Assembly (NCBI GenBank): GCA_007126095.1 | Contig: SLBZ01000087.1 | Location: 1 to 64,000 of the forward strand | Direction of reading: 5' to 3' | DNA: 64,000 nt | DNA from: Aquisalimonas sp. | GTDB lineage: Bacteria > Pseudomonadota > Gammaproteobacteria > Nitrococcales > Aquisalimonadaceae | Shown: in pieces, positions 1 through 64,000 of the stretch | How the letters are laid out: every line of letters begins with the position of its first letter | Position numbering within the stretch: the first letter of the stretch is position 1 | Notes under the pieces: generated by a model | What the model saw: only the letters and a program-made list of their open reading frames with translations | Told to the model about the DNA's origin: nothing | The model's database searches: none | Position numbers and translations under genes: made by a program

Positions 1-2572
1 ACTGCATGGCATCCGGCAGCCGATCGGGCTGGCTGCCGCCAGCCTGCGCCATGTCGGCACGGCCACCGCCGCGGCCGCCGACCTGCTCCGCCACGGCGTT
101 GACCAGGTCGCCCGCCTTGACGCGATCCGTGAGGTCGCTGGTGACACCGGCAACCAGGCGCACCTTGTCGCCATCGACAGCGGCCAGCACCACGGCGGCG
201 GAACCGAGCTTGTTCTTGAGCTGGTCGACCGTATCGCGCAGGGACTTGGCGTCTCCGCTTTCCAGGGTCGACGCGACCACGCGAACGCCATCCACGTCCA
301 CGGCCGAGTCGGCAAGGTCACCACCGGCCTGGCTTGCGAGCTTCTGCTTCAGTCGCTCCAGTTCCTTTTCGGTCTGGCGGCTCTTCTCGAGCACCTGCTC
401 CAGACGCACCTGCAGGGTCTCCGGCCGCGCGCGCAGCAGCTCGGCGGCGCGGTCGAGCGTTTGCGCCTGCTCTTCCACCCACTCCACGGCGCGTGCCCCG
501 GTAATTGCCTCGATGCGGCGCACGCCGGCGGCCACACCGGTTTCCTCGACGATGCGGAATAGCCCGATGTCGCCGGTCCGGCCCACGTGGGTACCACCGC
601 AGAGCTCCGTGGTTAACTCGCCAAAGCGCACCACCCGGACTTCGTCGCCGTACTTCTCGCCGAAGAGAGCCATGGCCCCGGTCTCGATGGCCCGGTCGTA
701 GGGCATTACGCGGATATCCGCCGGCTCGTTCACGCGGATGCGCGCATTGACGATCTGCTCGATGCGCCGGAGTTCATCGGCATCAATGGGCTCCGGGTGC
801 GAGATGTCGAAACGCAGCCGATCCGGCGCCACGAGCGACCCCTTCTGGTGCACGTGCGTGCCGAGCCGCTCCCTGAGCACGGCGTGCAGCAGGTGTGTTG
901 CCGTATGGTTGAGCTGCGTGGCGGCGCGGCGCTCGGCGTCAACCTGCGCCTGCAGGGTCTGATCCACTGACAGCACCCCGGTGCGCACGCGCCCCAGGTG
1001 GCCGATCGCCTCGCCCTGGCGCGCGGTATCCTCGACCTCGAACTCGACCCCATCCGCCATCAGGAGGCCGGTGTCGCCAACCTGGCCACCGGACTCGGCA
1101 TAGAACGGCGTCCGGTCCAGCACCACCATGCCGGTCTGCCCGGCATCGAGCTGGTTCACGGCGCGCCCGTCGGCGAACAGTGCCACCACCTGGCCACTGT
1201 CTTCGAGCTGCTCGTAGCCGGTAAAACTGGAGCTCGCAGAAACCTCGGCACCGCCGGCGTGGTCGGCGCGGAACTGGCTCGCCGCACGGGCGCGGTTGCG
1301 CTGATCCTCCATGTGGGTTTCGAAGCCGTCCATGTCCAGCGTCAGCTCCCGTTCGCGGGCTATGTCCGCGGTGAGATCAACGGGGAAGCCGTAGGTATCG
1401 TAGAGCTTGAAGACCGTGGCCCCCGGAATCTCCGAGCCCGACAAGCTCCGGAGATCGTTCTCGAGCAGCTTGAGCCCCTGCTCCAGGGTCTCCTGGAACT
1501 GCTCCTCCTCGCGCTTGAGCAGCTTCTCCACCTGGACCTGCTGCTCGACCAGTTCCGGATAGGCCGCACCCATCTCGTCCACCAGCGGCTGCACAAGCCG
1601 GTAGAAGAAGGTCTCCTCCTGGCCGAGCTTGTAACCGTGACGCACGGCACGACGGATGATCCGGCGCAGCACGTAACCGCGCCCCTCGTTGGACGGGAAT
1701 ACCCCATCGGTAATGAGAAAGGCGCAGGCCCGGATGTGGTCGGCGATGACCTTGAGGGAGCTGTTGTCCAGATCCTCCGTCGCGCCGGTGACGTTGGCCG
1801 CCGCCCGGATGAGGTTCTGGAACAGGTCGATCTCGAAGTTGCTGTGCACGCCCTGGAGGACGGCAGCAAGACGCTCCAGCCCCATGCCGGTATCGATACT
1901 GGGCTTGGGCAGATCGGTCATGGACCCGTCGGCGGACCGGTTGTACTGCATGAACACCAGGTTCCAGACCTCGACGAAGCGATCACCGTCCTCTTCCGGC
2001 GTTCCGGGCGGACCACCGGGGACGTCGGGGCCGTGATCATAGAAGATCTCCGAGCACGGCCCGCAGGGGCCGGTATCGCCCATGGACCAGAAGTTGTCGT
2101 GAGCACCGATGCGGGAGAAGCGCTCCGGCGAGACACCGATCTCATCCAGCCAGATCCGGGCGGCCTCGTCGTCCTCCTCGAACACCGTCACCCACAGCTT
2201 CTCGGGCGGCAGCTCGATCACCCGGGTAAGGAACTCCCAGGCGTACTGAATGGCTTCGCGCTTGAAATAATCGCCGAAGCTGAAGTTGCCCAGCATCTCG
2301 AAAAAGGTGTGGTGCCGGGCGGTATAGCCGACGTTCTCGAGGTCGTTATGCTTGCCGCCGGCGCGCACGCAACGCTGGGACGAGCAGGCACGGGTATAGC
2401 CCCGGTCCTCACGCCCCAGGAACACGTCCTTGAACGGCACCATGCCGGCGTTGGTGAACAGCAGCGTGGGATCGTTGCCGGGCACCAGCGGGCTGCTGGG
2501 CACGACTTCGTGACCATGCTTCCGGAAATACTCGAGAAATGCGCTGCGCAGTTCCGCACTCGTTATCGTCAT
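1..2572 (-). CDS. alaS: Alanyl-tRNA synthetase, C-terminus cut by window edge
   Basis: Charges tRNA-Ala in the cytoplasm and edits mischarged Ser/Gly. About 857 codons are present; the family is about 870-880 residues, so only some 15-20 C-terminal residues lie outside the window. The start reads MTITSAELR, a normal AlaRS N-terminus. The editing-domain zinc/water site is visible as HTATH and later CGGTH in the expected order, and the last visible residues ([15 protein letters not shown]) match the end of the C-Ala domain. The reading frame is the same at both ends, so no frameshift is suspected. It lies 54 bp behind recX on the same strand, the classical recA-recX-alaS order of gammaproteobacteria, and is probably co-transcribed with it. 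Confidence 0.96.
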
Positions 2573-2626
2573 GAACCCTTTGACCTGCCTTATGAAAACC
2601 GCGGTCTCCACCGCGGGTGCTGTCAC

Positions 2627-3097
2627 CTAGTCGTCGCGTGCCCGTCGATCCAGCACGCTGTACACCTGCTCCGCACTGAATCCGCGACTCGCCAGGAATC
2701 GCGCCTGCCTGGCCCACTCGCGGCGGTTGTCCGGCAGCGCCTCGCCAAAACGCCGGATCCGCACCGCCCGCGCCTGCTCGATCCAGTCAACCGACTGCTG
2801 ATCAAGGTAGTAACGAGCCAGGCGTTCGTCGATGCCCCGCTCCGCGAGGTCGGAGATGATCTTCACGGGGCCCTGGCCCTGCTCGCAGCGCTGACGAACG
2901 AAGATGTCCGTAAAGCGTTCGTCACTCAGGTAACCTTGCCGGACCAGGCGGTCCAAAACAAGCTCTATCACGCGCTGCTCGTGCCCGCGACTGCCCAGTT
3001 TGCGGGCCAGCTCCAGGCTGGAATGTTCCCGCCGCGCCAGCAAACGGACGCCGGCCTCGTAGCCCGCGTCCACCGCCTCTTCGTCGGGGTCGTCCAT
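2627..3097 (-). CDS. recX: Regulatory protein RecX
   Basis: Small helical protein that binds RecA filaments and limits recombinase and coprotease activity. The 156-residue product has the repeated three-helix modules of RecX, with segments such as LARREHSSLELARKL and VRQGYLSDERFTDIFV that are typical of the family; length is normal. It begins 20 bp after the recA stop and so is almost certainly made from recA readthrough transcripts. A CG-rich dyad lies in the 54 bp between it and alaS and may dampen transcription into alaS. Confidence 0.95.
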   Translation of the reverse strand: MDDPDEEAVDAGYEAGVRLLARREHSSLELARKLGSRGHEQRVIELVLDRLVRQGYLSDERFTDIFVRQRCEQGQGPVKIISDLAERGIDERLARYYLDQQSVDWIEQARAVRIRRFGEALPDNRREWARQARFLASRGFSAEQVYSVLDRRARDD

Positions 3098-3117
3098 GGC
3101 GCACGCGACTCCCTGTT

Positions 3118-4164
3118 TCAGGCCTCGGCTTCCTCGGACGCGGCCTGACCACCGCCGCTGCTGTCGTCGGCGCGGTCGGGCAGGAGAATCTCCCGCAGCT
3201 TGCGGTCGATCTCATTGGCCACCTCGGGGTTGTCCTTGAGGAAGGTCCGCACGTTGTCCTTGCCCTGACCGATGCGATCGCCGTTGTAGCTGTACCAGGC
3301 GCCGGCCTTGTCGATGATGCCGTGCTTGGCGCCCAGATCGATGAGTTCGCCCTCCCGGGAGATACCCTCGCCGTAGAGGATCTCGAACTCCGCCTGCTTG
3401 AACGGCGGGGCTACCTTGTTTTTGACAACTTTCACGCGCGTTTCGTTGCCAACCACTTCGTCGCCCTTCTTGATGGCGCCGATGCGGCGGATGTCCATGC
3501 GCACGGACGAGTAGAACTTCAGCGCATTGCCGCCGGTGGTGGTCTCCGGGCTGCCGAACATCACGCCGATCTTCATGCGGATCTGGTTGATGAAGATCAC
3601 CAGGGTGCCGGTGCGCTTGATGTTGGCGGTGAGCTTGCGCAGCGCCTGGGACATGAGCCGCGCCTGCAGGCCCACGTGGGAGTCGCCCATCTCGCCTTCG
3701 ATCTCCGCCTTCGGGGTCAGCGCGGCCACGGAGTCGACCACCACGATGTCCACCGCGCCGGAGCGCACAAGCATGTCGGAGATCTCCAGCGCCTGCTCGC
3801 CGGTATCCGGCTGCGACACCAGGAGTTCGTCCACATCGACGCCCAGTTTGCGCGCGTAATCCGGGTCCAGGGCGTGTTCGGCATCCACGAATGCCGCCGT
3901 ACCGCCCTGGCGCTGCGCCTCCGCGATGATCTGCAGGGTGAGCGTCGTTTTCCCCGAGGATTCCGGGCCGTAGATCTCGGCAACGCGCCCGTAGGGCATG
4001 CCTCCGATGCCGAGCGCCACATCAAGGCTGAGGGAACCGGTGGATACGGCAGCAACATCCCTGACGGCCGCGGCGTCGCCCATACGCATGACGGCGCCCT
4101 TTCCGAACTGCTTCTCGATCTGCCCGAGAGCGGCGCCGAGCGCCTTTTTCCGATTGTCGTCCAT
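3118..4164 (-). CDS. recA: Recombinase RecA
   Basis: ATP-dependent strand-exchange protein for homologous recombination and SOS induction. The product is 348 residues starting [13 protein letters not shown]; the upstream in-frame extension (22 codons) is rejected because an AGAGG ribosome site sits just before this ATG and the sequence from here matches RecA. Visible signatures are the Walker [10 protein letters not shown], an L1/L2-containing core with VVDSVAAL and [12 protein letters not shown], and a short acidic C-terminal tail ending EEAEA that normally tempers activity. I searched the 129 bp upstream for a LexA operator (CTG-N10-CAG) and found none, which is unusual for a gammaproteobacterial recA. 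A plausible -10 (AATAATACT) lies in that stretch. Confidence 0.97.
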
Positions 4165-4293
4165 TTTTACCTCTGCTTGCGTTCGCGCGCTGAAAACCCG
4201 TTGACGGCCTGGCTCCGTGCCGCCGCCCAAGGCGCAGTATTATTCCACAACTTGCATACACCCTCCCACCCCCGGCGACGGGACGGGCGGGCG

Positions 4294-4815
4294 TCAAACG
4301 GCTTCAGGCGACGGCAGCCGCCAGCGCGCGAGCGGCGTGTAGACGACACCTTCCTGCCGTGTTTCGGACGCCATCAGCACATACTCGTCGAAGCGGACGG
4401 TTACCGGTGAAACGGGGCCCGTCGGCTCCGGCACCGCGCGCCGCTCCAGCGTAATGTGCGGAGACCACTGACGGCGGTCAAACGGCAGCTCGTGGTCGCC
4501 CAGGAGCCTCTGAATCCCGCAATGCAGATTCACTGCTTCAGCGGGGAGCGTGTCCGGCACGAGCACGCGCGTGCGCGGTCCTTCCCAGAACACCAACTCA
4601 CCGAAACACAGCTCGAACGGCGGCACCGGCACGGCATCCTCCACTGCGCACAGGGTATCCACAACGGCCTCGCCGACATCGCCCAGAAAGGCCAGCGTCA
4701 TGTGGAGGTTATCCACGGGGATCACCCGGCCTGTCACACGGCCGGCCGGCAGCATTGCCGCCAGTGCCGCTCGCTCGGCGGCGCGTGGATACAGGGCGAA
4801 GAACAGCCGCGCCAC
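4294..4815 (-). CDS. thpR: RNA 2',3'-cyclic phosphodiesterase (ThpR, 2H family)
   Basis: A 2H phosphoesterase that hydrolyses 2',3'-cyclic RNA ends and can ligate tRNA halves in vitro. The two catalytic H-x-T motifs are visible as HMTLAFLG and HITLERR about 80 residues apart. I start at the GTG at 4815 (VARLFFALYP), because the only upstream ATG would overlap pncC by more than 70 bp, and a GAGGGG ribosome site lies directly before this GTG. Length from here is 173 residues, normal for ThpR. It follows the pncC stop by 7 bp and precedes recA, a common arrangement. Confidence 0.9.
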   Translation of the reverse strand: MARLFFALYPRAAERAALAAMLPAGRVTGRVIPVDNLHMTLAFLGDVGEAVVDTLCAVEDAVPVPPFELCFGELVFWEGPRTRVLVPDTLPAEAVNLHCGIQRLLGDHELPFDRRQWSPHITLERRAVPEPTGPVSPVTVRFDEYVLMASETRQEGVVYTPLARWRLPSPEAV

Positions 4816-4822
4816 GGGCCCC

Positions 4823-5350
4823 TCAGGGAATCTCCCGCCGCAGTTGCCGGAGCACGCCTTCCAGGGCGACGGCGACGCTGGCGCGGCGCACGTCATCGCG
4901 CCCCCCCGGAAAACGCTCCGGGCGCGAAATCACGAATCCGGAGCCCAGCGCCCAGCCAAACCACACCAGCCCGACCGGCTTGCTCTCACTGCCGCCATCC
5001 GGCCCGGCAACGCCGCTCACCGCCACGGCCACATCGGCGCCACTGCGGGCGAGCGCCCCTTCCGCCATGGCGCGCACCACTTCTTCGCTGACCGCACCGA
5101 ACCGCGCAAGCTGCTCCGGGGAGACACCCAGCAGTTCCGCCTTGGCGTCATTGGAGTAGGTGACCACGCCGCGGTGAAACCAGCCGGAACTGCCGGCCAC
5201 GTCGGTGACCGTCTTGGCGATCCACCCGCCGGTACAGGATTCGGCCGTGGTCAACACCTGACGCTTGTCAGCCAGCGCCGCACCGACGGCCTCCGCCAGC
5301 ACGGCGAGCCTCGACTCGGCGGGGGCATTTGCGGACACGGTATAGTCCAT
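4823..5350 (-). CDS. pncC: Nicotinamide-nucleotide amidohydrolase (CinA C-terminal type)
   Basis: Converts NMN to nicotinate mononucleotide in the pyridine-nucleotide recycling pathway. The 175-residue protein is the stand-alone CinA C-terminal domain: it has the TAESCTGG nucleotide-amide signature, then GVVTYSNDAK and VSGVAGPDGG, all diagnostic. The start at MDYTVSANAP gives the usual length; the open frame continues far upstream but only as antisense of mutS. It is divergent from mutS across about 108 bp and lies in the pncC-thpR-recA-recX-alaS run. Confidence 0.94.
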   Translation of the reverse strand: MDYTVSANAPAESRLAVLAEAVGAALADKRQVLTTAESCTGGWIAKTVTDVAGSSGWFHRGVVTYSNDAKAELLGVSPEQLARFGAVSEEVVRAMAEGALARSGADVAVAVSGVAGPDGGSESKPVGLVWFGWALGSGFVISRPERFPGGRDDVRRASVAVALEGVLRQLRREIP

Positions 5351-5458
5351 GAAGCATCCACTTCCGGTTGCGTTGCAGGGGAATGGGTCAAACTCTAGCA
5401 TAGCGGCTTTCCGGGACCGACCACGGCACCAGCCGACCCGACAAGGAATGGACCAACC

Positions 5459-8035
5459 ATGACGGACGCCGCCACCAGTCAGCACACCCCCATGATGCGG
5501 CAGTACCTGCGGATCAAGGCGGATCACCCGGACATCCTGGTGTTCTACCGCATGGGCGATTTCTACGAGCTCTTCTACGACGACGCCCGGCGCGCCGCGG
5601 AGCTGCTGGATATCACGCTCACCGCGCGCGGTCAGTCCGCCGGCGAGTCGATCCCCATGGCGGGTGTGCCCGTCCACGCCGTGGAGAACTACCTGGCCCG
5701 GCTGGTGCGCCGCGGTGAATCCGTGGCGATCTGCGAACAGATCGGCGACCCGGCCGCGGCGAAAGGCCCCGTGGAGCGCCAGGTCACGCGCATCGTCACG
5801 CCGGGCACGCTCACCGAGGATGCCCTGCTGGAGGAGCGCCAGAGCAACCTGCTGGCCGCCATCAGCCACCACCGCGGCCGCTACGGGCTGGCGGCGCTGG
5901 AGGTCTCCAGCGGCCGCTTCTCGGCCCAGGAGATCGACACCGAGGAAGACCTGCTGGCGGAGCTGGAACGGCTGCATCCCGCGGAGCTGCTCCACGACGA
6001 GGACCAGCCCCTGCCCGAGGCGCTCACGAACCGGCGGGGGCGCACGCGGCGCCCGCCCTGGCATTTCGAGGAGGACGCCTGCCGACGGCTGCTGACCCGC
6101 CAGTTCGGCACCCGGGATCTCGCCGGTTTCGGCTGCGAGAACCTGCCCCTGGCCATCCGTGCCGCCGGCGCCCTGCTGCAGTACGTCGCGGACACCCAGC
6201 GCTCCGCGCTGCCACACGTCACCGGCATCACCGTCGAGCAGCGCGACGAAGGCATCATCATCGACGCCGCAAGCCGCCGCAACCTCGAGATCGAGTACAA
6301 CCTCGGTGGCGGCACAGACAACACCCTGGCCTGGGTGATGGACACCACCGTCACCGCCATGGGCGGGCGTCTGCTGCGCCGCTGGCTGCATCGCCCGCTG
6401 CGGGACCAGCAATGCGTCCGCGGCCGTCACGACGCCCTTGAGCAACTGGTGGACGGGCGCCGCTACGAAGGCCTGCGCGAGATCCTGCGCGGGACCAGCG
6501 ACGCGGAACGCATTCTCGCCCGCGTGGCCCTGCGGTCGGCCCGCCCGCGCGACCTGGAAGGCCTGCGCTACGCCCTGGACCGGCTGCCGGATCTCCAGGC
6601 GGGGCTGACGGGGGCCGACTCGACGCTGCTCACCGACATCGCCACGCGCCTGGCGCCACACCCGGAGACCAGCGAACTCCTGCGTCGGGCACTGGTCGAC
6701 AACCCGCCGGTGCTGACCCGCGACGGTGGCATGATCGCCGACGGTTACGATGCCGAGCTCGACGAGCTGCGCGGACTGAGCCGCAACGCCGACCAGTTCC
6801 TGATCGACCTGGAGGCCCGCGAGCGTGAGGAGACGGGGATCAGCAACCTCAAGGTCAGCTACAACCGGGTACACGGCTACTACATCGAGGTGACCCGCGC
6901 CAACGCCGACCAGATCCCGGACCACTACACACGGCGGCAGACGCTCAAGGGCACGGAACGCTACATCACGCCCGAACTGAAGGGCTTCGAGGAGAAGGTG
7001 CTGAGCGCCCGGGAAAAGGCCCTGGCACGGGAGAAGGCGCTCTACGACACGTTGCTGGAGCAGCTCAACGAAACCCTGGGCGGCCTGCAGACGGCCGCCG
7101 GCGCGCTGGCGGAGCTGGATACCCTGGCCTGTCTCGCGGAACGGGCCGACGCCCTGGGCTATACGCGCCCGGAGCTCCTGGAAGAGCCGGGACTCACCAT
7201 CGAACAGGGCCGCCACCCCATTGTCGAGACGGTGCTCGACGGCGCATTCGTGCCCAATGACGTCCATTTCGCCGACGACCGCCGCATGCTCATCATCACC
7301 GGCCCGAACATGGGCGGTAAATCCACCTACATGCGCCAGATGGCCCTGATCACCCTGCTCGCCCACGTGGGCAGCTTCGTGCCGGCGCACACGGCCCGGC
7401 TCGGCCCCGTGGACCGGATTTTCACCCGCATCGGCGCCTCGGACGATCTCGCCAGCGGCCGCTCCACGTTCATGGTGGAGATGACCGAGACGGCCAACAT
7501 CCTGAACAACGCCACCCCCAACAGCCTGGTGCTGCTGGACGAAATCGGCCGCGGCACCAGCACCTTCGACGGGCTGTCACTGGCCTGGGCCGCGTCCGTG
7601 TGGCTGGCGGAGCGCCTGCGTGCGTTCACGCTGTTCGCCACCCACTACTTCGAGATGACGTCGCTCCCCGAGCACCAGCCCACCGCCACCAACGTCCATC
7701 TGGACGCGGTGGAGCACGGCGAGCGCATCGTGTTCCTGCATGCGGTGCGGGAAGGCCCGGCAAGCCAGAGCTACGGCCTGCAGGTGGCCACGCTCGCCGG
7801 CGTACCCCGGGACGTGATCAACGCCGCCCGCAACAAGCTGGAGGAACTGGAACGCGAAACCCGTCGACGCGACGAGCCCGTGGACCAGCTGCCCCTGTTC
7901 GCGGAACCGGCAGCACCGCTCGGACCGGGCCCGCTGGAGGCGCGCCTGGATACGGTCAGCCCCGACGACCTCACCCCCCGCCAGGCGCTGGAGCTTCTCT
8001 ACGAACTCAAGACGCTCGCCGGCGGGGACTCGTGA
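5459..8035 (+). CDS. mutS: DNA mismatch repair protein MutS
   Basis: Recognises base mismatches and small loops and recruits MutL. The 858-residue protein has the N-terminal mismatch-reading FYE motif in [12 protein letters not shown], the connector, clamp and lever regions, and an ABC-type ATPase with Walker [10 protein letters not shown] near residue 615, the [11 protein letters not shown]alker B region and a C-terminal helix-turn-helix. The final segment ending [13 protein letters not shown] is the usual end of the dimerisation/tetramerisation tail. Full length and intact. It is the first plus-strand gene and is divergent from pncC. Confidence 0.98.
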
Positions 8036-8252
8036 GCACCGCACAACTGCGCTAGACTGTCGCCGGATTCGCGTGCTCAGGGTATGATTGCGCGCTCCCG
8101 GAGAGCGGCCTGACCGGCACCCGGCTACGGGTCGGCCACACGACAGCCCTCCCCGCATCGGAACCGGCCGGACGCGCCCCAGGCATACAGGCGCCCTCCC
8201 TGCATCGCCCGCCAGGTGGCGGCCGTCTCGAACAAACGCAACGGAGCAACCC

Positions 8253-8576
8253 ATGACCTTTGTCGTCACGGAAAACTGCATCAAGTGCAAGTACACCGAC
8301 TGCGTGGAAGTCTGCCCGGTAGACTGCTTCCACGAGGGGCCTAACTTCCTGGCCATCGACCCGGACGAGTGCATTGACTGCACCCTGTGCGAGCCGGAAT
8401 GCCCCGCCGAGGCGATCTACTCCGAGGATGACCTGCCCGAGGAGATGAGCCACTTCCTCGAGCTCAACGCCGAGCTCGCCCAGCAGTGGCCCGTGATCAC
8501 CGAGCAGAAAGACCCGTCCGAAGACGCCGCAGAATGGGACGGCAAACCCAACAAGCTGGAACTGCTGGAACGTTGA
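8253..8576 (+). CDS. fdxA: 7Fe ferredoxin (3Fe-4S / 4Fe-4S), FdxA type
   Basis: Small electron carrier of 107 residues. The N-terminal half has [14 protein letters not shown] and then [12 protein letters not shown], the cysteine pattern of seven-iron ferredoxins of the Azotobacter FdI/FdxA type, followed by the long acidic C-terminal tail usual for this group. The start is the ATG at 8253, preceded by ACGGAGC; the 55 codons upstream in frame show no ferredoxin similarity. It lies downstream of mutS as in Pseudomonas and relatives. Very acidic overall. Confidence 0.96.
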
Positions 8577-8592
8577 GCGTCACCCCGCCCGG

Positions 8593-8613
8593 GAGCCCGC
8601 CGGCGGCGGGCTC
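8593..8613. terminator. GC-rich hairpin between convergent fdxA and dsbC
   Basis: A perfect 9-bp stem (GAGCCCGCC pairing with GGCGGGCTC) with a 3-nt loop sits exactly between the convergent fdxA and dsbC genes, and its right arm touches the dsbC stop codon. No real T-run follows on either strand, so its terminator role is inferred from position and stability. Confidence 0.6.
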
Positions 8614-9332
8614 TATTCGCTATCCAGGCGCTGCAGCAACTCATCCGGCGGCACCATGCCGCGATGCACGGTACCGTTCTCGCTGATGATCGTCGGAGTC
8701 GCGTTCACACCCAGCGACTGCGCCAGATAGAGCTGCTCCTCCACCGGGTTGCTGCACTCCCGGTGCTCCGGCGTCTCTCCGGCCTTGGCGGCGTCCATGG
8801 CCGCGTTGCGGTCGTCCGCGCACCACACGCTCACCGCCTTGTCGTAGGACGCAGTCCCAACACCCGCTCGCGGCATCTGCAGGTAACGGATGGCAATGCC
8901 CGCATCCAGATACGCGTCCATGCGGCCGTGCATCTGGCGGCAGTAGGGGCAATCGATATCGGTGAACACGGTCACCGTGTGGCGGATCTCCCCGTCCGGC
9001 CGGTAGACGATCATGTTGTCTTCGCCATGCTCCTCGATACGGTCGCGGCGCAACTCGCCCTGCAGGGCGTCGGACAGCGACTCCTGGGCGTCCAGATCCA
9101 TGATGTCGCCCTGGATCAGGTAACGGCCGTCCTCGGAGATGTAGGCCACCTGCCCCTGGACCACGATCAGGTAGATGCCCTCCAGGGGCGTGGCTTCGAC
9201 ACGCTCCGGCTCCAGGTCCGGGCTCATCGACTGCAGACGCTCGGTGATGCGCTCCGTCACCTCGTCGGCGGAAGCGGACGTCGCGGTAAGCGTGAGCAGA
9301 CCGGCCGCCAGGGCGGAGATCAGAACCTTCAT
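8613..9332 (-). CDS. dsbC: Thiol:disulfide interchange protein DsbC
   Basis: Periplasmic disulfide isomerase. The 239-residue precursor starts MKVLISALAAGLLTLTATSASA, a clear signal peptide; the N-terminal dimerisation domain (residues ~25-80) is followed by a thioredoxin fold with the active site CPYC in FTDIDCPYCRQMH and a cis-proline region NATPTII. A GAGGAG ribosome site precedes the chosen ATG. It follows xerD on the same strand with 28 bp between them, the xerD-dsbC order known in enterobacteria. Confidence 0.95.
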   Translation of the reverse strand: MKVLISALAAGLLTLTATSASADEVTERITERLQSMSPDLEPERVEATPLEGIYLIVVQGQVAYISEDGRYLIQGDIMDLDAQESLSDALQGELRRDRIEEHGEDNMIVYRPDGEIRHTVTVFTDIDCPYCRQMHGRMDAYLDAGIAIRYLQMPRAGVGTASYDKAVSVWCADDRNAAMDAAKAGETPEHRECSNPVEEQLYLAQSLGVNATPTIISENGTVHRGMVPPDELLQRLDSE

Positions 9333-9360
9333 GAATGACGTACTCCTCGGCTGGCGGTAA

Positions 9361-10287
9361 TCAACCGCGCGGGTGGTGCTCGGCGTGCAGCTCCTGCAGA
9401 CGCTGACGCGCCACATGCGTGTAGATCTGGGTGGTAGACAGATCGCTGTGCCCCAGGAGCAACTGTACCACGCGCAGATCGGCGCCGTGGTTGAGCAGGT
9501 GGGTCGCGAACGAATGCCGCAGGGTATGCGGGGAGAGGTGCTTGCGAATCCCTGCGACAACGGCGTAGTGGCGAATTCGATACCAGAACGCCTGCCGGGT
9601 CATACCGCCCCCGCGCGCGGTGACGAACACGGCATCGGAGACGCGCCCGTGCAACAGCTCGGTGCGTGCGCTGCGCATGTAGCGATCGAGCCAGTCCAGC
9701 GCAGCCTCACCCAGTGGCACCAAGCGCTCCCGGTCACCCTTACCGATCACGCGCACCACACCCTGACGGGTGTTCACCTGCCCCAGACGCAGCCCGACCA
9801 GTTCGGAGACGCGCAGCCCGCTGGCGTAGAGGCACTCGATCATGGCGCGGTCGCGCAGGCCGATGGGGTCATCGGTATCGGGAGCGGCCAGAAGGCCCTC
9901 CACTTCGGATTCCGTCAGTGCGCCCGGCAGTGGCTGCCCCAGTCGAGGCGAGTCCACCTCGGCCGTGGGGTCACGCTGCACCACGCCTTCGCGCAGCAGC
10001 CAGCGGTAGAAACGGCGCAGGGTCGACAGCAGCCGGGCCGTGCTGCGCGGCCGCGCCCCCGACTGCACGCGCTCGGCGAGATAGCCGAGCACGGCGCCCT
10101 GATCCGCCTGCTCCAGACTCCCGTTCGCCCGCCCCAGCCAGCGGGCGAACCCCAGCAGATCGGTGCGATAGGCCGCCAGGGTCCGTTCGCTCAGTCCGCG
10201 CTCCAGCCAGAGCGCATCGAGAAACGCCTCGATGCGCCCGACACTGGCGGGGTCGGCGGGGTCAGCCGGCGCTGGCGCCGCCACCAC
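9361..10287 (-). CDS. xerD: Site-specific tyrosine recombinase XerD
   Basis: Resolves chromosome dimers at dif with XerC and FtsK. The N-terminal SAM-like domain begins [15 protein letters not shown], close to known XerD. Catalytic residues are visible: Arg in ASGLRVSEL, HxxR in [12 protein letters not shown], and Tyr in TTQIYTH. All possible starts are GTG and lie inside the end of the slipin gene. I chose 10287 because GGAG lies 5 nt before it; a GTG at 10320 would add 11 residues but has no ribosome site. The choice means a 26-bp overlap with the slipin stop, suggesting translational coupling. About 308 residues. Confidence 0.93.
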
Positions 10288-11041
10288 CCTTGCTCCGCTT
10301 GATGAGGTCTTCGAAGGCACCCATCAGATCCATGGGCATGGGGAAGACGATGGTGGAGTTCTGGTCCTGGGCGATACCCGTAAGGGTCTGCAGATACCGC
10401 AGCTGGATGGCCTGGGGATTCTGCGACAGGATATTGGCGGCGTCCTGGAGCTTCTGGGCCGCCTGCATCTCACCCTCGGCGTGGATGATCTTGGCGCGCC
10501 GGCTGCGCTCCGCCTCGGCCTGCTGGGCGATGGCGCGGATCATGCTCTCGTCCACGTCCACATGCTTGATCTCGACGTTGGCGACCTTCACGCCCCAGGC
10601 GTCGGTGTGCTCGTCGAGAATCTCCTGGATGTCCTGGTTGAGGCGATCCCGCTCCTGCAGCATTTCGTCCAGATCGTGCTTGCCCAGAACCGAGCGCAGC
10701 GTGGTCTGAGCGAGCTGGCTGACGGCGGCGTAGAAGTCCTCGACATTGATCACCGCACGTTGTGGATCGACCACCCGGAAGTAGATGACGGCGTTGACGC
10801 CAACCGAGACGTTGTCCTTCGAGATGACGTCCTGGCTGGGTACGTCCATGACCACCGTACGCAGATCCACCCTGACGATCTGCTGGATCAGCGGGATGAC
10901 CAGGATCAGGCCAGGGCCCTTGACGCTCCAGAAGCGGCCGAGCTGGAAGATCACACCACGTTCGTACTCGCGCAGGACGCGGATCGCCGACGCCACAAGA
11001 GCGACCAGCGCCGCGCCGATAATGAGCAGAATCGTTTCCAT
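10262..11041 (-). CDS. Slipin / SPFH-domain membrane protein
   Basis: Stomatin-like membrane-scaffold protein of 259 residues. One N-terminal membrane segment ([20 protein letters not shown]) leads into the SPFH/Band 7 domain ([39 protein letters not shown]), then a coiled region rich in A/E/R ([22 protein letters not shown]), the usual slipin order. Bacterial slipins are commonly preceded by an NfeD protease-like gene; none is present here, and the gene runs straight into xerD instead. Function in membrane microdomains is inferred from family only. Confidence 0.92.
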
Positions 11042-11204
11042 GGACTTCTCCTTGCCGTTGTATGCAGTTCAGTAAGCAGCCCGGGTGACCCGCGGCCCCG
11101 GGTTCGACATCCGGTCGGTCACAGCGTTCAGCATAGCGTCTCTTGTGCCCGACACGGAACAGTCGGCGCGGACGGCAACGGCCTGTTGCGGTTACACTGC
11201 CGCC

Positions 11205-12287
11205 ATGTCAGAGATCGCACCCTGGGCCACCAGCGCCGCACTGCTCGTCTACACCCGCGCCGGACTGGAAAGCGACGCCGCCGCTGAGCTGACGGACAGC
11301 GCCACAAGGGCCGGGGTCTACGGCTACTGCCGCGCGCAACGCGATGGCGGGCTTGTGGAGTTTCACAGCCATGATGGTAGCCCCGTCGTTCCATTGCTGC
11401 GGTCACTGCCGTTCACGGAGCTGGTCTTCGTCCGCCAGTGGCTCGCGGGTCATGGCTGGCTATCGGCTCTGCCGGAGCAGGACCGGCTCTCCCCCCTGCT
11501 CCAGGGCCTGCCAGCCGGTGAAGTCTACACCGATGTGCGGCTCGAGTACCCGGATACCAACGACGGCAAGAGTCTCTCCCGGTTCTGTAGAGGATTCGGC
11601 CGTGCCGTGGAGCAGGCGCTGCAGCAAAGCGGCGCTCTGGACGCGCAGGCGCGGCAACGCCTGCATCTGCTGTTCACGGATTCGGCCACGGTCTTTCCCG
11701 GCACCTCCCCGGTCGACAACAGCTCGCCCTGGCCCCTGGGCATTCCCCGCTTGCGCATGCCTGCGGAGGCACCCAGCCGCTCGACCCTGAAGCTGGAAGA
11801 GGCGCTGCTCACGCTGCTGCACCCGGCAGAGCGCGAAAGCCTGCTGCGCCCCGGCGGCACGGCGGTGGACCTGGGCGCCGCCCCCGGGGGCTGGACGTGG
11901 CAACTGGTGCGCCGGGGGCTGCACGTCACGGCCGTGGACAACGGCCCCATGGACGCCGCACTGCTGGATTCCGGGCTGGTGGACCACCGGCGCGAGGACG
12001 GCTTTCGCTTCCGCCCGCGCCGCCCGGTGGACTGGCTGGTGTGCGACATGGTCGAGCGCCCGTCACGGATTCTCCCGCTGGTGACAGGCTGGCTTGTCGA
12101 CGGCGCCTGCCGGCAGGCGGTATTCAACCTGAAACTGCCCATGAAACAGCGCTACGCCACGGTCCGTGACGGGCTGGAGCAGCTCCGCGACGCACTTCAG
12201 CGCAGCGGGCGCGCCATGGACGTGCGCTGCAAGCAGCTGTATCACGACCGGGAAGAGGTCACGGTCTGCGTCACACCGGCCACCTGA
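11205..12287 (+). CDS. rlmM: 23S rRNA (cytidine-2498-2'-O)-methyltransferase
   Basis: Methylates C2498 of 23S rRNA using SAM. The 360-residue protein has an N-terminal THUMP-like region and a C-terminal Rossmann methyltransferase with the SAM loop VDLGAAPGGWTW and the later motif DWLVCDMVERP. The ATG at 11205 gives the normal RlmM length; the frame is open for 40 codons upstream without similarity. Its last 46 bp overlap the convergent gene that follows, an unusually long overlap that constrains both C-termini. Confidence 0.93.
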   Translation: MSEIAPWATSAALLVYTRAGLESDAAAELTDSATRAGVYGYCRAQRDGGLVEFHSHDGSPVVPLLRSLPFTELVFVRQWLAGHGWLSALPEQDRLSPLLQGLPAGEVYTDVRLEYPDTNDGKSLSRFCRGFGRAVEQALQQSGALDAQARQRLHLLFTDSATVFPGTSPVDNSSPWPLGIPRLRMPAEAPSRSTLKLEEALLTLLHPAERESLLRPGGTAVDLGAAPGGWTWQLVRRGLHVTAVDNGPMDAALLDSGLVDHRREDGFRFRPRRPVDWLVCDMVERPSRILPLVTGWLVDGACRQAVFNLKLPMKQRYATVRDGLEQLRDALQRSGRAMDVRCKQLYHDREEVTVCVTPAT

Positions 12288-12889
12288 TCGCCGGCCAGGT
12301 CACTGAGCACCAGCAGCGGCTCCAGCATGACGCTGAACCCCACCGCGACGGCCACGCCGTCCCGGCGCAGCACGCCGCAGCCGCCCACCTCCTGCCAGTC
12401 ACCGTCCGCCATGATGTCCACGCGGAAGTCGCGCCCGGGCAGCTCCTTGGACCGCTCCGGTGTGAACCGGTAAGTGGCCCCAGGGAGGGCCGCACGCATT
12501 GCGCCCTGAACCAGTGACGCCAGCGCCGTGGACGCCGTCTCGCCCAGCAGCCAGACGTCCAGTTCATGGGCCACAAGCGCGGTCGAGCCGTTGCGGCGGC
12601 TGCCGCACACAAGCCCGGCACAATGAACCATCCCATGATGGACGCCATCGGCGGCGAGATCGGGCAACTGGGTCAGCACCGTTTCAGTCGTGCTGTGTCT
12701 GGCGCGCCAGCCATCCGGGCCGGGCACCAACGGTGGCGTGCGCAACGTACGGCGCACACAATCATCGGCAGTGACGCGCAGCCGCTCCACCAGCTGCTGC
12801 ATGGGATGATCACCCTGGGCGGGGTCGGTGAGGTCGCGGCGCTCCATCAGCGCACGAACCGGGTCCGGTCGGTTACTGTCGTCGGTCAT
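12242..12889 (-). CDS. Orphan protein resembling the PheRS alpha catalytic core
   Basis: A 215-residue protein I do not recognise as a named family. The ATG at 12889 is chosen because AGGAGG stands 5 nt before it. Residues ~109-200 run parallel to the phenylalanyl-tRNA synthetase alpha core: HELDV (109-113) where PheRS has HQxEG, RFTPE (141-145) for the RFRPxxFPFTEP motif-2 strand, WQEVGGCG (165-172) for WLEVLGCGM, and GVAVAVGF (178-185) for the GFAFGMG of motif 3. The motif-3 arginine is not evident (SVMLEP follows) and there is no N-terminal coiled coil. It may be a catalytically altered paralog. The resemblance is by eye and needs a profile search. It overlaps rlmM by 46 bp, tail to tail. 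Confidence 0.7.
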   Translation of the reverse strand: MTDDSNRPDPVRALMERRDLTDPAQGDHPMQQLVERLRVTADDCVRRTLRTPPLVPGPDGWRARHSTTETVLTQLPDLAADGVHHGMVHCAGLVCGSRRNGSTALVAHELDVWLLGETASTALASLVQGAMRAALPGATYRFTPERSKELPGRDFRVDIMADGDWQEVGGCGVLRRDGVAVAVGFSVMLEPLLVLSDLAGDQVAGVTQTVTSSRS

Positions 12890-12929
12890 TACTGCCTCCT
12901 GATCAGGGTCATCCGCCACGGATCCACAA

Positions 12930-12963
12930 ACAAAAACGCCCCCGGTCTCTGATCCGGGGGCGT
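12930..12963 (-). terminator. Intrinsic terminator reading on the minus strand, no gene upstream
   Basis: A 10-bp perfect stem (ACGCCCCCGG with CCGGGGGCGT, 8-nt loop) is followed on the minus strand by GTTTTTGTTTG. It lies upstream of the 12242-12889 gene, so it must end a transcript coming from about 12964-13180 on the minus strand, where no convincing minus-strand gene is visible. It would also insulate the 12242-12889 gene from transcripts arriving from rsmF. Confidence 0.8.
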
Positions 12964-13110
12964 CATCGTGGCGGTAACCTGTCAGTTCGGTTCCATCAGC
13001 GCAACGGCGCCCTGCCCCCGGAACGGCCTTCGAGACCGGGGCAAGTAAATCGCCAGTAATAGCGCCAATGGATCTGACCGGATACGGTTATCATGTACGG
13101 GACGTTAGCA

Positions 13111-13128
13111 CCGGTTGCCTGCAACCGG
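13111..13128. repeat. Near-palindrome upstream of the VOC gene
   Basis: CCGGTTGC and GCAACCGG form a perfect 8-bp inverted repeat with a 2-nt spacer about 50 bp before the VOC protein start. It could be an operator for a dimeric regulator or part of the 5' leader; nothing in the sequence decides between them. Confidence 0.5.
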
Positions 13129-13176
13129 CAAGCGGACGCACGCGGGCGAGCCCGCCACTGCGGAGGAGCGACCGCC

Positions 13177-13503
13177 ATGAAACGGTTCCACATCGCCCTC
13201 GCCGTCGACGATGTCCATGCCAGCATCCAGGAGTACACCCGGCGCTTGGGCGCGGAACCAGAGGTGGTCATCCCCGGGGAGTATGCCCTTTGGCGAACCA
13301 GTCAGCTGAACTTCTCGATCCGTCACGTGCCCGGTGCCGCCGGCGCCGTCCGCCACCTGGGCTGGGAGGATCCCTGCGCGCCGACGCTGTCGGTGGATCA
13401 CGACGTCAACGGACTGATCTGGGAGACCTTCTCGCGGTCTGACCAACGCCTGGAGATTGAGGCCATCTGGCCGCCGGAAGACAATGGCGACCCGGTGGAT
13501 TAA
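13177..13503 (+). CDS. Small VOC/glyoxalase-fold protein
   Basis: A 108-residue protein starting MKRFHIALAVDDVHASIQEYTRRLG, the first beta-alpha-beta-beta-beta half of the vicinal oxygen chelate fold, with a possible metal-binding His in FHIALAV and a second in SIRHVPGAAG. A strong GGAGGAG site stands before the ATG at 13177. Families with this start include small dioxygenase-like and resistance proteins; substrate unknown. Its TAA shares the bases TTAA with the stop of the convergent rsmF-type gene, so the two ends overlap by 4 bp. Confidence 0.85.
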   Translation: MKRFHIALAVDDVHASIQEYTRRLGAEPEVVIPGEYALWRTSQLNFSIRHVPGAAGAVRHLGWEDPCAPTLSVDHDVNGLIWETFSRSDQRLEIEAIWPPEDNGDPVD

Positions 13504-14984
13504 CCCTCTTCCGGAGGCATAAGCATTGTAGGGTCCCGCGACCACGCTTTCGGCATCAGGCTTTCCACGTGCGCCACCCCGGTTTCACGATCGAAGATGA
13601 GCTGCCCGAGACCCAGGGTGTAGCCCCGGTAACGCAGCACCACATAACCGGCCGACGTGCAGGCGGCCAGCTGCTCCGTGGACAACGCCTGAATCGGATG
13701 GCGTTCCAGATAGCGCCGGGTCTGGGCGGTATCCAGCGTGATTACGTTGCGGGTGGCGTCCGGCCCATAGAGCATGGCCGCCGCAGTAGTCGGTTTCACG
13801 GGGAGACTGCGGCGCCGCACCGCCGGCAGCCCGAGCATCTCGGGTGCCGGCGCTTCCGGGTAGCGGTGGTCCACCGGCGCCAGGTGCAGGTGCTTGTTGC
13901 CCCGCTTCACCGGAACCGCGCCGTCGAATGCCGCCCACGGGATGCCGAAGCGCTCGGTGAGCGGCTCAAGCCAGCTACGGGGCTCCTCCGGTGGCGTAAA
14001 CCAGTGCGGCTCCGCGATGCTGTTGGCGTCGGCACTGCGCTCGAGCACCGCCACGAAGAAACCGCCGGTGTCGTTGTGATGTGGCCAGACTCTCAGGGTG
14101 TCGGCCACAGCCGGATCATACCGGCGCCCTTCCCACTGGGTGATGCCTGCGGTGGCCTGCAGTCCGGGCACGTGCGCCGGCACAACCCTCAGTTCACCCG
14201 GGTATCGGTCCAGCAGCGTGTCGATCACCGCCTCGTTCTCTTCCGGTGCCAGAGTGCAGGTGGAGTAGACCAGCCGCCCACCCGGCCGGGTCAGCCGCAT
14301 GGCCCGTTCCAGCAAACGCACCTGGACGGCGGCCAGGCGGGAGCGGAAAGCGGCCGTGCTGATGGTCGGTAAGCGCACCTTGCGGAATGTCCCCTCACAG
14401 CTGCAGGGGGCATCCACCAACACCCGGTCGAATGCGCCGGCGCGGGCGCCTATGGACTGCCCGTCCTGCGCCGTGATGACCACGTTCATGAGCCCGAGGC
14501 GCTTGACGGTCTGGCGCAGCGCGGCCAGCCGCCCCTTGCGCAGGTCGTTGGCCATGACCGTGCCCCGGTTCGCCATGGCCATGGCAATCTGGGCGGTCTT
14601 GTTGCCCGGCGCGGCACACAGGTCCAGCACCCGCTCACCGGGCTGCGGGTCCAGCAACGCCACCGGCAGCATGGAGACTTCTTCCTGCACCTGGAACAGC
14701 CCTGCCATGAACCCCCAGTGCCGCCCCGGTCGCGCCTCCGGATCAAGCCGCACACCATGGTTCGACCACGCCATGGGCGTGGCGGCGATCCCATCGGCAC
14801 GCAGCACCTCCAGGAGGTCGTCGCGGGACAGCCGCCGCGGATTCGCCCAGACGGTCGTCGGCAGAGGCCGCAGCAGAGACCGGACCAGCGCGTCCGGGTC
14901 ATCAATGATGGCGTCGTAGCGGGCACAGAGCCGGCGGGCAAGGGTCTCACGGTCGGGCGGCACGGGGTGTTCCGCTGCGGTCAC
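13500..14984 (-). CDS. rsmF: RsmF-type 16S rRNA m5C methyltransferase
   Basis: SAM-dependent RNA cytosine-5 methyltransferase of the NOL1/NOP2/Sun family, 494 residues. Visible are the SAM loop LDLCAAPGNKT, the two family cysteines in DAPCSCEGT and YSTCTLAPEENE (the catalytic and release cysteines), and a long C-terminal region with ERHPIQALS and YRGYTLGLGQLI typical of the RsmF/YebU subgroup and not of RsmB. The fold and chemistry are firm; assignment to position C1407 of 16S rRNA rests on subgroup similarity. Confidence 0.88.
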   Translation of the reverse strand: MTAAEHPVPPDRETLARRLCARYDAIIDDPDALVRSLLRPLPTTVWANPRRLSRDDLLEVLRADGIAATPMAWSNHGVRLDPEARPGRHWGFMAGLFQVQEEVSMLPVALLDPQPGERVLDLCAAPGNKTAQIAMAMANRGTVMANDLRKGRLAALRQTVKRLGLMNVVITAQDGQSIGARAGAFDRVLVDAPCSCEGTFRKVRLPTISTAAFRSRLAAVQVRLLERAMRLTRPGGRLVYSTCTLAPEENEAVIDTLLDRYPGELRVVPAHVPGLQATAGITQWEGRRYDPAVADTLRVWPHHNDTGGFFVAVLERSADANSIAEPHWFTPPEEPRSWLEPLTERFGIPWAAFDGAVPVKRGNKHLHLAPVDHRYPEAPAPEMLGLPAVRRRSLPVKPTTAAAMLYGPDATRNVITLDTAQTRRYLERHPIQALSTEQLAACTSAGYVVLRYRGYTLGLGQLIFDRETGVAHVESLMPKAWSRDPTMLMPPEEG

Positions 14985-15037
14985 GGGCAGTCCTCCAGGG
15001 CGGGTCGGATCGGCGGCGTATGCTACCCGATCCTGGG

Positions 15038-15862
15038 TCAGCCGTGCGATCCCTCGCCCAGTTCGTCGTCGACGGCAATGCCTTCCGGGGCGTCCGACTC
15101 ACTGCCCAGGAACACGTCCCGGTAAGCGACGTATAACAGCGCACCGAAGAACGGCAACAGCGCAATGAGAGCCCACCCGACGGTGACAAGCAGCAGTGCC
15201 GCGGCCAGCATCAGCAGACCGGTGACTCCCATCATGGGCGCCGGATTGAGTGGATAGGCGCGCGCACTGGCCGCCATGGCGGGCGGCAGCGGCGGGTTGT
15301 GCAACGCCATCATGGGCAGCAGGAACCACTGCCCGAAGGCGAGCAGCATGAGCAGCAATCCCACCAGACCTGCGCCGAACAAACCACCCGGTACCAGAAC
15401 AGGACCGAGCAGCGTATGCCGCAGCGGCGGTTCCGCTGGCAGGCCATCCGCGCGAACGGGGCTCCAGAGCCCGAGCTGCTGCACCACACTCACGAAACCG
15501 TCCGCCAGCGGTGCGGTGACCATTGCAAGCCCGCCGTGCAGTGCCATTGCCGCGGCGGCACACCCGACTGAAAGCAGCAGTTCGCCGTTACCGGGCAACA
15601 GCTGCGAGGGCCACGGGCGGCGGGCGTAATCGGCATACCAGGCCAGGCGGATGAACACCATCAGCGCCAGCGGCAGACAGAGCAGCATGAGAAACAGGCG
15701 CACCGGGCCCCATTCCACCAGATGCACGGCGTAGAACATCACCAGCACCAGTGCCAGCACCACCAGCGTCAGCGCAGGCCGGTGCAGGAGAAGCCGCACG
15801 GCCTCCCGCGCCCACTCGCCCCAGGCATCGGGTTCCACCTCCCGGGGACCCAGCGCGCTCAT
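15038..15862 (-). CDS. Polytopic inner-membrane protein of unknown function
   Basis: A 274-residue protein with about six hydrophobic segments (for example LTLVVLALVLVMFYAVHLV, LFLMLLCLPLALMVFI, LFGAGLVGLLLMLLAFGQWF, LLMLAAALLLVTVGWALIALL) and an acidic C-terminal tail (ESDAPEGIAVDDELGE). No catalytic motif is visible. Its ATG overlaps the stop of the lipoprotein hydrolase gene by 4 bp (ATGA), so it is translationally coupled to that gene and probably belongs to the same envelope operon starting with the DUF4105 gene. Confidence 0.85.
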   Translation of the reverse strand: MSALGPREVEPDAWGEWAREAVRLLLHRPALTLVVLALVLVMFYAVHLVEWGPVRLFLMLLCLPLALMVFIRLAWYADYARRPWPSQLLPGNGELLLSVGCAAAAMALHGGLAMVTAPLADGFVSVVQQLGLWSPVRADGLPAEPPLRHTLLGPVLVPGGLFGAGLVGLLLMLLAFGQWFLLPMMALHNPPLPPAMAASARAYPLNPAPMMGVTGLLMLAAALLLVTVGWALIALLPFFGALLYVAYRDVFLGSESDAPEGIAVDDELGEGSHG

Positions 15863-16746
15863 TCGCCGCGCTCCCGGGCGCCGTCGTCTACCGGCCCGAG
15901 CACGTCATCCAGCCAGGCCACAAGGCGGCGGCGCACGTCGCCCCGGCCCACGGCCTGGGTATGATCAACCCCACGGTAGTGCCAGGCATCCTTGGGAGGC
16001 TGGGCGGCTGCATAGAGATCCTGGCCGTGATGGGAGGGCACGACGCGATCGTCATCGCCGGCAATGAGCAACAAGGGAATCGGACTCACGGCACTGACGT
16101 GATCAATGGGTGCATAGGCATCGTCGATGGTCAGGCTCAGGGGCCACTGGAACGGCCATGTCAGCCACAGCTCGCCGAATTTCTCCCGGGCGATGCCGCG
16201 ATAGCTTGCAAACGGACTGTCGGCAATCAGCCCGCGCACGCCGTACGCTGCGCCATGGTTGGCGACGGTGGTGATGGCAACGGACGCGCCGAGGCTCTGG
16301 CCAAAGACGACGATGCGCTCCGGGTCAACGCGACGGTGGCGGGCAACGCGGGCCAGCGCGGCGGCGGCATCCATGTGAACGCCGTCGAAATCGGGAGTGC
16401 CCGCCGACAGGCCGAAGCCACGGTAATCCAGGAGAAAGACGTTGTAGCCCTGCTCCGGCAGCCAGTAGACGGCGCCGATGTGGGTGCTGATGTTCTCGGC
16501 GTTGCCGTGGAGGAAGAGGATGGTACCGCGCGGCTCGTCCGCAGGCAGGAACCACCCGTGCAGCAGCGTGCCATCCAGGGAATCGAACCAGATGTTCTCG
16601 TAGTCGATGCCGGCCGCCGCCGGATCCCAGCGGTGCCCCGGCTCGGGCAGAAAGAAGAAGCGACTGCAGCCGGCCAGCAGTGTCGCTGCCGCTACCAGCA
16701 GCACGAGCCACAGGTAGCGCCCCGGGTGGCGGTCAGAAATAACCAT
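15859..16746 (-). CDS. Lipoprotein alpha/beta hydrolase
   Basis: A 295-residue predicted lipoprotein. The start at 16746 (MVISDRHPGRYLW) leads into a hydrophobic stretch ending in the lipobox LLAGC, so the mature protein is anchored to a membrane by Cys. The hydrolase part has the oxyanion HGNAENI, the nucleophile elbow GQSLGAS, the acid region LLIAGDDDRVVP and a late His in GVDHTQAV. This is the BEM46/YfhR-like group of alpha/beta hydrolases; substrate unknown. The start overlaps the end of the DUF4105 gene by 14 bp and its stop overlaps the next gene by 4 bp. Confidence 0.88.
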   Translation of the reverse strand: MVISDRHPGRYLWLVLLVAAATLLAGCSRFFFLPEPGHRWDPAAAGIDYENIWFDSLDGTLLHGWFLPADEPRGTILFLHGNAENISTHIGAVYWLPEQGYNVFLLDYRGFGLSAGTPDFDGVHMDAAAALARVARHRRVDPERIVVFGQSLGASVAITTVANHGAAYGVRGLIADSPFASYRGIAREKFGELWLTWPFQWPLSLTIDDAYAPIDHVSAVSPIPLLLIAGDDDRVVPSHHGQDLYAAAQPPKDAWHYRGVDHTQAVGRGDVRRRLVAWLDDVLGPVDDGARERGE

Positions 16747-18640
16747 ACAGGGTCGCCTGCACCGCATTGTCATGAACACCGAAGTCGTATTCCCGCGCCG
16801 CGCCCACCCGAAGCGAGACGTTGCGGAAGGTCGTGAGCGACTGCTCTGCACTCACGCGCCAGGCGGGGCGGCTAGTATCGGTCTGCCAAGCGGCTTCGGC
16901 CTGCAACCGCGTGCGCAGTGATGCACCCGCCCAGAGCACATCCACCCGCGGGCCGGCGCCCGCACGGACACCGTCGTCCAGGCGTTCCGAGCCCCAGGCA
17001 TCCGCCTGCACCCCGGCATAGGTCCACAGTGGCGTGTCGCCGGCCTGCCAGGTGAAACCACCGCCGCCATCCACGCCGCCCATTAGCGACCGCCCGCCGC
17101 CGGGGCGCAACCGCTGCTCCGCACCGGCACGAATGTTCCAGGACCAGGGCCGGAAGAGCTGGTCGCGGGGGTTCAGAGACTCGATGTCGATCACCATCAG
17201 CCGTTCGAGCTCGGCCCGATCCCGGTCGTCGTCGTACCGGATTTCCACATCACCGTAACTGATGTGTGCGCCGGGTATGTAACCGTCGGGCGGGTCCAGC
17301 ATGTCGTGGTAGGCCGGCCGCCAGTGCAGGCTGCCGAACGTGGCCTCGCCGCGCTCGCCGCCACCGATGCCCAGGCGCAGCGTGCGATGCCCCTGATCGG
17401 GCCGCGTGTCGGGCTGCGGCGGACGCTCCGCCCCGGGCACGCCCGAGAGCTGGCTGCGGGCGATCAGAAGCTCACGCATGCGCTCGCGCTGATCCCCCTC
17501 CATGTCCCCCGAATGCCGGAGAAAATTCAGGTAATCGTAGGCCGTCTCCAGTACCAGACCGCGCTCCTGGCGCTCCATGCCGTCCATGGTGTCGGGGCTG
17601 CGCTCGCCACGCGCCAGGGCCACGGTGACGTCGACCAGCTCCGGCGGCATGATCGCGATCTGATGATCAAGCCGCGTCCGCTCGGCCGGCCGGAAGACCA
17701 CCTCCCGCAGCATGTCCTCTTCCCGCAGCACCTCGCGCACGGTATCCGTCGGGATTGCCCACCAGTTGAAGCGGTCGGAGAGGTTCATGCCCGGGCGGGC
17801 CACATCCAGCAGTTCCAGCAGGCGGTAGGAGCAGTTCTGATAGAGAAAATAGTAGGGAAACGGCGTATCGCGCAGCTCCCAGGTGTGCTGCATCAATCGC
17901 TCCACCTCATGGGGCTCCAGGTTGAGGCGGTATTCCCAGAGATCGCGGCTTTCAAGGCTGTTGTACTCACGCACCTTGTCGTAGTACGGCATGATCGAGA
18001 AAAGCCCCGGATAGCCGCCGGTGAGGCCACGCACGGCGAAGACCAGCCCGCTGCTTTCCTCCGTGGCCGCCGCGTGGTTGATCACGTAGGACAGCAGCCG
18101 CGTGTCTTCATCCTGATCCGGCGGATCCACCCGCAGCAGCGTGTGCCCGTACATGGAGGCGGGGTTACCCAGATAGGCCGCCGCGAACACCAGCGTGATC
18201 TCGTGCGGGTCGATGCCCTCGTACCACTCCTCGAACCGCTGACACGCCACCTCAGGGAAGACGTCCGCTTCGAGGTCCAGACGCTCTCTCAGCCACGCAC
18301 GGCGCGCGGGAAACCGGCACTGGGGATGTTGTTCGTCACCGTCCACTGTGTCGGGATCGCGGAACAACGCGGCGATCGTCGCGTCCAGCTCCGCTTCCGG
18401 GTCCCGCCAGCCGTCGTCGGCATTGAAGAACCCGGTGTCCCGGCTCTCGCTGCGCCGCCCGGGCAGAAACCGGCGCTCGCGGTAATGGAGCAGGTCCTGC
18501 CATTCCCGGTCGTGGGCAAGCCCTTGCTCACGGGCTGCGTCCTGCAGGTCGGCAACCGGCGTGGAGTCGCCCGGAGCGGCAACCGCGGCGCTCGAGGCAA
18601 GGACGAAACCAACCGGCGCCAGATAACGCGTCACATCCAT
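16733..18640 (-). CDS. DUF4105 (Lnb N-terminal domain) periplasmic/outer-membrane protein
   Basis: A 635-residue exported protein with signal peptide MDVTRYLAPVGFVLASSAAVAA. Residues ~150-300 carry the DUF4105/Lnb hallmark sequence: GNPASMYGHTLLRV, then LSYVINHAAATEE, and YFLYQNCSYRLLELLD. The His and Cys in these two stretches are a plausible catalytic pair of an NlpC-like fold. The C-terminal ~230 residues are rich in alternating hydrophobic/aromatic strands ending in GYF, suggesting a beta-barrel that inserts in the outer membrane. First gene of a tight three-gene operon; commonly seen near DUF3015 genes in gammaproteobacteria, as here. Confidence 0.88.
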   Translation of the reverse strand: MDVTRYLAPVGFVLASSAAVAAPGDSTPVADLQDAAREQGLAHDREWQDLLHYRERRFLPGRRSESRDTGFFNADDGWRDPEAELDATIAALFRDPDTVDGDEQHPQCRFPARRAWLRERLDLEADVFPEVACQRFEEWYEGIDPHEITLVFAAAYLGNPASMYGHTLLRVDPPDQDEDTRLLSYVINHAAATEESSGLVFAVRGLTGGYPGLFSIMPYYDKVREYNSLESRDLWEYRLNLEPHEVERLMQHTWELRDTPFPYYFLYQNCSYRLLELLDVARPGMNLSDRFNWWAIPTDTVREVLREEDMLREVVFRPAERTRLDHQIAIMPPELVDVTVALARGERSPDTMDGMERQERGLVLETAYDYLNFLRHSGDMEGDQRERMRELLIARSQLSGVPGAERPPQPDTRPDQGHRTLRLGIGGGERGEATFGSLHWRPAYHDMLDPPDGYIPGAHISYGDVEIRYDDDRDRAELERLMVIDIESLNPRDQLFRPWSWNIRAGAEQRLRPGGGRSLMGGVDGGGGFTWQAGDTPLWTYAGVQADAWGSERLDDGVRAGAGPRVDVLWAGASLRTRLQAEAAWQTDTSRPAWRVSAEQSLTTFRNVSLRVGAAREYDFGVHDNAVQATLYGYF

Positions 18641-18737
18641 GGATGCCGTACCAAGTTAAGAGTGGCGTCCCGGGAGGCAGGGATCACCGGTCAGCGGGGC
18701 ACGCCCGGCACGCGATCATGCGTGTCCCGGACGCAAA

Positions 18738-18771
18738 GGGGCCGCCTCCACCCGGAGGCAGCCCCCTTTTT
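18738..18771. terminator. Terminator hairpin after the DUF3015 gene
   Basis: A strong stem (GGGGC.GCCTCC with GGAGGC.GCCCC, one internal mismatch, 4-nt loop) lies just past the DUF3015 stop. A T5 run follows on the plus strand, but only TTT on the minus strand, where the upstream gene is. It probably ends DUF3015 transcription and shields it from plus-strand readthrough. Confidence 0.65.
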
Positions 18772-18784
18772 CGACGCAGTTCGC

Positions 18785-19264
18785 TTAGACCGAGTAGCCG
18801 GCCAGGCGCTCGTCGTTCTCCACCGTCTGGTTGATGCCGGTGATGACATCGTCAGCGGTGACGTCGCTGGAGGAGAAGATGGAGCCGTAGTTGTCCTGCA
18901 GGGCCGTGAAGAAGTGATCACGGTCCTCTGCGTCCACGCCCATGACCTCCGCCAGCCCGTGCAGGGACTCGCCGTCGCCTACGGACATGTCACGCGCCAG
19001 GGCGTCCATGTTCGAGCCGGTGTACATGCCCAGCTTCTGGGCGGAGTCGATTACACCATCCTGCTCGCATCCCAGCGTACCGGAGGTGATACCGAAGGTC
19101 TGGTTGCCCGACGTGCCGTTGGTGGTCACTGCCAGCACCTGCGGCGCAATGCCCTGCTGGCCGTCCCACACCATGGTCCCCAGGCCACAGCCCGTGCTGT
19201 CGGCGTGCGCGGAGGTGGCATAGACGGTGCCGAGCAGAGCTGCAGCAAACAGTTTCTTCTTCAT
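18785..19264 (-). CDS. DUF3015 family exported protein
   Basis: A 159-residue protein with a signal peptide (MKKKLFAAALLGTVYATSAHA) followed by STGCGLGTMVWDGQ, the diagnostic start of DUF3015 proteins; two cysteines (STGCGLG and GTLGCEQDG) may form a disulfide. AGGAG precedes the start with good spacing. Function is unknown. It sits alone between a hairpin terminator and an upstream stretch without genes, but next to the DUF4105 gene on the same strand, a frequent association. Confidence 0.9.
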   Translation of the reverse strand: MKKKLFAAALLGTVYATSAHADSTGCGLGTMVWDGQQGIAPQVLAVTTNGTSGNQTFGITSGTLGCEQDGVIDSAQKLGMYTGSNMDALARDMSVGDGESLHGLAEVMGVDAEDRDHFFTALQDNYGSIFSSSDVTADDVITGINQTVENDERLAGYSV

Positions 19265-19446
19265 TGGTAAACTCCTATCTCGTTGGCGGAGTGCTATCTC
19301 CGTTGGTTGTCCGGCCTCATCCCGGCCGAACTTTTGGGCGAATCCGATGCCCGACTCCGAGTAGTACCATATCCGGAAGTCGCTACGCCATGCCCGACGC
19401 GGCCTAACTGGGTTTTCGCCTGAACCTCCCACTACCCCGGAATGTA

Positions 19447-19983
19447 TTAGAGCGACCCCATGCGATCCGCCTGGAAAATCTCGATCCAGTAGCCATCCGG
19501 ATCCTTGATGAAGGCAATTCCCTTCATCTTGCCGTCATTGGGCCGCTTGACGAACTCGACACCCTGCTCCTCGAAACGGGCGCACGCGGCATCCACGTCG
19601 GGTACACCGAAACCGATATGGCCAAACCCTTTCGGCTCCTCGTTGCCACTGTGGTAGCTGACACTCGGATCGTCCTCGTCACCCCAGTTGTGGGTCAGTT
19701 CCAGGACCGCCTCCCGACCAAAGGTGTACTCCGTGCGCGCGGCGTCAGCCGACGGCACTTCTCTGACGCGCTGCTCGGGCACCATTGCCAGAAAGTAGAG
19801 CGTGAACTCCATGGCGGGGAACTCGAGCTTGCGCAGCAGGCGCATGCCCAGCACCCGCGTGTAGAAATCCAGCGTGCGCCGCGGCTCCTTGATGCGCATC
19901 ATGGTCTGGTTGAACACGAATGCGTCCGTCTGCGTATCCGGCTGCTCACAAAGCCCCTCGGCCTGGTCGAAATGACGGGACAT
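19447..19983 (-). CDS. gloA: Lactoylglutathione lyase (glyoxalase I)
   Basis: Isomerises the methylglyoxal-glutathione hemithioacetal to S-lactoylglutathione. The 178-residue protein is the long, eukaryote/Pseudomonas-like GloA form. Metal-ligand stretches are all visible: FNQTMMRIKEP (Gln), VLELTHNWG (Glu), GFGHIGFGVPDV (His), and DPDGYWIEIFQ (Glu). The long form usually prefers zinc over nickel. AGGAGAG precedes the start. Confidence 0.95.
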   Translation of the reverse strand: MSRHFDQAEGLCEQPDTQTDAFVFNQTMMRIKEPRRTLDFYTRVLGMRLLRKLEFPAMEFTLYFLAMVPEQRVREVPSADAARTEYTFGREAVLELTHNWGDEDDPSVSYHSGNEEPKGFGHIGFGVPDVDAACARFEEQGVEFVKRPNDGKMKGIAFIKDPDGYWIEIFQADRMGSL

Positions 19984-20164
19984 GTCACCGCTCTCCTCTG
20001 CTCACCTGAAAACCACAACGATACCCGCTCGCTGCCGCACCAGGAAAGCGCTTCAGGCTCGCATCACGCCCCGTCGCGCGGTATTGTTGGAGCGGCAACC
20101 GGATGGTCCGTCGACGACGGGCGTACCGGCGAGGTGAACAACAAAGAATCGAGGGAGAAGCCCC

Positions 20165-21244
20165 ATGAAACGTCGTCATTTTCTAACGGCAAGCGGCGCT
20201 GCCGCGGTGGCCGCAAGCACCGTCTATTCCCCCAACGTGATCGCCACCAACCGTCGCTTCCGCCTGGAGATGCCAACCTCCTGGCCGGCCGCGCTGGAGA
20301 ACCTTTACGGGACCGCGGAGTACTTCGCCCGGCGCATCGGCGAGATGACCGACGGCGACGTCGAGGTACGCACCTACCCCGGCGGTGACCAAATCGGCCC
20401 GCTGGAGGTCTACGGTGCGGTCGCGAGCGGCGCGTTCCCGTGCTGCCACACGGCCCCCTACTACTTCATCGGCGAGTCTCCGGCCCACGGGTTTTTCACC
20501 GCCATTCCGTTCGGCATGACCCTGGACGAGCAGAATGCGTGGATGATGGGTGGAGGCGGCCAGGAACTCTGGGATGAACTCAACGCCAAGGACAACATGA
20601 TCGCCTTCCCCGGCGGCAACACCAGCGCCCAGACCGGTGGGTGGTTCAACAAGCGCATCGAGTCCCCGGACGACCTGCGCGGCCTGCGCATGCGCTTCCC
20701 CGGCCACGGCGGGCGCGTCATGGCAAAGGCCGGCGTCAACATCCAGCAGCTGCCCGGCGGCGAGGTGTACACGGCAATGGACCGCGGGGCGCTGGACGCG
20801 GCCGAGTGGGTCGGGCCGGCGGATGACATGACCCTCGCCATGCATGAAGTCGCGCAGTACTACTACATGCCTAGCTGGGCCGAGCCCAGCGCCATGCTCG
20901 GGTTCTACTTCAACCTGGACACCTGGAACGAGTTCCCGGCGGACATCCAGGCCCAGATCAAGGCATGCAGCCACGAAGCGAACATGTGGATGGCCGCACA
21001 GTACCTGAGCACCAACCCGGTCGCCCTTGAGACGCTGCAGGACGAGCACGGCATCGAGGTGCTGGACTTCCCCGAGTCGGTCATGGACGCATTCCGCGAA
21101 GGTGCGCGCGAGGTGCATGAGGAGGACATGAACGACTCCGACTACGCCAAGATCCACGGCGAGTGGGAAGCCTTCATGAAGAAGGTCCGCGGCTGGAACG
21201 AGCGCACCACTTACCAGTACCAGAACTACATCTTCAACCGCTGA
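20165..21244 (+). CDS. TRAP transporter substrate-binding protein (DctP family)
   Basis: Periplasmic solute receptor of 359 residues. It begins MKRRHFLTASGAAAVAAS, a twin-arginine-type signal. The body matches DctP proteins of the monocarboxylate/2-oxoacid group: YPGGDQIGPLEVYGAV, GGWFNKRIESPDDLRGLRMRFPG with the conserved Arg that holds a carboxylate, and PGGEVYTAMDRGALDAAEWVGP. A ligand with a carboxylate is therefore likely. The membrane subunits are encoded just downstream but on the opposite strand, so the transporter is made from two converging transcripts. Confidence 0.92.
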   Translation: MKRRHFLTASGAAAVAASTVYSPNVIATNRRFRLEMPTSWPAALENLYGTAEYFARRIGEMTDGDVEVRTYPGGDQIGPLEVYGAVASGAFPCCHTAPYYFIGESPAHGFFTAIPFGMTLDEQNAWMMGGGGQELWDELNAKDNMIAFPGGNTSAQTGGWFNKRIESPDDLRGLRMRFPGHGGRVMAKAGVNIQQLPGGEVYTAMDRGALDAAEWVGPADDMTLAMHEVAQYYYMPSWAEPSAMLGFYFNLDTWNEFPADIQAQIKACSHEANMWMAAQYLSTNPVALETLQDEHGIEVLDFPESVMDAFREGAREVHEEDMNDSDYAKIHGEWEAFMKKVRGWNERTTYQYQNYIFNR

Positions 21245-21251
21245 TCGCGGC

Positions 21252-21282
21252 GCCTGACGGGCGGCGCTGCCGCCCGTCAGGC
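21252..21282. terminator. Strong bidirectional hairpin between converging TRAP genes
   Basis: A perfect 14-bp stem (GCCTGACGGGCGGC with its complement) and a 3-nt loop separate the stop of the binding-protein gene from the stop of the large-subunit gene. It has no T-run on either side, so it may block readthrough by structure or protect both 3' ends. Confidence 0.65.
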
Positions 21283-21310
21283 ATCACTCCCGTACTACAG
21301 CCAGCTCCGG

Positions 21311-22678
21311 TCAGTGCCTCGACGCCTCGGGCAGCCAAAGCACGAGGTCCGGGAACATCACGATCACCAGCAGCATCAGCAGCTGAATGATGATAAACGG
21401 CACAATCCCCCGATAGATGTCGCGCGTGCGTACACTGGGCGGCGCCGCCCCGCGCAGGTAGAACAGCGCGAATCCGAAAGGAGGCGTCAGGAAGGACGCC
21501 TGCAGATTCATGGCGATGAGCACACCAAACCAGACCGGATCAAAACCGAACATGACCGCCACCGGGGTGACCAGTGGCACCACGATGAACGTGATCTCGA
21601 TGAAGTCCAGGAAGAAGCCGAGGATGAAGATCGTGACCATCACGAACAGCAGAAAGCCCCATTGGCCACCGGGCAGATCCGCCAGGAAGCCTTCCACCAT
21701 CCAGTGACCACCGAGCGCATTGAACACCATGGCGAACGCGGTCGCCCCCACCAGGATGATGAAAACCATGCTGGTGAGCCGCACGGTCTGCTCGTTGACC
21801 GCGCGAATGTTGGTCAGGGTCAGGCGCCCGTTGAGCAGCGCCAGAATCGTGGCGCCGAAGGCGCCCATGGCACCTGCTTCAGTGGGCGTGGCAACGCCCA
21901 TGAAGATCGTACCCAGCACCACGCCCACGAGAATCAACGGCGGCAGCAGGCTGCGGATGACCGCCAGCCACAGGTTGCTGATGGCGAACTCCTCGGCCAC
22001 CGCGGGCATCGCCGGGGCCCGGTCACGCTTGAAGAACGCGTAACCTGCAATCCACAGCATGTACAGGCCGGCGAGCACCAGCCCCGGCAGCAGCGCCCCC
22101 ATGAACAGGTCACCGACGTTCACGCCGGACATCTGGTCCGCCAGGATAATCAGTACGACGCTCGGCGGAATGATCTGCCCGAGCGTGCCACTGGCGGCTA
22201 TGGTGCCGGAGGCAAGCCCCTTGTCGTAGCCGTACTTGAGCATCACAGGCAACGCCAGCACGGTCATGGTGACCACGGATGCGCCGACCACACCCGTTGA
22301 CGCGGCCAGAAGCGCGCCGACGGCCACGACCGAGATGGCAAGACCGCCACGCATGCGCCCGAATAACCGGCCCATGGTCTGCAGCAGATCCTCCGCGAGC
22401 CCGGAGCGCTCCAGCATGACCCCCATGAACACGAAAAAGGGCACCGCCACCAGCGTGTAGTTGTCCATGATCGAGCCGAAGATCCGCTGCGGCAGGATCA
22501 ACAACCGCCTCACGCCAAACTCCGAATCCCACGGAAAGGAGAACCCCATGCCGGGCAGCAGGTCGCTGAATAGCAGCGTGAAGATCACCGCCGTACCACC
22601 AAGGGCGAACGCCACCGGATAACCGGTGATCAGCAGCAACAGCAGCACCGCAAACATCCAGAAGGCGAGGTACTCCAT
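21311..22678 (-). CDS. TRAP transporter large permease (DctM family)
   Basis: The ion-coupled transport subunit: 455 residues, about 12 hydrophobic segments. Typical DctM stretches are seen: GYPVAFALGG, VPFFVFMGVMLERSGLA, ASGTIAASGTLGQIIPPSVVLIILADQ and ATPTEAGAMGAFGA. Its ATG shares one base with the stop of the small subunit gene (TAATG), so translation is coupled. Large size and the extended N-terminus fit the group paired with separate DctQ subunits. Confidence 0.95.
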   Translation of the reverse strand: MEYLAFWMFAVLLLLLITGYPVAFALGGTAVIFTLLFSDLLPGMGFSFPWDSEFGVRRLLILPQRIFGSIMDNYTLVAVPFFVFMGVMLERSGLAEDLLQTMGRLFGRMRGGLAISVVAVGALLAASTGVVGASVVTMTVLALPVMLKYGYDKGLASGTIAASGTLGQIIPPSVVLIILADQMSGVNVGDLFMGALLPGLVLAGLYMLWIAGYAFFKRDRAPAMPAVAEEFAISNLWLAVIRSLLPPLILVGVVLGTIFMGVATPTEAGAMGAFGATILALLNGRLTLTNIRAVNEQTVRLTSMVFIILVGATAFAMVFNALGGHWMVEGFLADLPGGQWGFLLFVMVTIFILGFFLDFIEITFIVVPLVTPVAVMFGFDPVWFGVLIAMNLQASFLTPPFGFALFYLRGAAPPSVRTRDIYRGIVPFIIIQLLMLLVIVMFPDLVLWLPEASRH

Positions 22679-23256
22679 TACGCCTCTCCTTCTGCCGCCT
22701 TGCGGCGCATATCGTCATCCCCCGGCCCGGGAACGCCGGGCACGCCGCGCAACCAGGCGACCCGCTTGACCACCTCGCTGATACCCTGCAAAAACAGCAT
22801 GGAGAAGCCGACGAGAATCACCGTCTTGATCGGGTAACGGGGCAGTCCACCCGGGTTCGGGCTCGACTCCAAGAGGCGCCACGAGCGCGCCACGTAGTCG
22901 ACGCTGAAGTACAGCGCAAAGATGCAGAATGGAAGGAGCAGAAGCAGCGTGCCGGCCACGTCAATCCAGGCCTGGGTCCGCTGGCTTCGGCCCGCATAAA
23001 TGACATCGACGCGAATGTGGCCATTGCGACGCAGCACGTACGCCGCAGCCAGCAGAAAGATCATCGAATAGGCATACGTCTGCGCCTCGAGCAGTGCATT
23101 GCTGCTGAGCTGCAACCCCAATGCCGCTCCAAGATAGCGCCCGACGACGTTTATGACGCCAATGGCGACCATGGCCAGCGCCACCCAACCCATGGCCCGC
23201 CCGACAAATCCGTTGAGCGCATCGATCACCCGCGCGAGCAGTAAAAGGCCTCGCAT
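22678..23256 (-). CDS. TRAP transporter small permease (DctQ family)
   Basis: Four-helix membrane subunit, 192 residues. Hydrophobic segments are visible at MGWVALAMVAIGVINVVGRYLGAAL, YAYSMIFLLAAAYVL, AGTLLLLLPFCIFALYFSVDYV and PIKTVILVGFSMLFLQGISEVV, with the DctQ signature RRNGHIRVDVIY. I use the ATG at 23256 rather than the GTG two codons upstream, since a G-rich ribosome site lies just ahead. First gene of the small-large subunit operon. Confidence 0.92.
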   Translation of the reverse strand: MRGLLLLARVIDALNGFVGRAMGWVALAMVAIGVINVVGRYLGAALGLQLSSNALLEAQTYAYSMIFLLAAAYVLRRNGHIRVDVIYAGRSQRTQAWIDVAGTLLLLLPFCIFALYFSVDYVARSWRLLESSPNPGGLPRYPIKTVILVGFSMLFLQGISEVVKRVAWLRGVPGVPGPGDDDMRRKAAEGEA

Positions 23257-23585
23257 GCCCACCCCCGAAGCTCCCTTGAGCCGGGGATCATAACGGCCGG
23301 GCTGAATCGCTGCAAAAAAACCCGTTCATGCCGCGATCCCATCGCGCTGCCCAGGTTGCTCTCGCCCGGGCGGCCAGTGCAATCCGAACTTTTCACGGAA
23401 CCCTGATCTGCCCTGCGGGTCCAGGACCAGAGGCACACCGAACGCCAGCAATGGCCGCCTATGCCACGTGGGCGCCACCGGGAACGCAGAGCGATTTCGG
23501 GAGTCTAGACTACATTGCTCAGCATTTCCTTGAGCTATTATTAGCCGGGCACGAGCCCCGCATCCGACCTGACGGAGAACCAACC
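23257..23585. other. Intergenic region between dctQ and the mltB-like gene
   Basis: About 330 bp between divergent genes. No convincing gene is seen. A possible plus-strand promoter for the transglycosylase gene is TTGCTC at 23515 and TATTAT at 23536, though the 15-bp spacer is short. A GGAG ribosome site precedes the ATG at 23586. Confidence 0.5.
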
Positions 23586-24782
23586 ATGACCCGCGCACGC
23601 CATCTCGCCCCGTTACTGCTGCTGACCACATCGGGGCTGGTTCACGCCGATTTCGAAGCCTGCCGGGACCACCTGAAACAGGAGGCGGAGGCCGCGGGAA
23701 TCACGTCCACAGAGGCGATGGACGCCATCGCGGCCGTGGAGCAGCGTGAGCGCATCATCGAGCTGGACCGCAGCCAACCCGAGTTCGTGCAGACCTTTCA
23801 GCAGTATCTGGACGCACGCGTGACACCGGCCCACGTGGAACGGGGACGCGACCTCTTTGATGAACACGGGGAACTGTTGCAGCGGGTGCAGTCGGACTTT
23901 GGCGTCCCCCCGGCCTACATCGTGGCCTTCTGGGGCCTGGAAACGCACTTTGGCCGCCACTTCGGCCGTGTGCCGGTGATGGATGCGCTGGCAACGCTGG
24001 CCTGTGATCAGCGCCGCTCCGAGTTCTTCACGGCCGAATTCCTGGACGCACTGCGCATCGTCGATGACGGCAACATGGCCGCCGATGACATGCAGGGTTC
24101 CTGGGCAGGGGCCATGGGTCACATGCAGTTCATGCCATCGACCTTCAACGCCTACGCCGTGGACTATGATGACTCAGGGCGCATCGATATCTGGAACAGC
24201 CTGGAAGATGCATTCGGCTCGGCCGGCAGTTACCTGGAAGCCATGGGCTGGCAGGCCGGTCAACGCTGGGGGCGGGAAGTCACGCTGCCCGACGGATTCG
24301 ATTTCAGTGAGGCCAGCCTGGACACCCGCCGCAGCGTCGACGCCTGGGCCGACATGGGCGTGCGCATGGCCTCAGGCGCCTCCCTGCCAAGCGCGGACAT
24401 GCAGGGCAGCATCATCGTGCCGTCGGGGGCCGACGGCCCGGCGTTCCTTGTCTACGACAATTTCCGTGTCATCATGCGCTGGAACCGGTCCATCTCCTAC
24501 GCGATCAGCGTCGGCTATCTGGCTGATCGCATCGCCGGGCTCGGTCAGATCCGTGCCGATTGGGACGAGGAGCCGCTCGCCATCGAAGAGGTCGAGGAGA
24601 TCCAGCGCCACCTGAACGCCCTCGGTCACGACAGCGGTGAACCCGACGGCATGCCGGGCCCCCGAACCCGCGCGGCGATTCGGGACTTTCAGGCCGCGGC
24701 CGGCCGCACGGCTGATGGCCACCCCGACCACGACCTGCTGGAGGCACTGCAGGGCGCAGTGGAGGACAGCAACGCACAATGA
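23586..24782 (+). CDS. Lytic murein transglycosylase, MltB family with peptidoglycan-binding domain
   Basis: Cleaves the MurNAc-GlcNAc bond to give 1,6-anhydro ends. The 398-residue precursor starts with a signal peptide (MTRARHLAPLLLLTTSGLVHA). The SLT/MltB domain contains the catalytic Glu in FWGLETHFG, then GSWAGAMGHMQFMPSTF and the SISYAISVGYLADRI region. The last ~65 residues form a PG_binding_1 domain (VEEIQRHLNALGHDSGEPDGMPGPRTRAAIRDFQ). No lipobox, so it is likely a soluble periplasmic form. Confidence 0.94.
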   Translation: MTRARHLAPLLLLTTSGLVHADFEACRDHLKQEAEAAGITSTEAMDAIAAVEQRERIIELDRSQPEFVQTFQQYLDARVTPAHVERGRDLFDEHGELLQRVQSDFGVPPAYIVAFWGLETHFGRHFGRVPVMDALATLACDQRRSEFFTAEFLDALRIVDDGNMAADDMQGSWAGAMGHMQFMPSTFNAYAVDYDDSGRIDIWNSLEDAFGSAGSYLEAMGWQAGQRWGREVTLPDGFDFSEASLDTRRSVDAWADMGVRMASGASLPSADMQGSIIVPSGADGPAFLVYDNFRVIMRWNRSISYAISVGYLADRIAGLGQIRADWDEEPLAIEEVEEIQRHLNALGHDSGEPDGMPGPRTRAAIRDFQAAAGRTADGHPDHDLLEALQGAVEDSNAQ

Positions 24783-24797
24783 CACGACCCCCCGGGC

Positions 24798-25775
24798 ATG
24801 GATAGCAACCAGCCGGAGCACTGGCAGATCCCGGCTGCCCTTGCGGCGCTGGTGTTCGGGGGCGGGTTCGCCGCCCTGGTGCCGGCGCGTGCCGAGGCAC
24901 TTGAGCCTGCAGTATGGCCGGTGCTTGCCCTGCTGCTCTACGCCACCTTCTGCCAGATCCGCTGGCAGGATCTGCGACCCGCTGCCGACGGCAAACAGTT
25001 CCTGAAGGCGCTGGCGCTCAGCCAGGCGGTGTTCGTGCCGCTGATGGTGGCGGTCATGACCCTGCCGCTCCCTGATTCTCCGACCCTGAAACTGGCCATC
25101 CTGCTGGTGTTGCTTGCCCCCTGCACCGACTGGTTCGTCACGTTCACCCACCTGGGAGGCGGCAGTACTCAGCAGGCAACGCTGGCGACCCCGGTTCTAC
25201 TGGCCGGACAGCTCGTACTGCTGCCGATGTGGCTCATCCTTCTGGCCGGCCCGGCAGCCGTCGATGTCATCGCCGTTGACCGGTTTCTGGTGGTCTTTGC
25301 GGGGCTGATCGCGTTGCCACTGGGCCTCGCGCTGATCCTGGAAATGGGCACGCGGCGATGGCAGCCACTGCACCATGTCGCCCAAATCAGCCGTCGGGCG
25401 ATGACGCCCTTTCTCCTGCTGCTTCTGTTCGTGCTGGCGGCAAGCCACCTGCCCCACCTGGCGGGCACGGGCAGCGTGTTGCTCGGCGTCGCCCTGCTCT
25501 ACGTCGCGTACCTGCTGGCTGTCCCGGCACTGGGGTTTCTCGTCAGCAGCCGGCTGGAACTGACGCCGGTCGCCACGCGGACATTGATCTTCAGCCTGGC
25601 CGCGCGGAACTCTTTCGTGGTGATGCCGTTTGCGCTGACCTTGCCGGAGCCGGCCCTTGCGGCCGGCGTGATCGTGGTGCAAAGCGTGATCGAGGTGGGC
25701 GGGCTGATTCTCTACACACGGCTGATACCGGCGCTGGTGCCGCTTCAGGCATCAACACCGTCAAACAGCGGGTGA
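24798..25775 (+). CDS. SBF/ACR3-like ten-helix transporter
   Basis: A 325-residue membrane protein of the bile acid:sodium symporter superfamily (BART). About ten hydrophobic segments; the conserved LAPCTDWFVTFTHLGGG with a Cys in helix 4 resembles the APCT motif of arsenite exporters of the ACR3 type, and LAARNSFVVMPFAL near residue 270 resembles the second crossover. It could export an oxyanion or move an organic acid; no ars genes are nearby, so arsenite is not supported. It overlaps the convergent AraC-type gene by 31 bp. Confidence 0.82.
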   Translation: MDSNQPEHWQIPAALAALVFGGGFAALVPARAEALEPAVWPVLALLLYATFCQIRWQDLRPAADGKQFLKALALSQAVFVPLMVAVMTLPLPDSPTLKLAILLVLLAPCTDWFVTFTHLGGGSTQQATLATPVLLAGQLVLLPMWLILLAGPAAVDVIAVDRFLVVFAGLIALPLGLALILEMGTRRWQPLHHVAQISRRAMTPFLLLLLFVLAASHLPHLAGTGSVLLGVALLYVAYLLAVPALGFLVSSRLELTPVATRTLIFSLAARNSFVVMPFALTLPEPALAAGVIVVQSVIEVGGLILYTRLIPALVPLQASTPSNSG

Positions 25776-26518
25776 ATGGCCACGGGCTGAGCATTGCGCA
25801 GAATGCCCGACGGCTTGAGCCCGAACAGCATGCGGAAATCCCGCGAGAGCTGAGACGGGTCCCGGAAGCCTGCATTGAGCGCTGCTTCCGTGATGCTGCC
25901 ACTGACGCCGATGGCCATGGCCAGGCGTTGAATGCGTGTCCAAAGGCGAAAACGGCCGATGGACATGCCGATCTCCTCCCTGAACAGGTGTCCGAGACGA
26001 CTGGGTGACAAGCCAACGTGCAGCGCCAGCTGTTCCTGGTCGTTCGGCGGACGGGAGTCTTCCAGCAGCGCGTGGATGGCCCGCCGGACCCGCGGATCCA
26101 GCGCCTGGGGCTGGGGCCCGGGAAGCTGGTCATCCAGGCGCTGCAGCACGCGCTCAGGAACCACATCCCCTGTCGCCGCCCGCGCCAGCGTGCCGGGCAA
26201 CTCGGCGGTCAGCACCGCAGGCAGGCCGTCGGTCACGATCGGCTCGCTGCTCAGATGCCAGGCACGCCGGGCGACCGGATGATGGGGGCCAAGCAGGAGG
26301 TGCCCGATGCGTGTGCCGCGATAATCCAGCCTGGGTACCGTCGCGCCAGGAAACACCCAGGCGCTGCGCACGAGCGCCCCGTCCGTCCCACCCATGCGAA
26401 ACGGCCCGTCGATGCCCATGATCAGAGTGTGCGCGGGATTGCGATGATCCTCCACCGTGTCCAGGCGGCCGGTGAAGAGGGTCCAGTCGTAACCGATGAA
26501 AAGCTGCGCGGACTCCAT
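25745..26518 (-). CDS. AraC-family transcriptional regulator
   Basis: A 257-residue regulator. The N-terminal ~150 residues form a cupin-like sensor region (IGYDWTLFTG, TLIMGIDGPFRMGG, GHLLLGPHHP) and the C-terminal ~100 residues carry two helix-turn-helix units: ALHVGLSPSRLGHLFREEIGMSI and ITEAALNAGFRDPSQLSRDFRMLFGLKP. I start at MESAQLF because the upstream extension has only a GTG start. Overlap with the transporter gene, tail to tail, suggests it may respond to the same compound, but this is inference. Confidence 0.88.
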   Translation of the reverse strand: MESAQLFIGYDWTLFTGRLDTVEDHRNPAHTLIMGIDGPFRMGGTDGALVRSAWVFPGATVPRLDYRGTRIGHLLLGPHHPVARRAWHLSSEPIVTDGLPAVLTAELPGTLARAATGDVVPERVLQRLDDQLPGPQPQALDPRVRRAIHALLEDSRPPNDQEQLALHVGLSPSRLGHLFREEIGMSIGRFRLWTRIQRLAMAIGVSGSITEAALNAGFRDPSQLSRDFRMLFGLKPSGILRNAQPVAIHPLFDGVDA

Positions 26519-26614
26519 GGCCAACCCCGCATCAATGACATCCTGTGCTGTCAGTATAGGCCGCCGTGCCCGCCCCTGGCCCTGAAGCCGGGGCGCCGGC
26601 ACGGCCGGGCCCTT

Positions 26615-27028
26615 CTACTGAGCGGTCTTCTGCACGAACGGGAAGACATTCGTGAAACCAAGGATATCGGTGATCAACAGAACCAGGAAGACGATCAACG
26701 CGGCGCTGACCACCGACCCCACTCCGGCGCCTGCCGGCTCATCGGCCATCCGTTCGTTGAGCATCTCCAGCTCGGCGGCGGTCAGTGCATTGACCCGGCT
26801 TTCCGCCTGATCAGGGTCGACACCCCAGGCCACCAGCTGCTCCCGAACCTCGTCCTCCGCCAGCAGATCCAGCACCTCACTGCGAGTCTGCTCGAGCTCC
26901 GCCTCGCCGGCAACGGCGTAGGTATCAATCATGTTCGCCTGGGCAACGGGAATCCAGACCGAAACGGCCAGGAACAGGGCGGCCCAGAGCGCCGACAAAG
27001 CCCGGAATCCGGTTCGTTGCTGCATCAT
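26615..27028 (-). CDS. PA2779-family small membrane protein
   Basis: A 137-residue protein matching the PA2779-type family of unknown function: an N-terminal signal/membrane segment (LSALWAALFLAVSVWIPVAQA), the conserved MIDTYAV segment, an acidic helical middle with VREQLVAWGVDPDQAESRVNALTAAELEMLNERM, and a C-terminal membrane helix (VVSAALIVFLVLLITDILGFTNVFPF). AAGGAG precedes the ATGATG start. In Pseudomonas it usually neighbours a PA2778-type cysteine peptidase gene; none is seen beside it here. Confidence 0.85.
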   Translation of the reverse strand: MMQQRTGFRALSALWAALFLAVSVWIPVAQANMIDTYAVAGEAELEQTRSEVLDLLAEDEVREQLVAWGVDPDQAESRVNALTAAELEMLNERMADEPAGAGVGSVVSAALIVFLVLLITDILGFTNVFPFVQKTAQ

Positions 27029-27250
27029 CGCTACTTCTCCTTCCTTCGCGGTCCACTGCGTCGCCGGCTCCAACCCACGCCAGATAAAGCCGGCCCCTTG
27101 GGCTGCACTATTCATTCCTGGGCGGCGCAATGCAAGCGCACTGCACAATCAACTGCTGGCTGTCTGCTGCGGGCGACAACTGATGCATGGCGTGACGCTA
27201 CAAAATAGGTATTCTGAAGACACTGCCAGTCACAGCGTTGAGGTGTGCAC

Positions 27251-28006
27251 ATGCCCGTCACTCCAAAACCGGCCTCCACCGTGATCGTGCTCCGTGACGG
27301 GCAATCAGGGCTTGAAGTCCTGCTCCTCAAACGCAATGCCCGCACCCGCTTCGGCCCCGGGGCATCCGTGTTCCCCGGTGGCGCGGTCGACCAGGAGGAC
27401 AGCGGCCCGGCTGTGCCTCCCTGCCCGGTCGACGAAGCCACCGCCAGCGCGGAACTCGGTGTCCGGCGCGGCGGGCTGGCATACCGGATCGCCGCAATCC
27501 GCGAGTGTTTCGAGGAAGCGGGCATCCTGCTCGCCCGCCAGGCGGACGGCACGGCCCCGCGGCTGGACACTCCGGCAGTGATGCAGCGGTTCCAGGCATA
27601 CCGGGACGCGCTGCGCCATCAGGAAATGTCCCTGGCGGACATCTGTCAGCGGGAACAACTGCACTTGTTCGGGGACGAACTGCTGTATGTCAGTCACTGG
27701 GTCACACCGGCTTACGTGCCGAAACGGTTTGACACCCGATTCTTTCTCGCGGTGGTGCCCACAGGCCAGGAAGCCACCTGCTGTGGCCAGGAAACCGTTG
27801 ATCAATGCTGGGTGACTCCGGAAGCCGGTCTTGAAGCCGATGCCCGGGGCGCCCTTGAGCTGATGACGCCGACCCGGGATACACTGGAGCGGCTGTCACG
27901 CTACGATAACGCGGAGGCGGTCATTGCCGGGCTTCGCCAACAGAGGCTCGGCGCCAGAATCCCCGGGCATGGGCTGATGGAACAGCGCTTCCCCGACCCC
28001 GCCTGA
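27251..28006 (+). CDS. NUDIX hydrolase, NUDT19-like
   Basis: Hydrolase of nucleoside diphosphate-linked compounds, 251 residues. The NUDIX box is split by an insert: FPGGAVDQED, then about 30 residues, then RIAAIRECFEEAGILL, the arrangement of the NUDT7/8/19 group, some of which act on CoA derivatives. The start is the ATG at 27251 with GAGG 7 nt upstream; a GTG two codons earlier is possible. It begins a four-gene stretch with the cupin and CarS-like genes. Confidence 0.9.
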   Translation: MPVTPKPASTVIVLRDGQSGLEVLLLKRNARTRFGPGASVFPGGAVDQEDSGPAVPPCPVDEATASAELGVRRGGLAYRIAAIRECFEEAGILLARQADGTAPRLDTPAVMQRFQAYRDALRHQEMSLADICQREQLHLFGDELLYVSHWVTPAYVPKRFDTRFFLAVVPTGQEATCCGQETVDQCWVTPEAGLEADARGALELMTPTRDTLERLSRYDNAEAVIAGLRQQRLGARIPGHGLMEQRFPDPA

Positions 28007-28043
28007 GTTGAGGTCACGCGCACCCCCGGAGGCCGCCATTTCG

Positions 28044-28547
28044 ATGACCGACACCCACCCCGAGCCGCCGCTGCCTTCGGAAGCAGCGCGACGCATCGAA
28101 GCGCTGGGACTGGCCCCGCACCCGGAGGGCGGCTGGTATCGGCGCATACACACCGGCACGGTAACGGTGCGACGGCCGGATGACGGTGAGCGGCCGGGAG
28201 TGACCTTGATTCATTATCTGCTGCCAGCCGGGGCTCATAGCGCCTGGCACCGTGTCGACGGCGACGAGATCTGGCACTACCTGGATGGCGATCCGCTCAC
28301 GTTATGGCAACAGGGCACGGACGGCGAGTGCCGCAGCATCACCCTCGGCCCTGCGGCTCACGCCGAACCGGTCGCCGTCATCCCTGCGGGCGCCTGGCAG
28401 GCAGCTGTCCCCAACGGCCGCTGGACGCTGACCGCCTGCGCAGTGGGCCCCGGCTTCGACTTCGCCGGATTCACCCTGCTGCGCGAACATGAGGGTGGTC
28501 GTGAGTGGCTGCGCACACACGCTCCCCAGCTCCAGCACCTGTTATGA
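28044..28547 (+). CDS. DUF985 cupin protein
   Basis: A 167-residue cupin of the DUF985 family. Diagnostic stretches are LAPHPEGGWYRRI and SAWHRVDGDEIWHYLDGDPL, where the histidines and glutamate would bind a metal, and the closing GFDFAGFTLL. A GGAGG lies 11 nt before the ATG at 28044; a TTG start at 28008 is possible but less likely. Enzymatic role unknown. It follows the NUDIX gene by 37 bp on the same strand. Confidence 0.9.
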   Translation: MTDTHPEPPLPSEAARRIEALGLAPHPEGGWYRRIHTGTVTVRRPDDGERPGVTLIHYLLPAGAHSAWHRVDGDEIWHYLDGDPLTLWQQGTDGECRSITLGPAAHAEPVAVIPAGAWQAAVPNGRWTLTACAVGPGFDFAGFTLLREHEGGREWLRTHAPQLQHLL

Positions 28548-28557
28548 CCACCCTGCC

Positions 28558-29040
28558 ATGATCGCAACGGTACAAGTACTGATCATCATCACGGTGGCAA
28601 ACGCGGCGCCGGTCGTATTGAGCTTTCTGTTGGGCAAGCGCAACGGCCAACCTGTGGACGGCGGACGTCATTGGCGCGACGGTCGTCGCATGTTCGGCCC
28701 ATCGAAGACGGTGCGCGGGGTGGTGGCGGCGGTGATTGCCACAACGCTTGTGACGGTCCTGCTCGGCCTGCCGCTGGCCGCAGGGGCAGCCGCCGGCATA
28801 CTGGCCATGGCCGGAGACCTCGCGTCGAGTTTCACCAAACGCCGCCTCGGCCTGGTCCCCAGCAGCCGATTCATCGGCCTCGATCAGGTGCCGGAGGCGT
28901 TCCTGCCGCTGCTCGCACTAGTGCCCCTGCCAATGATCAGCCCCGCCAGCGGCATCACTGCCGCGGCCCTGTTCGTATTGCTGGGGCCGCCCGCGTCGTG
29001 GGTGCTCTACCGCGCCGGCATTCGCCGAGAGCCTCACTAG
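28558..29040 (+). CDS. CDP-archaeol synthase-like (CarS/DUF46) membrane protein
   Basis: A 160-residue integral membrane protein of the CarS/DUF46 family, relatives of CDP-alcohol cytidylyltransferases. The sequence has four to five hydrophobic segments and the conserved GPSKTVRG, MAGDLASSFTKRR and IGLDQVPEAFLPL motifs that form the nucleotide and divalent-ion site in CarS. Archaea use CarS for ether-lipid CDP activation; the bacterial substrate is not known and need not be archaeol. The ATG at 28558 follows the cupin stop by 10 bp. It shares its stop region with the phosphoesterase gene on the other strand. Confidence 0.85.
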   Translation: MIATVQVLIIITVANAAPVVLSFLLGKRNGQPVDGGRHWRDGRRMFGPSKTVRGVVAAVIATTLVTVLLGLPLAAGAAAGILAMAGDLASSFTKRRLGLVPSSRFIGLDQVPEAFLPLLALVPLPMISPASGITAAALFVLLGPPASWVLYRAGIRREPH

Positions 29041-29987
29041 TGCCCTGTCAGTGTATGGAGTACGACTTCCGGCGGGCAGTTGTACCGCACATCAAGCACC
29101 GACGCGCCGGCACCTACAGACGTGTAGCCCTTCAACCCGCGCCACTGCCAGGGACCACTGGTAAGGTGGCGGGGGCAGTCGGCGTTGGTCGTCAGTGGGA
29201 ACCCGCCCGGCAACCGGATCTGGCCGCCGTGGGTGTGCCCGCAGAGCATCGCGTCCACCCCTGCCGCCGCAGCATCTCGGTAAGCCTCCGGTGAGTGCGC
29301 GAGCAGCACCGCAGGCATATGGTCAGGGCGCCCCCTGAGGGCACGCACAATGTCGTGCTGGCGGTAGTAGTGCGGATCGTCCACTCCGGCCAGCCACACG
29401 CCAGCGCCATCGGAACGACCCAGAACGAGGCCTTCGTTCAGCAGCACGCGAATCCCCAGTGCCTCCAAACGCGGAACCATGCGAATGCTGTCATGATTGC
29501 CCAGAACGGCATAGACGGGGCCGTCGAGTGCCGCCCGCACGGTCTTGATGCCCGCGAGCGCCGGCTCGGCATTCCCGTTGGTGCGGTAACGGAAATCCCC
29601 GGTGATCACGCACGCATCCCACTGCAAGCCGCGCAACTGATCAGCGAGACCGTCTGCAAAATGGGGATCGACATCCAGATGGGGGTCGCTGAGGTGGAGC
29701 AGGCGATAGCCATGCATTGCTTCGGTCAGACCGGCCACGGGCAGGTCGTGCTCCCGCACCTGCAGGCGGCGGGCGTTCCGCTGCCCACGCCGGTAGAGGC
29801 CGGTCACCCGAAGCGCATACTCCAGGCAGACGCGGCTGAACCGCAGGTTCTCGAAGTGGATGGTGCCGGTGCTGGGATCGAGAACCGGTTCGCCGCCGGG
29901 AGCCTCCCGCCGGAGACGTGATTCCAGATGGCCGTCGAACACGCGGCCGTTCAGATACTCCCGGAGCCCGTCATCAGTGTGATCCAT
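29037..29987 (-). CDS. Calcineurin-like metallophosphoesterase
   Basis: A 316-residue phosphoesterase with all five metal/phosphate motifs: HLSDPHLD (D-x-H), VITGDF (GD), VLGNHDS (GNHD), LLAHSPE and CGHTHGGQIRLPG (GHxH). The last motif is typical of the YaeI/LpxG-like group that acts on phospholipid headgroups or UDP-diacylglucosamine. The first ~90 residues are an unusual leader without similarity that I recognise. The start is the ATG at 29987 behind GGGGGG. Tail-to-tail contact with the CarS-like gene (both stops overlap) hints at a shared lipid-related role, which is inference. Confidence 0.88.
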   Translation of the reverse strand: MDHTDDGLREYLNGRVFDGHLESRLRREAPGGEPVLDPSTGTIHFENLRFSRVCLEYALRVTGLYRRGQRNARRLQVREHDLPVAGLTEAMHGYRLLHLSDPHLDVDPHFADGLADQLRGLQWDACVITGDFRYRTNGNAEPALAGIKTVRAALDGPVYAVLGNHDSIRMVPRLEALGIRVLLNEGLVLGRSDGAGVWLAGVDDPHYYRQHDIVRALRGRPDHMPAVLLAHSPEAYRDAAAAGVDAMLCGHTHGGQIRLPGGFPLTTNADCPRHLTSGPWQWRGLKGYTSVGAGASVLDVRYNCPPEVVLHTLTGH

Positions 29988-30089
29988 GCTGCCCCCCGAC
30001 TCGTGCAGCAACGCCGACGGCCCATCGCTGAACCGAACGCGCTCGCGCTACCGTAGGCGGATTCGCTGCGCAGCGGCAAGCTGTCCCGC

Positions 30090-30566
30090 TCAGGAGACAG
30101 GCTCTCGCCGGCGCCCTCCCCGACGGGCAATCGCCCTTGCCAACACCGCTCGCCAGCGGGGACGGGAATCCCCCGCGGGAACAGCGGCCGCTGGCGCCAT
30201 CTGCGCTTTGAGCGCACCGTCAACGGCCGCGCGACGGGACTCGGGCAGGTCGCCAAGAACCAGTTCCCGGGTGGCCGCGTCGGCGTGCTTGAGGGCGCCC
30301 ACCAGCAGTTCGTTACCGGAGAGGCTGACCAAACGGCGGCGGTTGTCGCTGTTCAATGCACCGAGCAGTGCCGCCCGTTCCGCCGGCGCCATGGTGACAT
30401 AACCAATGGCTCCCCGGTTGAATGGCAGCGCACGGAACGCCTGCACGCGCTCATCCACAGGCAGCATGGTGAGCCATTCGGCCAGCTCGGACGCTGCCCA
30501 GTCGGCGATGTCCCGGGGCAGCTGCAGGCGGCCACGGCGGTATATGAGCTGCTTTCTGTCGGTCAT
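30090..30566 (-). CDS. Uncharacterised protein with MgtE-N-like helical repeats
   Basis: A 158-residue soluble protein. The middle is made of short helical repeats (ADWAASELAEWLTMLPVDERVQAFRALP, AERAALLGALNSDNRRRLVSLS) reminiscent of the N-terminal cytoplasmic domain of MgtE magnesium channels, but no channel domain is present. The basic C-terminus (RWRAVLARAIARRGGRRREP) could contact nucleic acid or membrane. I do not recognise a named family; function unknown. It lies alone on the minus strand behind an AT-rich upstream region. Confidence 0.7.
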   Translation of the reverse strand: MTDRKQLIYRRGRLQLPRDIADWAASELAEWLTMLPVDERVQAFRALPFNRGAIGYVTMAPAERAALLGALNSDNRRRLVSLSGNELLVGALKHADAATRELVLGDLPESRRAAVDGALKAQMAPAAAVPAGDSRPRWRAVLARAIARRGGRRREPVS

Positions 30567-30868
30567 GGCCCCCTCCTGTCCTGTCTGGCGAATTGGCGTG
30601 CAAACCCGCGTCGATCAAAGCCGAAATGCTACGCTGCACAACAATATAAATCAATGACTTTACTGTTTTTTCCTTGATATCGCCGAGGTTGTTCCCCTGG
30701 GGCCATAATCGCGCCGGGACACCCTCGGTTCGGCACCGCCGCCCTTCAGGACTTCCCCCGTTCTCCCGGCTCCGGTAGGCTCCGACCCGTACTCAGTATC
30801 CGGGTCGCGGCACCGCAATGGCGGCCAGGCGTCCGGACCACCCCCGACCGATTCAGAGGATGGCCTCA
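30567..30868. other. AT-rich divergent promoter region
   Basis: About 300 bp between the divergent 30090-30566 gene and uppP. The stretch 30640-30675 is clearly more AT-rich than its surroundings (AATATAAATCAATG, TACTGTTTTTTCC) and probably carries promoters. No fluoride-riboswitch-like sequence was found although two fluoride channels lie downstream. Nothing else is seen. Confidence 0.5.
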
Positions 30869-31726
30869 ATGGCCCTTTACATCGTCGTGCTGCTCGGCAT
30901 TGTCCAGGGCGCGTTCATGTTTCTGCCGGTCAGCTCCACGGCACACCTGGTTCTCACACAGCACTGGCTGATCGCCCAGGGTGCCGACATCCCCGCCCCC
31001 GACAGCGCCGAGATGATCCTGTTCGATCTGGTGGTGCATGTGGGCACACTCATCTCCATTTGTATCGTCTTCCGGCGCAGTCTCTTTAGGCTGATTCGTG
31101 ATGGCCTTGTCGGTCTGGCACGGATGCGCCATCAGTACCGTCCGTTGCCGCTGACGATCCGCCTGGCCCTGCTGTGTGCTCTGTCGGTTCTGGCCACCGG
31201 GATCATCGGCATCACCTTCAAACTCTTTTTCGAAGCAGTGTTCGCCCGCCCGGCGATGATCGCCGGCACCCTTACACTAACAGGGCTGCTGCTGTGGATT
31301 ACCGACCGCCTGCCGCCGCGTCCCCGCGGCCTCCGGCAGATCCGGGTGGGCACGGCGCTCGGCATCGGCGCCGCCCAGGGCCTGGCACTCATCCCGGGGA
31401 TCAGTCGCAGTGGCATTACCATTGCCGCATCGCTGCTGTTCGGCCTGAAGCGGCGATGGGCGGCTGAGTACAGTTTCTTTCTCGCCATCCCCACGATCCT
31501 CGCGGCAACCCTGGTACAGGCCCTGGAACTCCAGACCGCCGGCGGCACGGCACAGCTCGGGTGGGTGGACATGGTGATCGGGCTGATCGTGGCGGCCGCT
31601 GTGGGCACCGGCGCCCTCTACCTGGTGGTCAGACTGCTGTACAAGGCGAAGCTGCGGATCTTCTCCTGGTACCTCTGGCTGCTTGCCATACTGGTGGGCT
31701 TCGGCCTGATTCCCCTGGGATACTGA
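30869..31726 (+). CDS. uppP: Undecaprenyl-diphosphate phosphatase
   Basis: Recycles the C55 lipid carrier for peptidoglycan by dephosphorylating undecaprenyl-PP at the periplasmic face. The 285-residue membrane protein has both family motifs: GIVQGAFMFLPVSSTAHL near the N-terminus and GIGAAQGLALIPGISRSGITI near residue 180 (PGxSRSGxT). The ATG at 30869 has CAGAGG at good spacing; an ATG three codons earlier is possible. The fluC genes follow within 5 bp, so these three form an operon. Confidence 0.94.
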   Translation: MALYIVVLLGIVQGAFMFLPVSSTAHLVLTQHWLIAQGADIPAPDSAEMILFDLVVHVGTLISICIVFRRSLFRLIRDGLVGLARMRHQYRPLPLTIRLALLCALSVLATGIIGITFKLFFEAVFARPAMIAGTLTLTGLLLWITDRLPPRPRGLRQIRVGTALGIGAAQGLALIPGISRSGITIAASLLFGLKRRWAAEYSFFLAIPTILAATLVQALELQTAGGTAQLGWVDMVIGLIVAAAVGTGALYLVVRLLYKAKLRIFSWYLWLLAILVGFGLIPLGY

Positions 31727-31731
31727 GACTC

Positions 31732-32127
31732 ATGGGCACACTAATCTCCTACGCCGCCATCGCCGCAGGAGGCGCCGCAGGTGGAGCACTGCGCTACCTG
31801 ATCGGAACCGCTGTGGACCGTCGCACGGGAAGCACGTTTCCCTGGGGAACCTGGATCGTGAACGTCAGCGGATCGTTACTGCTGGGCGTGCTGGCAGGCC
31901 TCGTTCTGCGCCTAGGCTGGCCAGGCGAGACATGGGCGGCCGCCTTGATGATCGGCCTGTGCGGCAGCTACACCACCGTGTCGTCATTCAGCCTTCAGAG
32001 CATCGGTCTGGTCCGGGACCGGCAAGGGCTCAAGAGCGCGGCGTACGTGATCTCGTCACTGCTGGCCTGCCTACTGGCCGCAGCGCTCGGCCTCGCGCTG
32101 ACCGCCGGGGGGTTAACTGCGCCATGA
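31732..32127 (+). CDS. crcB: Fluoride channel FluC/CrcB, first copy
   Basis: Fluoride exporter subunit, 131 residues, four membrane helices. Typical sequence GGAAGGALRYLIG, FPWGTWIVNVSGSLLLGVLAG (with the GTxxxNxxG motif) and GLCGSYTTVSSFSLQ (the central TTxSSF stretch lining the pore) are visible. It starts 5 bp after uppP and overlaps the second copy by 4 bp (ATGA). Tandem fluC pairs usually make heterodimers with opposite topologies; whether this holds here depends on the charge bias of the two proteins. Confidence 0.93.
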   Translation: MGTLISYAAIAAGGAAGGALRYLIGTAVDRRTGSTFPWGTWIVNVSGSLLLGVLAGLVLRLGWPGETWAAALMIGLCGSYTTVSSFSLQSIGLVRDRQGLKSAAYVISSLLACLLAAALGLALTAGGLTAP

Positions 32128-32534
32128 CCCTGCGGGACTGTCTCGCCGTCGCAGTTGGCAGTTCGATCGGCGCCGTGCTCCGTCATGGGGTTTCCGACCT
32201 CTACGGCATGATCGGCGCCCTGGATTTTCCCTGGGACACACTCATGGCCAACGTGATCGGCTCACTGCTGATCGGCTGGCTGGCTGCTCTCACCGCCCCG
32301 GACGGACCACGCCCCCTGAACGCCAGGGTCAGGTTATTTCTTATGGGCGGTATCTGCGGCGGATTCACCACCTTCTCGGTGTTCAGCCTGGAGTCCGTCG
32401 CACTGATGGCCAGCGGTGCTTGGGGGCTAGCAGCACTGAACGTCTCGGCCACCCTCGCCCTGTGCCTGTTGCTGACGTGGGTGGGCTACAGCCTGGCCCA
32501 GCGCATGACGCAACGGGACGTCGCCAGACGGTGA
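32124..32534 (+). CDS. crcB: Fluoride channel FluC/CrcB, second copy
   Basis: A 136-residue FluC homolog that diverges clearly from the first copy. Key stretches SSIGAVLRHGVSD, FPWDTLMANVIGSLLIGWLA and GGICGGFTTFSVFSLESVAL keep the Asn and the TTFSxFS pore motif. The ATG overlaps the first copy by 4 bp, so the two are co-translated, as expected for partner subunits of one dual-topology channel. Confidence 0.93.
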   Translation: MTLRDCLAVAVGSSIGAVLRHGVSDLYGMIGALDFPWDTLMANVIGSLLIGWLAALTAPDGPRPLNARVRLFLMGGICGGFTTFSVFSLESVALMASGAWGLAALNVSATLALCLLLTWVGYSLAQRMTQRDVARR

Positions 32535-32599
32535 CAGCAATACGCCGTTTGGGGAACGTGCCATCATTTCCGTTGAATTCTTCCAACGGGAGTCAACCG

Positions 32600-33178
32600 A
32601 TGAAAAGGCTATCCGCGCTGACGGCTGCAGCCATTCTGTTGCCCGCCACTGCCGGCGCAGCGAACCTCAGCTACAACCACATTGAGGGCGGACTGAATTG
32701 GGCGGATCCGCCGAGCCGGTTCGGGGATAGCGACTTTGGCCTGCTGATCCGTGGCCAGGGTTACCTGAACGACACCATCTTCGCGCGGGGTCAGTTCCAG
32801 AGTCACCGCTTTGATGTGGACACCCCGCCCGGGACGTCCAGCACCACCATCAGCCGCGACGTCCTCTGGGGCGGCGTCGGATTCCGCGTACCCACGCAGC
32901 AACGCGACCTCGACATCTACGGCGCACTGGACCTGGGTTACGATTTCGGCGATCAGGATGACCCCGGATTCCGGCTCGAGGGCGGTGCCCGGGCCTATCT
33001 CGACCCGGGCTGGGACACCACCGCCGGGATCCGGCTGTGGCGCTTCAACGATGCGAGCAGCAACGTGCAGGTCTTCGGCAGCGGCTACTACGAGGTGGCG
33101 CCACAGCTCTCCCTGGGTGGCGAACTTGCCGTCGGCGATTTCGACGAGATCCTGTTCGGCGCACGCTACACGTTCTGA
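32600..33178 (+). CDS. Small outer-membrane beta-barrel protein
   Basis: A 192-residue exported protein with signal peptide MKRLSALTAAAILLPATAGA. The rest is alternating polar/hydrophobic strands rich in Gly, Asp and aromatic residues (YNHIEGGLNWADP, LLIRGQGYLNDTIF, VLWGGVGFRVP, LDLGYDFGDQ, GYYEVAPQLSLGGELAVGDFDEILFGARYTF), ending in Phe as outer-membrane barrels do. About eight strands, YfaZ-like. GGGAG precedes the start. Function unknown; it lies 65 bp after the second fluC and may be in the same transcript. Confidence 0.85.
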   Translation: MKRLSALTAAAILLPATAGAANLSYNHIEGGLNWADPPSRFGDSDFGLLIRGQGYLNDTIFARGQFQSHRFDVDTPPGTSSTTISRDVLWGGVGFRVPTQQRDLDIYGALDLGYDFGDQDDPGFRLEGGARAYLDPGWDTTAGIRLWRFNDASSNVQVFGSGYYEVAPQLSLGGELAVGDFDEILFGARYTF

Positions 33179-33188
33179 CCCGATTCCA

Positions 33189-33233
33189 GTGCCATGTTGG
33201 TGCATGTGAGCCATGCGTGCACCAACATGGCAC
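33189..33233. promoter_or_regulatory. 16-bp inverted repeat resembling paired NtrC sites
   Basis: Arms GTGCCATGTTGGTGCA and TGCACCAACATGGCAC are perfect complements with a 13-nt spacer. Each arm with its flanking base also matches about 11 of the 14 fixed positions of the NtrC consensus (TGCACCA-N3-TGGTGCA). It stands 55-100 bp upstream of the sigma-54 promoter of the ANTAR gene, the usual place for an enhancer. NtrC binding is inferred from consensus and position. Confidence 0.65.
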
Positions 33234-33286
33234 GGCCCCATGCCCTATCCTGCGTGCAACTCCCTGATTCTCCCCTGCCACAGTCA

Positions 33287-33302
33287 AGGCACGGTGCTTG
33301 CT
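33287..33302 (+). promoter_or_regulatory. Sigma-54 promoter of the ANTAR gene
   Basis: AGGCACGGTGCTTGCT matches the -24/-12 consensus TGGCACR-N4-TTGCW at every fixed position except the first T, with exact GG-to-GC spacing. Transcription would begin near 33313, about 44 bp before the ANTAR start codon. Confidence 0.75.
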
Positions 33303-33356
33303 TCCTGTTTACCGGCGTGTTCCCGGAAATCCGAGGTACAACCTCAGGAGTAAGCA

Positions 33357-33932
33357 ATGGCAACACGAGTCATGCTCGTTGACGAATACCCGGACCGGGC
33401 CGTCTGGCTCGGGGACGCCCTGAACGATGCCGGCTATGAAGTGGCCTGCACCGTAAAGGCTCACGAAGACCTCTACCAGCGCGTGCTGGATGTCCAGCCC
33501 GATGTGGTCATTGTTGAGGCCCGCTCGGGACGGCGGGACATTCTGGAAGGCTTGGGGACACGGAATTCGCCCTACCCGAAACCGGTGGTGCTGTTCACCG
33601 AACACAGCGACCCGGAGCTGATGCAGGCGGCCACTGCCGCGGGGGTGAGCCCCTATGTGGTGGGAGGCCTCTCAGCGGAGGGCGTGCGCTCCATCATCAA
33701 CGTGGCCATCAACCAGTTCCATCAGTACGAGCAACTGCGGCATGAACTGGTGGACGCGCGCACCCGACTGGAGCACCAGCGCCAGATGGAACAGGCCAAG
33801 TGTTTTCTCATGGAACGCGACGGCATCAGCGAGAATGACGCCTACCATATGCTGCGGCGAACGGCCATGGAGCGCGCCCGACCCATCAGCGATATTGCCC
33901 GCGCCTTCCTGCGCGCCAACGGACGCGCCTGA
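33357..33932 (+). CDS. ANTAR-domain RNA-binding antiterminator (NasT/AmiR-like)
   Basis: A 191-residue response-regulator-like protein. The N-terminal ~120 residues have a receiver fold, but the phosphate-accepting Asp is replaced: DVVIVEARSG puts Glu at residue 54. A coiled linker (HQYEQLRHELVDARTRLEHQRQ) leads into the C-terminal ANTAR domain (QAKCFLMERDGISENDAYHMLRRTAMERARPISDIARAFL), which binds paired RNA hairpins and prevents transcription termination. No NasS-like partner gene is seen nearby. The upstream sigma-54 promoter and the terminated leader of the following transport operon make that operon its probable target. Confidence 0.92.
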   Translation: MATRVMLVDEYPDRAVWLGDALNDAGYEVACTVKAHEDLYQRVLDVQPDVVIVEARSGRRDILEGLGTRNSPYPKPVVLFTEHSDPELMQAATAAGVSPYVVGGLSAEGVRSIINVAINQFHQYEQLRHELVDARTRLEHQRQMEQAKCFLMERDGISENDAYHMLRRTAMERARPISDIARAFLRANGRA

Positions 33933-33950
33933 CTGACCACCAACCGCGCC

Positions 33951-33988
33951 GTGCCGGTGCACACCGCCCCACAACAGTGCACCGGCAC
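33951..33988. promoter_or_regulatory. Inverted repeat upstream of the transport operon, NtrC-like
   Basis: GTGCCGGTGC and GCACCGGCAC form a perfect 10-bp inverted repeat with an 18-nt spacer. The left arm with flanking bases matches about 10 of 14 fixed NtrC-consensus positions; the right arm is weaker. It lies 60-95 bp before the sigma-54 promoter at 34046, mirroring the arrangement upstream of the ANTAR gene. Confidence 0.5.
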
Positions 33989-34045
33989 CGCCACACCCCC
34001 TCGGGAAACCGAAAAAAAAGACGTTAACTCAGACTTTTACTAACA

Positions 34046-34061
34046 TGGCACGAGTCATGCA
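34046..34061 (+). promoter_or_regulatory. Sigma-54 promoter of the ABC transporter-cynS operon
   Basis: TGGCACGAGTCATGCA matches the -24/-12 consensus at all fixed positions except one (A for T at position 12), with exact spacing between GG and GC. Expected transcription start is near 34072, giving a leader of about 145 nt. Confidence 0.8.
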
Positions 34062-34079
34062 TTACTTTCTCTGACACGC

Positions 34080-34138
34080 GCGAATCCGGCTCAACCGCGA
34101 GCAGCGGTTCCCAACGGCGGGACGTCAGCCGGATTCGC
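34080..34138 (+). promoter_or_regulatory. Structured leader RNA, candidate ANTAR target
   Basis: A 12-bp perfect outer stem (GCGAATCCGGCT at 34080-34091 with its complement at 34127-34138) encloses two tandem hairpins: AACCGC/GCGGTT with a 5-nt loop at 34093-34109, and TCCC/GGGA at 34109-34122 with the hexaloop AACGGC. The hexaloop has A at position 1 and G at 4, as known for ANTAR-binding hairpins; the first loop does not fit that rule. A terminator follows 19 nt later. Antitermination is inferred. Confidence 0.6.
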
Positions 34139-34156
34139 CAACCTGAACCTGGCAAG

Positions 34157-34193
34157 GGCGCCTACCACCAACCCCGGTGGGGCGCCTTTTTTT
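34157..34193 (+). terminator. Intrinsic terminator inside the operon leader (attenuator)
   Basis: Stem GGCGCC...CCACC with GGTGG.GGCGCC followed by seven T residues, ending 24 bp before the binding-protein start codon. Since it lies between promoter and first gene, it must be bypassed for expression, which marks it as an attenuator. Confidence 0.88.
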
Positions 34194-34216
34194 GTTGCGA
34201 CAACGAGGGCGATGCG

Positions 34217-35638
34217 ATGACCAACAAATCACTCGGCGACCCGTTCGACCCGAACAGCGACCTGCGCCACAGCGCGGGATGCACGTGCAGCACGTGTCAT
34301 GATCACGGCCATGAGGCCACCGCCGGCGACGACCTGCACGCGCTGGCGTCGCCCCACGAACAAGGCGGTGCCCCCGCAGATCGCGAGGCGCTCATGGACC
34401 GCCTGATCGAGAGTGCGGTGGTCCGGGCGCTGTTCGGCCACCACGACCCCAGCCGTCGGCAGGTTCTGCAGATGATGGGGGCCGGCACCTTCGCCGCCGC
34501 CCTCGGGTCCATGTTCCCTCTCGAGGCGGCGAAGGCGCTGCTCAAGGACGATCTGGGGACGCCGGAGAAACGCGACCTGAGCATCGGCTTTATCCCGATC
34601 ACCTGCGCCACGCCAATCATCATGGCGCACCCCATGGGGTTCTACGAGCGCTACGGACTGAATGTGGACGTCCGGCGTGAAGCGGGTTGGGCCGTCGTCC
34701 GTGACAACTCCATGAACATGGAGCACGACGCCGCACACATGCTCACCCCCATGCCGCTCGCCATCACCATGGGGGCCGGTTCCAGCTCCATGCCCTTCCT
34801 GATGCCGGCGGTGGAGAACATCAACGGCCAGGCGATCACCTTGCGCATGGACCACAAGGACAAGCGCGACCCCAAGGACTGGAAGGGCTTCACCTTTGCC
34901 GTGCCCTTCGAGTACTCCATGCACAACTTCCTGCTGCGGTACTACGTGGCCGAGCACGGCCTGGACCCGGACAACGACATCTCCATCCGCGTGCTGCCGC
35001 CACCGGAGATGGTCGCCAACCTCCAGGCCGGGAACGTGGATGGCTACCTGGCGCCGGACCCGTTCAACCAGCGCGCGGTCTGGGACGAGGTGGGCTTCAT
35101 TCACATGCTCACCAAGGAGATCTGGGACGGCCACCCGTGCTGCGCTTTCAGCACCAGTCGGCAGTTCGCCGAAGAAGCGCCCAACAGCTTCGGTGCCCTG
35201 TTCAAGGCCATCGTCGATGCCACCCACTACTCGTCGAACCACGACAACCGGGCGGAAATCGCAGAGGCGATCTCGGGGCGCAACTATCTCAACCAGCCCA
35301 CCTCGGTGGTGGAACAGGTACTCACCGGTCGCTATGCCGACGGCCTGGGCGAGGTCAAGAACGAGCCCAACCGCATCGACTTCGACCCCTTCCCCTGGCA
35401 CTCCATGGGCGTGTGGATCCTCACCCAGATGAAGCGCTGGGGCTACATCGACGGTGACGTGGATTACAAGGGCGTCGCCGAGGACGTCTACCTGGCCACG
35501 GACTGCGCCAGGCTCATGCGCGATCTGGGCTACGAGGCCCCGGACGTGACCTACAAATCCCACACGATCATGGGCAAAGACTTCGACCCGGAAGAGCCGG
35601 AGGCCTATGTGGACAGCTTCGAAATCCGGAGGTCGTAA
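34217..35638 (+). CDS. Nitrate/cyanate ABC transporter substrate-binding protein (NrtA/CynA-like)
   Basis: Periplasmic binding protein of 473 residues in the NrtA/CmpA/CynA family. Unusual N-terminus: a His/Cys-rich stretch GCTCSTCHDHGHEA near residue 25, then RRQVLQMMGAGTFAAALGSMFPLEAA, a twin-arginine-like signal set about 80 residues in. The body has GFIPITCATPIIMAHPMGFYERYGL and GYLAPDPFNQRAVWDEVGF, characteristic of oxyanion-binding NrtA relatives. The metal-like N-terminal motif occurs in some relatives, role unknown. Linkage to cynS favours cyanate; the ANTAR control favours nitrate or general nitrogen supply. Confidence 0.88.
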   Translation: MTNKSLGDPFDPNSDLRHSAGCTCSTCHDHGHEATAGDDLHALASPHEQGGAPADREALMDRLIESAVVRALFGHHDPSRRQVLQMMGAGTFAAALGSMFPLEAAKALLKDDLGTPEKRDLSIGFIPITCATPIIMAHPMGFYERYGLNVDVRREAGWAVVRDNSMNMEHDAAHMLTPMPLAITMGAGSSSMPFLMPAVENINGQAITLRMDHKDKRDPKDWKGFTFAVPFEYSMHNFLLRYYVAEHGLDPDNDISIRVLPPPEMVANLQAGNVDGYLAPDPFNQRAVWDEVGFIHMLTKEIWDGHPCCAFSTSRQFAEEAPNSFGALFKAIVDATHYSSNHDNRAEIAEAISGRNYLNQPTSVVEQVLTGRYADGLGEVKNEPNRIDFDPFPWHSMGVWILTQMKRWGYIDGDVDYKGVAEDVYLATDCARLMRDLGYEAPDVTYKSHTIMGKDFDPEEPEAYVDSFEIRRS

Positions 35639-35641
35639 GCC

Positions 35642-36481
35642 ATGTTGACCACCGAAAACCTCAAGGCGGCGCTCCTCAGCGTCGCCCTGCTCATCGTCCT
35701 GCTCGGGGCCTGGGAGTGGAGCATCGAGGGGACAGTGCTGCCCATCGGCGACCAGGAACTGAGCGAGTATGAGCAACTCGTGGGGGGCAGCAGCGGCGGC
35801 TCCAGGATCCCGGCGCCGTCGGCGGTGATCAGCCACGCCATCACCGAGCTGAGTGACCCCTTCTATGTGGCCGGCAGCAATGACATGGGCATCGGCATCC
35901 AACTGGCCCACTCCGTCGGCCGCGTGTTCGCCGGCTACTCCCTGGCACTGCTGGTCGCCATCCCGCTGGGCTTTCTCATCGGCATGTCGCCGATCATGTA
36001 CAAGGCCCTCAACCCGTATATCCAGATCCTGCGGCCCATCTCGCCGCTGGCGTGGATGCCGCTGGCGCTGTTCCTGATCCGGGACTCCGGGGCGTCGTCG
36101 ATCTTCGTGATCTTCATCTGCTCCATCTGGCCGGTGCTGCTGAACACCGCCTTCGGCGTGGCCGGGGTATCGCGGGATCTGCGCAACGTGGCCCGGACGC
36201 TGGAGCTGTCGTCCCTGAAAACGGCCTTCGCCGTGATCCTCCCGGCCGCGGCGCCGACGATTCTCACCGGCATGCGGATCGCCATCGGCATCTCGTGGCT
36301 GGTGATCGTGGCCGCGGAGATGCTCGTGGGGGGCAGCGGCATCGGGTACTACATCTGGAACGAGTGGAACAACCTGGACATCACCAGCGTGATCTTCTCG
36401 ATCCTGATGATCGGCATCGTCGGGATGTTCCTGGACAGCATCCTCGCGGCGGCGACACGCATGGTCCAGTACGACACCTGA
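35642..36481 (+). CDS. ABC transporter permease (NrtB/CynB-like)
   Basis: A 279-residue permease with an N-terminal membrane anchor (LLSVALLIVLLGAWEW), a periplasmic stretch, and five further helices of the BPD_transp_1 domain; the EAA loop that docks on the ATPase is visible around RTLELSSLKTAFAVILPAAAPTILTGMRIAIGISWLV. It begins 3 bp after the binding-protein stop, so the genes are co-translated. Sequence resembles NrtB and the aliphatic sulfonate/taurine permeases, as whole-family neighbours do. Confidence 0.92.
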   Translation: MLTTENLKAALLSVALLIVLLGAWEWSIEGTVLPIGDQELSEYEQLVGGSSGGSRIPAPSAVISHAITELSDPFYVAGSNDMGIGIQLAHSVGRVFAGYSLALLVAIPLGFLIGMSPIMYKALNPYIQILRPISPLAWMPLALFLIRDSGASSIFVIFICSIWPVLLNTAFGVAGVSRDLRNVARTLELSSLKTAFAVILPAAAPTILTGMRIAIGISWLVIVAAEMLVGGSGIGYYIWNEWNNLDITSVIFSILMIGIVGMFLDSILAAATRMVQYDT

Positions 36482-36491
36482 GGCAGACAGC

Positions 36492-37361
36492 ATGACCAAA
36501 CCATTCCTGTACGTGGAAAACCTCAAGAAGGCGTTTCCCGGGCCCCGGGGCCAGGAGCCGCTCACGGTGTTCGAGAACGTCAACTTCGGCATCGACAAGG
36601 GCGAGTTCGTCTGCGTCATCGGCCACTCGGGCTGCGGCAAGTCGACCATTCTCAACGTCATGGCTGGATTGGACGAATCCAGCGACGGCTACGTGTTCAT
36701 GGACGGCAAAGAGGTTCAGGGCACCAGCCTCGACCGTGGCGTCGTCTTCCAGAACCACAGCCTGCTGCCGTGGAAGTCGGCGCTCGCCAACGTCACCTTT
36801 GCCGTGAAGTCGAAATGGCCGGGCTGGTCGAAGGAGAAGATCCGCGACCACGCCATGAAATACATCGAACTTGTAGGCCTCAAGGGGTCCGAGGACAAAC
36901 GCCCCTCACAGCTCTCGGGCGGGATGAAGCAGCGGGTGGGCATCGCCCGCGCGTTCGCCATCGAGCCGAAGATGCTGCTCATGGATGAACCGTTCGGGGC
37001 CCTGGACGCGTTGACCCGCGGCAGCATTCAGGACGAGCTGCTCAAGATCTGCACCGAGACGAAACAGACGGTGTTCATGATCACCCATGACGTGGACGAG
37101 GCCATTCTGCTCTCGGACCGCATCCTGCTCATGACCAACGGACCCCATGCGCAGGTTGCTGAATCCGTCACCGTTCCCATCGCCCGCCCGCGCAAGCGCG
37201 AGACGCTGGTGCGTCAGGACGGCTATTACGAGACCCGGAACCACCTGGTGGACTTCCTGGTGCGCCGCTCCAAGGAACTCCAGGGTGAGTACGTCCAGGA
37301 CGACGGGGACAAGGAACCCGAAGTTACGACGCCGGTGCGGGCAGCCGCCGGCGGCAACTGA
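36492..37361 (+). CDS. ABC transporter ATPase (NrtD/CynD-like)
   Basis: The 289-residue ATPase subunit. Walker A GHSGCGKST, Q-loop VVFQNHSLLPWKS, signature LSGGMKQRVGIARAF, Walker B MLLMDEPFGALDALTR and the switch His in MITHDVDEAI are all intact. The C-terminal ~55 residues include RPRKRETLVRQDGYYETRNHLVDFL, seen in NrtD-type proteins. It is not fused to a binding-protein domain, so it is the D type and not the regulatory NrtC type. Confidence 0.93.
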   Translation: MTKPFLYVENLKKAFPGPRGQEPLTVFENVNFGIDKGEFVCVIGHSGCGKSTILNVMAGLDESSDGYVFMDGKEVQGTSLDRGVVFQNHSLLPWKSALANVTFAVKSKWPGWSKEKIRDHAMKYIELVGLKGSEDKRPSQLSGGMKQRVGIARAFAIEPKMLLMDEPFGALDALTRGSIQDELLKICTETKQTVFMITHDVDEAILLSDRILLMTNGPHAQVAESVTVPIARPRKRETLVRQDGYYETRNHLVDFLVRRSKELQGEYVQDDGDKEPEVTTPVRAAAGGN

Positions 37362-37394
37362 ACCCACTTTGCAGAGCACAAACCAAAGGAGAGC

Positions 37395-37841
37395 ATGATG
37401 GACAAGCACCTGATGCGCGAGATGATCCTCGAGGCCAAGCACCAGAAAGGCGTGAGCTGGGAGTCGCTGGGCAAGGCGACGGGAATGTCGCCGGTCTTCA
37501 TCTGTTCCGCCTGCCTCGGCGAGAACAGCGTGGAGAGCGAACAGGCGAAAGCGCTCGCCAGCGCGCTCGACCTGGGCGACGACATCGCCAGAACCCTCAC
37601 CGAGTATCCGAACAAGGGCCAGCGCGCCGCCGAAATGATCACCGACCCGCTGGTCTACCGCCTGAACGAGGTGGTGATGGTGTACGGCGAGACACTCAAG
37701 GAAGTGATTCAGGAGAAGTTCGGCGACGGCATCATGAGCGCCATCGACTTCACCATGGATGTGGACAAGGTCGAAGACCCGAAAGGGGATCGCGTCGTAC
37801 TGACGCTGAACGGCAAGTTCCTGCCCTACAAGCGCTGGTAA
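37395..37841 (+). CDS. cynS: Cyanate hydratase (cyanase)
   Basis: Converts cyanate and bicarbonate to ammonia and CO2. The 148-residue protein has the N-terminal helix-turn-helix-like domain (KGVSWESLGKATGMSPVFICSACLGENSV) and the C-terminal catalytic part with YRLNEVVMVYGETLKEVIQEKFGDGIMSAIDF, which contains the catalytic Arg, Glu and Ser of cyanases. AAAGGAGAG precedes the ATGATG start. Last gene of the transport operon, so the imported substrate is probably cyanate used as a nitrogen source. Confidence 0.97.
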   Translation: MMDKHLMREMILEAKHQKGVSWESLGKATGMSPVFICSACLGENSVESEQAKALASALDLGDDIARTLTEYPNKGQRAAEMITDPLVYRLNEVVMVYGETLKEVIQEKFGDGIMSAIDFTMDVDKVEDPKGDRVVLTLNGKFLPYKRW

Positions 37842-37852
37842 CCCGACCGTCT

Positions 37853-37881
37853 CCCCCCGGCATGGTGTCGGTGTCGGGGGG
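37853..37881. terminator. GC-rich hairpin after cynS
   Basis: CCCCCCG at 37853 pairs with CGGGGGG at 37875 across a 15-nt loop, 12 bp past the cynS stop and before the convergent LOV gene. It lacks a T-run, so its terminator role rests on position. Confidence 0.5.
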
Positions 37882-37925
37882 AACCCTCGCCAAAATGCGT
37901 CGCCTGCGCACGCGGGTCTTGGGAA

Positions 37926-38360
37926 TCAGCTGTCGCCCGCGGCCTTCTCAAGATCGGCCACCCGCTGCTCCAGCTCTTTCTGTGCGGTCACGTCCTTCTG
38001 GATGCCGATGTAATAGGTGAGCTGGTCGCGCTCGTTGTACACGGGTGTAATGCTGAGCTCGTTCCAGAACATGGACCCGTCCTTGCGATAGTTCCGCAAC
38101 ACCTGCCGCGTCGCGCGGCCATCCATGAGTGCTGCGCGGATCTCGTCCAGCGCCTCCTGATCTCGGTCGTCCGCCTGCAGGAAACGGCAGTCCTGGTACA
38201 GGATCTCGTCCGCACTGAACCCCGTGAGGCGCTCGAAAGCCGGATTGACGTAGATCAGAACGTTGTCGTCGCCTTCCTGCTCGGCAATCACGATGCCATC
38301 GTTGGATTCGTTCACCAGCATCCTGAGGAGGTCTGCCGGAATGGTCTCCAGATCATTCAT
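37926..38360 (-). CDS. Short LOV blue-light receptor (Pseudomonas SB1-LOV type)
   Basis: A 144-residue protein consisting of one flavin-binding LOV domain with short helical flanks. The photoactive cysteine is Cys58 in LYQDCRFLQ, with Asp replacing the usual Asn just before it, exactly as I recall for the Pseudomonas putida PpSB1-LOV protein. Flavin-contact stretches VLRNYRKDGSMFWNELSITP and YYIGIQKDVT (with the Gln that senses the flavin) are intact, and SNDGIV and the GDDNVLIYVNPAFERLTGFS segment also fit. No output domain is present; signalling is likely by dimer change of the terminal helices. Its ATG overlaps the stop of the EamA gene (ATGA). Confidence 0.92.
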   Translation of the reverse strand: MNDLETIPADLLRMLVNESNDGIVIAEQEGDDNVLIYVNPAFERLTGFSADEILYQDCRFLQADDRDQEALDEIRAALMDGRATRQVLRNYRKDGSMFWNELSITPVYNERDQLTYYIGIQKDVTAQKELEQRVADLEKAAGDS

Positions 38361-39256
38361 GATGACGCTTCTTGTTCCCTGGTTGTCTGGCTCTGTGCCT
38401 TCGCCGAGCGTACCGACTCGAAAGCGGCGGCACCGACAATGAGTGCTCCACCGACGATTGTGCTGGACCCGGGCAATTCCGACAAGACGAGCGCCGCCAG
38501 AACCGTCGCATACACCACCTGCAGACAGTTGATCAGGCTCACCGAAACGGCGCTGTGATGGACCAGCGCATTGGCGAAGAGCGTGTGCGGCAGGGCCGTG
38601 AACACGATTCCCAGCAACACGATCAGTGCCCACTGCCCCGGCCCGAGTTCGAACGAACCGCCACCGAGAAACGGCGCCGTCAGCGCCAGCACCACCAGGA
38701 CCTGATAGAACATGGCCGTCTTTCCCGGGTAGTGCCGGAACCGGTGGCGCTGGATCACGTTGCGCAGCGCGTAGGTGAAGGCCGACAGCAAGCCCCACAG
38801 CACGCCCTGGGTGGTGGCATTGTTCAGCGAGAACTCCGGCACCATGAGGTAGACCCCGGCAACAACCGCAAGCGCCCCGGCCAGATCGACCAGTCTCGGC
38901 GGCTCACCGTGGAAGAACGGCTCGATAAAGACCGTGATCACCGGGAACGTGAACAGCGCCACGATCCCGACCGCTACCGTAGAGACCTGCATGGCATGGA
39001 AGTAGGTCAGCCAGTGCACCGCGAACAAGACGCCCAGACCCAGCACGATCGCGTAGTCGCGGGAGCGGTGCAGGCGGAAATCGAACCGGGTCAGCAGGAA
39101 CAGGCCCAGCAACGCCAGCCCCGCGAACAGGCTGCGCCAGACAGTGATGTCCAGCGCCGGCAGCGCAATGAGCTTGGAGAACAACGCCGTCCCGCCAAGA
39201 AGCAGAATACCGATGTGGAGCTGAATCAGACTGGACTGCCGGGTATCGAGCCGCAC
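38357..39256 (-). CDS. EamA/DMT-family transporter
   Basis: A ten-helix membrane protein of 299 residues with two EamA repeats. Start chosen at the GTG at 39256 (VRLDTRQSSLIQLHIGI), because GGAG stands before it and the longer frame would run through the trxA terminator. Helices such as HIGILLLGGTALFSKLIAL, LALLGLFLL, VGIVALFTFPVITVFIEPFF, TQGVLWGLLSAFTYALRNV and ALIVLLGIVFTALPHTLFANAL are visible. Members export amino acids or other small molecules; substrate unknown. Coupled to the LOV gene by a 4-bp overlap, so transport may be linked to light, which is inference. Confidence 0.9.
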   Translation of the reverse strand: MRLDTRQSSLIQLHIGILLLGGTALFSKLIALPALDITVWRSLFAGLALLGLFLLTRFDFRLHRSRDYAIVLGLGVLFAVHWLTYFHAMQVSTVAVGIVALFTFPVITVFIEPFFHGEPPRLVDLAGALAVVAGVYLMVPEFSLNNATTQGVLWGLLSAFTYALRNVIQRHRFRHYPGKTAMFYQVLVVLALTAPFLGGGSFELGPGQWALIVLLGIVFTALPHTLFANALVHHSAVSVSLINCLQVVYATVLAALVLSELPGSSTIVGGALIVGAAAFESVRSAKAQSQTTREQEASS

Positions 39257-39267
39257 GTGTTCTCTCC

Positions 39268-39298
39268 AAAAAAAGAAGGCCGGCAACGGGCCGGCCTT
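39268..39298 (-). terminator. Intrinsic terminator of trxA
   Basis: On the minus strand AAGGCCGGC and GCCGGCCTT form a 9-bp stem with a 5-nt loop, followed by CTTTTTTT. It is just upstream of the EamA gene and separates it from trxA. A second hairpin (GCCGGAGGCGT with its complement, 39319-39344) stands between it and the trxA stop. Confidence 0.9.
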
Positions 39299-39318
39299 GA
39301 TTCGTCTGGCTGGTGACA

Positions 39319-39344
39319 GCCGGAGGCGTCGAGACGCCTCCGGC
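39319..39344. repeat. Stable hairpin between trxA and its terminator
   Basis: GCCGGAGGCGT and ACGCCTCCGGC form an 11-bp stem around a 4-nt CGAG-like loop. No T-run. It may stabilise the trxA mRNA 3' end before the true terminator. Confidence 0.6.
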
Positions 39345-39355
39345 GCACCGGCCAT

Positions 39356-39682
39356 TCAGAGATTCTGATCGATGAAGGCAGTCAGCTCGCTCTTGGACAG
39401 CGCCCCGACCTTGGTGGCCTGCACGTCACCGTCCTTGAACAGCATCAGGGTCGGAATGCCGCGCACACCGTACTTCGGCGCGGTCTCCTGATTCTCGTCG
39501 ATGTCGACCTTCACCACCTTCAAGCGGTCGGCGTAATCCTCCGCGACCTGGTCCAGTACCGGCGCGATCATCTTGCACGGGCCGCACCACTCCGCCCAGT
39601 AGTCAACGAGCACCGGCCCGCTGGCTTTCAGCACTTCGGTGTCGAACGTACCGTCGGTGGCGTGAACGATTCGGTCTGACAT
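39356..39682 (-). CDS. trxA: Thioredoxin 1
   Basis: Cytoplasmic disulfide reductase of 108 residues. The active site WCGPC is present in [15 protein letters not shown], the cis-Pro in RGIPTLMLF, and the overall length is that of E. coli thioredoxin 1. GGAGGGG lies directly before the ATG at 39682; the open frame continues upstream without similarity. Single gene with its own terminator. Confidence 0.97.
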
Positions 39683-39778
39683 GACCCCTCCATAGAAACC
39701 GGAATAAAGATTACCAATGGTACAAATTCGAGCGCAGCGGCGCCAACGCATCAGTGATGATCGCGGCGATAGACCTGC

Positions 39779-40465
39779 TCAATCTCCATCGCCGAAGCTG
39801 GCCATGGCCAGCCGCAGCTCCAGGGCCGCCAGCTCGCCGATCGCCCCGGTGGCGTCAGTGCCGTCGCGGTCCATGACGGAGCGCATCATGCGCCGCATGA
39901 TCTCCAGGTGCGGCCCGACGGCAGCCGCCCGCTCGTCCCGCGAATGGTACAACACCCGGCGCAGGCCTGGCTCCAGATCGATCAGCAGCTCATCCAGCAG
40001 CGGATTGCCGACGATGGGAGCGCACGCCCTGGCAAATGCGAAGTTGTGCTCGTAATAGCCCTCAACGTCCCCCTGCTCCGCGCAATTCACCATGTGCTCC
40101 ACCACCGTGTAGAGCGCTGGCAGATTATCCGGCGTCCACCGCTCGGCGACGGCGCGGGTGAGCGTCTGGTAGAGCGGCGTCACCGCCTCGTACAGGCAGC
40201 GGACATCCTCCGGGCCCATGTCGGTGACCAGCGCACCGCGGCGTGGCAGGATCCGTACCAGACGCCGCTTCTCGAGGACACGCAGCGCCTCGCGCAACGG
40301 CCCCCGGCTGACCCCCATGTCCCCGGCAAGCTGAACCTCCAGCAACCGACTTCCCGGCGGCAGCTCACCCCTGATGATGCGCTCGCCCAGGGATTCGGCA
40401 ATGGTGACCGACAGGTTGCCCTCGCCGCCTGACGGCGAGGGGTCGGCAATGGAACGCACCGGCAT
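39779..40465 (-). CDS. GntR-family regulator with FCD domain
   Basis: A 228-residue repressor type. N-terminal winged helix (IAESLGERIIRGELPPGSRLLEVQLAGDMGVSRGPLREALRVLEKRRLVRILPRRGA) and C-terminal FCD effector domain with metal-binding His/Asp candidates (DVRCLYE, EHNFAFARAC, HLEIMRRMM). I start at MPVRSIADP, which has AGAGG 7 nt upstream. It is divergent from fadIJ, and three copies of TTGTC(A/G)ACAA or TTGTTGACAA fill the 136-bp gap, so it very likely represses itself and fadIJ. Unlike enterobacterial FadR, its effector domain is FCD, so the ligand may be an organic acid or acyl compound other than acyl-CoA. Confidence 0.92.
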   Translation of the reverse strand: MPVRSIADPSPSGGEGNLSVTIAESLGERIIRGELPPGSRLLEVQLAGDMGVSRGPLREALRVLEKRRLVRILPRRGALVTDMGPEDVRCLYEAVTPLYQTLTRAVAERWTPDNLPALYTVVEHMVNCAEQGDVEGYYEHNFAFARACAPIVGNPLLDELLIDLEPGLRRVLYHSRDERAAAVGPHLEIMRRMMRSVMDRDGTDATGAIGELAALELRLAMASFGDGD

Positions 40466-40493
40466 CCGGCAACCTCTGGATTGACCCACAACA

Positions 40494-40563
40494 TTGTCAA
40501 CAATAATAAACCAATAAGCATTCTTGTTGACAAGGAATCATTACTTTGCAGAATTGTCGACAA
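40494..40563. promoter_or_regulatory. Triple operator array and divergent promoters between gntR and fadI
   Basis: Three 10-bp palindromic sites, TTGTCAACAA (40494), TTGTTGACAA (40524) and TTGTCGACAA (40554), start exactly 30 bp apart. A perfect -35 TTGACA (40527-40532) with CAGAAT 16 bp later lies in sites 2 and 3 and would read toward fadI; on the minus strand TTGTCA at site 2 with TATTAT before site 1 would read toward the regulator. The repeat fits the TNGT-Nn-ACNA type bound by FCD GntR proteins. Confidence 0.85.
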
Positions 40564-40601
40564 CAGAGCATCCGCCGATCCCCTCGGCTCAGGAGGACGA
40601 C

Positions 40602-41911
<1,310 letters not shown>

Positions 41912-41912
<1 letters not shown>

Positions 41913-44083
41913 TGGCTACGGCGAAGGAACACCAGAGCAACGAAACGACGATCTTTCATGTCGAGCAGCGCGACGACGGCATCGCCGTGGTCACCATTGA
42001 TCTGCCGGGCGAGAGCCAGAACGTACTCAGCCGGGCACTCATGGAAGAGGCCACGGCCTCCATGGACGCACTGGAGAACGACCAGTCCGTCAAGGGGATT
42101 GTCTTCATCAGTGGCAAGCCGGGCTCATTTATCGCCGGCGCCGACATCGAGATGTTGCAGGCGTGCCGCAGCGCAGAGGAAGTCACGGAGCTCTCCCGCG
42201 CCGGTCAGGCCTTTTTCGACCGCATCGCCAATCTGAACGTCCCGGTGGTGGCGGCGATCAATGGCATGTGCCTGGGCGGCGGCCTCGAGCTGGCACTGGC
42301 CTGCCACGGCCGCGTGTGCACCGACGCCGACAAGACCGCCCTGGGCGTTCCGGAAGTGATGCTCGGCCTGCTGCCGGGCAGCGGCGGCACCCAGCGGCTG
42401 CCCCGCCTCGTGGGCATCCAGGCGGCTCTGGACATGGCGCTTACCGGCAAGCAGATTCGCCCCGCCAAGGCGAAGCGCATGGGCCTGGTGGACGACGTAG
42501 TGCCCGAACCCATCCTGGAAGACGCGGCCATTCGCATGGTGCGGAAGCTCCAGGGCGGCAAGCGCAACAGCAAGCGCCGTCGAACCTGGATGGAATCGGC
42601 TCTGGAGGGCAATCCCGTCGGGCGGCGGATCGTCTTTGATCAGGCCCGCAAGCAGGCTCAGAGCAAGACCCGGGGCAATTACCCCGCGCTGCCCCGGATC
42701 ATCGAGTGCATCGAGACGGGCATCAACCGCGGCATGAAGAGCGGGCTGGAACTGGAGGCCAAGCGCTTCGGCGAGCTGGCGATGACGCCGCAGGCGCGCC
42801 AGCTCATGAACATCTACTTCGCCACCACGGCGATGAAGAAGGATACCGGCACGGACGACACCTCCGCGGCACCGAGGCAGGTCGACCGGACGGCTGTTCT
42901 CGGCGCCGGGCTCATGGGTGCGGGCATCGCCTTTGTCACCACCAACAAGGCGGGCCTGCCGGTGCGGCTGAAGGACATCGCCGTGGAAGGGCTGAACAAG
43001 GGCATGCAGCACCTAAACGACCAGCTCCAGGAGAAGGTCAGTCGGCGCAGCATGACGCCATTCGAGGCCGACGTGCAGCGCAATCGCGTGACGCCCACCC
43101 TGGATTACAGCGGTTTCAGCGGCGTCGACATTGCGATCGAGGCGGTGTTCGAGGATCTGGACCTCAAGCACCGCATGGTGCAGGACATCGAAATCAACGC
43201 CAGCGAGACCACAATCTTTGCCACCAACACGTCGTCCATTCCGATCACCCGGATCGGCCAGGGCGCCGAGCGGCCACAGAACGTCATCGGCATGCATTAC
43301 TTCTCGCCGGTGGAGAAGATGCCGCTGCTGGAGGTGATCGCCACCGACCAGACCGACCCGGAGGTGATCGCCACCACGGTGGACGTGGGGCGCAGACAGG
43401 GCAAGACGGTCATCGTGGTCAAGGATGGCGCCGGCTTCTACGTGAACCGCATCCTGGCGCCTTACATCAACGAGGCGTGCCACATGCTGAGCGAGGGTGT
43501 CGCCATCGACCGCATCGACGAGACCATGCTCAACTTCGGCTTCCCGGTGGGGCCATTCGCCCTGCTCGACGAGGTTGGCCTGGACGTGACCGCCAAGGTC
43601 GCGCCGATTCTCCACGACGCCTTCGGCGATCGCATGAAACCCGTGGCCGCCGCCGACGCCATGCTGGCGGACGGGCGCTACGGCAAGAAGAGCCAGAAAG
43701 GGTTCTACCAGTACGGCGGCAAGAAGAAGAAGGGCAAGAAGGCGGTGGACGAGAGCGTCTACAGCCTGCTCAAGATCGACCCGAGCAACAAGGCACGGGA
43801 GTCGGACATCATCGATCGCACACTGCTGATGATGCTCAACGAAGCCGCACGCTGCTACGACGAGGGCGTCATCCGCAGCCTGCGGGACGGCGACATCGGC
43901 GCAGTCTACGGCATCGGCTTCCCGCCGTTCCGGGGCGGGCCGTTCCGCTACATGGACGAGCGCGGCATTCCCGAGATCGTGCAGCGTCTCAAGGAGCTCC
44001 AGCAGCAGCACGGGGAGCGTTTCGCCCCGGCGGAGATCCTGGAGCGCATGGCCGCAGGCGGCGAGCGATTCCACGGGGATTGA
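41912..44083 (+). CDS. fadJ: Fatty acid oxidation complex alpha subunit FadJ
   Basis: Bifunctional enoyl-CoA hydratase / L-3-hydroxyacyl-CoA dehydrogenase, 723 residues. N-terminal crotonase domain with GSFIAGADIEML, INGMCLGGGLELALACHGRV and VMLGLLPGSGGTQRLPR (both catalytic Glu); central NAD-binding VLGAGLMGAGIAFV; dehydrogenase part with IGMHYFSPVEKMPLLEVI (catalytic His) and VKDGAGFYVNRILAPY; C-terminal HCDH repeat. The ATG shares one base with the fadI stop. Size and pairing with FadI identify it as FadJ-type. Confidence 0.95.
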
Positions 44084-44105
44084 TTCAGTATCCCGAGCAA
44101 TGGGT

Positions 44106-44125
44106 GGTGGACCTGAAGGTCCACC
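44106..44125. repeat. Hairpin resembling REP-like intergenic repeats
   Basis: GGTGGACC-TGAA-GGTCCACC forms a perfect 8-bp stem with a tetraloop, flanked by GGGT and CTACCCC. The whole has the look of REP-type elements (a GGTCCACC-type hairpin next to GTAGGG) found many times in gammaproteobacterial genomes. It lies between convergent fadJ and the COG0523 gene. Only one copy lies in the window. Confidence 0.5.
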
Positions 44126-44136
44126 CTACCCCGTTT

Positions 44137-45156
44137 CTACCGCTTGACGGGAATCAGTCGGGCGCCCTTGAGGGCGGCTTCGACCGCGTCCCAGTCCGGT
44201 GGGGTGTCGTCGTCGGCGATGCACTCCACGCGGCTGTCGGTCCGCCAGGACGAAGCGCGGACGGATAGTGCCCCATCGGCCCGATCGAACAGAAACCAGC
44301 CGTTATCGCAGTGGAACACGCCCTTGACGCGGGCACCGGGGGCGCAGGTTCGCAGCACTTCCGCCACGTGATCCTGGTCGAAGCAGTCTCCGGGGTGAAA
44401 CCGCCAGCCGCAGGCCGTGAGCCCCTGGCCACGATTCTCCTGGCGAACGTGCCTGCCGGGCTCGGGCTCGGCCTCCGGGGCCTCTTCCCTATGATCGTGG
44501 TGATGGTGCGCCTCCGGGAACAGCGCCTTGCGCCCGGGGTGGGCTCCGATATCCAGCCAGGCCGGATCGATTCGGCCGTCCCGAACCGCTTCGACCCGCG
44601 CCTTGGGCGGGAAGAGCGCGTGCGCCCATTCCTGGAACCGCTCGAGGTCGGCACGTGCGCACACATCGGTCTTGTTGGCCACCAGCACGTCGGCCAGCTC
44701 CACCTGATCACGGAATACCTCGCTGGCCATGACCTTGTCCTCGGCCAGCCGACGCGGATCCACCAAACAGACCGTGGCGCGCACATCCAGCGCCTCGCCA
44801 AGGCCGTCGCCGCGCAGGGTATCCAGCACCCTCGCCGGGTGGCCCACGCCCGTTGGCTCGATCAGCAGCCGGTCCGGCCGCGCCTCCCGCAGCAGGCGCG
44901 CCAGCGTCACCTCGAGCGGTGCGCCCATGGTGCAACACATGCAACCGCCGGGAAGCTCCCGGATGACCGCTTCACCTTTCCCTGAATCCAGTGCGGCCCC
45001 GTCCACAGCGACTTCCCCGAACTCGTTCACGAGCACGGCCCAGCGCTCACCGTCGGGTGCACGGTCCAGCAGGCTGCGCACGGCCGTGCTCTTGCCCACT
45101 CCGAGGAAACCGGTTATCACGTTGGTCGGGACATGGGATACTCTGCGCCGCGCCAT
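44137..45156 (-). CDS. COG0523 family GTPase, probable zinc metallochaperone
   Basis: A 339-residue G3E GTPase. Walker A GFLGVGKST, the metal-binding GGCMCC motif, EPTGVGHP (G-protein switch) and ANKTD (guanine specificity) are visible, with a His-rich metal loop HHHHDH near residue 215. The C-terminal CobW_C domain begins near CGWRFHPGDCFDQ. COG0523 proteins of this kind, when under Zur control, deliver zinc to key enzymes in zinc-poor cells. A Zur-box-like sequence lies 60 bp upstream and is shared with the divergent ABC system. Confidence 0.9.
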   Translation of the reverse strand: MARRRVSHVPTNVITGFLGVGKSTAVRSLLDRAPDGERWAVLVNEFGEVAVDGAALDSGKGEAVIRELPGGCMCCTMGAPLEVTLARLLREARPDRLLIEPTGVGHPARVLDTLRGDGLGEALDVRATVCLVDPRRLAEDKVMASEVFRDQVELADVLVANKTDVCARADLERFQEWAHALFPPKARVEAVRDGRIDPAWLDIGAHPGRKALFPEAHHHHDHREEAPEAEPEPGRHVRQENRGQGLTACGWRFHPGDCFDQDHVAEVLRTCAPGARVKGVFHCDNGWFLFDRADGALSVRASSWRTDSRVECIADDDTPPDWDAVEAALKGARLIPVKR

Positions 45157-45198
45157 AGGAAAGGCACCCCCTGATTCAGTTCGGGCGATGTCTGGTTT

Positions 45199-45228
45199 TG
45201 CTCATCGCAAAAACGATATAGTATAACA
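45199..45228. promoter_or_regulatory. Zur-box-like operator over a divergent promoter
   Basis: GATATAGTATAAC (45216-45228) matches 12 of 13 positions of the gammaproteobacterial Zur palindrome core GTTATA-N-TATAAC. It covers the -10 TATAAC of a plus-strand promoter (TTGCTC at 45199, 18-bp spacer) and lies between the divergent COG0523 GTPase and MacB-like ABC genes. Zinc control is inferred. Confidence 0.75.
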
Positions 45229-45255
45229 CTTTTCAGATCACGGTCCGGAGGCCGG

Positions 45256-45894
45256 ATGCTCGGGATTCAGGATGTTGTCTACCGTTACAGGGACGGTACC
45301 ACTGTCACGCTGCCTGACTGGCACGCCGAGACCGGTGACCACTGGGCCCTGCTCGGCCCGTCCGGCAGCGGCAAGAGTACGCTCCTGAACATCCTCGGCG
45401 GCCTTCTGCGCCCCGCCAGCGGCCAGGTCATCATTGACGGCCAGCAACTCAACGCCCTGGACGAACGGGCTCTGGACCGCTTCCGGGGCCGACACATCGG
45501 CATCGTCTTCCAAACGCTGCACCTGGTGGACGCACTGAATGTGCGGAACAATCTGCTTCTGGCCCGCTACTTCGCCGGCCTACCACAGGACCGTGACCAG
45601 GTTGACGGGGTGCTGGACGCCCTGGGAATCGGCGACCTGGCAAGACGGACGCCCAACCAGCTCAGCCAGGGCCAGGCCCAGCGGGTTGCCCTCGCCAGGG
45701 CCGTGATCAATGAGCCTTCCGTGATTCTCGCAGACGAGCCCACGTCAGCCCTGGATGAAGCCAACTGCCGGCAGGTCATGGGGTTGCTCGGCAACCAGGC
45801 TCGCGCATGCGGCGCCACCCTGGTCGTGGCCACACACGACCCGCGCGTCCGGGACTACATGGACCACACCCTGGAACTGGAGGCCACCGGATGA
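45256..45894 (+). CDS. MacB/LolD-type ABC transporter ATPase
   Basis: A 212-residue ATPase. Walker A GPSGSGKST, Q-loop VFQTLHLV, signature LSQGQAQRVALARA (LSQGQ in place of LSGGQ), Walker B VILADEPTSALDE and the switch His in VVATHDPRV are present. The length and the VVFQ-like and DEANCRQVM stretches place it with LolD/MacB ATPases. The chosen ATG at 45256 follows CCGGAGG. Its stop overlaps the permease start (ATGA). Confidence 0.92.
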   Translation: MLGIQDVVYRYRDGTTVTLPDWHAETGDHWALLGPSGSGKSTLLNILGGLLRPASGQVIIDGQQLNALDERALDRFRGRHIGIVFQTLHLVDALNVRNNLLLARYFAGLPQDRDQVDGVLDALGIGDLARRTPNQLSQGQAQRVALARAVINEPSVILADEPTSALDEANCRQVMGLLGNQARACGATLVVATHDPRVRDYMDHTLELEATG

Positions 45895-47168
45895 ACCTGT
45901 TTCGCCTGAGCCTCGCCTACCTGCGCCGGAACGCGCTGTCGGCCGTCCTGAACCTGCTGCTGCTGGCGCTGGGCATTGCCACCATTACCGTGCTGCTCCT
46001 GTTCAGCCACCAGATGGAGCAGCGCCTCAGCCGGGACGCCAGCGGCATCGACATGGTTGTCGGCGCCCAGGGGAGCCCGATGCAGCTGATCCTCTCCAGC
46101 GTATTCCACATCGACGCGCCCACCGGCAACATCCCGCTGGAAGATGCGCGCTGGGTGCAGGAGCACCCTTTGGTTGCCGACACCATCCCGCTCGCGCTCG
46201 GCGACAGCTACCGTGGCTTCCGGATTGTCGGCAGCGAACACAGCTACATCGGCCACTACGGCGGCACCCTGGCGGACGGCGCCCTCTGGGAGGACGACAT
46301 GGAGGCGGTGCTGGGCGCTCGGGTTGCCGAACGCACCGGGCTCGGCGTCGGTGACACTTTCGTGGGCGTTCACGGCATCACCGCGGAGGGCACCGTCGGC
46401 GGCGAGGTCCACGACGATCACCCCTACACCATCACCGGCGTACTGGAACCAACCGGCAGCGTCGCCGACCGTCTGATCCACGTCAGCGTCCCCAGCGTGT
46501 GGCAGGTTCATGACCATGATCACGAGACGGGCCATGAACACGACCGGGACGCGGCGGACGACCAGGGAGCCGACGAACACGGCCATGATCAGGAACACGA
46601 TCACGCCCACGGCGACGAAGATCGGGAGCTGACCGCACTTCTGGTGCAGTACCAGTCACCCCTTGCCGCCGTGACGCTGCCCCGTGCGGTCAACAATCGC
46701 GGGCAACTCCAGGCCGCGGCGCCCGCTTACCAGACCGCACGGCTCATGCAACTCATGGGCGTGGGCATGGATACGCTGCGCGCATTCGGCTGGATTCTGG
46801 TCGCTGCCGCCGGCCTTGGCGTTTTCATCGGGCTTTACAATGCCCTCAAGTACCGGCGCTACGATCTGGCCCTGATGCGCGCACTGGGGGCATCACGAGG
46901 CAGACTGGTGAGCCACGTGCTGATCGAGGCGACCCTGCTGGCACTGCTGGGTGCACTGCTCGGGCTGGCCCTGGGCCACGTGGCGGCGGAGATCATCGGT
47001 CAGACGTTCCGCCAGACCCAGCAACTCAACATCACGGGCACCGTGTTCCTGGTTCAGGAGCTGTGGCTGGTGGCACTGGCGGTCGGCGTAGGCATAATGG
47101 CCGCACTGATCCCGGCCATCCAGGCGTATCGCACGGATATCGCCGAAATCCTCGGCCGTGGACGGTAG
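45891..47168 (+). CDS. MacB/FtsX-type permease with a histidine-rich insert
   Basis: A 425-residue membrane protein with the MacB arrangement: one N-terminal helix (LSAVLNLLLLALGIATITVLLLF), a large periplasmic domain, and three C-terminal helices in FtsX domain (AFGWILVAAAGLGVFIGLYNALKYRRYDLALMRALGASRGRLVSHVLIEATLLALLGALLG). The periplasmic part contains a striking insert rich in His/Asp/Glu (VHDHDHETGHEHDRD ... EHGHDQEHDHAHGDED), a probable zinc buffer or sensor. It resembles the Zur-regulated MacB-like permeases of Pseudomonas (PA4065-type). Confidence 0.88.
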   Translation: MNLFRLSLAYLRRNALSAVLNLLLLALGIATITVLLLFSHQMEQRLSRDASGIDMVVGAQGSPMQLILSSVFHIDAPTGNIPLEDARWVQEHPLVADTIPLALGDSYRGFRIVGSEHSYIGHYGGTLADGALWEDDMEAVLGARVAERTGLGVGDTFVGVHGITAEGTVGGEVHDDHPYTITGVLEPTGSVADRLIHVSVPSVWQVHDHDHETGHEHDRDAADDQGADEHGHDQEHDHAHGDEDRELTALLVQYQSPLAAVTLPRAVNNRGQLQAAAPAYQTARLMQLMGVGMDTLRAFGWILVAAAGLGVFIGLYNALKYRRYDLALMRALGASRGRLVSHVLIEATLLALLGALLGLALGHVAAEIIGQTFRQTQQLNITGTVFLVQELWLVALAVGVGIMAALIPAIQAYRTDIAEILGRGR

Positions 47169-47190
47169 CCGCAAAGTGAGAGGATTGACC

Positions 47191-48051
47191 ATGACAGCGC
47201 GTCTGCCCCTGCTTGCCGCCTTCGCTGCGTGCGTCGCCCTCGCCCTTGCCGCTTGTGGCTCGGACGAGCCGGAGGTGGACACCGGCAGCGAGGCCCCTGC
47301 CGTCGCATCCGGCGAAGGCGGTGGGCAGGATAATATCCGCATCTACATGTCCGGCATGGACGAATTCGGTGAAGTTGCCGGCCTGACCACATCCAGCGAC
47401 GACGTGCTGGAGCTCACCCTTGCGCTGCATGACGACGACGGCGCACCGATGACCGACAAAACCCTGGAAGTCAGCTCGCTGGTGGGCAACGAACTCAGCG
47501 ACAGCACACTGCTCACCAACGCCGACGGCCAGGCCGAACTCCGCCTGCGGCCGGCCCTGCCTGGTCAGGACACGCTCACCATCACGGGTGGCGGCGCCAG
47601 CCGGCAGCTGTCGGTCTACGTCGCCGACGAATCCTACGGCCATCCTCTCGAACCCATGGAAGAGCGTGCCCAGGACCTGCCCGAGGTGGACGGCGCGGTG
47701 TCCTGGGATCTGATCAGCAGCGTTGAAACCCGGGAAGGCGCCAGCGGCATGCTGGAGCCGCTGTTCGACGATGACATCCGTGCTCTGGACGGCGAACAAG
47801 TCAAACTGCAGGGATTCATGATGCCGCTCGACAACAGTGAGCGGCAGCGGCACTTCCTGGTGAGCCGGACGCCGCCGAGCTGTTTCTTCTGCCTGCCCGG
47901 CGGCCCTGAAACCGTTGTGGAGGTGGAACTGGAGGAGCCTCTGGCATTCACTTTCGACCCCATTCTCCTCTCGGGCCGCATGCGGCTGATGGAAAACAGC
48001 GACATGGGGCTGTTCTACCGTCTGGACGACGCCGAACTTCAGCAGGACTGA
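47191..48051 (+). CDS. DUF3299 domain lipoprotein
   Basis: A 286-residue lipoprotein: signal peptide with lipobox LALAACG. The middle, residues ~60-140, has an Ig-like/beta domain (IYMSGMDEFGEVAGLTTSSDDVLELTLAL). The C-terminal ~110 residues match DUF3299 (VKLQGFMMPLDNSERQRHFLVSRTPPSCFFCLPGGPETVVEV) with CFFC, which may bind a metal or be redox active. GAGG stands 7 nt before its ATG. It completes a three-gene unit like the Pseudomonas PA4064-PA4066 locus. Its end overlaps the convergent FAD enzyme gene by 13 bp. Confidence 0.85.
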   Translation: MTARLPLLAAFAACVALALAACGSDEPEVDTGSEAPAVASGEGGGQDNIRIYMSGMDEFGEVAGLTTSSDDVLELTLALHDDDGAPMTDKTLEVSSLVGNELSDSTLLTNADGQAELRLRPALPGQDTLTITGGGASRQLSVYVADESYGHPLEPMEERAQDLPEVDGAVSWDLISSVETREGASGMLEPLFDDDIRALDGEQVKLQGFMMPLDNSERQRHFLVSRTPPSCFFCLPGGPETVVEVELEEPLAFTFDPILLSGRMRLMENSDMGLFYRLDDAELQQD

Positions 48052-49019
48052 TGTGATGCGGTCAGCGCCCGAGCGAGGCGCTGACCACTGAGACAGGCTC
48101 CCTCGACCCGGTCGCCGTTGCACCAGTCGCCACAGGCTGCGAGCCCCGATTCCGTGTCCAGCAGATAGCCGTCCGTCAACGGCTCCACGCACTGACTGTA
48201 ACGCCAGCGGTGTACGCTGAGCACCTCGGGAGACGCGCTCAGCCCCAGGGTATCGGCAAGCGCCGCGGCCAGCTCGGGAGCGACGTCATCCGGCTCCATG
48301 ACCATCCGCGCATCAGACCAACCCCCGCTGCCATGAGCGACCCAGATGCCACTGTTGCCACGCCCGGGCTTGCTCCCGTCCCGCGCGACCCAGCGCAGCG
48401 GATGCTCCATCACGAACGCCGCATCAAACGCGGGGGCAGGCTCCAGCCCCCGGAACACCGCAGCCCAGCAGCTCTGCATACGGGCGCTGCGGGCTGCAGC
48501 CGCCAGCGACGGCACATGCGGCCGCAGGAGTGGTTCGGCCTGGGGAGGGGGCACCGCCAGGACCACCTGGTCGACTTCATCCAGTCGACCACCCTCGTCG
48601 GTATCCAGCTGCCAACCGGCTCCTCCTCTGCGTAGCCCGGTGACGCGCGTCTGCGGCCGAACGTCCAGATCGCTCGCCAGCCAGCGGGTAATCGCGCTCA
48701 TCCGCGGCACGCCCACCCAGCGGCGCTGACCATCTGCCACATCCCGGATGTCGGCCCCGTGGAGCCTGACAAGCCGCCCATGCCAGGGCGCCGCCACGCC
48801 GGCCTCCTGCCATTCGGCGACCGATTCCACGAATTCCGGATCACGGGCCGTGAAGTACTGGGCGCCGAGGTCGCCTTGCCAGTCATCGCGACGGCGTGTC
48901 GTAAGCCGCCCCCCCGGGCCGCGGGACTTCTCCAGCACCGTCACATCGACCCCGGCCGTGTGCAGCAAACGGGCGCAGGACAAACCGGCGAGGCCGGCAC
49001 CAACCACAACAACACGCAT
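48039..49019 (-). CDS. FAD-dependent oxidoreductase, renalase-like
   Basis: A 326-residue flavoprotein with the dinucleotide-binding VVVGAGLAGLSCARLLHTAGVDVTVLEKSRGPGGRLTTRR, the renalase/amine-oxidase pattern, followed by LGAQYFTARDPEF and the late FAD-contacting GLAACGDWCNGDRVEGACLSGQRLA. Renalase-type bacterial enzymes repair isomeric NAD(P)H; the specific substrate here is not shown by the sequence. The start at MRVVVVGAG is obvious from the fold. Confidence 0.88.
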   Translation of the reverse strand: MRVVVVGAGLAGLSCARLLHTAGVDVTVLEKSRGPGGRLTTRRRDDWQGDLGAQYFTARDPEFVESVAEWQEAGVAAPWHGRLVRLHGADIRDVADGQRRWVGVPRMSAITRWLASDLDVRPQTRVTGLRRGGAGWQLDTDEGGRLDEVDQVVLAVPPPQAEPLLRPHVPSLAAAARSARMQSCWAAVFRGLEPAPAFDAAFVMEHPLRWVARDGSKPGRGNSGIWVAHGSGGWSDARMVMEPDDVAPELAAALADTLGLSASPEVLSVHRWRYSQCVEPLTDGYLLDTESGLAACGDWCNGDRVEGACLSGQRLARALTASHQSC

Positions 49020-49259
49020 GTTCAGACTCCTGTGGGCGATTCCATCGCAGCGGCCGTTTCCGGCGGACGGGCTGATCCCGCAAGACCGGACGGTCGGTCC
49101 CATCATACTTTCGTGAACCCCATCGCAGCAGCCCCCGACCCGATTGTTTACCGTCGATGCACCAGACCGCCTCTTCAATAGAGGCATGCGGGACCATTGG
49201 CCGGGGCTCGCTCCGCCGTCAGCTCGTCAACCCTTCTATCCGCCGAGCAGGACAACGTC

Positions 49260-49832
49260 ATGACACCTATCGCCACGTTTCTCGCCGCCACCTCCGCCAT
49301 GTTGCTGGTGAGCCTGATCGCGATCCTCGTCTGGAGTCTCGGCCGTGAACAGCACTACGAGAGGCAGCTGCGTGAGAAGCAGGACGAGTATGCCGAGGCA
49401 CTCCGTCGCCAGGGCGAGCTGACGGCGGAAGTCTCCAAACTGCAGGGCGAGCAGACCAAGGCGGCACAACGCGCAAAACGCATGGAAAGCCTGTACAAGG
49501 AACGCGGGGAACTGATCCGGGAGCTGGGTCTGGATCCGGCGGCACTCGAGCGCGGGCTGGCAGGGCTACATGGCATCAACGCATTCAGCCGGATCCGTGT
49601 GGGCATTTCCCTGTCCGCCACGCTCAATCGGCTGACATTACAGGAGTTCTGCCTGGCCACGGGCGGCCAGCCGGAGAAGCTGTTCCAGCAGATGAACACC
49701 CGGCTGGCACAGGGCCACGGCGGATATCAGCAGGATCACCACTCCCGTGAGCTGGTCGCCGACATGATCGACGACAACCGCATCATGCAGCCGGTGAACC
49801 CGATCACGGAAGACGAACAGATGGTGACCTGA
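49260..49832 (+). CDS. Membrane-anchored coiled-coil protein of unknown function
   Basis: A 190-residue protein with one N-terminal membrane helix (FLAATSAMLLVSLIAILVWSL), a charged coiled coil of about 65 residues (REQHYERQLREKQDEYAEALRRQGELTAEVSKLQGEQTKAAQRAKRMESLYKERGELIRELG) and a soluble C-terminal region (LTLQEFCLATGGQPEKLFQQMNTRLAQGHGGY). AGGA lies before its ATG at 49260. Topology like that of envelope or division accessory proteins; I do not recognise the family. Confidence 0.75.
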   Translation: MTPIATFLAATSAMLLVSLIAILVWSLGREQHYERQLREKQDEYAEALRRQGELTAEVSKLQGEQTKAAQRAKRMESLYKERGELIRELGLDPAALERGLAGLHGINAFSRIRVGISLSATLNRLTLQEFCLATGGQPEKLFQQMNTRLAQGHGGYQQDHHSRELVADMIDDNRIMQPVNPITEDEQMVT

Positions 49833-49985
49833 CGCGTCCGGGTCATCCGACAGCCGCCGGCCCGGGCCGGCCCACGCCCTGAACCTCCCTCCCTTCCGGC
49901 AACCCGCGGGGATCAGCCGTGTCTCGCCCGCGGCCAAGGCCTGCTAGACTCCCCGGCTGCTCACACAACAATAATCGGGGCCCTC

Positions 49986-51056
49986 ATGAAACGGATTCTG
50001 CTTGCCACCTCTGTCGCCGTGCTCGCCTACCTCCTGTTCTGGCCGGTTCCCATCGACCCGGTCGCATGGAACGCCCCCGAGGCGCCGGAGCTCGCCGGGC
50101 CGTACGCCACCAACGACCGGCTCGCGGGCGTGGAGCGCATAGGCGAGACGGTGGGCGTTGGCCCGGAGGAAGTCATCACCGATGACGATGGGCGCCTCTA
50201 CACCGGCTACGAGGACGGCCGTATCGTTCGGCTGGACGCCGACGGCGGCAACCCCAAGGTCATTGCCGACACGGGCGGGCGGCCCTTCGGCATGGCGTTC
50301 GATGGGAACGACGACCTGATCGTGGCCGACGGCTACGAGGGATTGCTCCGCGTCACCCTGGATGGCGATATCGAGGTACTCACGACTGAGGCCGACGGCG
50401 TCCCGTTCAAGTTCACCAACAACCTCGACATCGCATCCGACGGCACTATCTACTTCAGCGACGCCTCCAGCAAGTTCGGACCGGCAATGAAGGCCCGGGA
50501 TGACGTCTTCGAGCACGGGGGCCACGGCCGTCTGCTCGCCTTCGACCCGGAGACCGGCGACACCACGGTGCTCATGGACGGTCTCCAGTTCGCCAACGGT
50601 GTTGCGCTGGCGCCGGATGAAGCGTCCGTGCTGGTGGCGGAGACAGGCCGTTACACCATCGTACGCTATTGGCTGGACGGCGATCGTGCCGGTGAGGACG
50701 AACTGTTCTACGAAAACCTGCCCGGCATTCCCGACAACCTCAGCAGCAACGGCGACGACACCTACTGGCTGGCGCTGTTCGCACCGCGCAATGCGGCTCT
50801 GGACGCCATGTCGGAATACCCCTTTCTGCGCCGGATGGCCTTCCGCCTGCCCGAAGTCCTCCAGCCCCAGCCCGCCGCCCACGCTTTTGTGCTCGGGCTG
50901 TCGCTGGACGGCGAGGTCACCCACAACCTGCAGGACACGGGCGAAGACAGCTTTCATCCGGTCACGGGCGCCGTGGAGGTCAACGGCACGCTGTATCTCG
51001 GCAGTCTCGAAGAGGGAGCCATCGGTGTGATCGATGTCCCCGCTCCCACCGATTAA
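49986..51056 (+). CDS. SMP-30/strictosidine synthase-like beta-propeller protein
   Basis: A 356-residue protein with an N-terminal membrane anchor or signal (MKRILLATSVAVLAYLLFWPV) and a six-bladed propeller of the strictosidine synthase-like/gluconolactonase group: DDDGRLYTGYEDGRIVRL, GGRPFGMAFDGNDDLIVADGYEGLLRV, TNNLDIASDGTIYFSDASSKFG and LQFANGVALAPDEASVLVAETGRYTIVRYWL. The metal-site Asn and Asp of this fold are in the expected places (NNLDIA, NGVALAPD). Periplasmic lactonase or paraoxonase-type activity is likely; substrate unknown. Confidence 0.88.
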   Translation: MKRILLATSVAVLAYLLFWPVPIDPVAWNAPEAPELAGPYATNDRLAGVERIGETVGVGPEEVITDDDGRLYTGYEDGRIVRLDADGGNPKVIADTGGRPFGMAFDGNDDLIVADGYEGLLRVTLDGDIEVLTTEADGVPFKFTNNLDIASDGTIYFSDASSKFGPAMKARDDVFEHGGHGRLLAFDPETGDTTVLMDGLQFANGVALAPDEASVLVAETGRYTIVRYWLDGDRAGEDELFYENLPGIPDNLSSNGDDTYWLALFAPRNAALDAMSEYPFLRRMAFRLPEVLQPQPAAHAFVLGLSLDGEVTHNLQDTGEDSFHPVTGAVEVNGTLYLGSLEEGAIGVIDVPAPTD

Positions 51057-51175
51057 CAGGAAGCCCTGCCGGGCACAGCCCGGAACCGGTCGCCTACGCC
51101 CCTGCGTGCTACGCTTAGGGGTCCGGGGGCGCTTTTGCCTCCGTGGCACCACTCACCCTGCGAGAGCGACCGTTC

Positions 51176-52402
51176 ATGACTGAAAAAGATCCCAACAAGG
51201 GCTACGTCGCCATCCTCGGATGGAGCATCAACTGCATCGACGCCCTTGAGCGCTTTGACCGCCGCTACGTCATTGTCGCCCCGGAATGGGCTTCCGATTA
51301 TGCCAAGGAGCACAACATCCCGTTCATACCCTGGGATTTTGAACGGCTGAACGACCGATCCATGGAGATCGCCGAACGCCTGAAGGACGAAGGCGTGGAC
51401 GTGGCAATCCCCTTGTTCGAGGAGACCGTGGAATGGGCCGGTGCCGTCAACGCCGTGCTCATGGGCAATCCGCGCCTGCACGGCCAGGCGGTGCTGTTCC
51501 GAGACAAGGCCCTGATGAAACGCCGGGCACAGCTCGGCGGTATCCGCGTCGGCATCTTCGAGGAAGCCCACGACAAGGAGGATGTGGTGCGGTTCCTGAA
51601 GCGGGTCAATCAGACGCTGCTCAAACTCGACGGCGACCCGGATGATCCCATCCACCTGAAAGCCTTCGACAAGGCCGGCTGCCTCGGTCACCGCGTCATC
51701 CGGCACCCGGACGAGATCGACACCATCCCGGACGAAGAGTACCCGCTGCTCATGGAGAGCCACCTGGATGGCTGGGAGTTTGCGGTGGAGGCGTGGATCC
51801 AGAACGGCAAGATTCGCTTTCTGAACATCTCCGAGTACGTGACCCTGGGCTACTCCGTGTTCGTGCCGGCCACGCCGGAGCTGGAGAGCTGGCGCAACCT
51901 GATCACCAAGGAAATCGAGAAGCTGATCAAGACGTTCGACATCGAGTTCGGCTTCATTCACCCGGAGTACTTCGTCACCAGCGACGGCACCATGTACTTC
52001 GGTGAAGTGGCGTACCGGCCGCCGGGGTTCAAGGTGTTCGAGCTGCTGGAGCGCGCTTACGGATTCAACGCCTATCAGGGCATGGTGCTGTGCTTCGACC
52101 CGAAGACCACCGAGGACGAAATCGAGGCGTTCTTCCCGAAGGAGGTGGTGGACGCCAAGGGCCACGCCGGGTGCTTCGGCGTGTATCCGCGGCGGCGCGT
52201 GGTCTCGAAGCTGGAGATCCCGGAAGAGACGGAGAACCACGAGTACTTCGAATACCACGAGCTCACCCCGCCGCTGGAGGAGACGGTTACCAAACGCACC
52301 GCCTTCGGAACGCACTGGGGTCTGGTGTATTTCTTCGGGGACAACCCGCACAAGCTGCGGGACCTGCTCAAGCACCAGGAAGAACTGGACTTCTACGTTT
52401 GA
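51176..52402 (+). CDS. ATP-grasp superfamily ligase
   Basis: A 408-residue ATP-grasp enzyme. The N-terminal part has a Rossmann-like KGYVAILGWSINCIDALERFD, then the nucleotide region FRDKALMKRRAQLGGIRVGIF, and the metal-binding FGFIHPEYFVTSDGTMYFGEVAYRPPG, where Glu and Arg coordinate ATP-Mg as in carboxylate-amine ligases. Such enzymes join a carboxylate to an amine or thiol through an acyl-phosphate. I do not recognise the specific family or substrate. It ends at a hairpin facing the Cys-peptidase-like gene, so the two are convergent and possibly linked in function. Confidence 0.83.
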   Translation: MTEKDPNKGYVAILGWSINCIDALERFDRRYVIVAPEWASDYAKEHNIPFIPWDFERLNDRSMEIAERLKDEGVDVAIPLFEETVEWAGAVNAVLMGNPRLHGQAVLFRDKALMKRRAQLGGIRVGIFEEAHDKEDVVRFLKRVNQTLLKLDGDPDDPIHLKAFDKAGCLGHRVIRHPDEIDTIPDEEYPLLMESHLDGWEFAVEAWIQNGKIRFLNISEYVTLGYSVFVPATPELESWRNLITKEIEKLIKTFDIEFGFIHPEYFVTSDGTMYFGEVAYRPPGFKVFELLERAYGFNAYQGMVLCFDPKTTEDEIEAFFPKEVVDAKGHAGCFGVYPRRRVVSKLEIPEETENHEYFEYHELTPPLEETVTKRTAFGTHWGLVYFFGDNPHKLRDLLKHQEELDFYV

Positions 52403-52416
52403 TCTGTTGATCGCGC

Positions 52417-52438
52417 GGGCTCCCCGATGGGGGAGCCC
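52417..52438. terminator. Hairpin between convergent ATP-grasp and Cys-peptidase-like genes
   Basis: GGGCTCCCC and GGGGAGCCC form a 9-bp stem with a GATG loop, 14 bp past the ATP-grasp stop. No T-run follows on either strand. Terminator role inferred. Confidence 0.6.
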
Positions 52439-52471
52439 GTTCGAGTCATGCGTGCGACATCTCCATAACGA

Positions 52472-54457
52472 TCAGCATCGCCCCGCAGCCCAGCTGTCCC
52501 GGGCCATGGTGGCGATCCGATCCAGTGCGCCCTCCGGCAGTTCGGCGTCGGCCGCTTCATCCCGTGGATCGTAGTGGAAAATGTACAGTCGTGAGACGAA
52601 CTGCTCGAACAGCAGCGACGATTCGCCGTGGCGCTCCCCCGCCCCCTCCGTTGAGACGACAACCCCCTGCCCCCAGTCCTGGGTACTGTCGTTGTTCGGA
52701 TTGACGAAATACACCCGCATCTCGCCTTCCGGATCAAAACCAACGCGCTCGATGGCAATGGCATGCCAGCCCACGAACTGACCCGTGGTATCCGTGACTG
52801 CAACCCCGGCGGGCTGCGAGTGAATCACCGGGTTGTTGCCATTGCACAAGGGGTGATAGCAGGCGTAGAAGCGCTGCACGAACCCATCAAAGTTCACCAG
52901 CATGCCCGTGGCGACATCCACCACGATGGCAAACCCGCGCCCGACCCACCAGCCGTGGAACTCCGGATTCACCCACTTGTGGAAATCCTCTCCGCGCGCC
53001 GCACACAGCCGCGCCATCTCGTTATAGAGCGCATCCAGGTGAGGAACGGTCACGGCCGACACCGGGTCTACATCGAACAACGGCACCAGCGGTCGTTCCG
53101 CGTTGAGTGCCGCCGAGGACAAGGCCTTGCCCTCGAAGTGCGCGCTGACGTCATTATCGCGGGCCGCCCACGCCACCACCTGCAACAGATAATCAGGGTC
53201 ATTGCTGGACCACATGGACAGCGCGCGGGCCGACTGGCAGGTAGGATTGTTGCCCTGACCGATTCCCCGGGGGCAGCCCAGCATATTGATCACCCCGGCC
53301 AGCAACCGCACGCGGGCGGTCGGATGTGAATCCACGTCGAACACCCCCAGCAACTGCCTGGCCTCCGGAGATACTTCCAGATGAATCTGCCGCCACAGCG
53401 CCGGTGGAATCGGGCCGCTGTAGAGTACGCCGCGCTCCAGCAGCCCCGCCAACCCGTAGACCGCCTGGGCCGTTTCCGGCCAGAGCGCCTCGCGGATCAG
53501 CTCATGCACCAGTTCGCTGTAACACGCCAGCGCGTCGATGCCGGTGCTGCTCAGACCGAGCGTCGAGGGAAGCAGATCCGGCGCCTCGTTCAACGCATGG
53601 CGCAGGAACACCGGGTGATACGGGGACACGAGACCGGTGTCGTGCATGGCCCGCCCGAATCCAAGCGCCTCGTTGCGCAACGCCTGTTCATCCATCCCGG
53701 CCAGCCGCTCGCGGTAGACATCGACCCCCGGATCCTCTTGGCACCCACGCGTCGGGCCATACAGCGCACTGATAAGACGCTCTGCTCCACGGGCCTTGGC
53801 CGCCGGAACGCCCTGCTCATCGCTGTGCAGATACGCGGCAACGCTATTGATCATCTGCTGAACTGGGCTGGTCTCGATGGGACGCTGGGCGAGGATGCGC
53901 CAGATCTCGCTGATCAACTCCTCGATGACCTCTCCGAAGCCCACGTTCTCCGCAACAAACCGCTGGTGCCGCTGCACCAGATCGGCATTGCGGCCCATCC
54001 GCACGCGCTCGGACTCGTCGAGTTGCCCGAAGACGAGCCGCAGATTCAGGGCCAGCACACGTGCCAGGAACTGCCGGGCATCCTCCGGAGACATGCCCGC
54101 AACAGCGAGCTCCTCCCGCGCCACGGCCACGAGACGCAGCTCACTCAGGCATTCCAGCACCAGCGTGTGATCCTGGCTGAGTTTGAGCGTATTGGCGGCC
54201 ATGGAAGGCTGCAGCGTCTCGGGGGCCTCCCAGTCACTGCCGGTGAATATCCCTGCCGCCTCCAGCGCACCGATGCGTTCGTAGACAACCTCCACACCGC
54301 CGGTGACGGCCAACAGCTTGCGTGCCGCCTGTAGCACGCCGGAACTCTGTGTGAACTTGGCGAAGGTATTGGCCTGAGCGAGCCGAGCCACGGCGTCGTC
54401 AAGCCGTTGGGCCAGTCGCTCCAGCTGCGCCGTGCGTTCGACGGTTTCGTCGGTCAT
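52472..54457 (-). CDS. Large protein with a papain/C39-like Cys-His-Asn signature
   Basis: A 661-residue protein of unknown family. The start at 54457 (MTDETVERTAQ) follows GGAG. The first ~370 residues are helical with no recognisable motif. The C-terminal third has GQGNNPTCQSARA (Cys407), GWHAIAIERV (His565) and VYFVNPNND (Asn586): order, spacing and the H-hydrophobic strand then N/D pattern match papain-like folds such as C39 peptidases and transglutaminases. The region also contains CLGCPRGIG-like and WWVGRGFAIVVDV strands. No signal peptide. It could be a protease, a transamidase or a peptide ligase. It is opposed to the ATP-grasp gene and followed upstream by a CocE hydrolase on the same strand. 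Confidence 0.7.
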   Translation of the reverse strand: MTDETVERTAQLERLAQRLDDAVARLAQANTFAKFTQSSGVLQAARKLLAVTGGVEVVYERIGALEAAGIFTGSDWEAPETLQPSMAANTLKLSQDHTLVLECLSELRLVAVAREELAVAGMSPEDARQFLARVLALNLRLVFGQLDESERVRMGRNADLVQRHQRFVAENVGFGEVIEELISEIWRILAQRPIETSPVQQMINSVAAYLHSDEQGVPAAKARGAERLISALYGPTRGCQEDPGVDVYRERLAGMDEQALRNEALGFGRAMHDTGLVSPYHPVFLRHALNEAPDLLPSTLGLSSTGIDALACYSELVHELIREALWPETAQAVYGLAGLLERGVLYSGPIPPALWRQIHLEVSPEARQLLGVFDVDSHPTARVRLLAGVINMLGCPRGIGQGNNPTCQSARALSMWSSNDPDYLLQVVAWAARDNDVSAHFEGKALSSAALNAERPLVPLFDVDPVSAVTVPHLDALYNEMARLCAARGEDFHKWVNPEFHGWWVGRGFAIVVDVATGMLVNFDGFVQRFYACYHPLCNGNNPVIHSQPAGVAVTDTTGQFVGWHAIAIERVGFDPEGEMRVYFVNPNNDSTQDWGQGVVVSTEGAGERHGESSLLFEQFVSRLYIFHYDPRDEAADAELPEGALDRIATMARDSWAAGRC

Positions 54458-54552
54458 GGTTACTCCATCGCGGGCCTGTCGCGACACTGCGACCCTGCCT
54501 CCTCGTCATGGTGGCGTCTGGCCCCGCGGTTGTCTACGCGTTGCCAGGGCAA

Positions 54553-56574
54553 TTACAGGAGATTGCGGCGGATGGAACGCACCACGTTGTGAGAGTGCAC
54601 GCGCTGATCCCCCTCGTAGCCATCCATCTCGGCACGCAGGTGAAAGTAATCCCGATCCGACGTAAGTACCGTGCGCGTTCGCACGGAAACAGCCCAGTCT
54701 CCACGGCTCATCCCCCGCACGGACTCGGTTTCGCCGCGCACGGAGTCGTAGTCGTTGCCGGTGTGGCTGTACCACTCGGTTGTACGGATATGCATGCCCA
54801 GCTGCAGTTGATCGAAGATGAACTCGCCTTCGTCCTTCTTCACTTCCAGGGTCGAGCGATTGGCGGCAAGGTCGCGAGTGACGGTCCAGCCGTAATCCCG
54901 CGGGCGAATCAAGGTGGTCGGCGACGCCGGGGCGCCGCGCGCCGGCCCCGGATCCCGGATAGCGTCATCGCTGGCCCTGGGAGCCCGCACCGGCAGTTCC
55001 AGCGCGCTGTCTCCGGTATCCACCGTAAGTCGCGGCGATTCCGGTGATGGCCACGCCACGGGCCAGTAGGACGTGGACACGGACACCCGCAGGCGGTGAC
55101 CGGCGGGAAACCGCTCGGCCACGTCGTTGAGCTGCACGCGCACGTCATAGAACGTGCCCGGTTCGAGGGGCTGCGGATCGTCGTGGCCGTCGCGGTGCGT
55201 GAGGTTCAGCAGCCCGTAGGTGACCCGTGTGGCCTCGTCGTTGCGCGCCACGTCTGACAACCGCACCACCACCATGGCAACCGGCCGGTCCGCGGCGATA
55301 CGCAAGGTCACCACAGGCGCGCCAAGAATCTCCAGCGGCTCGTTCAGCGGATCGCTGTCGAACACCATGGAGCCGCCGTCCTCCTCGCGTTGGTCGTGGG
55401 GCAGATCCGGCGTTGCGGTGAACGAACACCAGCGCCCGGCAAACAGCCCGACGGATAGGGGTGACTGCACGGACAACCGGCCGCTCTCCTCGGCGCTGCC
55501 GGGGCCGCCCACCTGACCTTTCTGCAAGGGTCGCGTCCAGGTGGACACTCCGGAAGAGGGCCAGGACTGCTCCCCGACCCAGCGCCCCGGGCGCGTGTGC
55601 AGGTTGGTGTCCGGGCGCACGCTCTCCTGCATCCAGGCTCGCAGCATGGGCTCGGCCTCGACGCCCGTCTCGATATCCTTGAGCCAGCGGTCCCACCACC
55701 GCAGCGCCTCGGTGAGGAAGTCGATGGCCGGCCCGGGCTGGCCCTGATGAGGATACTTGTGCCCCCAGGGACCGATCAGGCCCATCCGCGGGCCACTGAG
55801 GTTCTCCAGCAGCCGGAACACGGCGTTGGAGTAGCCGTCCGCCCACCCGGACACGGCCATGACCGGGGCCTGGACCCGTTCGTAGTGCTCGTTGATGGAA
55901 CCGTGCCGCCAGTAGTCGTCACGGTGCTGGTGATTCAGCCACTCCTCCAGCCAGTAGCCACTGCCCTCCATGCGGGCATGCCACATCGCGCGCCAGCGGT
56001 CTCCCACAACAGCCGGATCCGGCGGCAAGGCAGTGTGGCTGTACATGGTGGACGCCCAGGAGAGATTATCCGCCAGCAGGCACCCCCCCATGTAATGGAT
56101 GTCGTCGGTATAGCGGTCATCGGTGGAGCAGACGGTGATCACCGCGCCCAGCTCGGGCGGACGGCGGGCGGCCAGCTGCAGGCCGTTGAAGCCGCCCCAG
56201 GAGATGCCGATCATGCCGATACGGCCGTTGCACCACGCCTGCTCACCGATCCAGCGCAGCATGTGCTCGCCGTCGTCCAGCTCGCGGGGCAGGTATTCGT
56301 CCACCAGCAATCCGTCGGACTCACCGCTGCCGCGCAGATCCACACGCAGGCAGGCGTAGCCATGGCCGGCAAACCACGCGTGGGTGACGTCGTCCCGCAG
56401 GCGCGTGAACTCCCGCTTTCGGTACGGGATGTATTCCACGATGGCCGGCACGGGATCGTCATCCGCGCCTTCAGGAATCCAGGCCCGCGCTGCCAGGCGC
56501 GTGCCATCCGGCATGGGAATCCAGAGGTTCTCGATACTGCGAACCCGATAGGGAAACGTCGTTACTGTCTGCAA
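54553..56574 (-). CDS. CocE/NonD-type X-Pro dipeptidyl-peptidase-like hydrolase
   Basis: An alpha/beta hydrolase of about 673 residues. Catalytic region: RVDLRGSGESDGLLVDEY, nucleophile Ser in GMIGISWGGFNGLQLA, then Asp in SGWADGYSN and His in GPWGHKYPHQG; the C-terminal ~230 residues form the jelly-roll domain of CocE/NonD (VSTSYWPVAWPSPESPRLTV). Best start is a TTG at 56574 with GGAGGGGG 6 nt ahead; a GTG at 56601 would add nine residues. Acts as an acyl-ester or X-Pro peptidase; substrate unknown. It lies 95 bp upstream of the Cys-peptidase-like gene on the same strand, so they may be co-transcribed. Confidence 0.87.
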   Translation of the reverse strand: MQTVTTFPYRVRSIENLWIPMPDGTRLAARAWIPEGADDDPVPAIVEYIPYRKREFTRLRDDVTHAWFAGHGYACLRVDLRGSGESDGLLVDEYLPRELDDGEHMLRWIGEQAWCNGRIGMIGISWGGFNGLQLAARRPPELGAVITVCSTDDRYTDDIHYMGGCLLADNLSWASTMYSHTALPPDPAVVGDRWRAMWHARMEGSGYWLEEWLNHQHRDDYWRHGSINEHYERVQAPVMAVSGWADGYSNAVFRLLENLSGPRMGLIGPWGHKYPHQGQPGPAIDFLTEALRWWDRWLKDIETGVEAEPMLRAWMQESVRPDTNLHTRPGRWVGEQSWPSSGVSTWTRPLQKGQVGGPGSAEESGRLSVQSPLSVGLFAGRWCSFTATPDLPHDQREEDGGSMVFDSDPLNEPLEILGAPVVTLRIAADRPVAMVVVRLSDVARNDEATRVTYGLLNLTHRDGHDDPQPLEPGTFYDVRVQLNDVAERFPAGHRLRVSVSTSYWPVAWPSPESPRLTVDTGDSALELPVRAPRASDDAIRDPGPARGAPASPTTLIRPRDYGWTVTRDLAANRSTLEVKKDEGEFIFDQLQLGMHIRTTEWYSHTGNDYDSVRGETESVRGMSRGDWAVSVRTRTVLTSDRDYFHLRAEMDGYEGDQRVHSHNVVRSIRRNLL

Positions 56575-56648
56575 TCCACCCCCTCCGTGCCACTGGCGCA
56601 CAAGACACCATCATAGCCCAGTAGCACTGGAGGAGCGCAGCCGGTGAA

Positions 56649-57218
56649 TCAGAACAGCAGGTTGACCCCCACGTAACCGGCCCCGAACTCCTGACTCACC
56701 GTCTGCGTACTGCCCCCATCGGGGCCCCGGAGTTGCGGCTCCATGGAATAGACGTCGACGCCGCCGCGTAGGGCGAAGGTGGGCGTGACGTGCACTTTGG
56801 CGCCCACGCCAGCCTGGCCGATAACCTTGCGGGTCGCATCCGAGCGGTTGTCGTTCTCGCTCACGCGTCCGATGCCGCCGCCCAGGCGGCCGTAGAGGTC
56901 GAACGTTCTGGTGACCGGGAGATACAGGACACCGGATAGCACCGTTGCGGAATAACTGACGCGATAGTCGTCCTGCCGGTACCGGCCCAGATCGTGGAAC
57001 CCGATCTCGACGCCGAACCAGTCGTTGGCGCGGTAACCGCCGAACAAGCGCACACCCGCGCTTTCATCATCGAACCCGTCGCCGAAGGCCCCGTCGTCCT
57101 CGACAATTGCAGTACCCGCCATGTCGACACCGATGTAGCCATACGGCGGGTAAGCGATTGCCAGGCCCGGCAAGAATGCCGCCGCCACCCCCAGAGCCCG
57201 CAAGCCATTCCGTCGCAT
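56649..57218 (-). CDS. OmpA-like eight-stranded outer-membrane protein
   Basis: A 189-residue exported protein with signal peptide GLRALGVAAAFLPGLAIA and a small barrel: YGYIGVDMAGTAI, GVRLFGGYRANDWFGVEIGFHDLG, SYSATVLSGVLYLPV, FDLYGRLGGGIGRV and a C-terminal strand ending VGVNLLF with terminal Phe. This is the OMP_b-brl/OmpA N-domain type with no C-terminal peptidoglycan-binding domain. GGAGGG precedes the start. Role unknown. Confidence 0.88.
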   Translation of the reverse strand: MRRNGLRALGVAAAFLPGLAIAYPPYGYIGVDMAGTAIVEDDGAFGDGFDDESAGVRLFGGYRANDWFGVEIGFHDLGRYRQDDYRVSYSATVLSGVLYLPVTRTFDLYGRLGGGIGRVSENDNRSDATRKVIGQAGVGAKVHVTPTFALRGGVDVYSMEPQLRGPDGGSTQTVSQEFGAGYVGVNLLF

Positions 57219-57360
57219 TCCCTACCCTCCCGCACTCGTTCGCCGAACAACGCCCCGATTAAGACAACATCCACCACGGCCGGTTCCCGCGGGCGCCGCG
57301 ACACGGCGGAGCGCTTGCGCGTATAGTGCGGCCTTTCGCACGAGACTGGAGCGACTGGCC

Positions 57361-58248
57361 GTGATCACTGACGTCCTGTCCACGGTCGTCGGCGTCATTC
57401 TTCCGGTATTCGCACTGGTCGCCGTCGGATATGCCTACACGCGACACTACCGGCCGGATTTCGCCGAGACCAATCAGCTCAACATGACCGTGTTCCTGCC
57501 GGCGTTGATCCTCTACGCGATCCTCGACCGCGCCGAGGACTTCTCCGGCCAGCTCCCGCTGGCATTCGCCGGGGCGCTCATCATCGCCGGCTCCGGACTG
57601 TTGGCGCTGCCCGTCTGCCGGTTTCTCAAGGAAGACTGGCGCACGGTTCTGCCGCCCACCATGTTCAACAACGCCGGCAATCTGGCCATCCCGCTGATGG
57701 TGCTTACCTTTGGCGAGGAGGCTCTGCCGGCCGCAGTGGTGCTGTTTCTGGTGCAGACGGTGGGTCAGTTCCTGGTCAGCCCTCTGCTGATCGGCGGCCG
57801 CCTGAGTGTGGTGGAGCTGCTGCGGATGCCGATGCTGCAGGCCGCCCTGCTCGGTGCGGTGCTGGCAACCACCGACGTTTCCCTCCCCGGCCCGGTAATG
57901 ACCACGCTGGAAATGGCGGCCGCCGTGGGGATCCCGCTGCTGCTGGTGTCTCTGGGCGCGCGGCTTGCGAGCACGTCGTTGCATCACTGGAGACTCGGCG
58001 CGGTGGTGGGCGTGCTCTGCCCGGCCACCAGTGTCGTGGTGATGGTCGCCATCGCACCCTGGTTCGCGCTTGATCCGATGCAGGAAGGCGTCCTGTTCAT
58101 CTTCGCGGTGCTGCCGCCGGCGGTGATGAGCTATGTCATCGCCGAGCAGTTCAGGCAGGAGCCGGAGAAGGTGGCGTCCATCGTCATTGTGGGGACACTG
58201 ATGAGCGCACTGACACTGCCGCTGGCAGTGGCGTACGTGATGATGTGA
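57361..58248 (+). CDS. AEC-family transporter
   Basis: A 295-residue ten-helix auxin efflux carrier family protein. A GTG start at 57361 is supported by GGAG 10 nt upstream. N-terminal half VGVILPVFALVAVGYAYTRHY and FLPALILYAIL; central FNNAGNLAIPLMVLTFGEEALPAAVVLFLVQ with the family Asn-Pro-type crossover; C-terminal GIPLLLVSLGARLA and LPPAVMSYVIAEQFRQEPEKVASIVIVGTLMSALTLPLAVAYVM. Bacterial members move malonate, malate or similar acids; substrate not shown. Confidence 0.9.
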   Translation: MITDVLSTVVGVILPVFALVAVGYAYTRHYRPDFAETNQLNMTVFLPALILYAILDRAEDFSGQLPLAFAGALIIAGSGLLALPVCRFLKEDWRTVLPPTMFNNAGNLAIPLMVLTFGEEALPAAVVLFLVQTVGQFLVSPLLIGGRLSVVELLRMPMLQAALLGAVLATTDVSLPGPVMTTLEMAAAVGIPLLLVSLGARLASTSLHHWRLGAVVGVLCPATSVVVMVAIAPWFALDPMQEGVLFIFAVLPPAVMSYVIAEQFRQEPEKVASIVIVGTLMSALTLPLAVAYVMM

Positions 58249-58260
58249 TCAGTCGGCTGG

Positions 58261-58303
58261 ATTCTCTCCTGAGCAGTACCTGCGGCACTGCTCAGGAGAG
58301 AAT
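58261..58303. repeat. 17-bp perfect inverted repeat abutting the tRNA-Ser 3' end
   Basis: ATTCTCTCCTGAGCAGT (58261-58277) and its exact complement (58287-58303) are separated by 9 nt. The right arm ends on the last base of the encoded CCA. It lies between the convergent AEC gene and tRNA-Ser. It would form a very stable hairpin but has no T-run, so it could be a bidirectional terminator, an RNA processing signal or the mark of a past integration. Confidence 0.85.
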
Positions 58304-58390
58304 GGCGGAGAGGGAGGGATTCGAACCCCCGGATCCCGTAGGATCAACGCATTTCGAGTGCGCCCCGTTCGGCCGCTCCGGCACCTCTCC
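58303..58390 (-). tRNA. tRNA-Ser(CGA)
   Basis: An 88-nt minus-strand tRNA with encoded CCA. Acceptor arms GGAGAGG and CCTCTCC pair perfectly with discriminator G; the anticodon loop CTCGAAA at 58352-58358 gives anticodon CGA (58354-58356), reading UCG; a long variable arm (GATCC with GGGATC) confirms a class II serine tRNA; the T loop is GGTTCGAATCC. Convergent with the AEC gene. Confidence 0.97.
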
Positions 58391-58459
58391 GAATCATCGC
58401 TCGTGAGCCATGAGGCGCGTAGTCTACAATAGAGCTCCCAGCGACTCCAACGGTTGTCT

Positions 58460-59938
58460 ATGGCCCACACTGTTCTCCGCGCCCTGATTGCCGCCATGGC
58501 GCTCGCCCTCGGCGGACTGGCCATTACGGGTCAGCTCCAGCAACAGTCGCTCCTGGAGCAGGTCCAGGACGCGGGTGAGCTGGTGGTGGTCACTCGGCTC
58601 GGACCCTCGACGCTCTACAAGACGAACGACGGGTCCGAGGGCATGGATTACGATCTCGCCCGGGCATTCGCGAACCATCTTGGCGTGGAGCTGCGGCTCA
58701 TCATTGCCCGGAACAAGACGCAGATGTACCAGGCGCTGGCCTCCCGCACGGCCCATGTGGCGGCAGGTGGTCTCAGCGTGTCGGATGGCGGGCAGGAGCG
58801 CTTCCGCTTCAGCACCTCGTACGCCGAAGTGGACCAACATCTCATCTACCGCAACCAGGAGCCGCACCCGGAGAGCCCGCAGGAGCTTGCCAAGTTCCGG
58901 GATACGGCATTCAAGGTTCTGGCCCACAGCCAGTCGGCCGAGCGGCTCCGGGCACTGAACGGCAACGGGATTGAAGTCAATTGGTCGGCAACCCAGGACA
59001 TGGGCGTACAGGACCTGCTCTACGGTGTCTGGCGGCGGGACATCGACTTCACCATCGTCGACTCCAACGAACTCGCCCTCAACCAGAGCTACTACCCCGA
59101 GCTCCGCGTTGCGTTTACCTTCGACGACCCCCAGAGTCTGGCCTGGGCATTCCTGCGCACCGATGACCGTAGCCTCTACGACGCAGCACAGACGTTCTTC
59201 AGCGAGGCAGAGGAATCCGGGAAGCTTGCCTTCGTCCGCGAGCGCTACCACGGTTACCTGACCGGGTTCGACTACGTGGGCGCCCGGGTCTTCCTCCGCG
59301 AGGTCACAGAGCGTCTTCCCCAGTATCGCCCCACATTCGAAGAGGCTGCCGCGCAGTACGACCTGGACTGGCGCATGCTGGCGGCCATCAGCTACCAGGA
59401 ATCCCACTGGCGGCCTGATGCGATCTCAGCCACCGGCGTTCGCGGCATGATGATGCTCACCCAGCCAACGGCGCGGCAAATGGGCGTGGACAACCGCATG
59501 GATCCCACGGAGAGCATCATGGGCGGCGCACGGTATTTCCGCTCGCTACTGGACAGGTTGCCGGACGACATCGAACAGCCGACGCGCACATGGATGGCCC
59601 TGGCGGCCTACAACGTCGGCCTGGGCCATCTGCGCGATGCGCGCAATATCACGGAATCCGAGGGGGGCGACCCGAACAGCTGGCCGGACGTCCGTGCCCA
59701 CCTGCCGCTTCTGGCCGATCCGGAGTGGTATCAGCACACGCGCTTTGGCTACGCCCGGGGCTGGGAACCGGTGCACTACGTCCGGGGCGTGAGAGGCTAT
59801 TACGCCATGCTGACCCGCATCACCGATCCGGCGCTGTTCCGCCTGAACGATGATGCCGATCCCCGGGAGCTGCGCGCCTTCCGGGGTGGCGATGCCGGCA
59901 GACTCGAGCTGCCGGGCATGGCTGAAATGCTGTACTGA
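58460..59938 (+). CDS. mltF: Membrane-bound lytic murein transglycosylase MltF
   Basis: A 492-residue enzyme with an N-terminal anchor (MAHTVLRALIAAMALALGGLAITG), a periplasmic-binding-protein-like domain (GELVVVTRLGPSTLYKTNDG, GMDYDLARAFANHLGVELRLI, TIVDSNELAL) and a C-terminal SLT domain with the catalytic Glu in AAISYQESHWRPDAISATGVRGMMMLTQPTA and AAYNVGLGHL. This two-domain order is unique to MltF. A TTG start two codons upstream is possible; the ATG at 58460 gives the usual start. Confidence 0.95.
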   Translation: MAHTVLRALIAAMALALGGLAITGQLQQQSLLEQVQDAGELVVVTRLGPSTLYKTNDGSEGMDYDLARAFANHLGVELRLIIARNKTQMYQALASRTAHVAAGGLSVSDGGQERFRFSTSYAEVDQHLIYRNQEPHPESPQELAKFRDTAFKVLAHSQSAERLRALNGNGIEVNWSATQDMGVQDLLYGVWRRDIDFTIVDSNELALNQSYYPELRVAFTFDDPQSLAWAFLRTDDRSLYDAAQTFFSEAEESGKLAFVRERYHGYLTGFDYVGARVFLREVTERLPQYRPTFEEAAAQYDLDWRMLAAISYQESHWRPDAISATGVRGMMMLTQPTARQMGVDNRMDPTESIMGGARYFRSLLDRLPDDIEQPTRTWMALAAYNVGLGHLRDARNITESEGGDPNSWPDVRAHLPLLADPEWYQHTRFGYARGWEPVHYVRGVRGYYAMLTRITDPALFRLNDDADPRELRAFRGGDAGRLELPGMAEMLY

Positions 59939-59947
59939 GCAGCCCCG

Positions 59948-60436
59948 TCAACCCCGCCGGGAACGGAAAAAGTCCCGTAGCAGGGTCGCGCTCTCCTCCG
60001 CCAGCACACCGCCGAGGCAGGCGACGTTGTGGTTGTGCAGCCCGGGCTGCAGCAATTCGAAGCAGCTCTCCACGGCACCGGTACGGGGTTCCGTCGCGCC
60101 GTAGACCAATCGCCCCACGCGGGCGTGCACCATGGCCCCGACACACATCACGCACGGTTCCAGGGTCACGTAGAGAGTGGTTCCCGAAAGCCGGTAGTTC
60201 TGCTCCGCCTCCGCGGCGGCGCGCAGCGCGTGGATCTCGGCATGAACGGTCGGGTCCGACGCGGCGATGGGGTGATTCCAGCCACGGGCGAGGCACACGC
60301 CGTCCCGCACGAGCACAGCGCCCACGGGCACTTCGCCCGCAGCCGCCGCCCGACGCGCCAGCGCCAGCGCGTCCTGCATCCAGCGAATGTCTTCAGGGTC
60401 GTGCGCCCCGAAGGGCGCCCCGGGCACTGTGCTCAT
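59948..60436 (-). CDS. tadA: tRNA-specific adenosine deaminase
   Basis: Makes inosine at position 34 of tRNA-Arg(ACG). The 162-residue zinc enzyme has the active-site TVHAEIHAL and the Cys ligands in LEPCVMCVGAMVHARV. The ATG at 60436 has a GGGGCGAGG ribosome site; the ATG at 60475 would overlap guaA and is rejected. Convergent with mltF and 25 bp behind guaA on the same strand. Confidence 0.95.
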   Translation of the reverse strand: MSTVPGAPFGAHDPEDIRWMQDALALARRAAAAGEVPVGAVLVRDGVCLARGWNHPIAASDPTVHAEIHALRAAAEAEQNYRLSGTTLYVTLEPCVMCVGAMVHARVGRLVYGATEPRTGAVESCFELLQPGLHNHNVACLGGVLAEESATLLRDFFRSRRG

Positions 60437-60461
60437 GCCTCGCCCCGCACCAGGTGGCCGG

Positions 60462-62039
60462 TCATTCCCATTCAATGGTCGCCGGCGGCTTGCCGGAGAT
60501 GTCGTAGACCACCCGGGAGATGCCCTCGATTTCGTTGATGATGCGCCGGCTCACGTGATCCAGAAAGTCGTACGGCAGATGCGCCCAGCGGGCGGTCATG
60601 AAATCGATGGTCTCCACGGCGCGCAGGGCGATCACGTGTTCGTAGCGGCGACCGTCGCCGGTTACGCCAACCGATTTCACCGGCATGTACACGGCGAAGG
60701 CCTGGCTCGTCTGGTGATAGAGCTCGTGTTTCCACAGCTCCTCGATGAAGATGGCGTCGGCCCGGCGGAGCTTGTCCGCGTACGCCTTGCGCACTTCGCC
60801 GAGAATGCGCACGCCGAGGCCCGGCCCCGGGAAGGGATGGCGGTGCACCATGTCGGAGGGCAGCCCCAGCTCGATGCCGATCCTGCGCACTTCGTCCTTG
60901 AACAGCTCCCGCAGTGGCTCGATGAGCTTGAGGTTCATGCGGTCCGGCAGACCGCCGACATTGTGGTGGGACTTGATCACGTGGGCCTTGCCGGTGGCCG
61001 CTCCGGCGGACTCGATCACATCCGGGTAGATCGTGCCCTGGGCGAGCCACTCCACGTTCTGGAGTTTCTCGGCCTCGTCATCGAAGACGTCAATGAACAT
61101 GTTGCCGATGATCTTGCGTTTCTGCTCCGGGTCGGCAACGCCGCCAAGCGCCTTCAGAAAACGGTTCTCTGCATCCACGCGGATGACATTCACCCCCATG
61201 TGCCGGGCGAATGTCGCCATGACCTGATCGGCCTCGCCGAGGCGCAGCAGGCCGTTGTCCACGAACACGCAGGTGAGCTGGTCACCGATGGCGCGATGCA
61301 GGAGTGCCGCCACCACGGAGGAATCCACGCCGCCGGAGAGCCCGAGCAGGACCTTGCCGTCGCCGACCTTGTCGCGAATGCGGGCGATGTGGTCGTCAAT
61401 GATGTTGCCCGGCGTCCAGCTCCCGCTGCAGCCACAGAGCTCCCGCACGAAGCGCGTGAGAATGCGCTGCCCCTGGAGAGTGTGGGTCACTTCCGGATGG
61501 AACTGCACCCCGTACCAGCAGCGCTCGTCGTCGCCGATGCCGGCGACCGGCGCGTTGTCGTTGCTGGCGATGAGCTTGAACCCTGCGGGGGGCTCGGTGA
61601 CACGGTCACCGTGGCTCATCCACACATCCAGCATGCCGTAGCCATCCGGCGTGGTGTGGTCCTCGATGTCGCGCAGGAGCCGTGAGTGCCCCCGGGCACG
61701 TACGCGGGCGTAGCCAAACTCCTTGTGGGAGGACGGCTCCACGGTGCCGCCAAGCTGCGCGGCCATCGCCTGCATGCCGTAGCAGATGCCCAGCAGCGGG
61801 ACTCCCAGGGTGAACACCTCGTCGGGAATGCGCGGTGTCTCGCTGAAGGTCACCGACTCGGGCCCACCGGAGAGAATCACGCCGTTGGGGGCAAAGGCGG
61901 TAATCGCCGCCGGGTCGCAGTCGCAGGCGTAGATTTCGCAGTAGACGCCGGCCTCGCGGACGCGGCGGGCAATGAGCTGGGTGTACTGGGATCCGAAGTC
62001 GAGGATCAGAATGCGTTCGGCGTGAATGTCCTGGGCCAT
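60462..62039 (-). CDS. guaA: GMP synthase (glutamine-hydrolysing)
   Basis: Converts XMP to GMP, 525 residues as in E. coli. N-terminal class I amidotransferase with nucleophile Cys in [11 protein letters not shown] and catalytic HPEVTHT; PP-loop [18 protein letters not shown]-terminal dimer domain ending [12 protein letters not shown]. Start taken at [27 protein letters not shown]; ten codons of open frame lie upstream. Co-directional with and 70 bp behind guaB, a conserved guanine operon. Confidence 0.97.
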
Positions 62040-62109
62040 GTCGGGTTCCAACGGCAGTGATGCAAACAAGAGCGCCGCCCTCGGGCGGCGACGCGCGGGT
62101 GTGGCGTGC

Positions 62110-63573
62110 TCAGTCGGTCCGGTAGTTCGGCGCTTCCTTGGTGATGGTCACATCGTGGACGTGGGATTCCCTCACCCCGGCGTTGGTGATGCGCACGAAC
62201 TCCGGCTTGGTGCGCATCTCCTGGATGTCGTGGCAGCCGGTATACCCCATGCTGGCACGCAGGCCACCCAGGAGCTGATGAACAATGGCAACCAGCGACC
62301 CCTTGTAGGGCACACGCCCTTCGATCCCCTCGGGGACGAGCTTCTCCACCTCCTCGGACGGGTCCTGGAAGTAACGATCGCTGGAGCCCTGGGCCATGGC
62401 GCCCAGTGAGCCCATGCCCCGGTAGGACTTGTACGAGCGCCCCTGGAACAGCTCCACCTCACCGGGGGCCTCCTCGGTGCCGGCGAACAGGCCACCCACC
62501 ATTACGGCGTGGGCACCTGCAACGATAGCCTTGGAAAGGTCACCGGAGAAGCGGACGCCGCCGTCGGCGATCAACGGGACACCGGACCCTTCCAGCGCCT
62601 CGGCCACGTTGGATACCGCCGAGATCTGCGGCACGCCGACACCGGCCACCACCCGCGTGGTGCAGATCGACCCCGGGCCGATGCCCACTTTCACGGCATC
62701 GGCACCGGCTTCCACCAGCGCACGCGCTGCAGCGCCGGTAGCGATGTTGCCGCCGATGACCTGCACCTGCGGGTAGTGCTTCTTGACCCAGCTAACCCGC
62801 TGCAGCACGCCCCGGGAGTGGCCGTGGGCCGTATCCACCACGATCACGTCCGCGCCGGCCCGGCACAGGGCATCAACCCGCCCCTCCGTGTCGCCACCAG
62901 TACCAACGGCGGCACCCACGCGCAGACGCCCATGCTCGTCCTTGCAGGCGTTGGGGTAATCCTTGGCCTTCTGGATGTCCTTGACGGTAATCAGCCCCCG
63001 CAGCCGGAAATTGTCATCCACCACCAGCACTTTCTCGATGCGGTGGCGATGCATGAGGTCGAGAATCTCTTCCCGGGAGGCGCCCTCGCGCACGGTTACC
63101 AGGCGCTCGCGGCCCGTCATGATCTCGCTCACGGGGGCATCGGTGCGCGTCTCGAAACGTAGGTCGCGGCTGGTCACGATGCCGCTGAGACGGTCGTTAT
63201 TGTCGACTACCGGCACCCCGGAGATGGTGTGTTGACGGGTCAGTGCGAGCACGTCGGCAATGGAGGTATCGGGCGTGACGCTGATGGGCTCCTTGATCAC
63301 CCCGCTTTCGAATTTCTTCACCCTCCGCACGTGATCCGCCTGCTGTTCCACGGACATGTTCTTGTGGACGATGCCGAGGCCGCCCTGCTCCGCCAGCGTG
63401 ATCGCCAGACCCGCCTCGGTCACGGTATCCATGGCCGCGGACACGATGGGGATATTGACCCGGATATCCCGGGTCAGCTGCGACGAGAGATCCGCATCCC
63501 GGGGCATGACGTCCGAGTACGCCGGGAGAAGAAGAACATCGTCGAAGGTCAGGGCTTCCTGGGCAATTCGCAT
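62110..63573 (-). CDS. guaB: IMP dehydrogenase
   Basis: Converts IMP to XMP, the first committed guanine step. The 487-residue protein starts [17 protein letters not shown], has paired CBS domains at ~95-200 ([18 protein letters not shown]), and the catalytic Cys loop [16 protein letters not shown] plus flap RGMGSLGAM. The real start is well inside a longer open frame whose upstream part is non-coding. AAGG lies 9 nt ahead. Divergent from xseA. Confidence 0.97.
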
Positions 63574-63711
63574 GGGCGGATACCTTGTCGCGGAGATGGA
63601 GCTTGCGCGGAATAGCCGTGTATTATAGGAAGCGCTGCGGTGCAGCGTAAAGCAGCATGTCCGTGCGACGCACCCATGACCCGGCGCCACCGGCCGGTTA
63701 GACTGTGCAGC

Positions 63712-64000
63712 ATGAACGCATCCACCTCCACCAGCAGCACCGCCGACCGCGCCGTCATTACCGTCTCCCGGCTCAACAGGGAAGTGCGGGAGCTGCTGGA
63801 ACAGGGTATGCCGCCCGTCTGGGTCGAAGGCGAACTCTCCAATCTCGCCCGCCCCGCGTCCGGCCACATGTACTTCAGCCTCAAGGACGACCGCGCGCAG
63901 ATCCGCTGCGCCATGTTCCGCTCCCGCAACCAGCTGGTGCGCTTCCGCCCCGAAAACGGCCAGCAGGTCCTCGTGCGTGGCCGCATCGGCCTCTACGAGC
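63712..64000 (+). CDS. xseA: Exodeoxyribonuclease VII large subunit, 5' part
   Basis: Nuclease subunit that degrades single-stranded DNA. About 96 residues are present before the window ends. After a short Ser/Thr-rich start ([30 protein letters not shown]) comes the OB-fold domain with [34 protein letters not shown], diagnostic for XseA. Divergent from guaB, as in many gammaproteobacteria. Confidence 0.95.

What the first reader, a model, noticed from the sequence alone, without database searches (positions are those of the whole stretch)
33189..34216. Two-layer nitrogen control: sigma-54/NtrC-like signals plus ANTAR attenuation of a cyanate/nitrate operon
Seen: two near-perfect sigma-54 promoters (33287, 34046), each with a GTGC-type inverted repeat upstream (33189-33233, 33951-33988); an ANTAR protein gene between them; and, after the second promoter, a folded leader with a hexaloop AACGGC hairpin and an intrinsic terminator (34157-34193) before the transporter gene. 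Known: in Klebsiella the nasF nitrate operon uses NasR (ANTAR) antitermination with sigma-54. Inference: here the same logic controls a transporter plus cyanase, and the antiterminator itself is under nitrogen control, giving a feed-forward circuit.
Basis: partly seen in the sequence, partly recalled or inferred. Interest (0 to 1): 0.8.

Follow-up and report, generated by a model that had tools for sequence, protein, structure and literature searches.

The report
Two-lock nitrogen switch for cyanate genes
A bacterium close to Aquisalimonas keeps its cyanate-uptake and cyanase genes behind a conserved RNA stop signal that the RNA-binding protein encoded next door is predicted to open, and because the genes for both carry promoters of the type that nitrogen starvation would switch on, the cell likely needs nitrogen hunger at two successive steps before it uses cyanate.

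Summary
Two sigma-54 promoters, a REC-ANTAR gene between them, and a leader with an intrinsic terminator precede a NrtA-like transporter and cyanase. In 8 loci (the window and seven relatives) where a REC-ANTAR gene precedes this operon, all keep P1 and the terminator, and 7 of 8 keep both A1/G4 hexaloops, with compensatory changes. In 20 cyanate-type loci without a neighbouring ANTAR gene none has the pair; one (G004, same genus) keeps a weakened relic. New points: P1 sits in a three-way junction 26-29 nt from P2, whereas studied eut leaders have 5-12 nt; no NasS-type sensor was found in this genome; the ANTAR phospho-acceptor is glutamate. Best reading: an NtrC-driven feed-forward AND gate on cyanate assimilation, a new variant of the NasT-type ANTAR leader. 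Not shown: RNA binding, NtrC binding, any ligand. Against: a stop codon in one relative's ANTAR gene, and weak NtrC-like sites in this window.

The parts
33189..33233 (.). Inverted repeat upstream of the ANTAR gene: two oppositely oriented GTGCC-ATGTT-GGTGCA half-matches to NtrC sites, 29 bp apart; predicted enhancer site pair
   Evidence: 16-nt arms, 100%; 17-mers 9/12 each, centres at -92 and -62 from the -24 GG; shuffle p = 0.28 for this locus alone
33287..33302 (+). Sigma-54 promoter of the ANTAR gene (AGGCACGGTGCTTGCT)
   Evidence: best GG-N10-GC-type element scores 8-10 of 10 upstream of the ANTAR gene in 8 of 8 loci (GT instead of GC in L038), though runners-up of 8-9 occur in three of these stretches
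33357..33932 (+). REC-ANTAR regulator, 191 aa; phospho-acceptor position is Glu54, receiver Lys missing
   Evidence: AlphaFold2 model from 18 sequences, mean pLDDT 84.3
33948..33991 (.). Inverted repeat upstream of the operon promoter, same arm geometry as the first; the first arm overlaps CGCGCC-GTGCC-GGTGCA (10/12), the second arm is below 8/12
34046..34061 (+). Sigma-54 promoter of the cyanate operon (TGGCACGAGTCATGCA); start of transcription predicted near 34071
   Evidence: conserved in 8 of 8 ANTAR-linked loci (GA for GC in L038)
34080..34138 (+). Three-way junction: outer stem P0 (34080-34091 with 34127-34138), hairpin Pa (34094-34108), hexaloop hairpin P1 inside
34109..34122 (+). P1 hairpin, CCC-AACGGC-GGG core at 34110-34121, hexaloop with A1 and G4
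   Evidence: present in 8 of 8 ANTAR-linked loci
34151..34162 (+). P2 hairpin GGC-AAGGGC-GCC, hexaloop with A1 and G4; its loop and 3' side are the terminator's 5' arm
   Evidence: A1/G4 loop in 7 of 8 loci (L035 has GAAGGC)
34154..34193 (+). Intrinsic terminator: stem 34154-34162 with 34181-34189, inner stem 34165-34169 with 34176-34180, T-run 34187-34193
   Evidence: pairs covary
34217..35638 (+). NrtA/CmpA-type substrate-binding protein, 473 aa, Tat-like SRRQVLQMMG motif, N-terminal CTCSTC
35642..36481 (+). ABC permease (ntrB model above cut-off)
36492..37361 (+). ABC ATPase (ntrCD model above cut-off)
37395..37841 (+). Cyanase CynS
   Evidence: cynS 172.2 bits, cut-off 113.3

Best explanation
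The leader at 34.07-34.22 kb is a conserved ANTAR-type attenuator: behind a sigma-54-type promoter lie two hexaloop hairpins, the second of which overlaps the arm of a predicted intrinsic terminator, and the ANTAR protein encoded just upstream is predicted to bind them and keep the terminator from forming, so that the cyanate-uptake and cyanase genes would be read. Shown by sequence comparison: the two promoter elements, P1, P2, the terminator, pairing that supports the junction, their conservation, and a weakened terminator without a T-run in the one relative that keeps the operon and leader but has no ANTAR gene beside it. Inferred: phosphorylated NtrC drives both promoters, giving a coherent feed-forward AND gate. 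Nitrogen limitation would make both the leader transcript and the protein that rescues it, so short or weak signals would end at the terminator. Inferred with less certainty: since no NasS-type partner was found and the receiver has Glu at the phospho-acceptor, the ANTAR protein likely works without NasS, and its amount, set by NtrC, is the main input.
For: ANTAR-operon linkage in seven other genomes. Dual A1/G4 hexaloops, P2 sharing nine bases with the terminator arm, as described for ANTAR targets (PMC3369931, passages). Covariation on the plain alignment: 25 double-change cells against 9.6 in shuffles; score 0.399, against 0.223 shuffled and at most 0.161 when slid. Of 28 cyanate-type loci, an A1/G4 hexaloop pair lies downstream of the best sigma-54 element in 7 of 8 with the ANTAR gene and 0 of 20 without; terminators of -21 to -34 kcal/mol in 8 of 8 of the former. 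G004, same genus: operon and sigma-54 element kept, no ANTAR gene beside them, terminator stem weakened (-14.5 to -16.1 against -23.7 kcal/mol for the window) and no run of four T. NtrC ortholog 750.6 bits (cut-off 620) and RpoN 470.4 bits (cut-off 277) in the genome. glnA of the same genome (partial at a contig end, 407.6 bits) has two NtrC-type sites 31 bp apart before a sigma-54 element. The leader model hits the genome once, here (only 62 of 2771 first-look candidates were scored). No NasS-type match beyond two transporter-type proteins.
Against: No experiment. G008's ANTAR gene carries an in-frame TAA before the ANTAR domain although its leader is intact: an assembly error or a recent loss. 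NtrC-like sites in this window are weak (9/12, p = 0.28; 10/12, p = 0.01); L038's ANTAR promoter shows none (8/12, p = 0.82). The P1-P2 distance (26-29 nt) exceeds what EutV tolerates in vitro (PMC8934654, passages). Unconstrained folding shows the P1 hexaloop in 5 of 8 leaders; L046 gives a 7-nt loop, L035 and L038 other folds, and holding P1 and P2 costs 0.5-6.9 kcal/mol. One of five covariation measures, further pair types, does not exceed shuffles (22 against 21.7). G026's ANTAR is only 29% identical and has Asp at the acceptor. The genome is 95.5% complete, so a NasS gene could be missing. All eight ANTAR-linked loci are from one order. G004 has other weak ANTAR-type matches elsewhere.
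Confidence: 0.75

Rival explanations
1. The transport binding protein itself is the sensor: its cytoplasmic precursor holds the ANTAR protein, NasS-like, and releases it when cyanate binds, so the first gene behind the terminator feeds back on it.
For: The binding protein is NrtA-like and its gene follows the ANTAR gene, as in the ANTAR and binding-protein pairs of L039-L041, read here as nasT-nasS. NasS is NrtA-like (PMC3795266, passages). No other partner was found. Receiver motifs shared with the L039-L041 proteins (RD-LE-L, VRS--NVAI) are retained.
Against: A Tat-like SRR motif is conserved in 10 of 10 aligned proteins, including two with no ANTAR neighbour, which points to export and to no ANTAR-specific adaptation. 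No complex was modelled.
Confidence: 0.2
2. A NasS-type or other sensor encoded elsewhere, or missing from the assembly, controls the ANTAR protein exactly as in NasS-NasT.
For: NasT of Paracoccus and Bradyrhizobium works with NasS, and a nasS mutant is constitutive (PMC3795266; PMC6759348; passages). The assembly is 95.5% complete.
Against: Only two family members in G000, both transporter-type (100% and 64% identity); G002 likewise has only two (that genome is 82% complete).
Confidence: 0.2
3. The leader is only a constitutive attenuator or an end-of-transcript hairpin, and the ANTAR gene acts elsewhere.
For: A terminator alone lowers expression without any protein; the simple terminator scan showed no excess in this region.
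Against: The A1/G4 hexaloops and the P2-terminator overlap are conserved in 7-8 of 8 loci with the ANTAR gene and the pair is absent in 20 of 20 without it. It is the only leader-model hit in the genome.
Confidence: 0.05
4. Another sigma-54 activator, for example a CynF-like protein, rather than NtrC drives the two promoters.
For: The genome has many sigma-54 activators (15 matches to the NtrC model at E <= 1e-20, some receiver-only; one beside the second binding-protein copy). CynF drives cynABDS in P. pseudoalcaligenes (PMC6627978, passages). Sites here are imperfect.
Against: NtrC-type 17-mers recur in relatives at both promoters (combined shuffle p about 9e-8 and 3e-8, related loci counted as independent). 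Arm spacing (29 bp) resembles that of the glnA sites (31 bp) in the same genome.
Confidence: 0.25

Closest known systems
NasS-NasT control of assimilation leaders (Paracoccus nasA; Bradyrhizobium)
   Same: ANTAR protein without its own sensing domain, leader hairpins before a terminator, nitrogen genes (PMC3795266, PMC6759348, passages)
   Different: Target is a cyanate transporter-cyanase operon; no NasS found; Glu instead of Asp at the acceptor in 7 of 8 operon-linked proteins
Rfam RF03032 narK RNA (and RF00625 P11)
   Same: The narK consensus printed reads, to me, as a sigma-54 element, a CC-AACGGC-GG hexaloop hairpin, a linker of about seven bases and a GAC-AAAGAC-GUC second hairpin
   Different: The window leader does not match it at E <= 10: P1 is short, sits in a three-way junction, and the P1-P2 distance is 29 nt
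EutV-type dual-hexaloop antiterminators (eut leaders)
   Same: Two hexaloops with A1/G4, second overlapping the terminator (PMC3369931, passages)
   Different: eut linkers are 5-12 nt; 3 or 14 nt impairs induction (PMC3369931) and a 20-nt extension abolishes antitermination (PMC8934654); here 26-29 nt, with P0 folding part of the extra length
Klebsiella NasR/nasF
   Same: ANTAR antitermination of a nitrogen operon
   Different: NasR carries its own nitrate-sensing NIT domain (PMC3369931, passages); this protein has none
cynFABDS of Pseudomonas pseudoalcaligenes CECT5344
   Same: sigma-54 promoter before a binding protein-permease-ATPase-cyanase operon
   Different: There expression depends on the activator CynF, and the word leader does not occur in the main text (PMC6627978); here an ANTAR leader is present and no CynF was seen beside the operon

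Membership tests
ANTAR protein (PF03861) | ANTAR domain above curated cut-off | tested here: met
   57.5 bits, cut-off 27.3; the Tyr and Met that contact RNA in EutV (PMC8934654) are kept in the alignment
ANTAR dual-hexaloop target RNA | Two short hairpins with hexaloops having A at position 1 and G at 4 | tested here: met
   P1 AACGGC and P2 AAGGGC
ANTAR dual-hexaloop target RNA | Second hairpin overlaps the 5' arm of an intrinsic terminator | tested here: met
   34154-34162 shared
ANTAR dual-hexaloop target RNA | Linker of about 5-12 nt (eut leaders) | tested here: not met
   26-29 nt in 8 of 8 loci; 4-17 nt unpaired directly before P2 once P0 is folded. So filed as a variant, not a standard member
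ANTAR dual-hexaloop target RNA | Protein binding and antitermination | not testable with these tools
   needs gel shift and in vitro transcription
NasS-NasT | NasT-like pseudo-receiver ANTAR | tested here: met
   42-43% identity to the ANTAR proteins of L039-L041 (G016, G034, G020); receiver Lys missing
NasS-NasT | Cytoplasmic NrtA-like NasS partner | tested here: not met
   none in G000 at E <= 1e-3 beyond two transporter-type proteins; assembly 95.5% complete
RF03032 narK RNA | Match to the covariance model | tested here: not met
   no narK match in window 34050-34216 at E <= 10
NtrC/sigma-54 regulon | -24/-12 element | tested here: met
   conserved
NtrC/sigma-54 regulon | TGCACC-N5-GGTGCA enhancer sites | tested here: inconclusive
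   9/12 and 10/12 in the window; 10-11/12 at 12 of 14 promoters of the seven relatives; exceptions L038's ANTAR promoter (8/12) and L046's operon promoter (4/12, only a short stretch was scanned)
Cyanate assimilation operon (cynABDS) | NrtABD-type transporter followed by cyanase | tested here: met

The most novel reading that the evidence does not exclude
An ANTAR regulator that has shed its ligand sensor: Glu at the phospho-acceptor keeps it permanently able to bind RNA, so that NtrC alone, acting twice on the same operon, runs an RNA-level AND gate, and a three-way junction replaces the short linker that other ANTAR leaders need, folding the first hexaloop back next to the second.
Probability: 0.35. 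Interest if true: 0.72.

Novelty: new variant of a known kind. Interest (0 to 1): 0.56.

Why it matters
No paper found here describes ANTAR control of cyanate use (searches; an open-licence library only; the list was cut at 20 of 26 and seen mostly as titles and abstract starts). If right, it adds cyanate assimilation to the ANTAR regulons, and it offers natural leaders in which the reported P1-P2 spacing limit is met by a folded junction instead of a short linker. That makes the model in which one ANTAR dimer passes from the first hexaloop to the second directly testable. It also asks how a NasT-type protein works without NasS, and gives a natural feed-forward circuit whose two arms are a transcription activator and an antiterminator. 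The G004 relic is a natural deletion experiment.

Tried and rejected
Rfam scan of the window: only a tRNA at gathering score, and seven sub-threshold matches (E 0.76 to 8.1) in the leader, none an ANTAR or nitrogen leader. Single-protein scan of genome contigs: one distant locus only (L048), dropped. The class-wide leader search (14 of 369 genomes, own included) gave four clear ANTAR-type leaders elsewhere (L083 before NirB; L084, L086, L088 before NrtA-like binding proteins as I read their translations) and two likely ones in G079 (L096; L097 before a NarK-type gene); the rest look like chance. Idea that the 16-nt inverted repeat at 33189 is a terminator of the upstream outer-membrane gene: no T-run follows, and the same geometry recurs at the second promoter, so it was set aside, not excluded. 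G012 was dropped from the counts: its ANTAR gene is cut after residue 149 and the genome has no match to the cyanate-type binding protein. The protein search gave 9 relatives. The ANTAR tree separates the eight cyanate-linked from the three L039-L041 proteins by one branch with 91/94 support, but only 4 of 20 inner branches are starred and L046 sits on a long branch. Weak terminator-like hairpins (-12 to -17 kcal/mol) do occur between promoter and start in 3 of the 20 loci without ANTAR (L150, L152, L153), and one (-11.6) in L160, where no sigma-54 element scored 8, without the hexaloop pair.
Full report
What is there. The window, from a genome whose ANTAR protein is 97% identical to one of Aquisalimonas asiatica, holds in one direction: an outer-membrane-type gene, a 16-nt inverted repeat, a sigma-54 element (33287), a REC-ANTAR gene (33357-33932), a second inverted repeat, a second sigma-54 element (34046), a structured leader, and genes for a NrtA-like binding protein, permease, ATPase and cyanase.

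Besides the AACGGC hexaloop (P1, 34110-34121) there is a second hexaloop hairpin, GGC-AAGGGC-GCC (P2, 34151-34162), with A at position 1 and G at position 4. Its loop and 3' side are the 5' arm of the terminator (34154-34193), so P2 and the terminator cannot form together. This is the layout published for ANTAR targets (PMC3369931, passages read). P1 is enclosed by a perfect 12-bp outer stem P0 together with a third hairpin Pa: a three-way junction.

Conservation. A search of 59 genomes (own included) with the ANTAR protein and fetched neighbourhoods gave seven further loci where a REC-ANTAR gene lies directly upstream of this operon (L033-L038, L046). The L033 contig ends within the binding-protein gene; the other six carry the operon through cyanase. 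All eight leaders, the window included, keep P1, the terminator and the sigma-54 element (GA instead of GC at -12 in L038). P2 has A1 and G4 in seven; L035 has GAAGGC. On the plain alignment 23 pairs were counted: 86.4% of cells pair, 25 cells have changes on both sides (shuffled mean 9.6), covariation score 0.399 (shuffled 0.223; slid at most 0.161); the number of further pair types does not exceed the shuffles (22 against 21.7). P0 is paired in 66.7% of cells in that alignment, whose register shifts between loci. An alignment fitted to the structure gives 0.446 and 78.7% and leans that way by construction. Eight sequences with close pairs (L033/L034, L036/L037) are few, so I treat this as good, not final, support.

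Folding. Left free, five of the eight leaders show the P1 hexaloop in the best fold (window, L033, L034, L036, L037); L046 shows a 7-nt loop there, and L035 and L038 fold otherwise. With P1 and P2 held, all eight form the junction, at a cost of 0.5-6.9 kcal/mol (2.0 for the window). The P1-P2 distance is 26-29 nt in all eight, with 4-17 nt unpaired just before P2 (12 in the window).

Absence test. 28 binding-protein loci of the cyanate type were examined for the 300 bases before the start codon: the eight above, G004's operon, the second copies in G000, G002 and G003, and 16 loci from a class-wide search (17 of 369 genomes, own included, with a match at E <= 1e-100). None of the last 20 has an ANTAR gene adjacent in the stretch fetched (only 422 bases upstream were available for L168); the own-genome stretch L051 does hold an AmiR-like ANTAR gene about 14 kb away. 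A pair of A1/G4 hexaloops downstream of the best sigma-54 element is found in 7 of 8 ANTAR-linked loci and 0 of 20 others. Upstream of a binding-protein start the leader model finds, among these others, only G004's relics; it also hits a spot downstream of cyanase in L161. Sigma-54 elements scoring at least 8 of 10 are general (18 of those 20), so the promoter belongs to the operon at large and the ANTAR leader is an added layer. G004, in the same genus, keeps the operon and promoter but has no ANTAR gene there. Its leader is still recognisable (37.2 bits) and keeps a P1-like hairpin, but the terminator region folds at only -14.5 to -16.1 kcal/mol (window -23.7) and has no run of four T. A second relic lies before a truncated binding-protein start.

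Nitrogen input. The genome has an NtrC ortholog and RpoN. Its glnA (partial) carries two NtrC-type 17-mers (11/12 each) 31 bp apart before a sigma-54 element, a positive control. In the window both inverted repeats place their arms 29 bp apart, about 92 and 63 bp before the -24 GG. Match quality is modest: 9/12 (shuffle p = 0.28) and 10/12 (p = 0.01), and the second arm of the second repeat is below 8/12. In relatives 12 of 14 promoters reach 10-11/12; combined p values are about 9e-8 (ANTAR promoters) and 3e-8 (operon promoters), with related loci counted as if independent. NtrC control of both promoters is therefore likely, not shown.

Signal. NasT works with the binding-protein-like partner NasS; a nasS mutant is constitutive (PMC3795266, passages). 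In G000 the only family members are the operon's own protein and a 64% copy, both transporter-type. The ANTAR protein has Glu at the acceptor position; so do 7 of the 8 operon-linked proteins (window included; L046 has Asp), whereas the three proteins of L039-L041 have Asp. The AmiR-like protein of the same genome also has Glu there, so this may only mark pseudo-receivers. That Glu can mimic phospho-Asp, as in NtrC D54E, is recalled, not from a call. I therefore favour a NasS-free ANTAR whose amount is the signal, at moderate confidence, with the binding protein as sensor as one main rival.

How it would work. Under nitrogen limitation NtrC would activate 33287 and 34046. Early leader transcripts would end at about 34193. 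As ANTAR protein accumulates it would bind P1, then P2, as each is transcribed, keep the terminator open, and let the cyanate genes be made. That is a coherent feed-forward AND gate with delay. The constant P1-P2 distance and the junction suggest that P0 does the work of the short linker. In EutV one dimer is proposed to bind the first hexaloop and then the second, and a 20-nt longer linker abolishes antitermination (PMC8934654, passages), which makes this a pointed test. In ANTAR-type leaders found in other families the arrangement varies: L088 has a 7-bp P1 and a distance near the usual one, while L083, L084 and L086 have long distances with enclosing stems of another make.

Known context. 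Rfam's narK RNA reads as a sigma-54 element plus the same P1 loop and a P2 with a short linker (my reading of the consensus); the window does not match it. A sigma-54 promoter survey lists cyanase and ANTAR genes separately (PMC12316311, passages). CynF-type control is the known alternative for cyanate operons (PMC6627978, passages). Five paper searches found no report of ANTAR control of cyanate use. The one paper holding both antiterminator and cyanase has them only in its reference list.

Verdict. Real, conserved and functional-looking; a new variant of the NasT-type ANTAR leader in a new metabolic setting. Against it stand the stop codon in G008's ANTAR gene, the weak NtrC sites in this window, the low identity of G026's ANTAR, the fold costs in some relatives, and the lack of any experiment.

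Noticed in passing
L051:16202-17566 (own genome C112:52201-53565): Second cyanate-type binding-protein gene (64% identical) with a sigma-54 element 69 bp upstream, no attenuator, and a sigma-54 activator match about 0.5 kb further on (C112:54104); possibly a CynF-like pair.
   Followed up: partly
L002:1090-1740 (own genome C112, about 38.1 kb): The only other ANTAR-domain gene found in the genome, directly after a urea-type binding-protein gene (289 bits to UrtA, below its cut-off).
   Followed up: partly
L043:306-5594 (G008): ANTAR gene (38% identity) beside a formamidase gene, a gene like nitrile hydratase alpha / thiocyanate hydrolase gamma, and a binding protein 49% identical to the cyanate one.
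   Followed up: partly
L161:7640-7761 (G079): Leader-model hit just downstream of cyanase near a contig end: sigma-54 element, P2-like GGAC-AAAGGC-GTCT and terminator; the gene it would control lies off the contig.
   Followed up: no
window 34217-34500: The binding protein has an N-terminal DLxHxAGCxCxxC motif some 50-60 residues before the Tat-like SRR, conserved in 10 of 10 aligned proteins; its role is unknown.
   Followed up: partly
[quoted passage not shown]
   Followed up: no
L042 and L047 contig ends (G012): ANTAR gene cut off after residue 149 and followed by repeated GGGGACACCCAT-type sequence, in a genome without a match to the cyanate-type binding protein: possible co-loss.
   Followed up: partly
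Rfam RF00625 (P11) and RF03032 (narK), as aligned: Both Rfam families look like NasT-type ANTAR leaders, so the Pseudomonas sRNA P11 may be a terminated leader.
   Followed up: no
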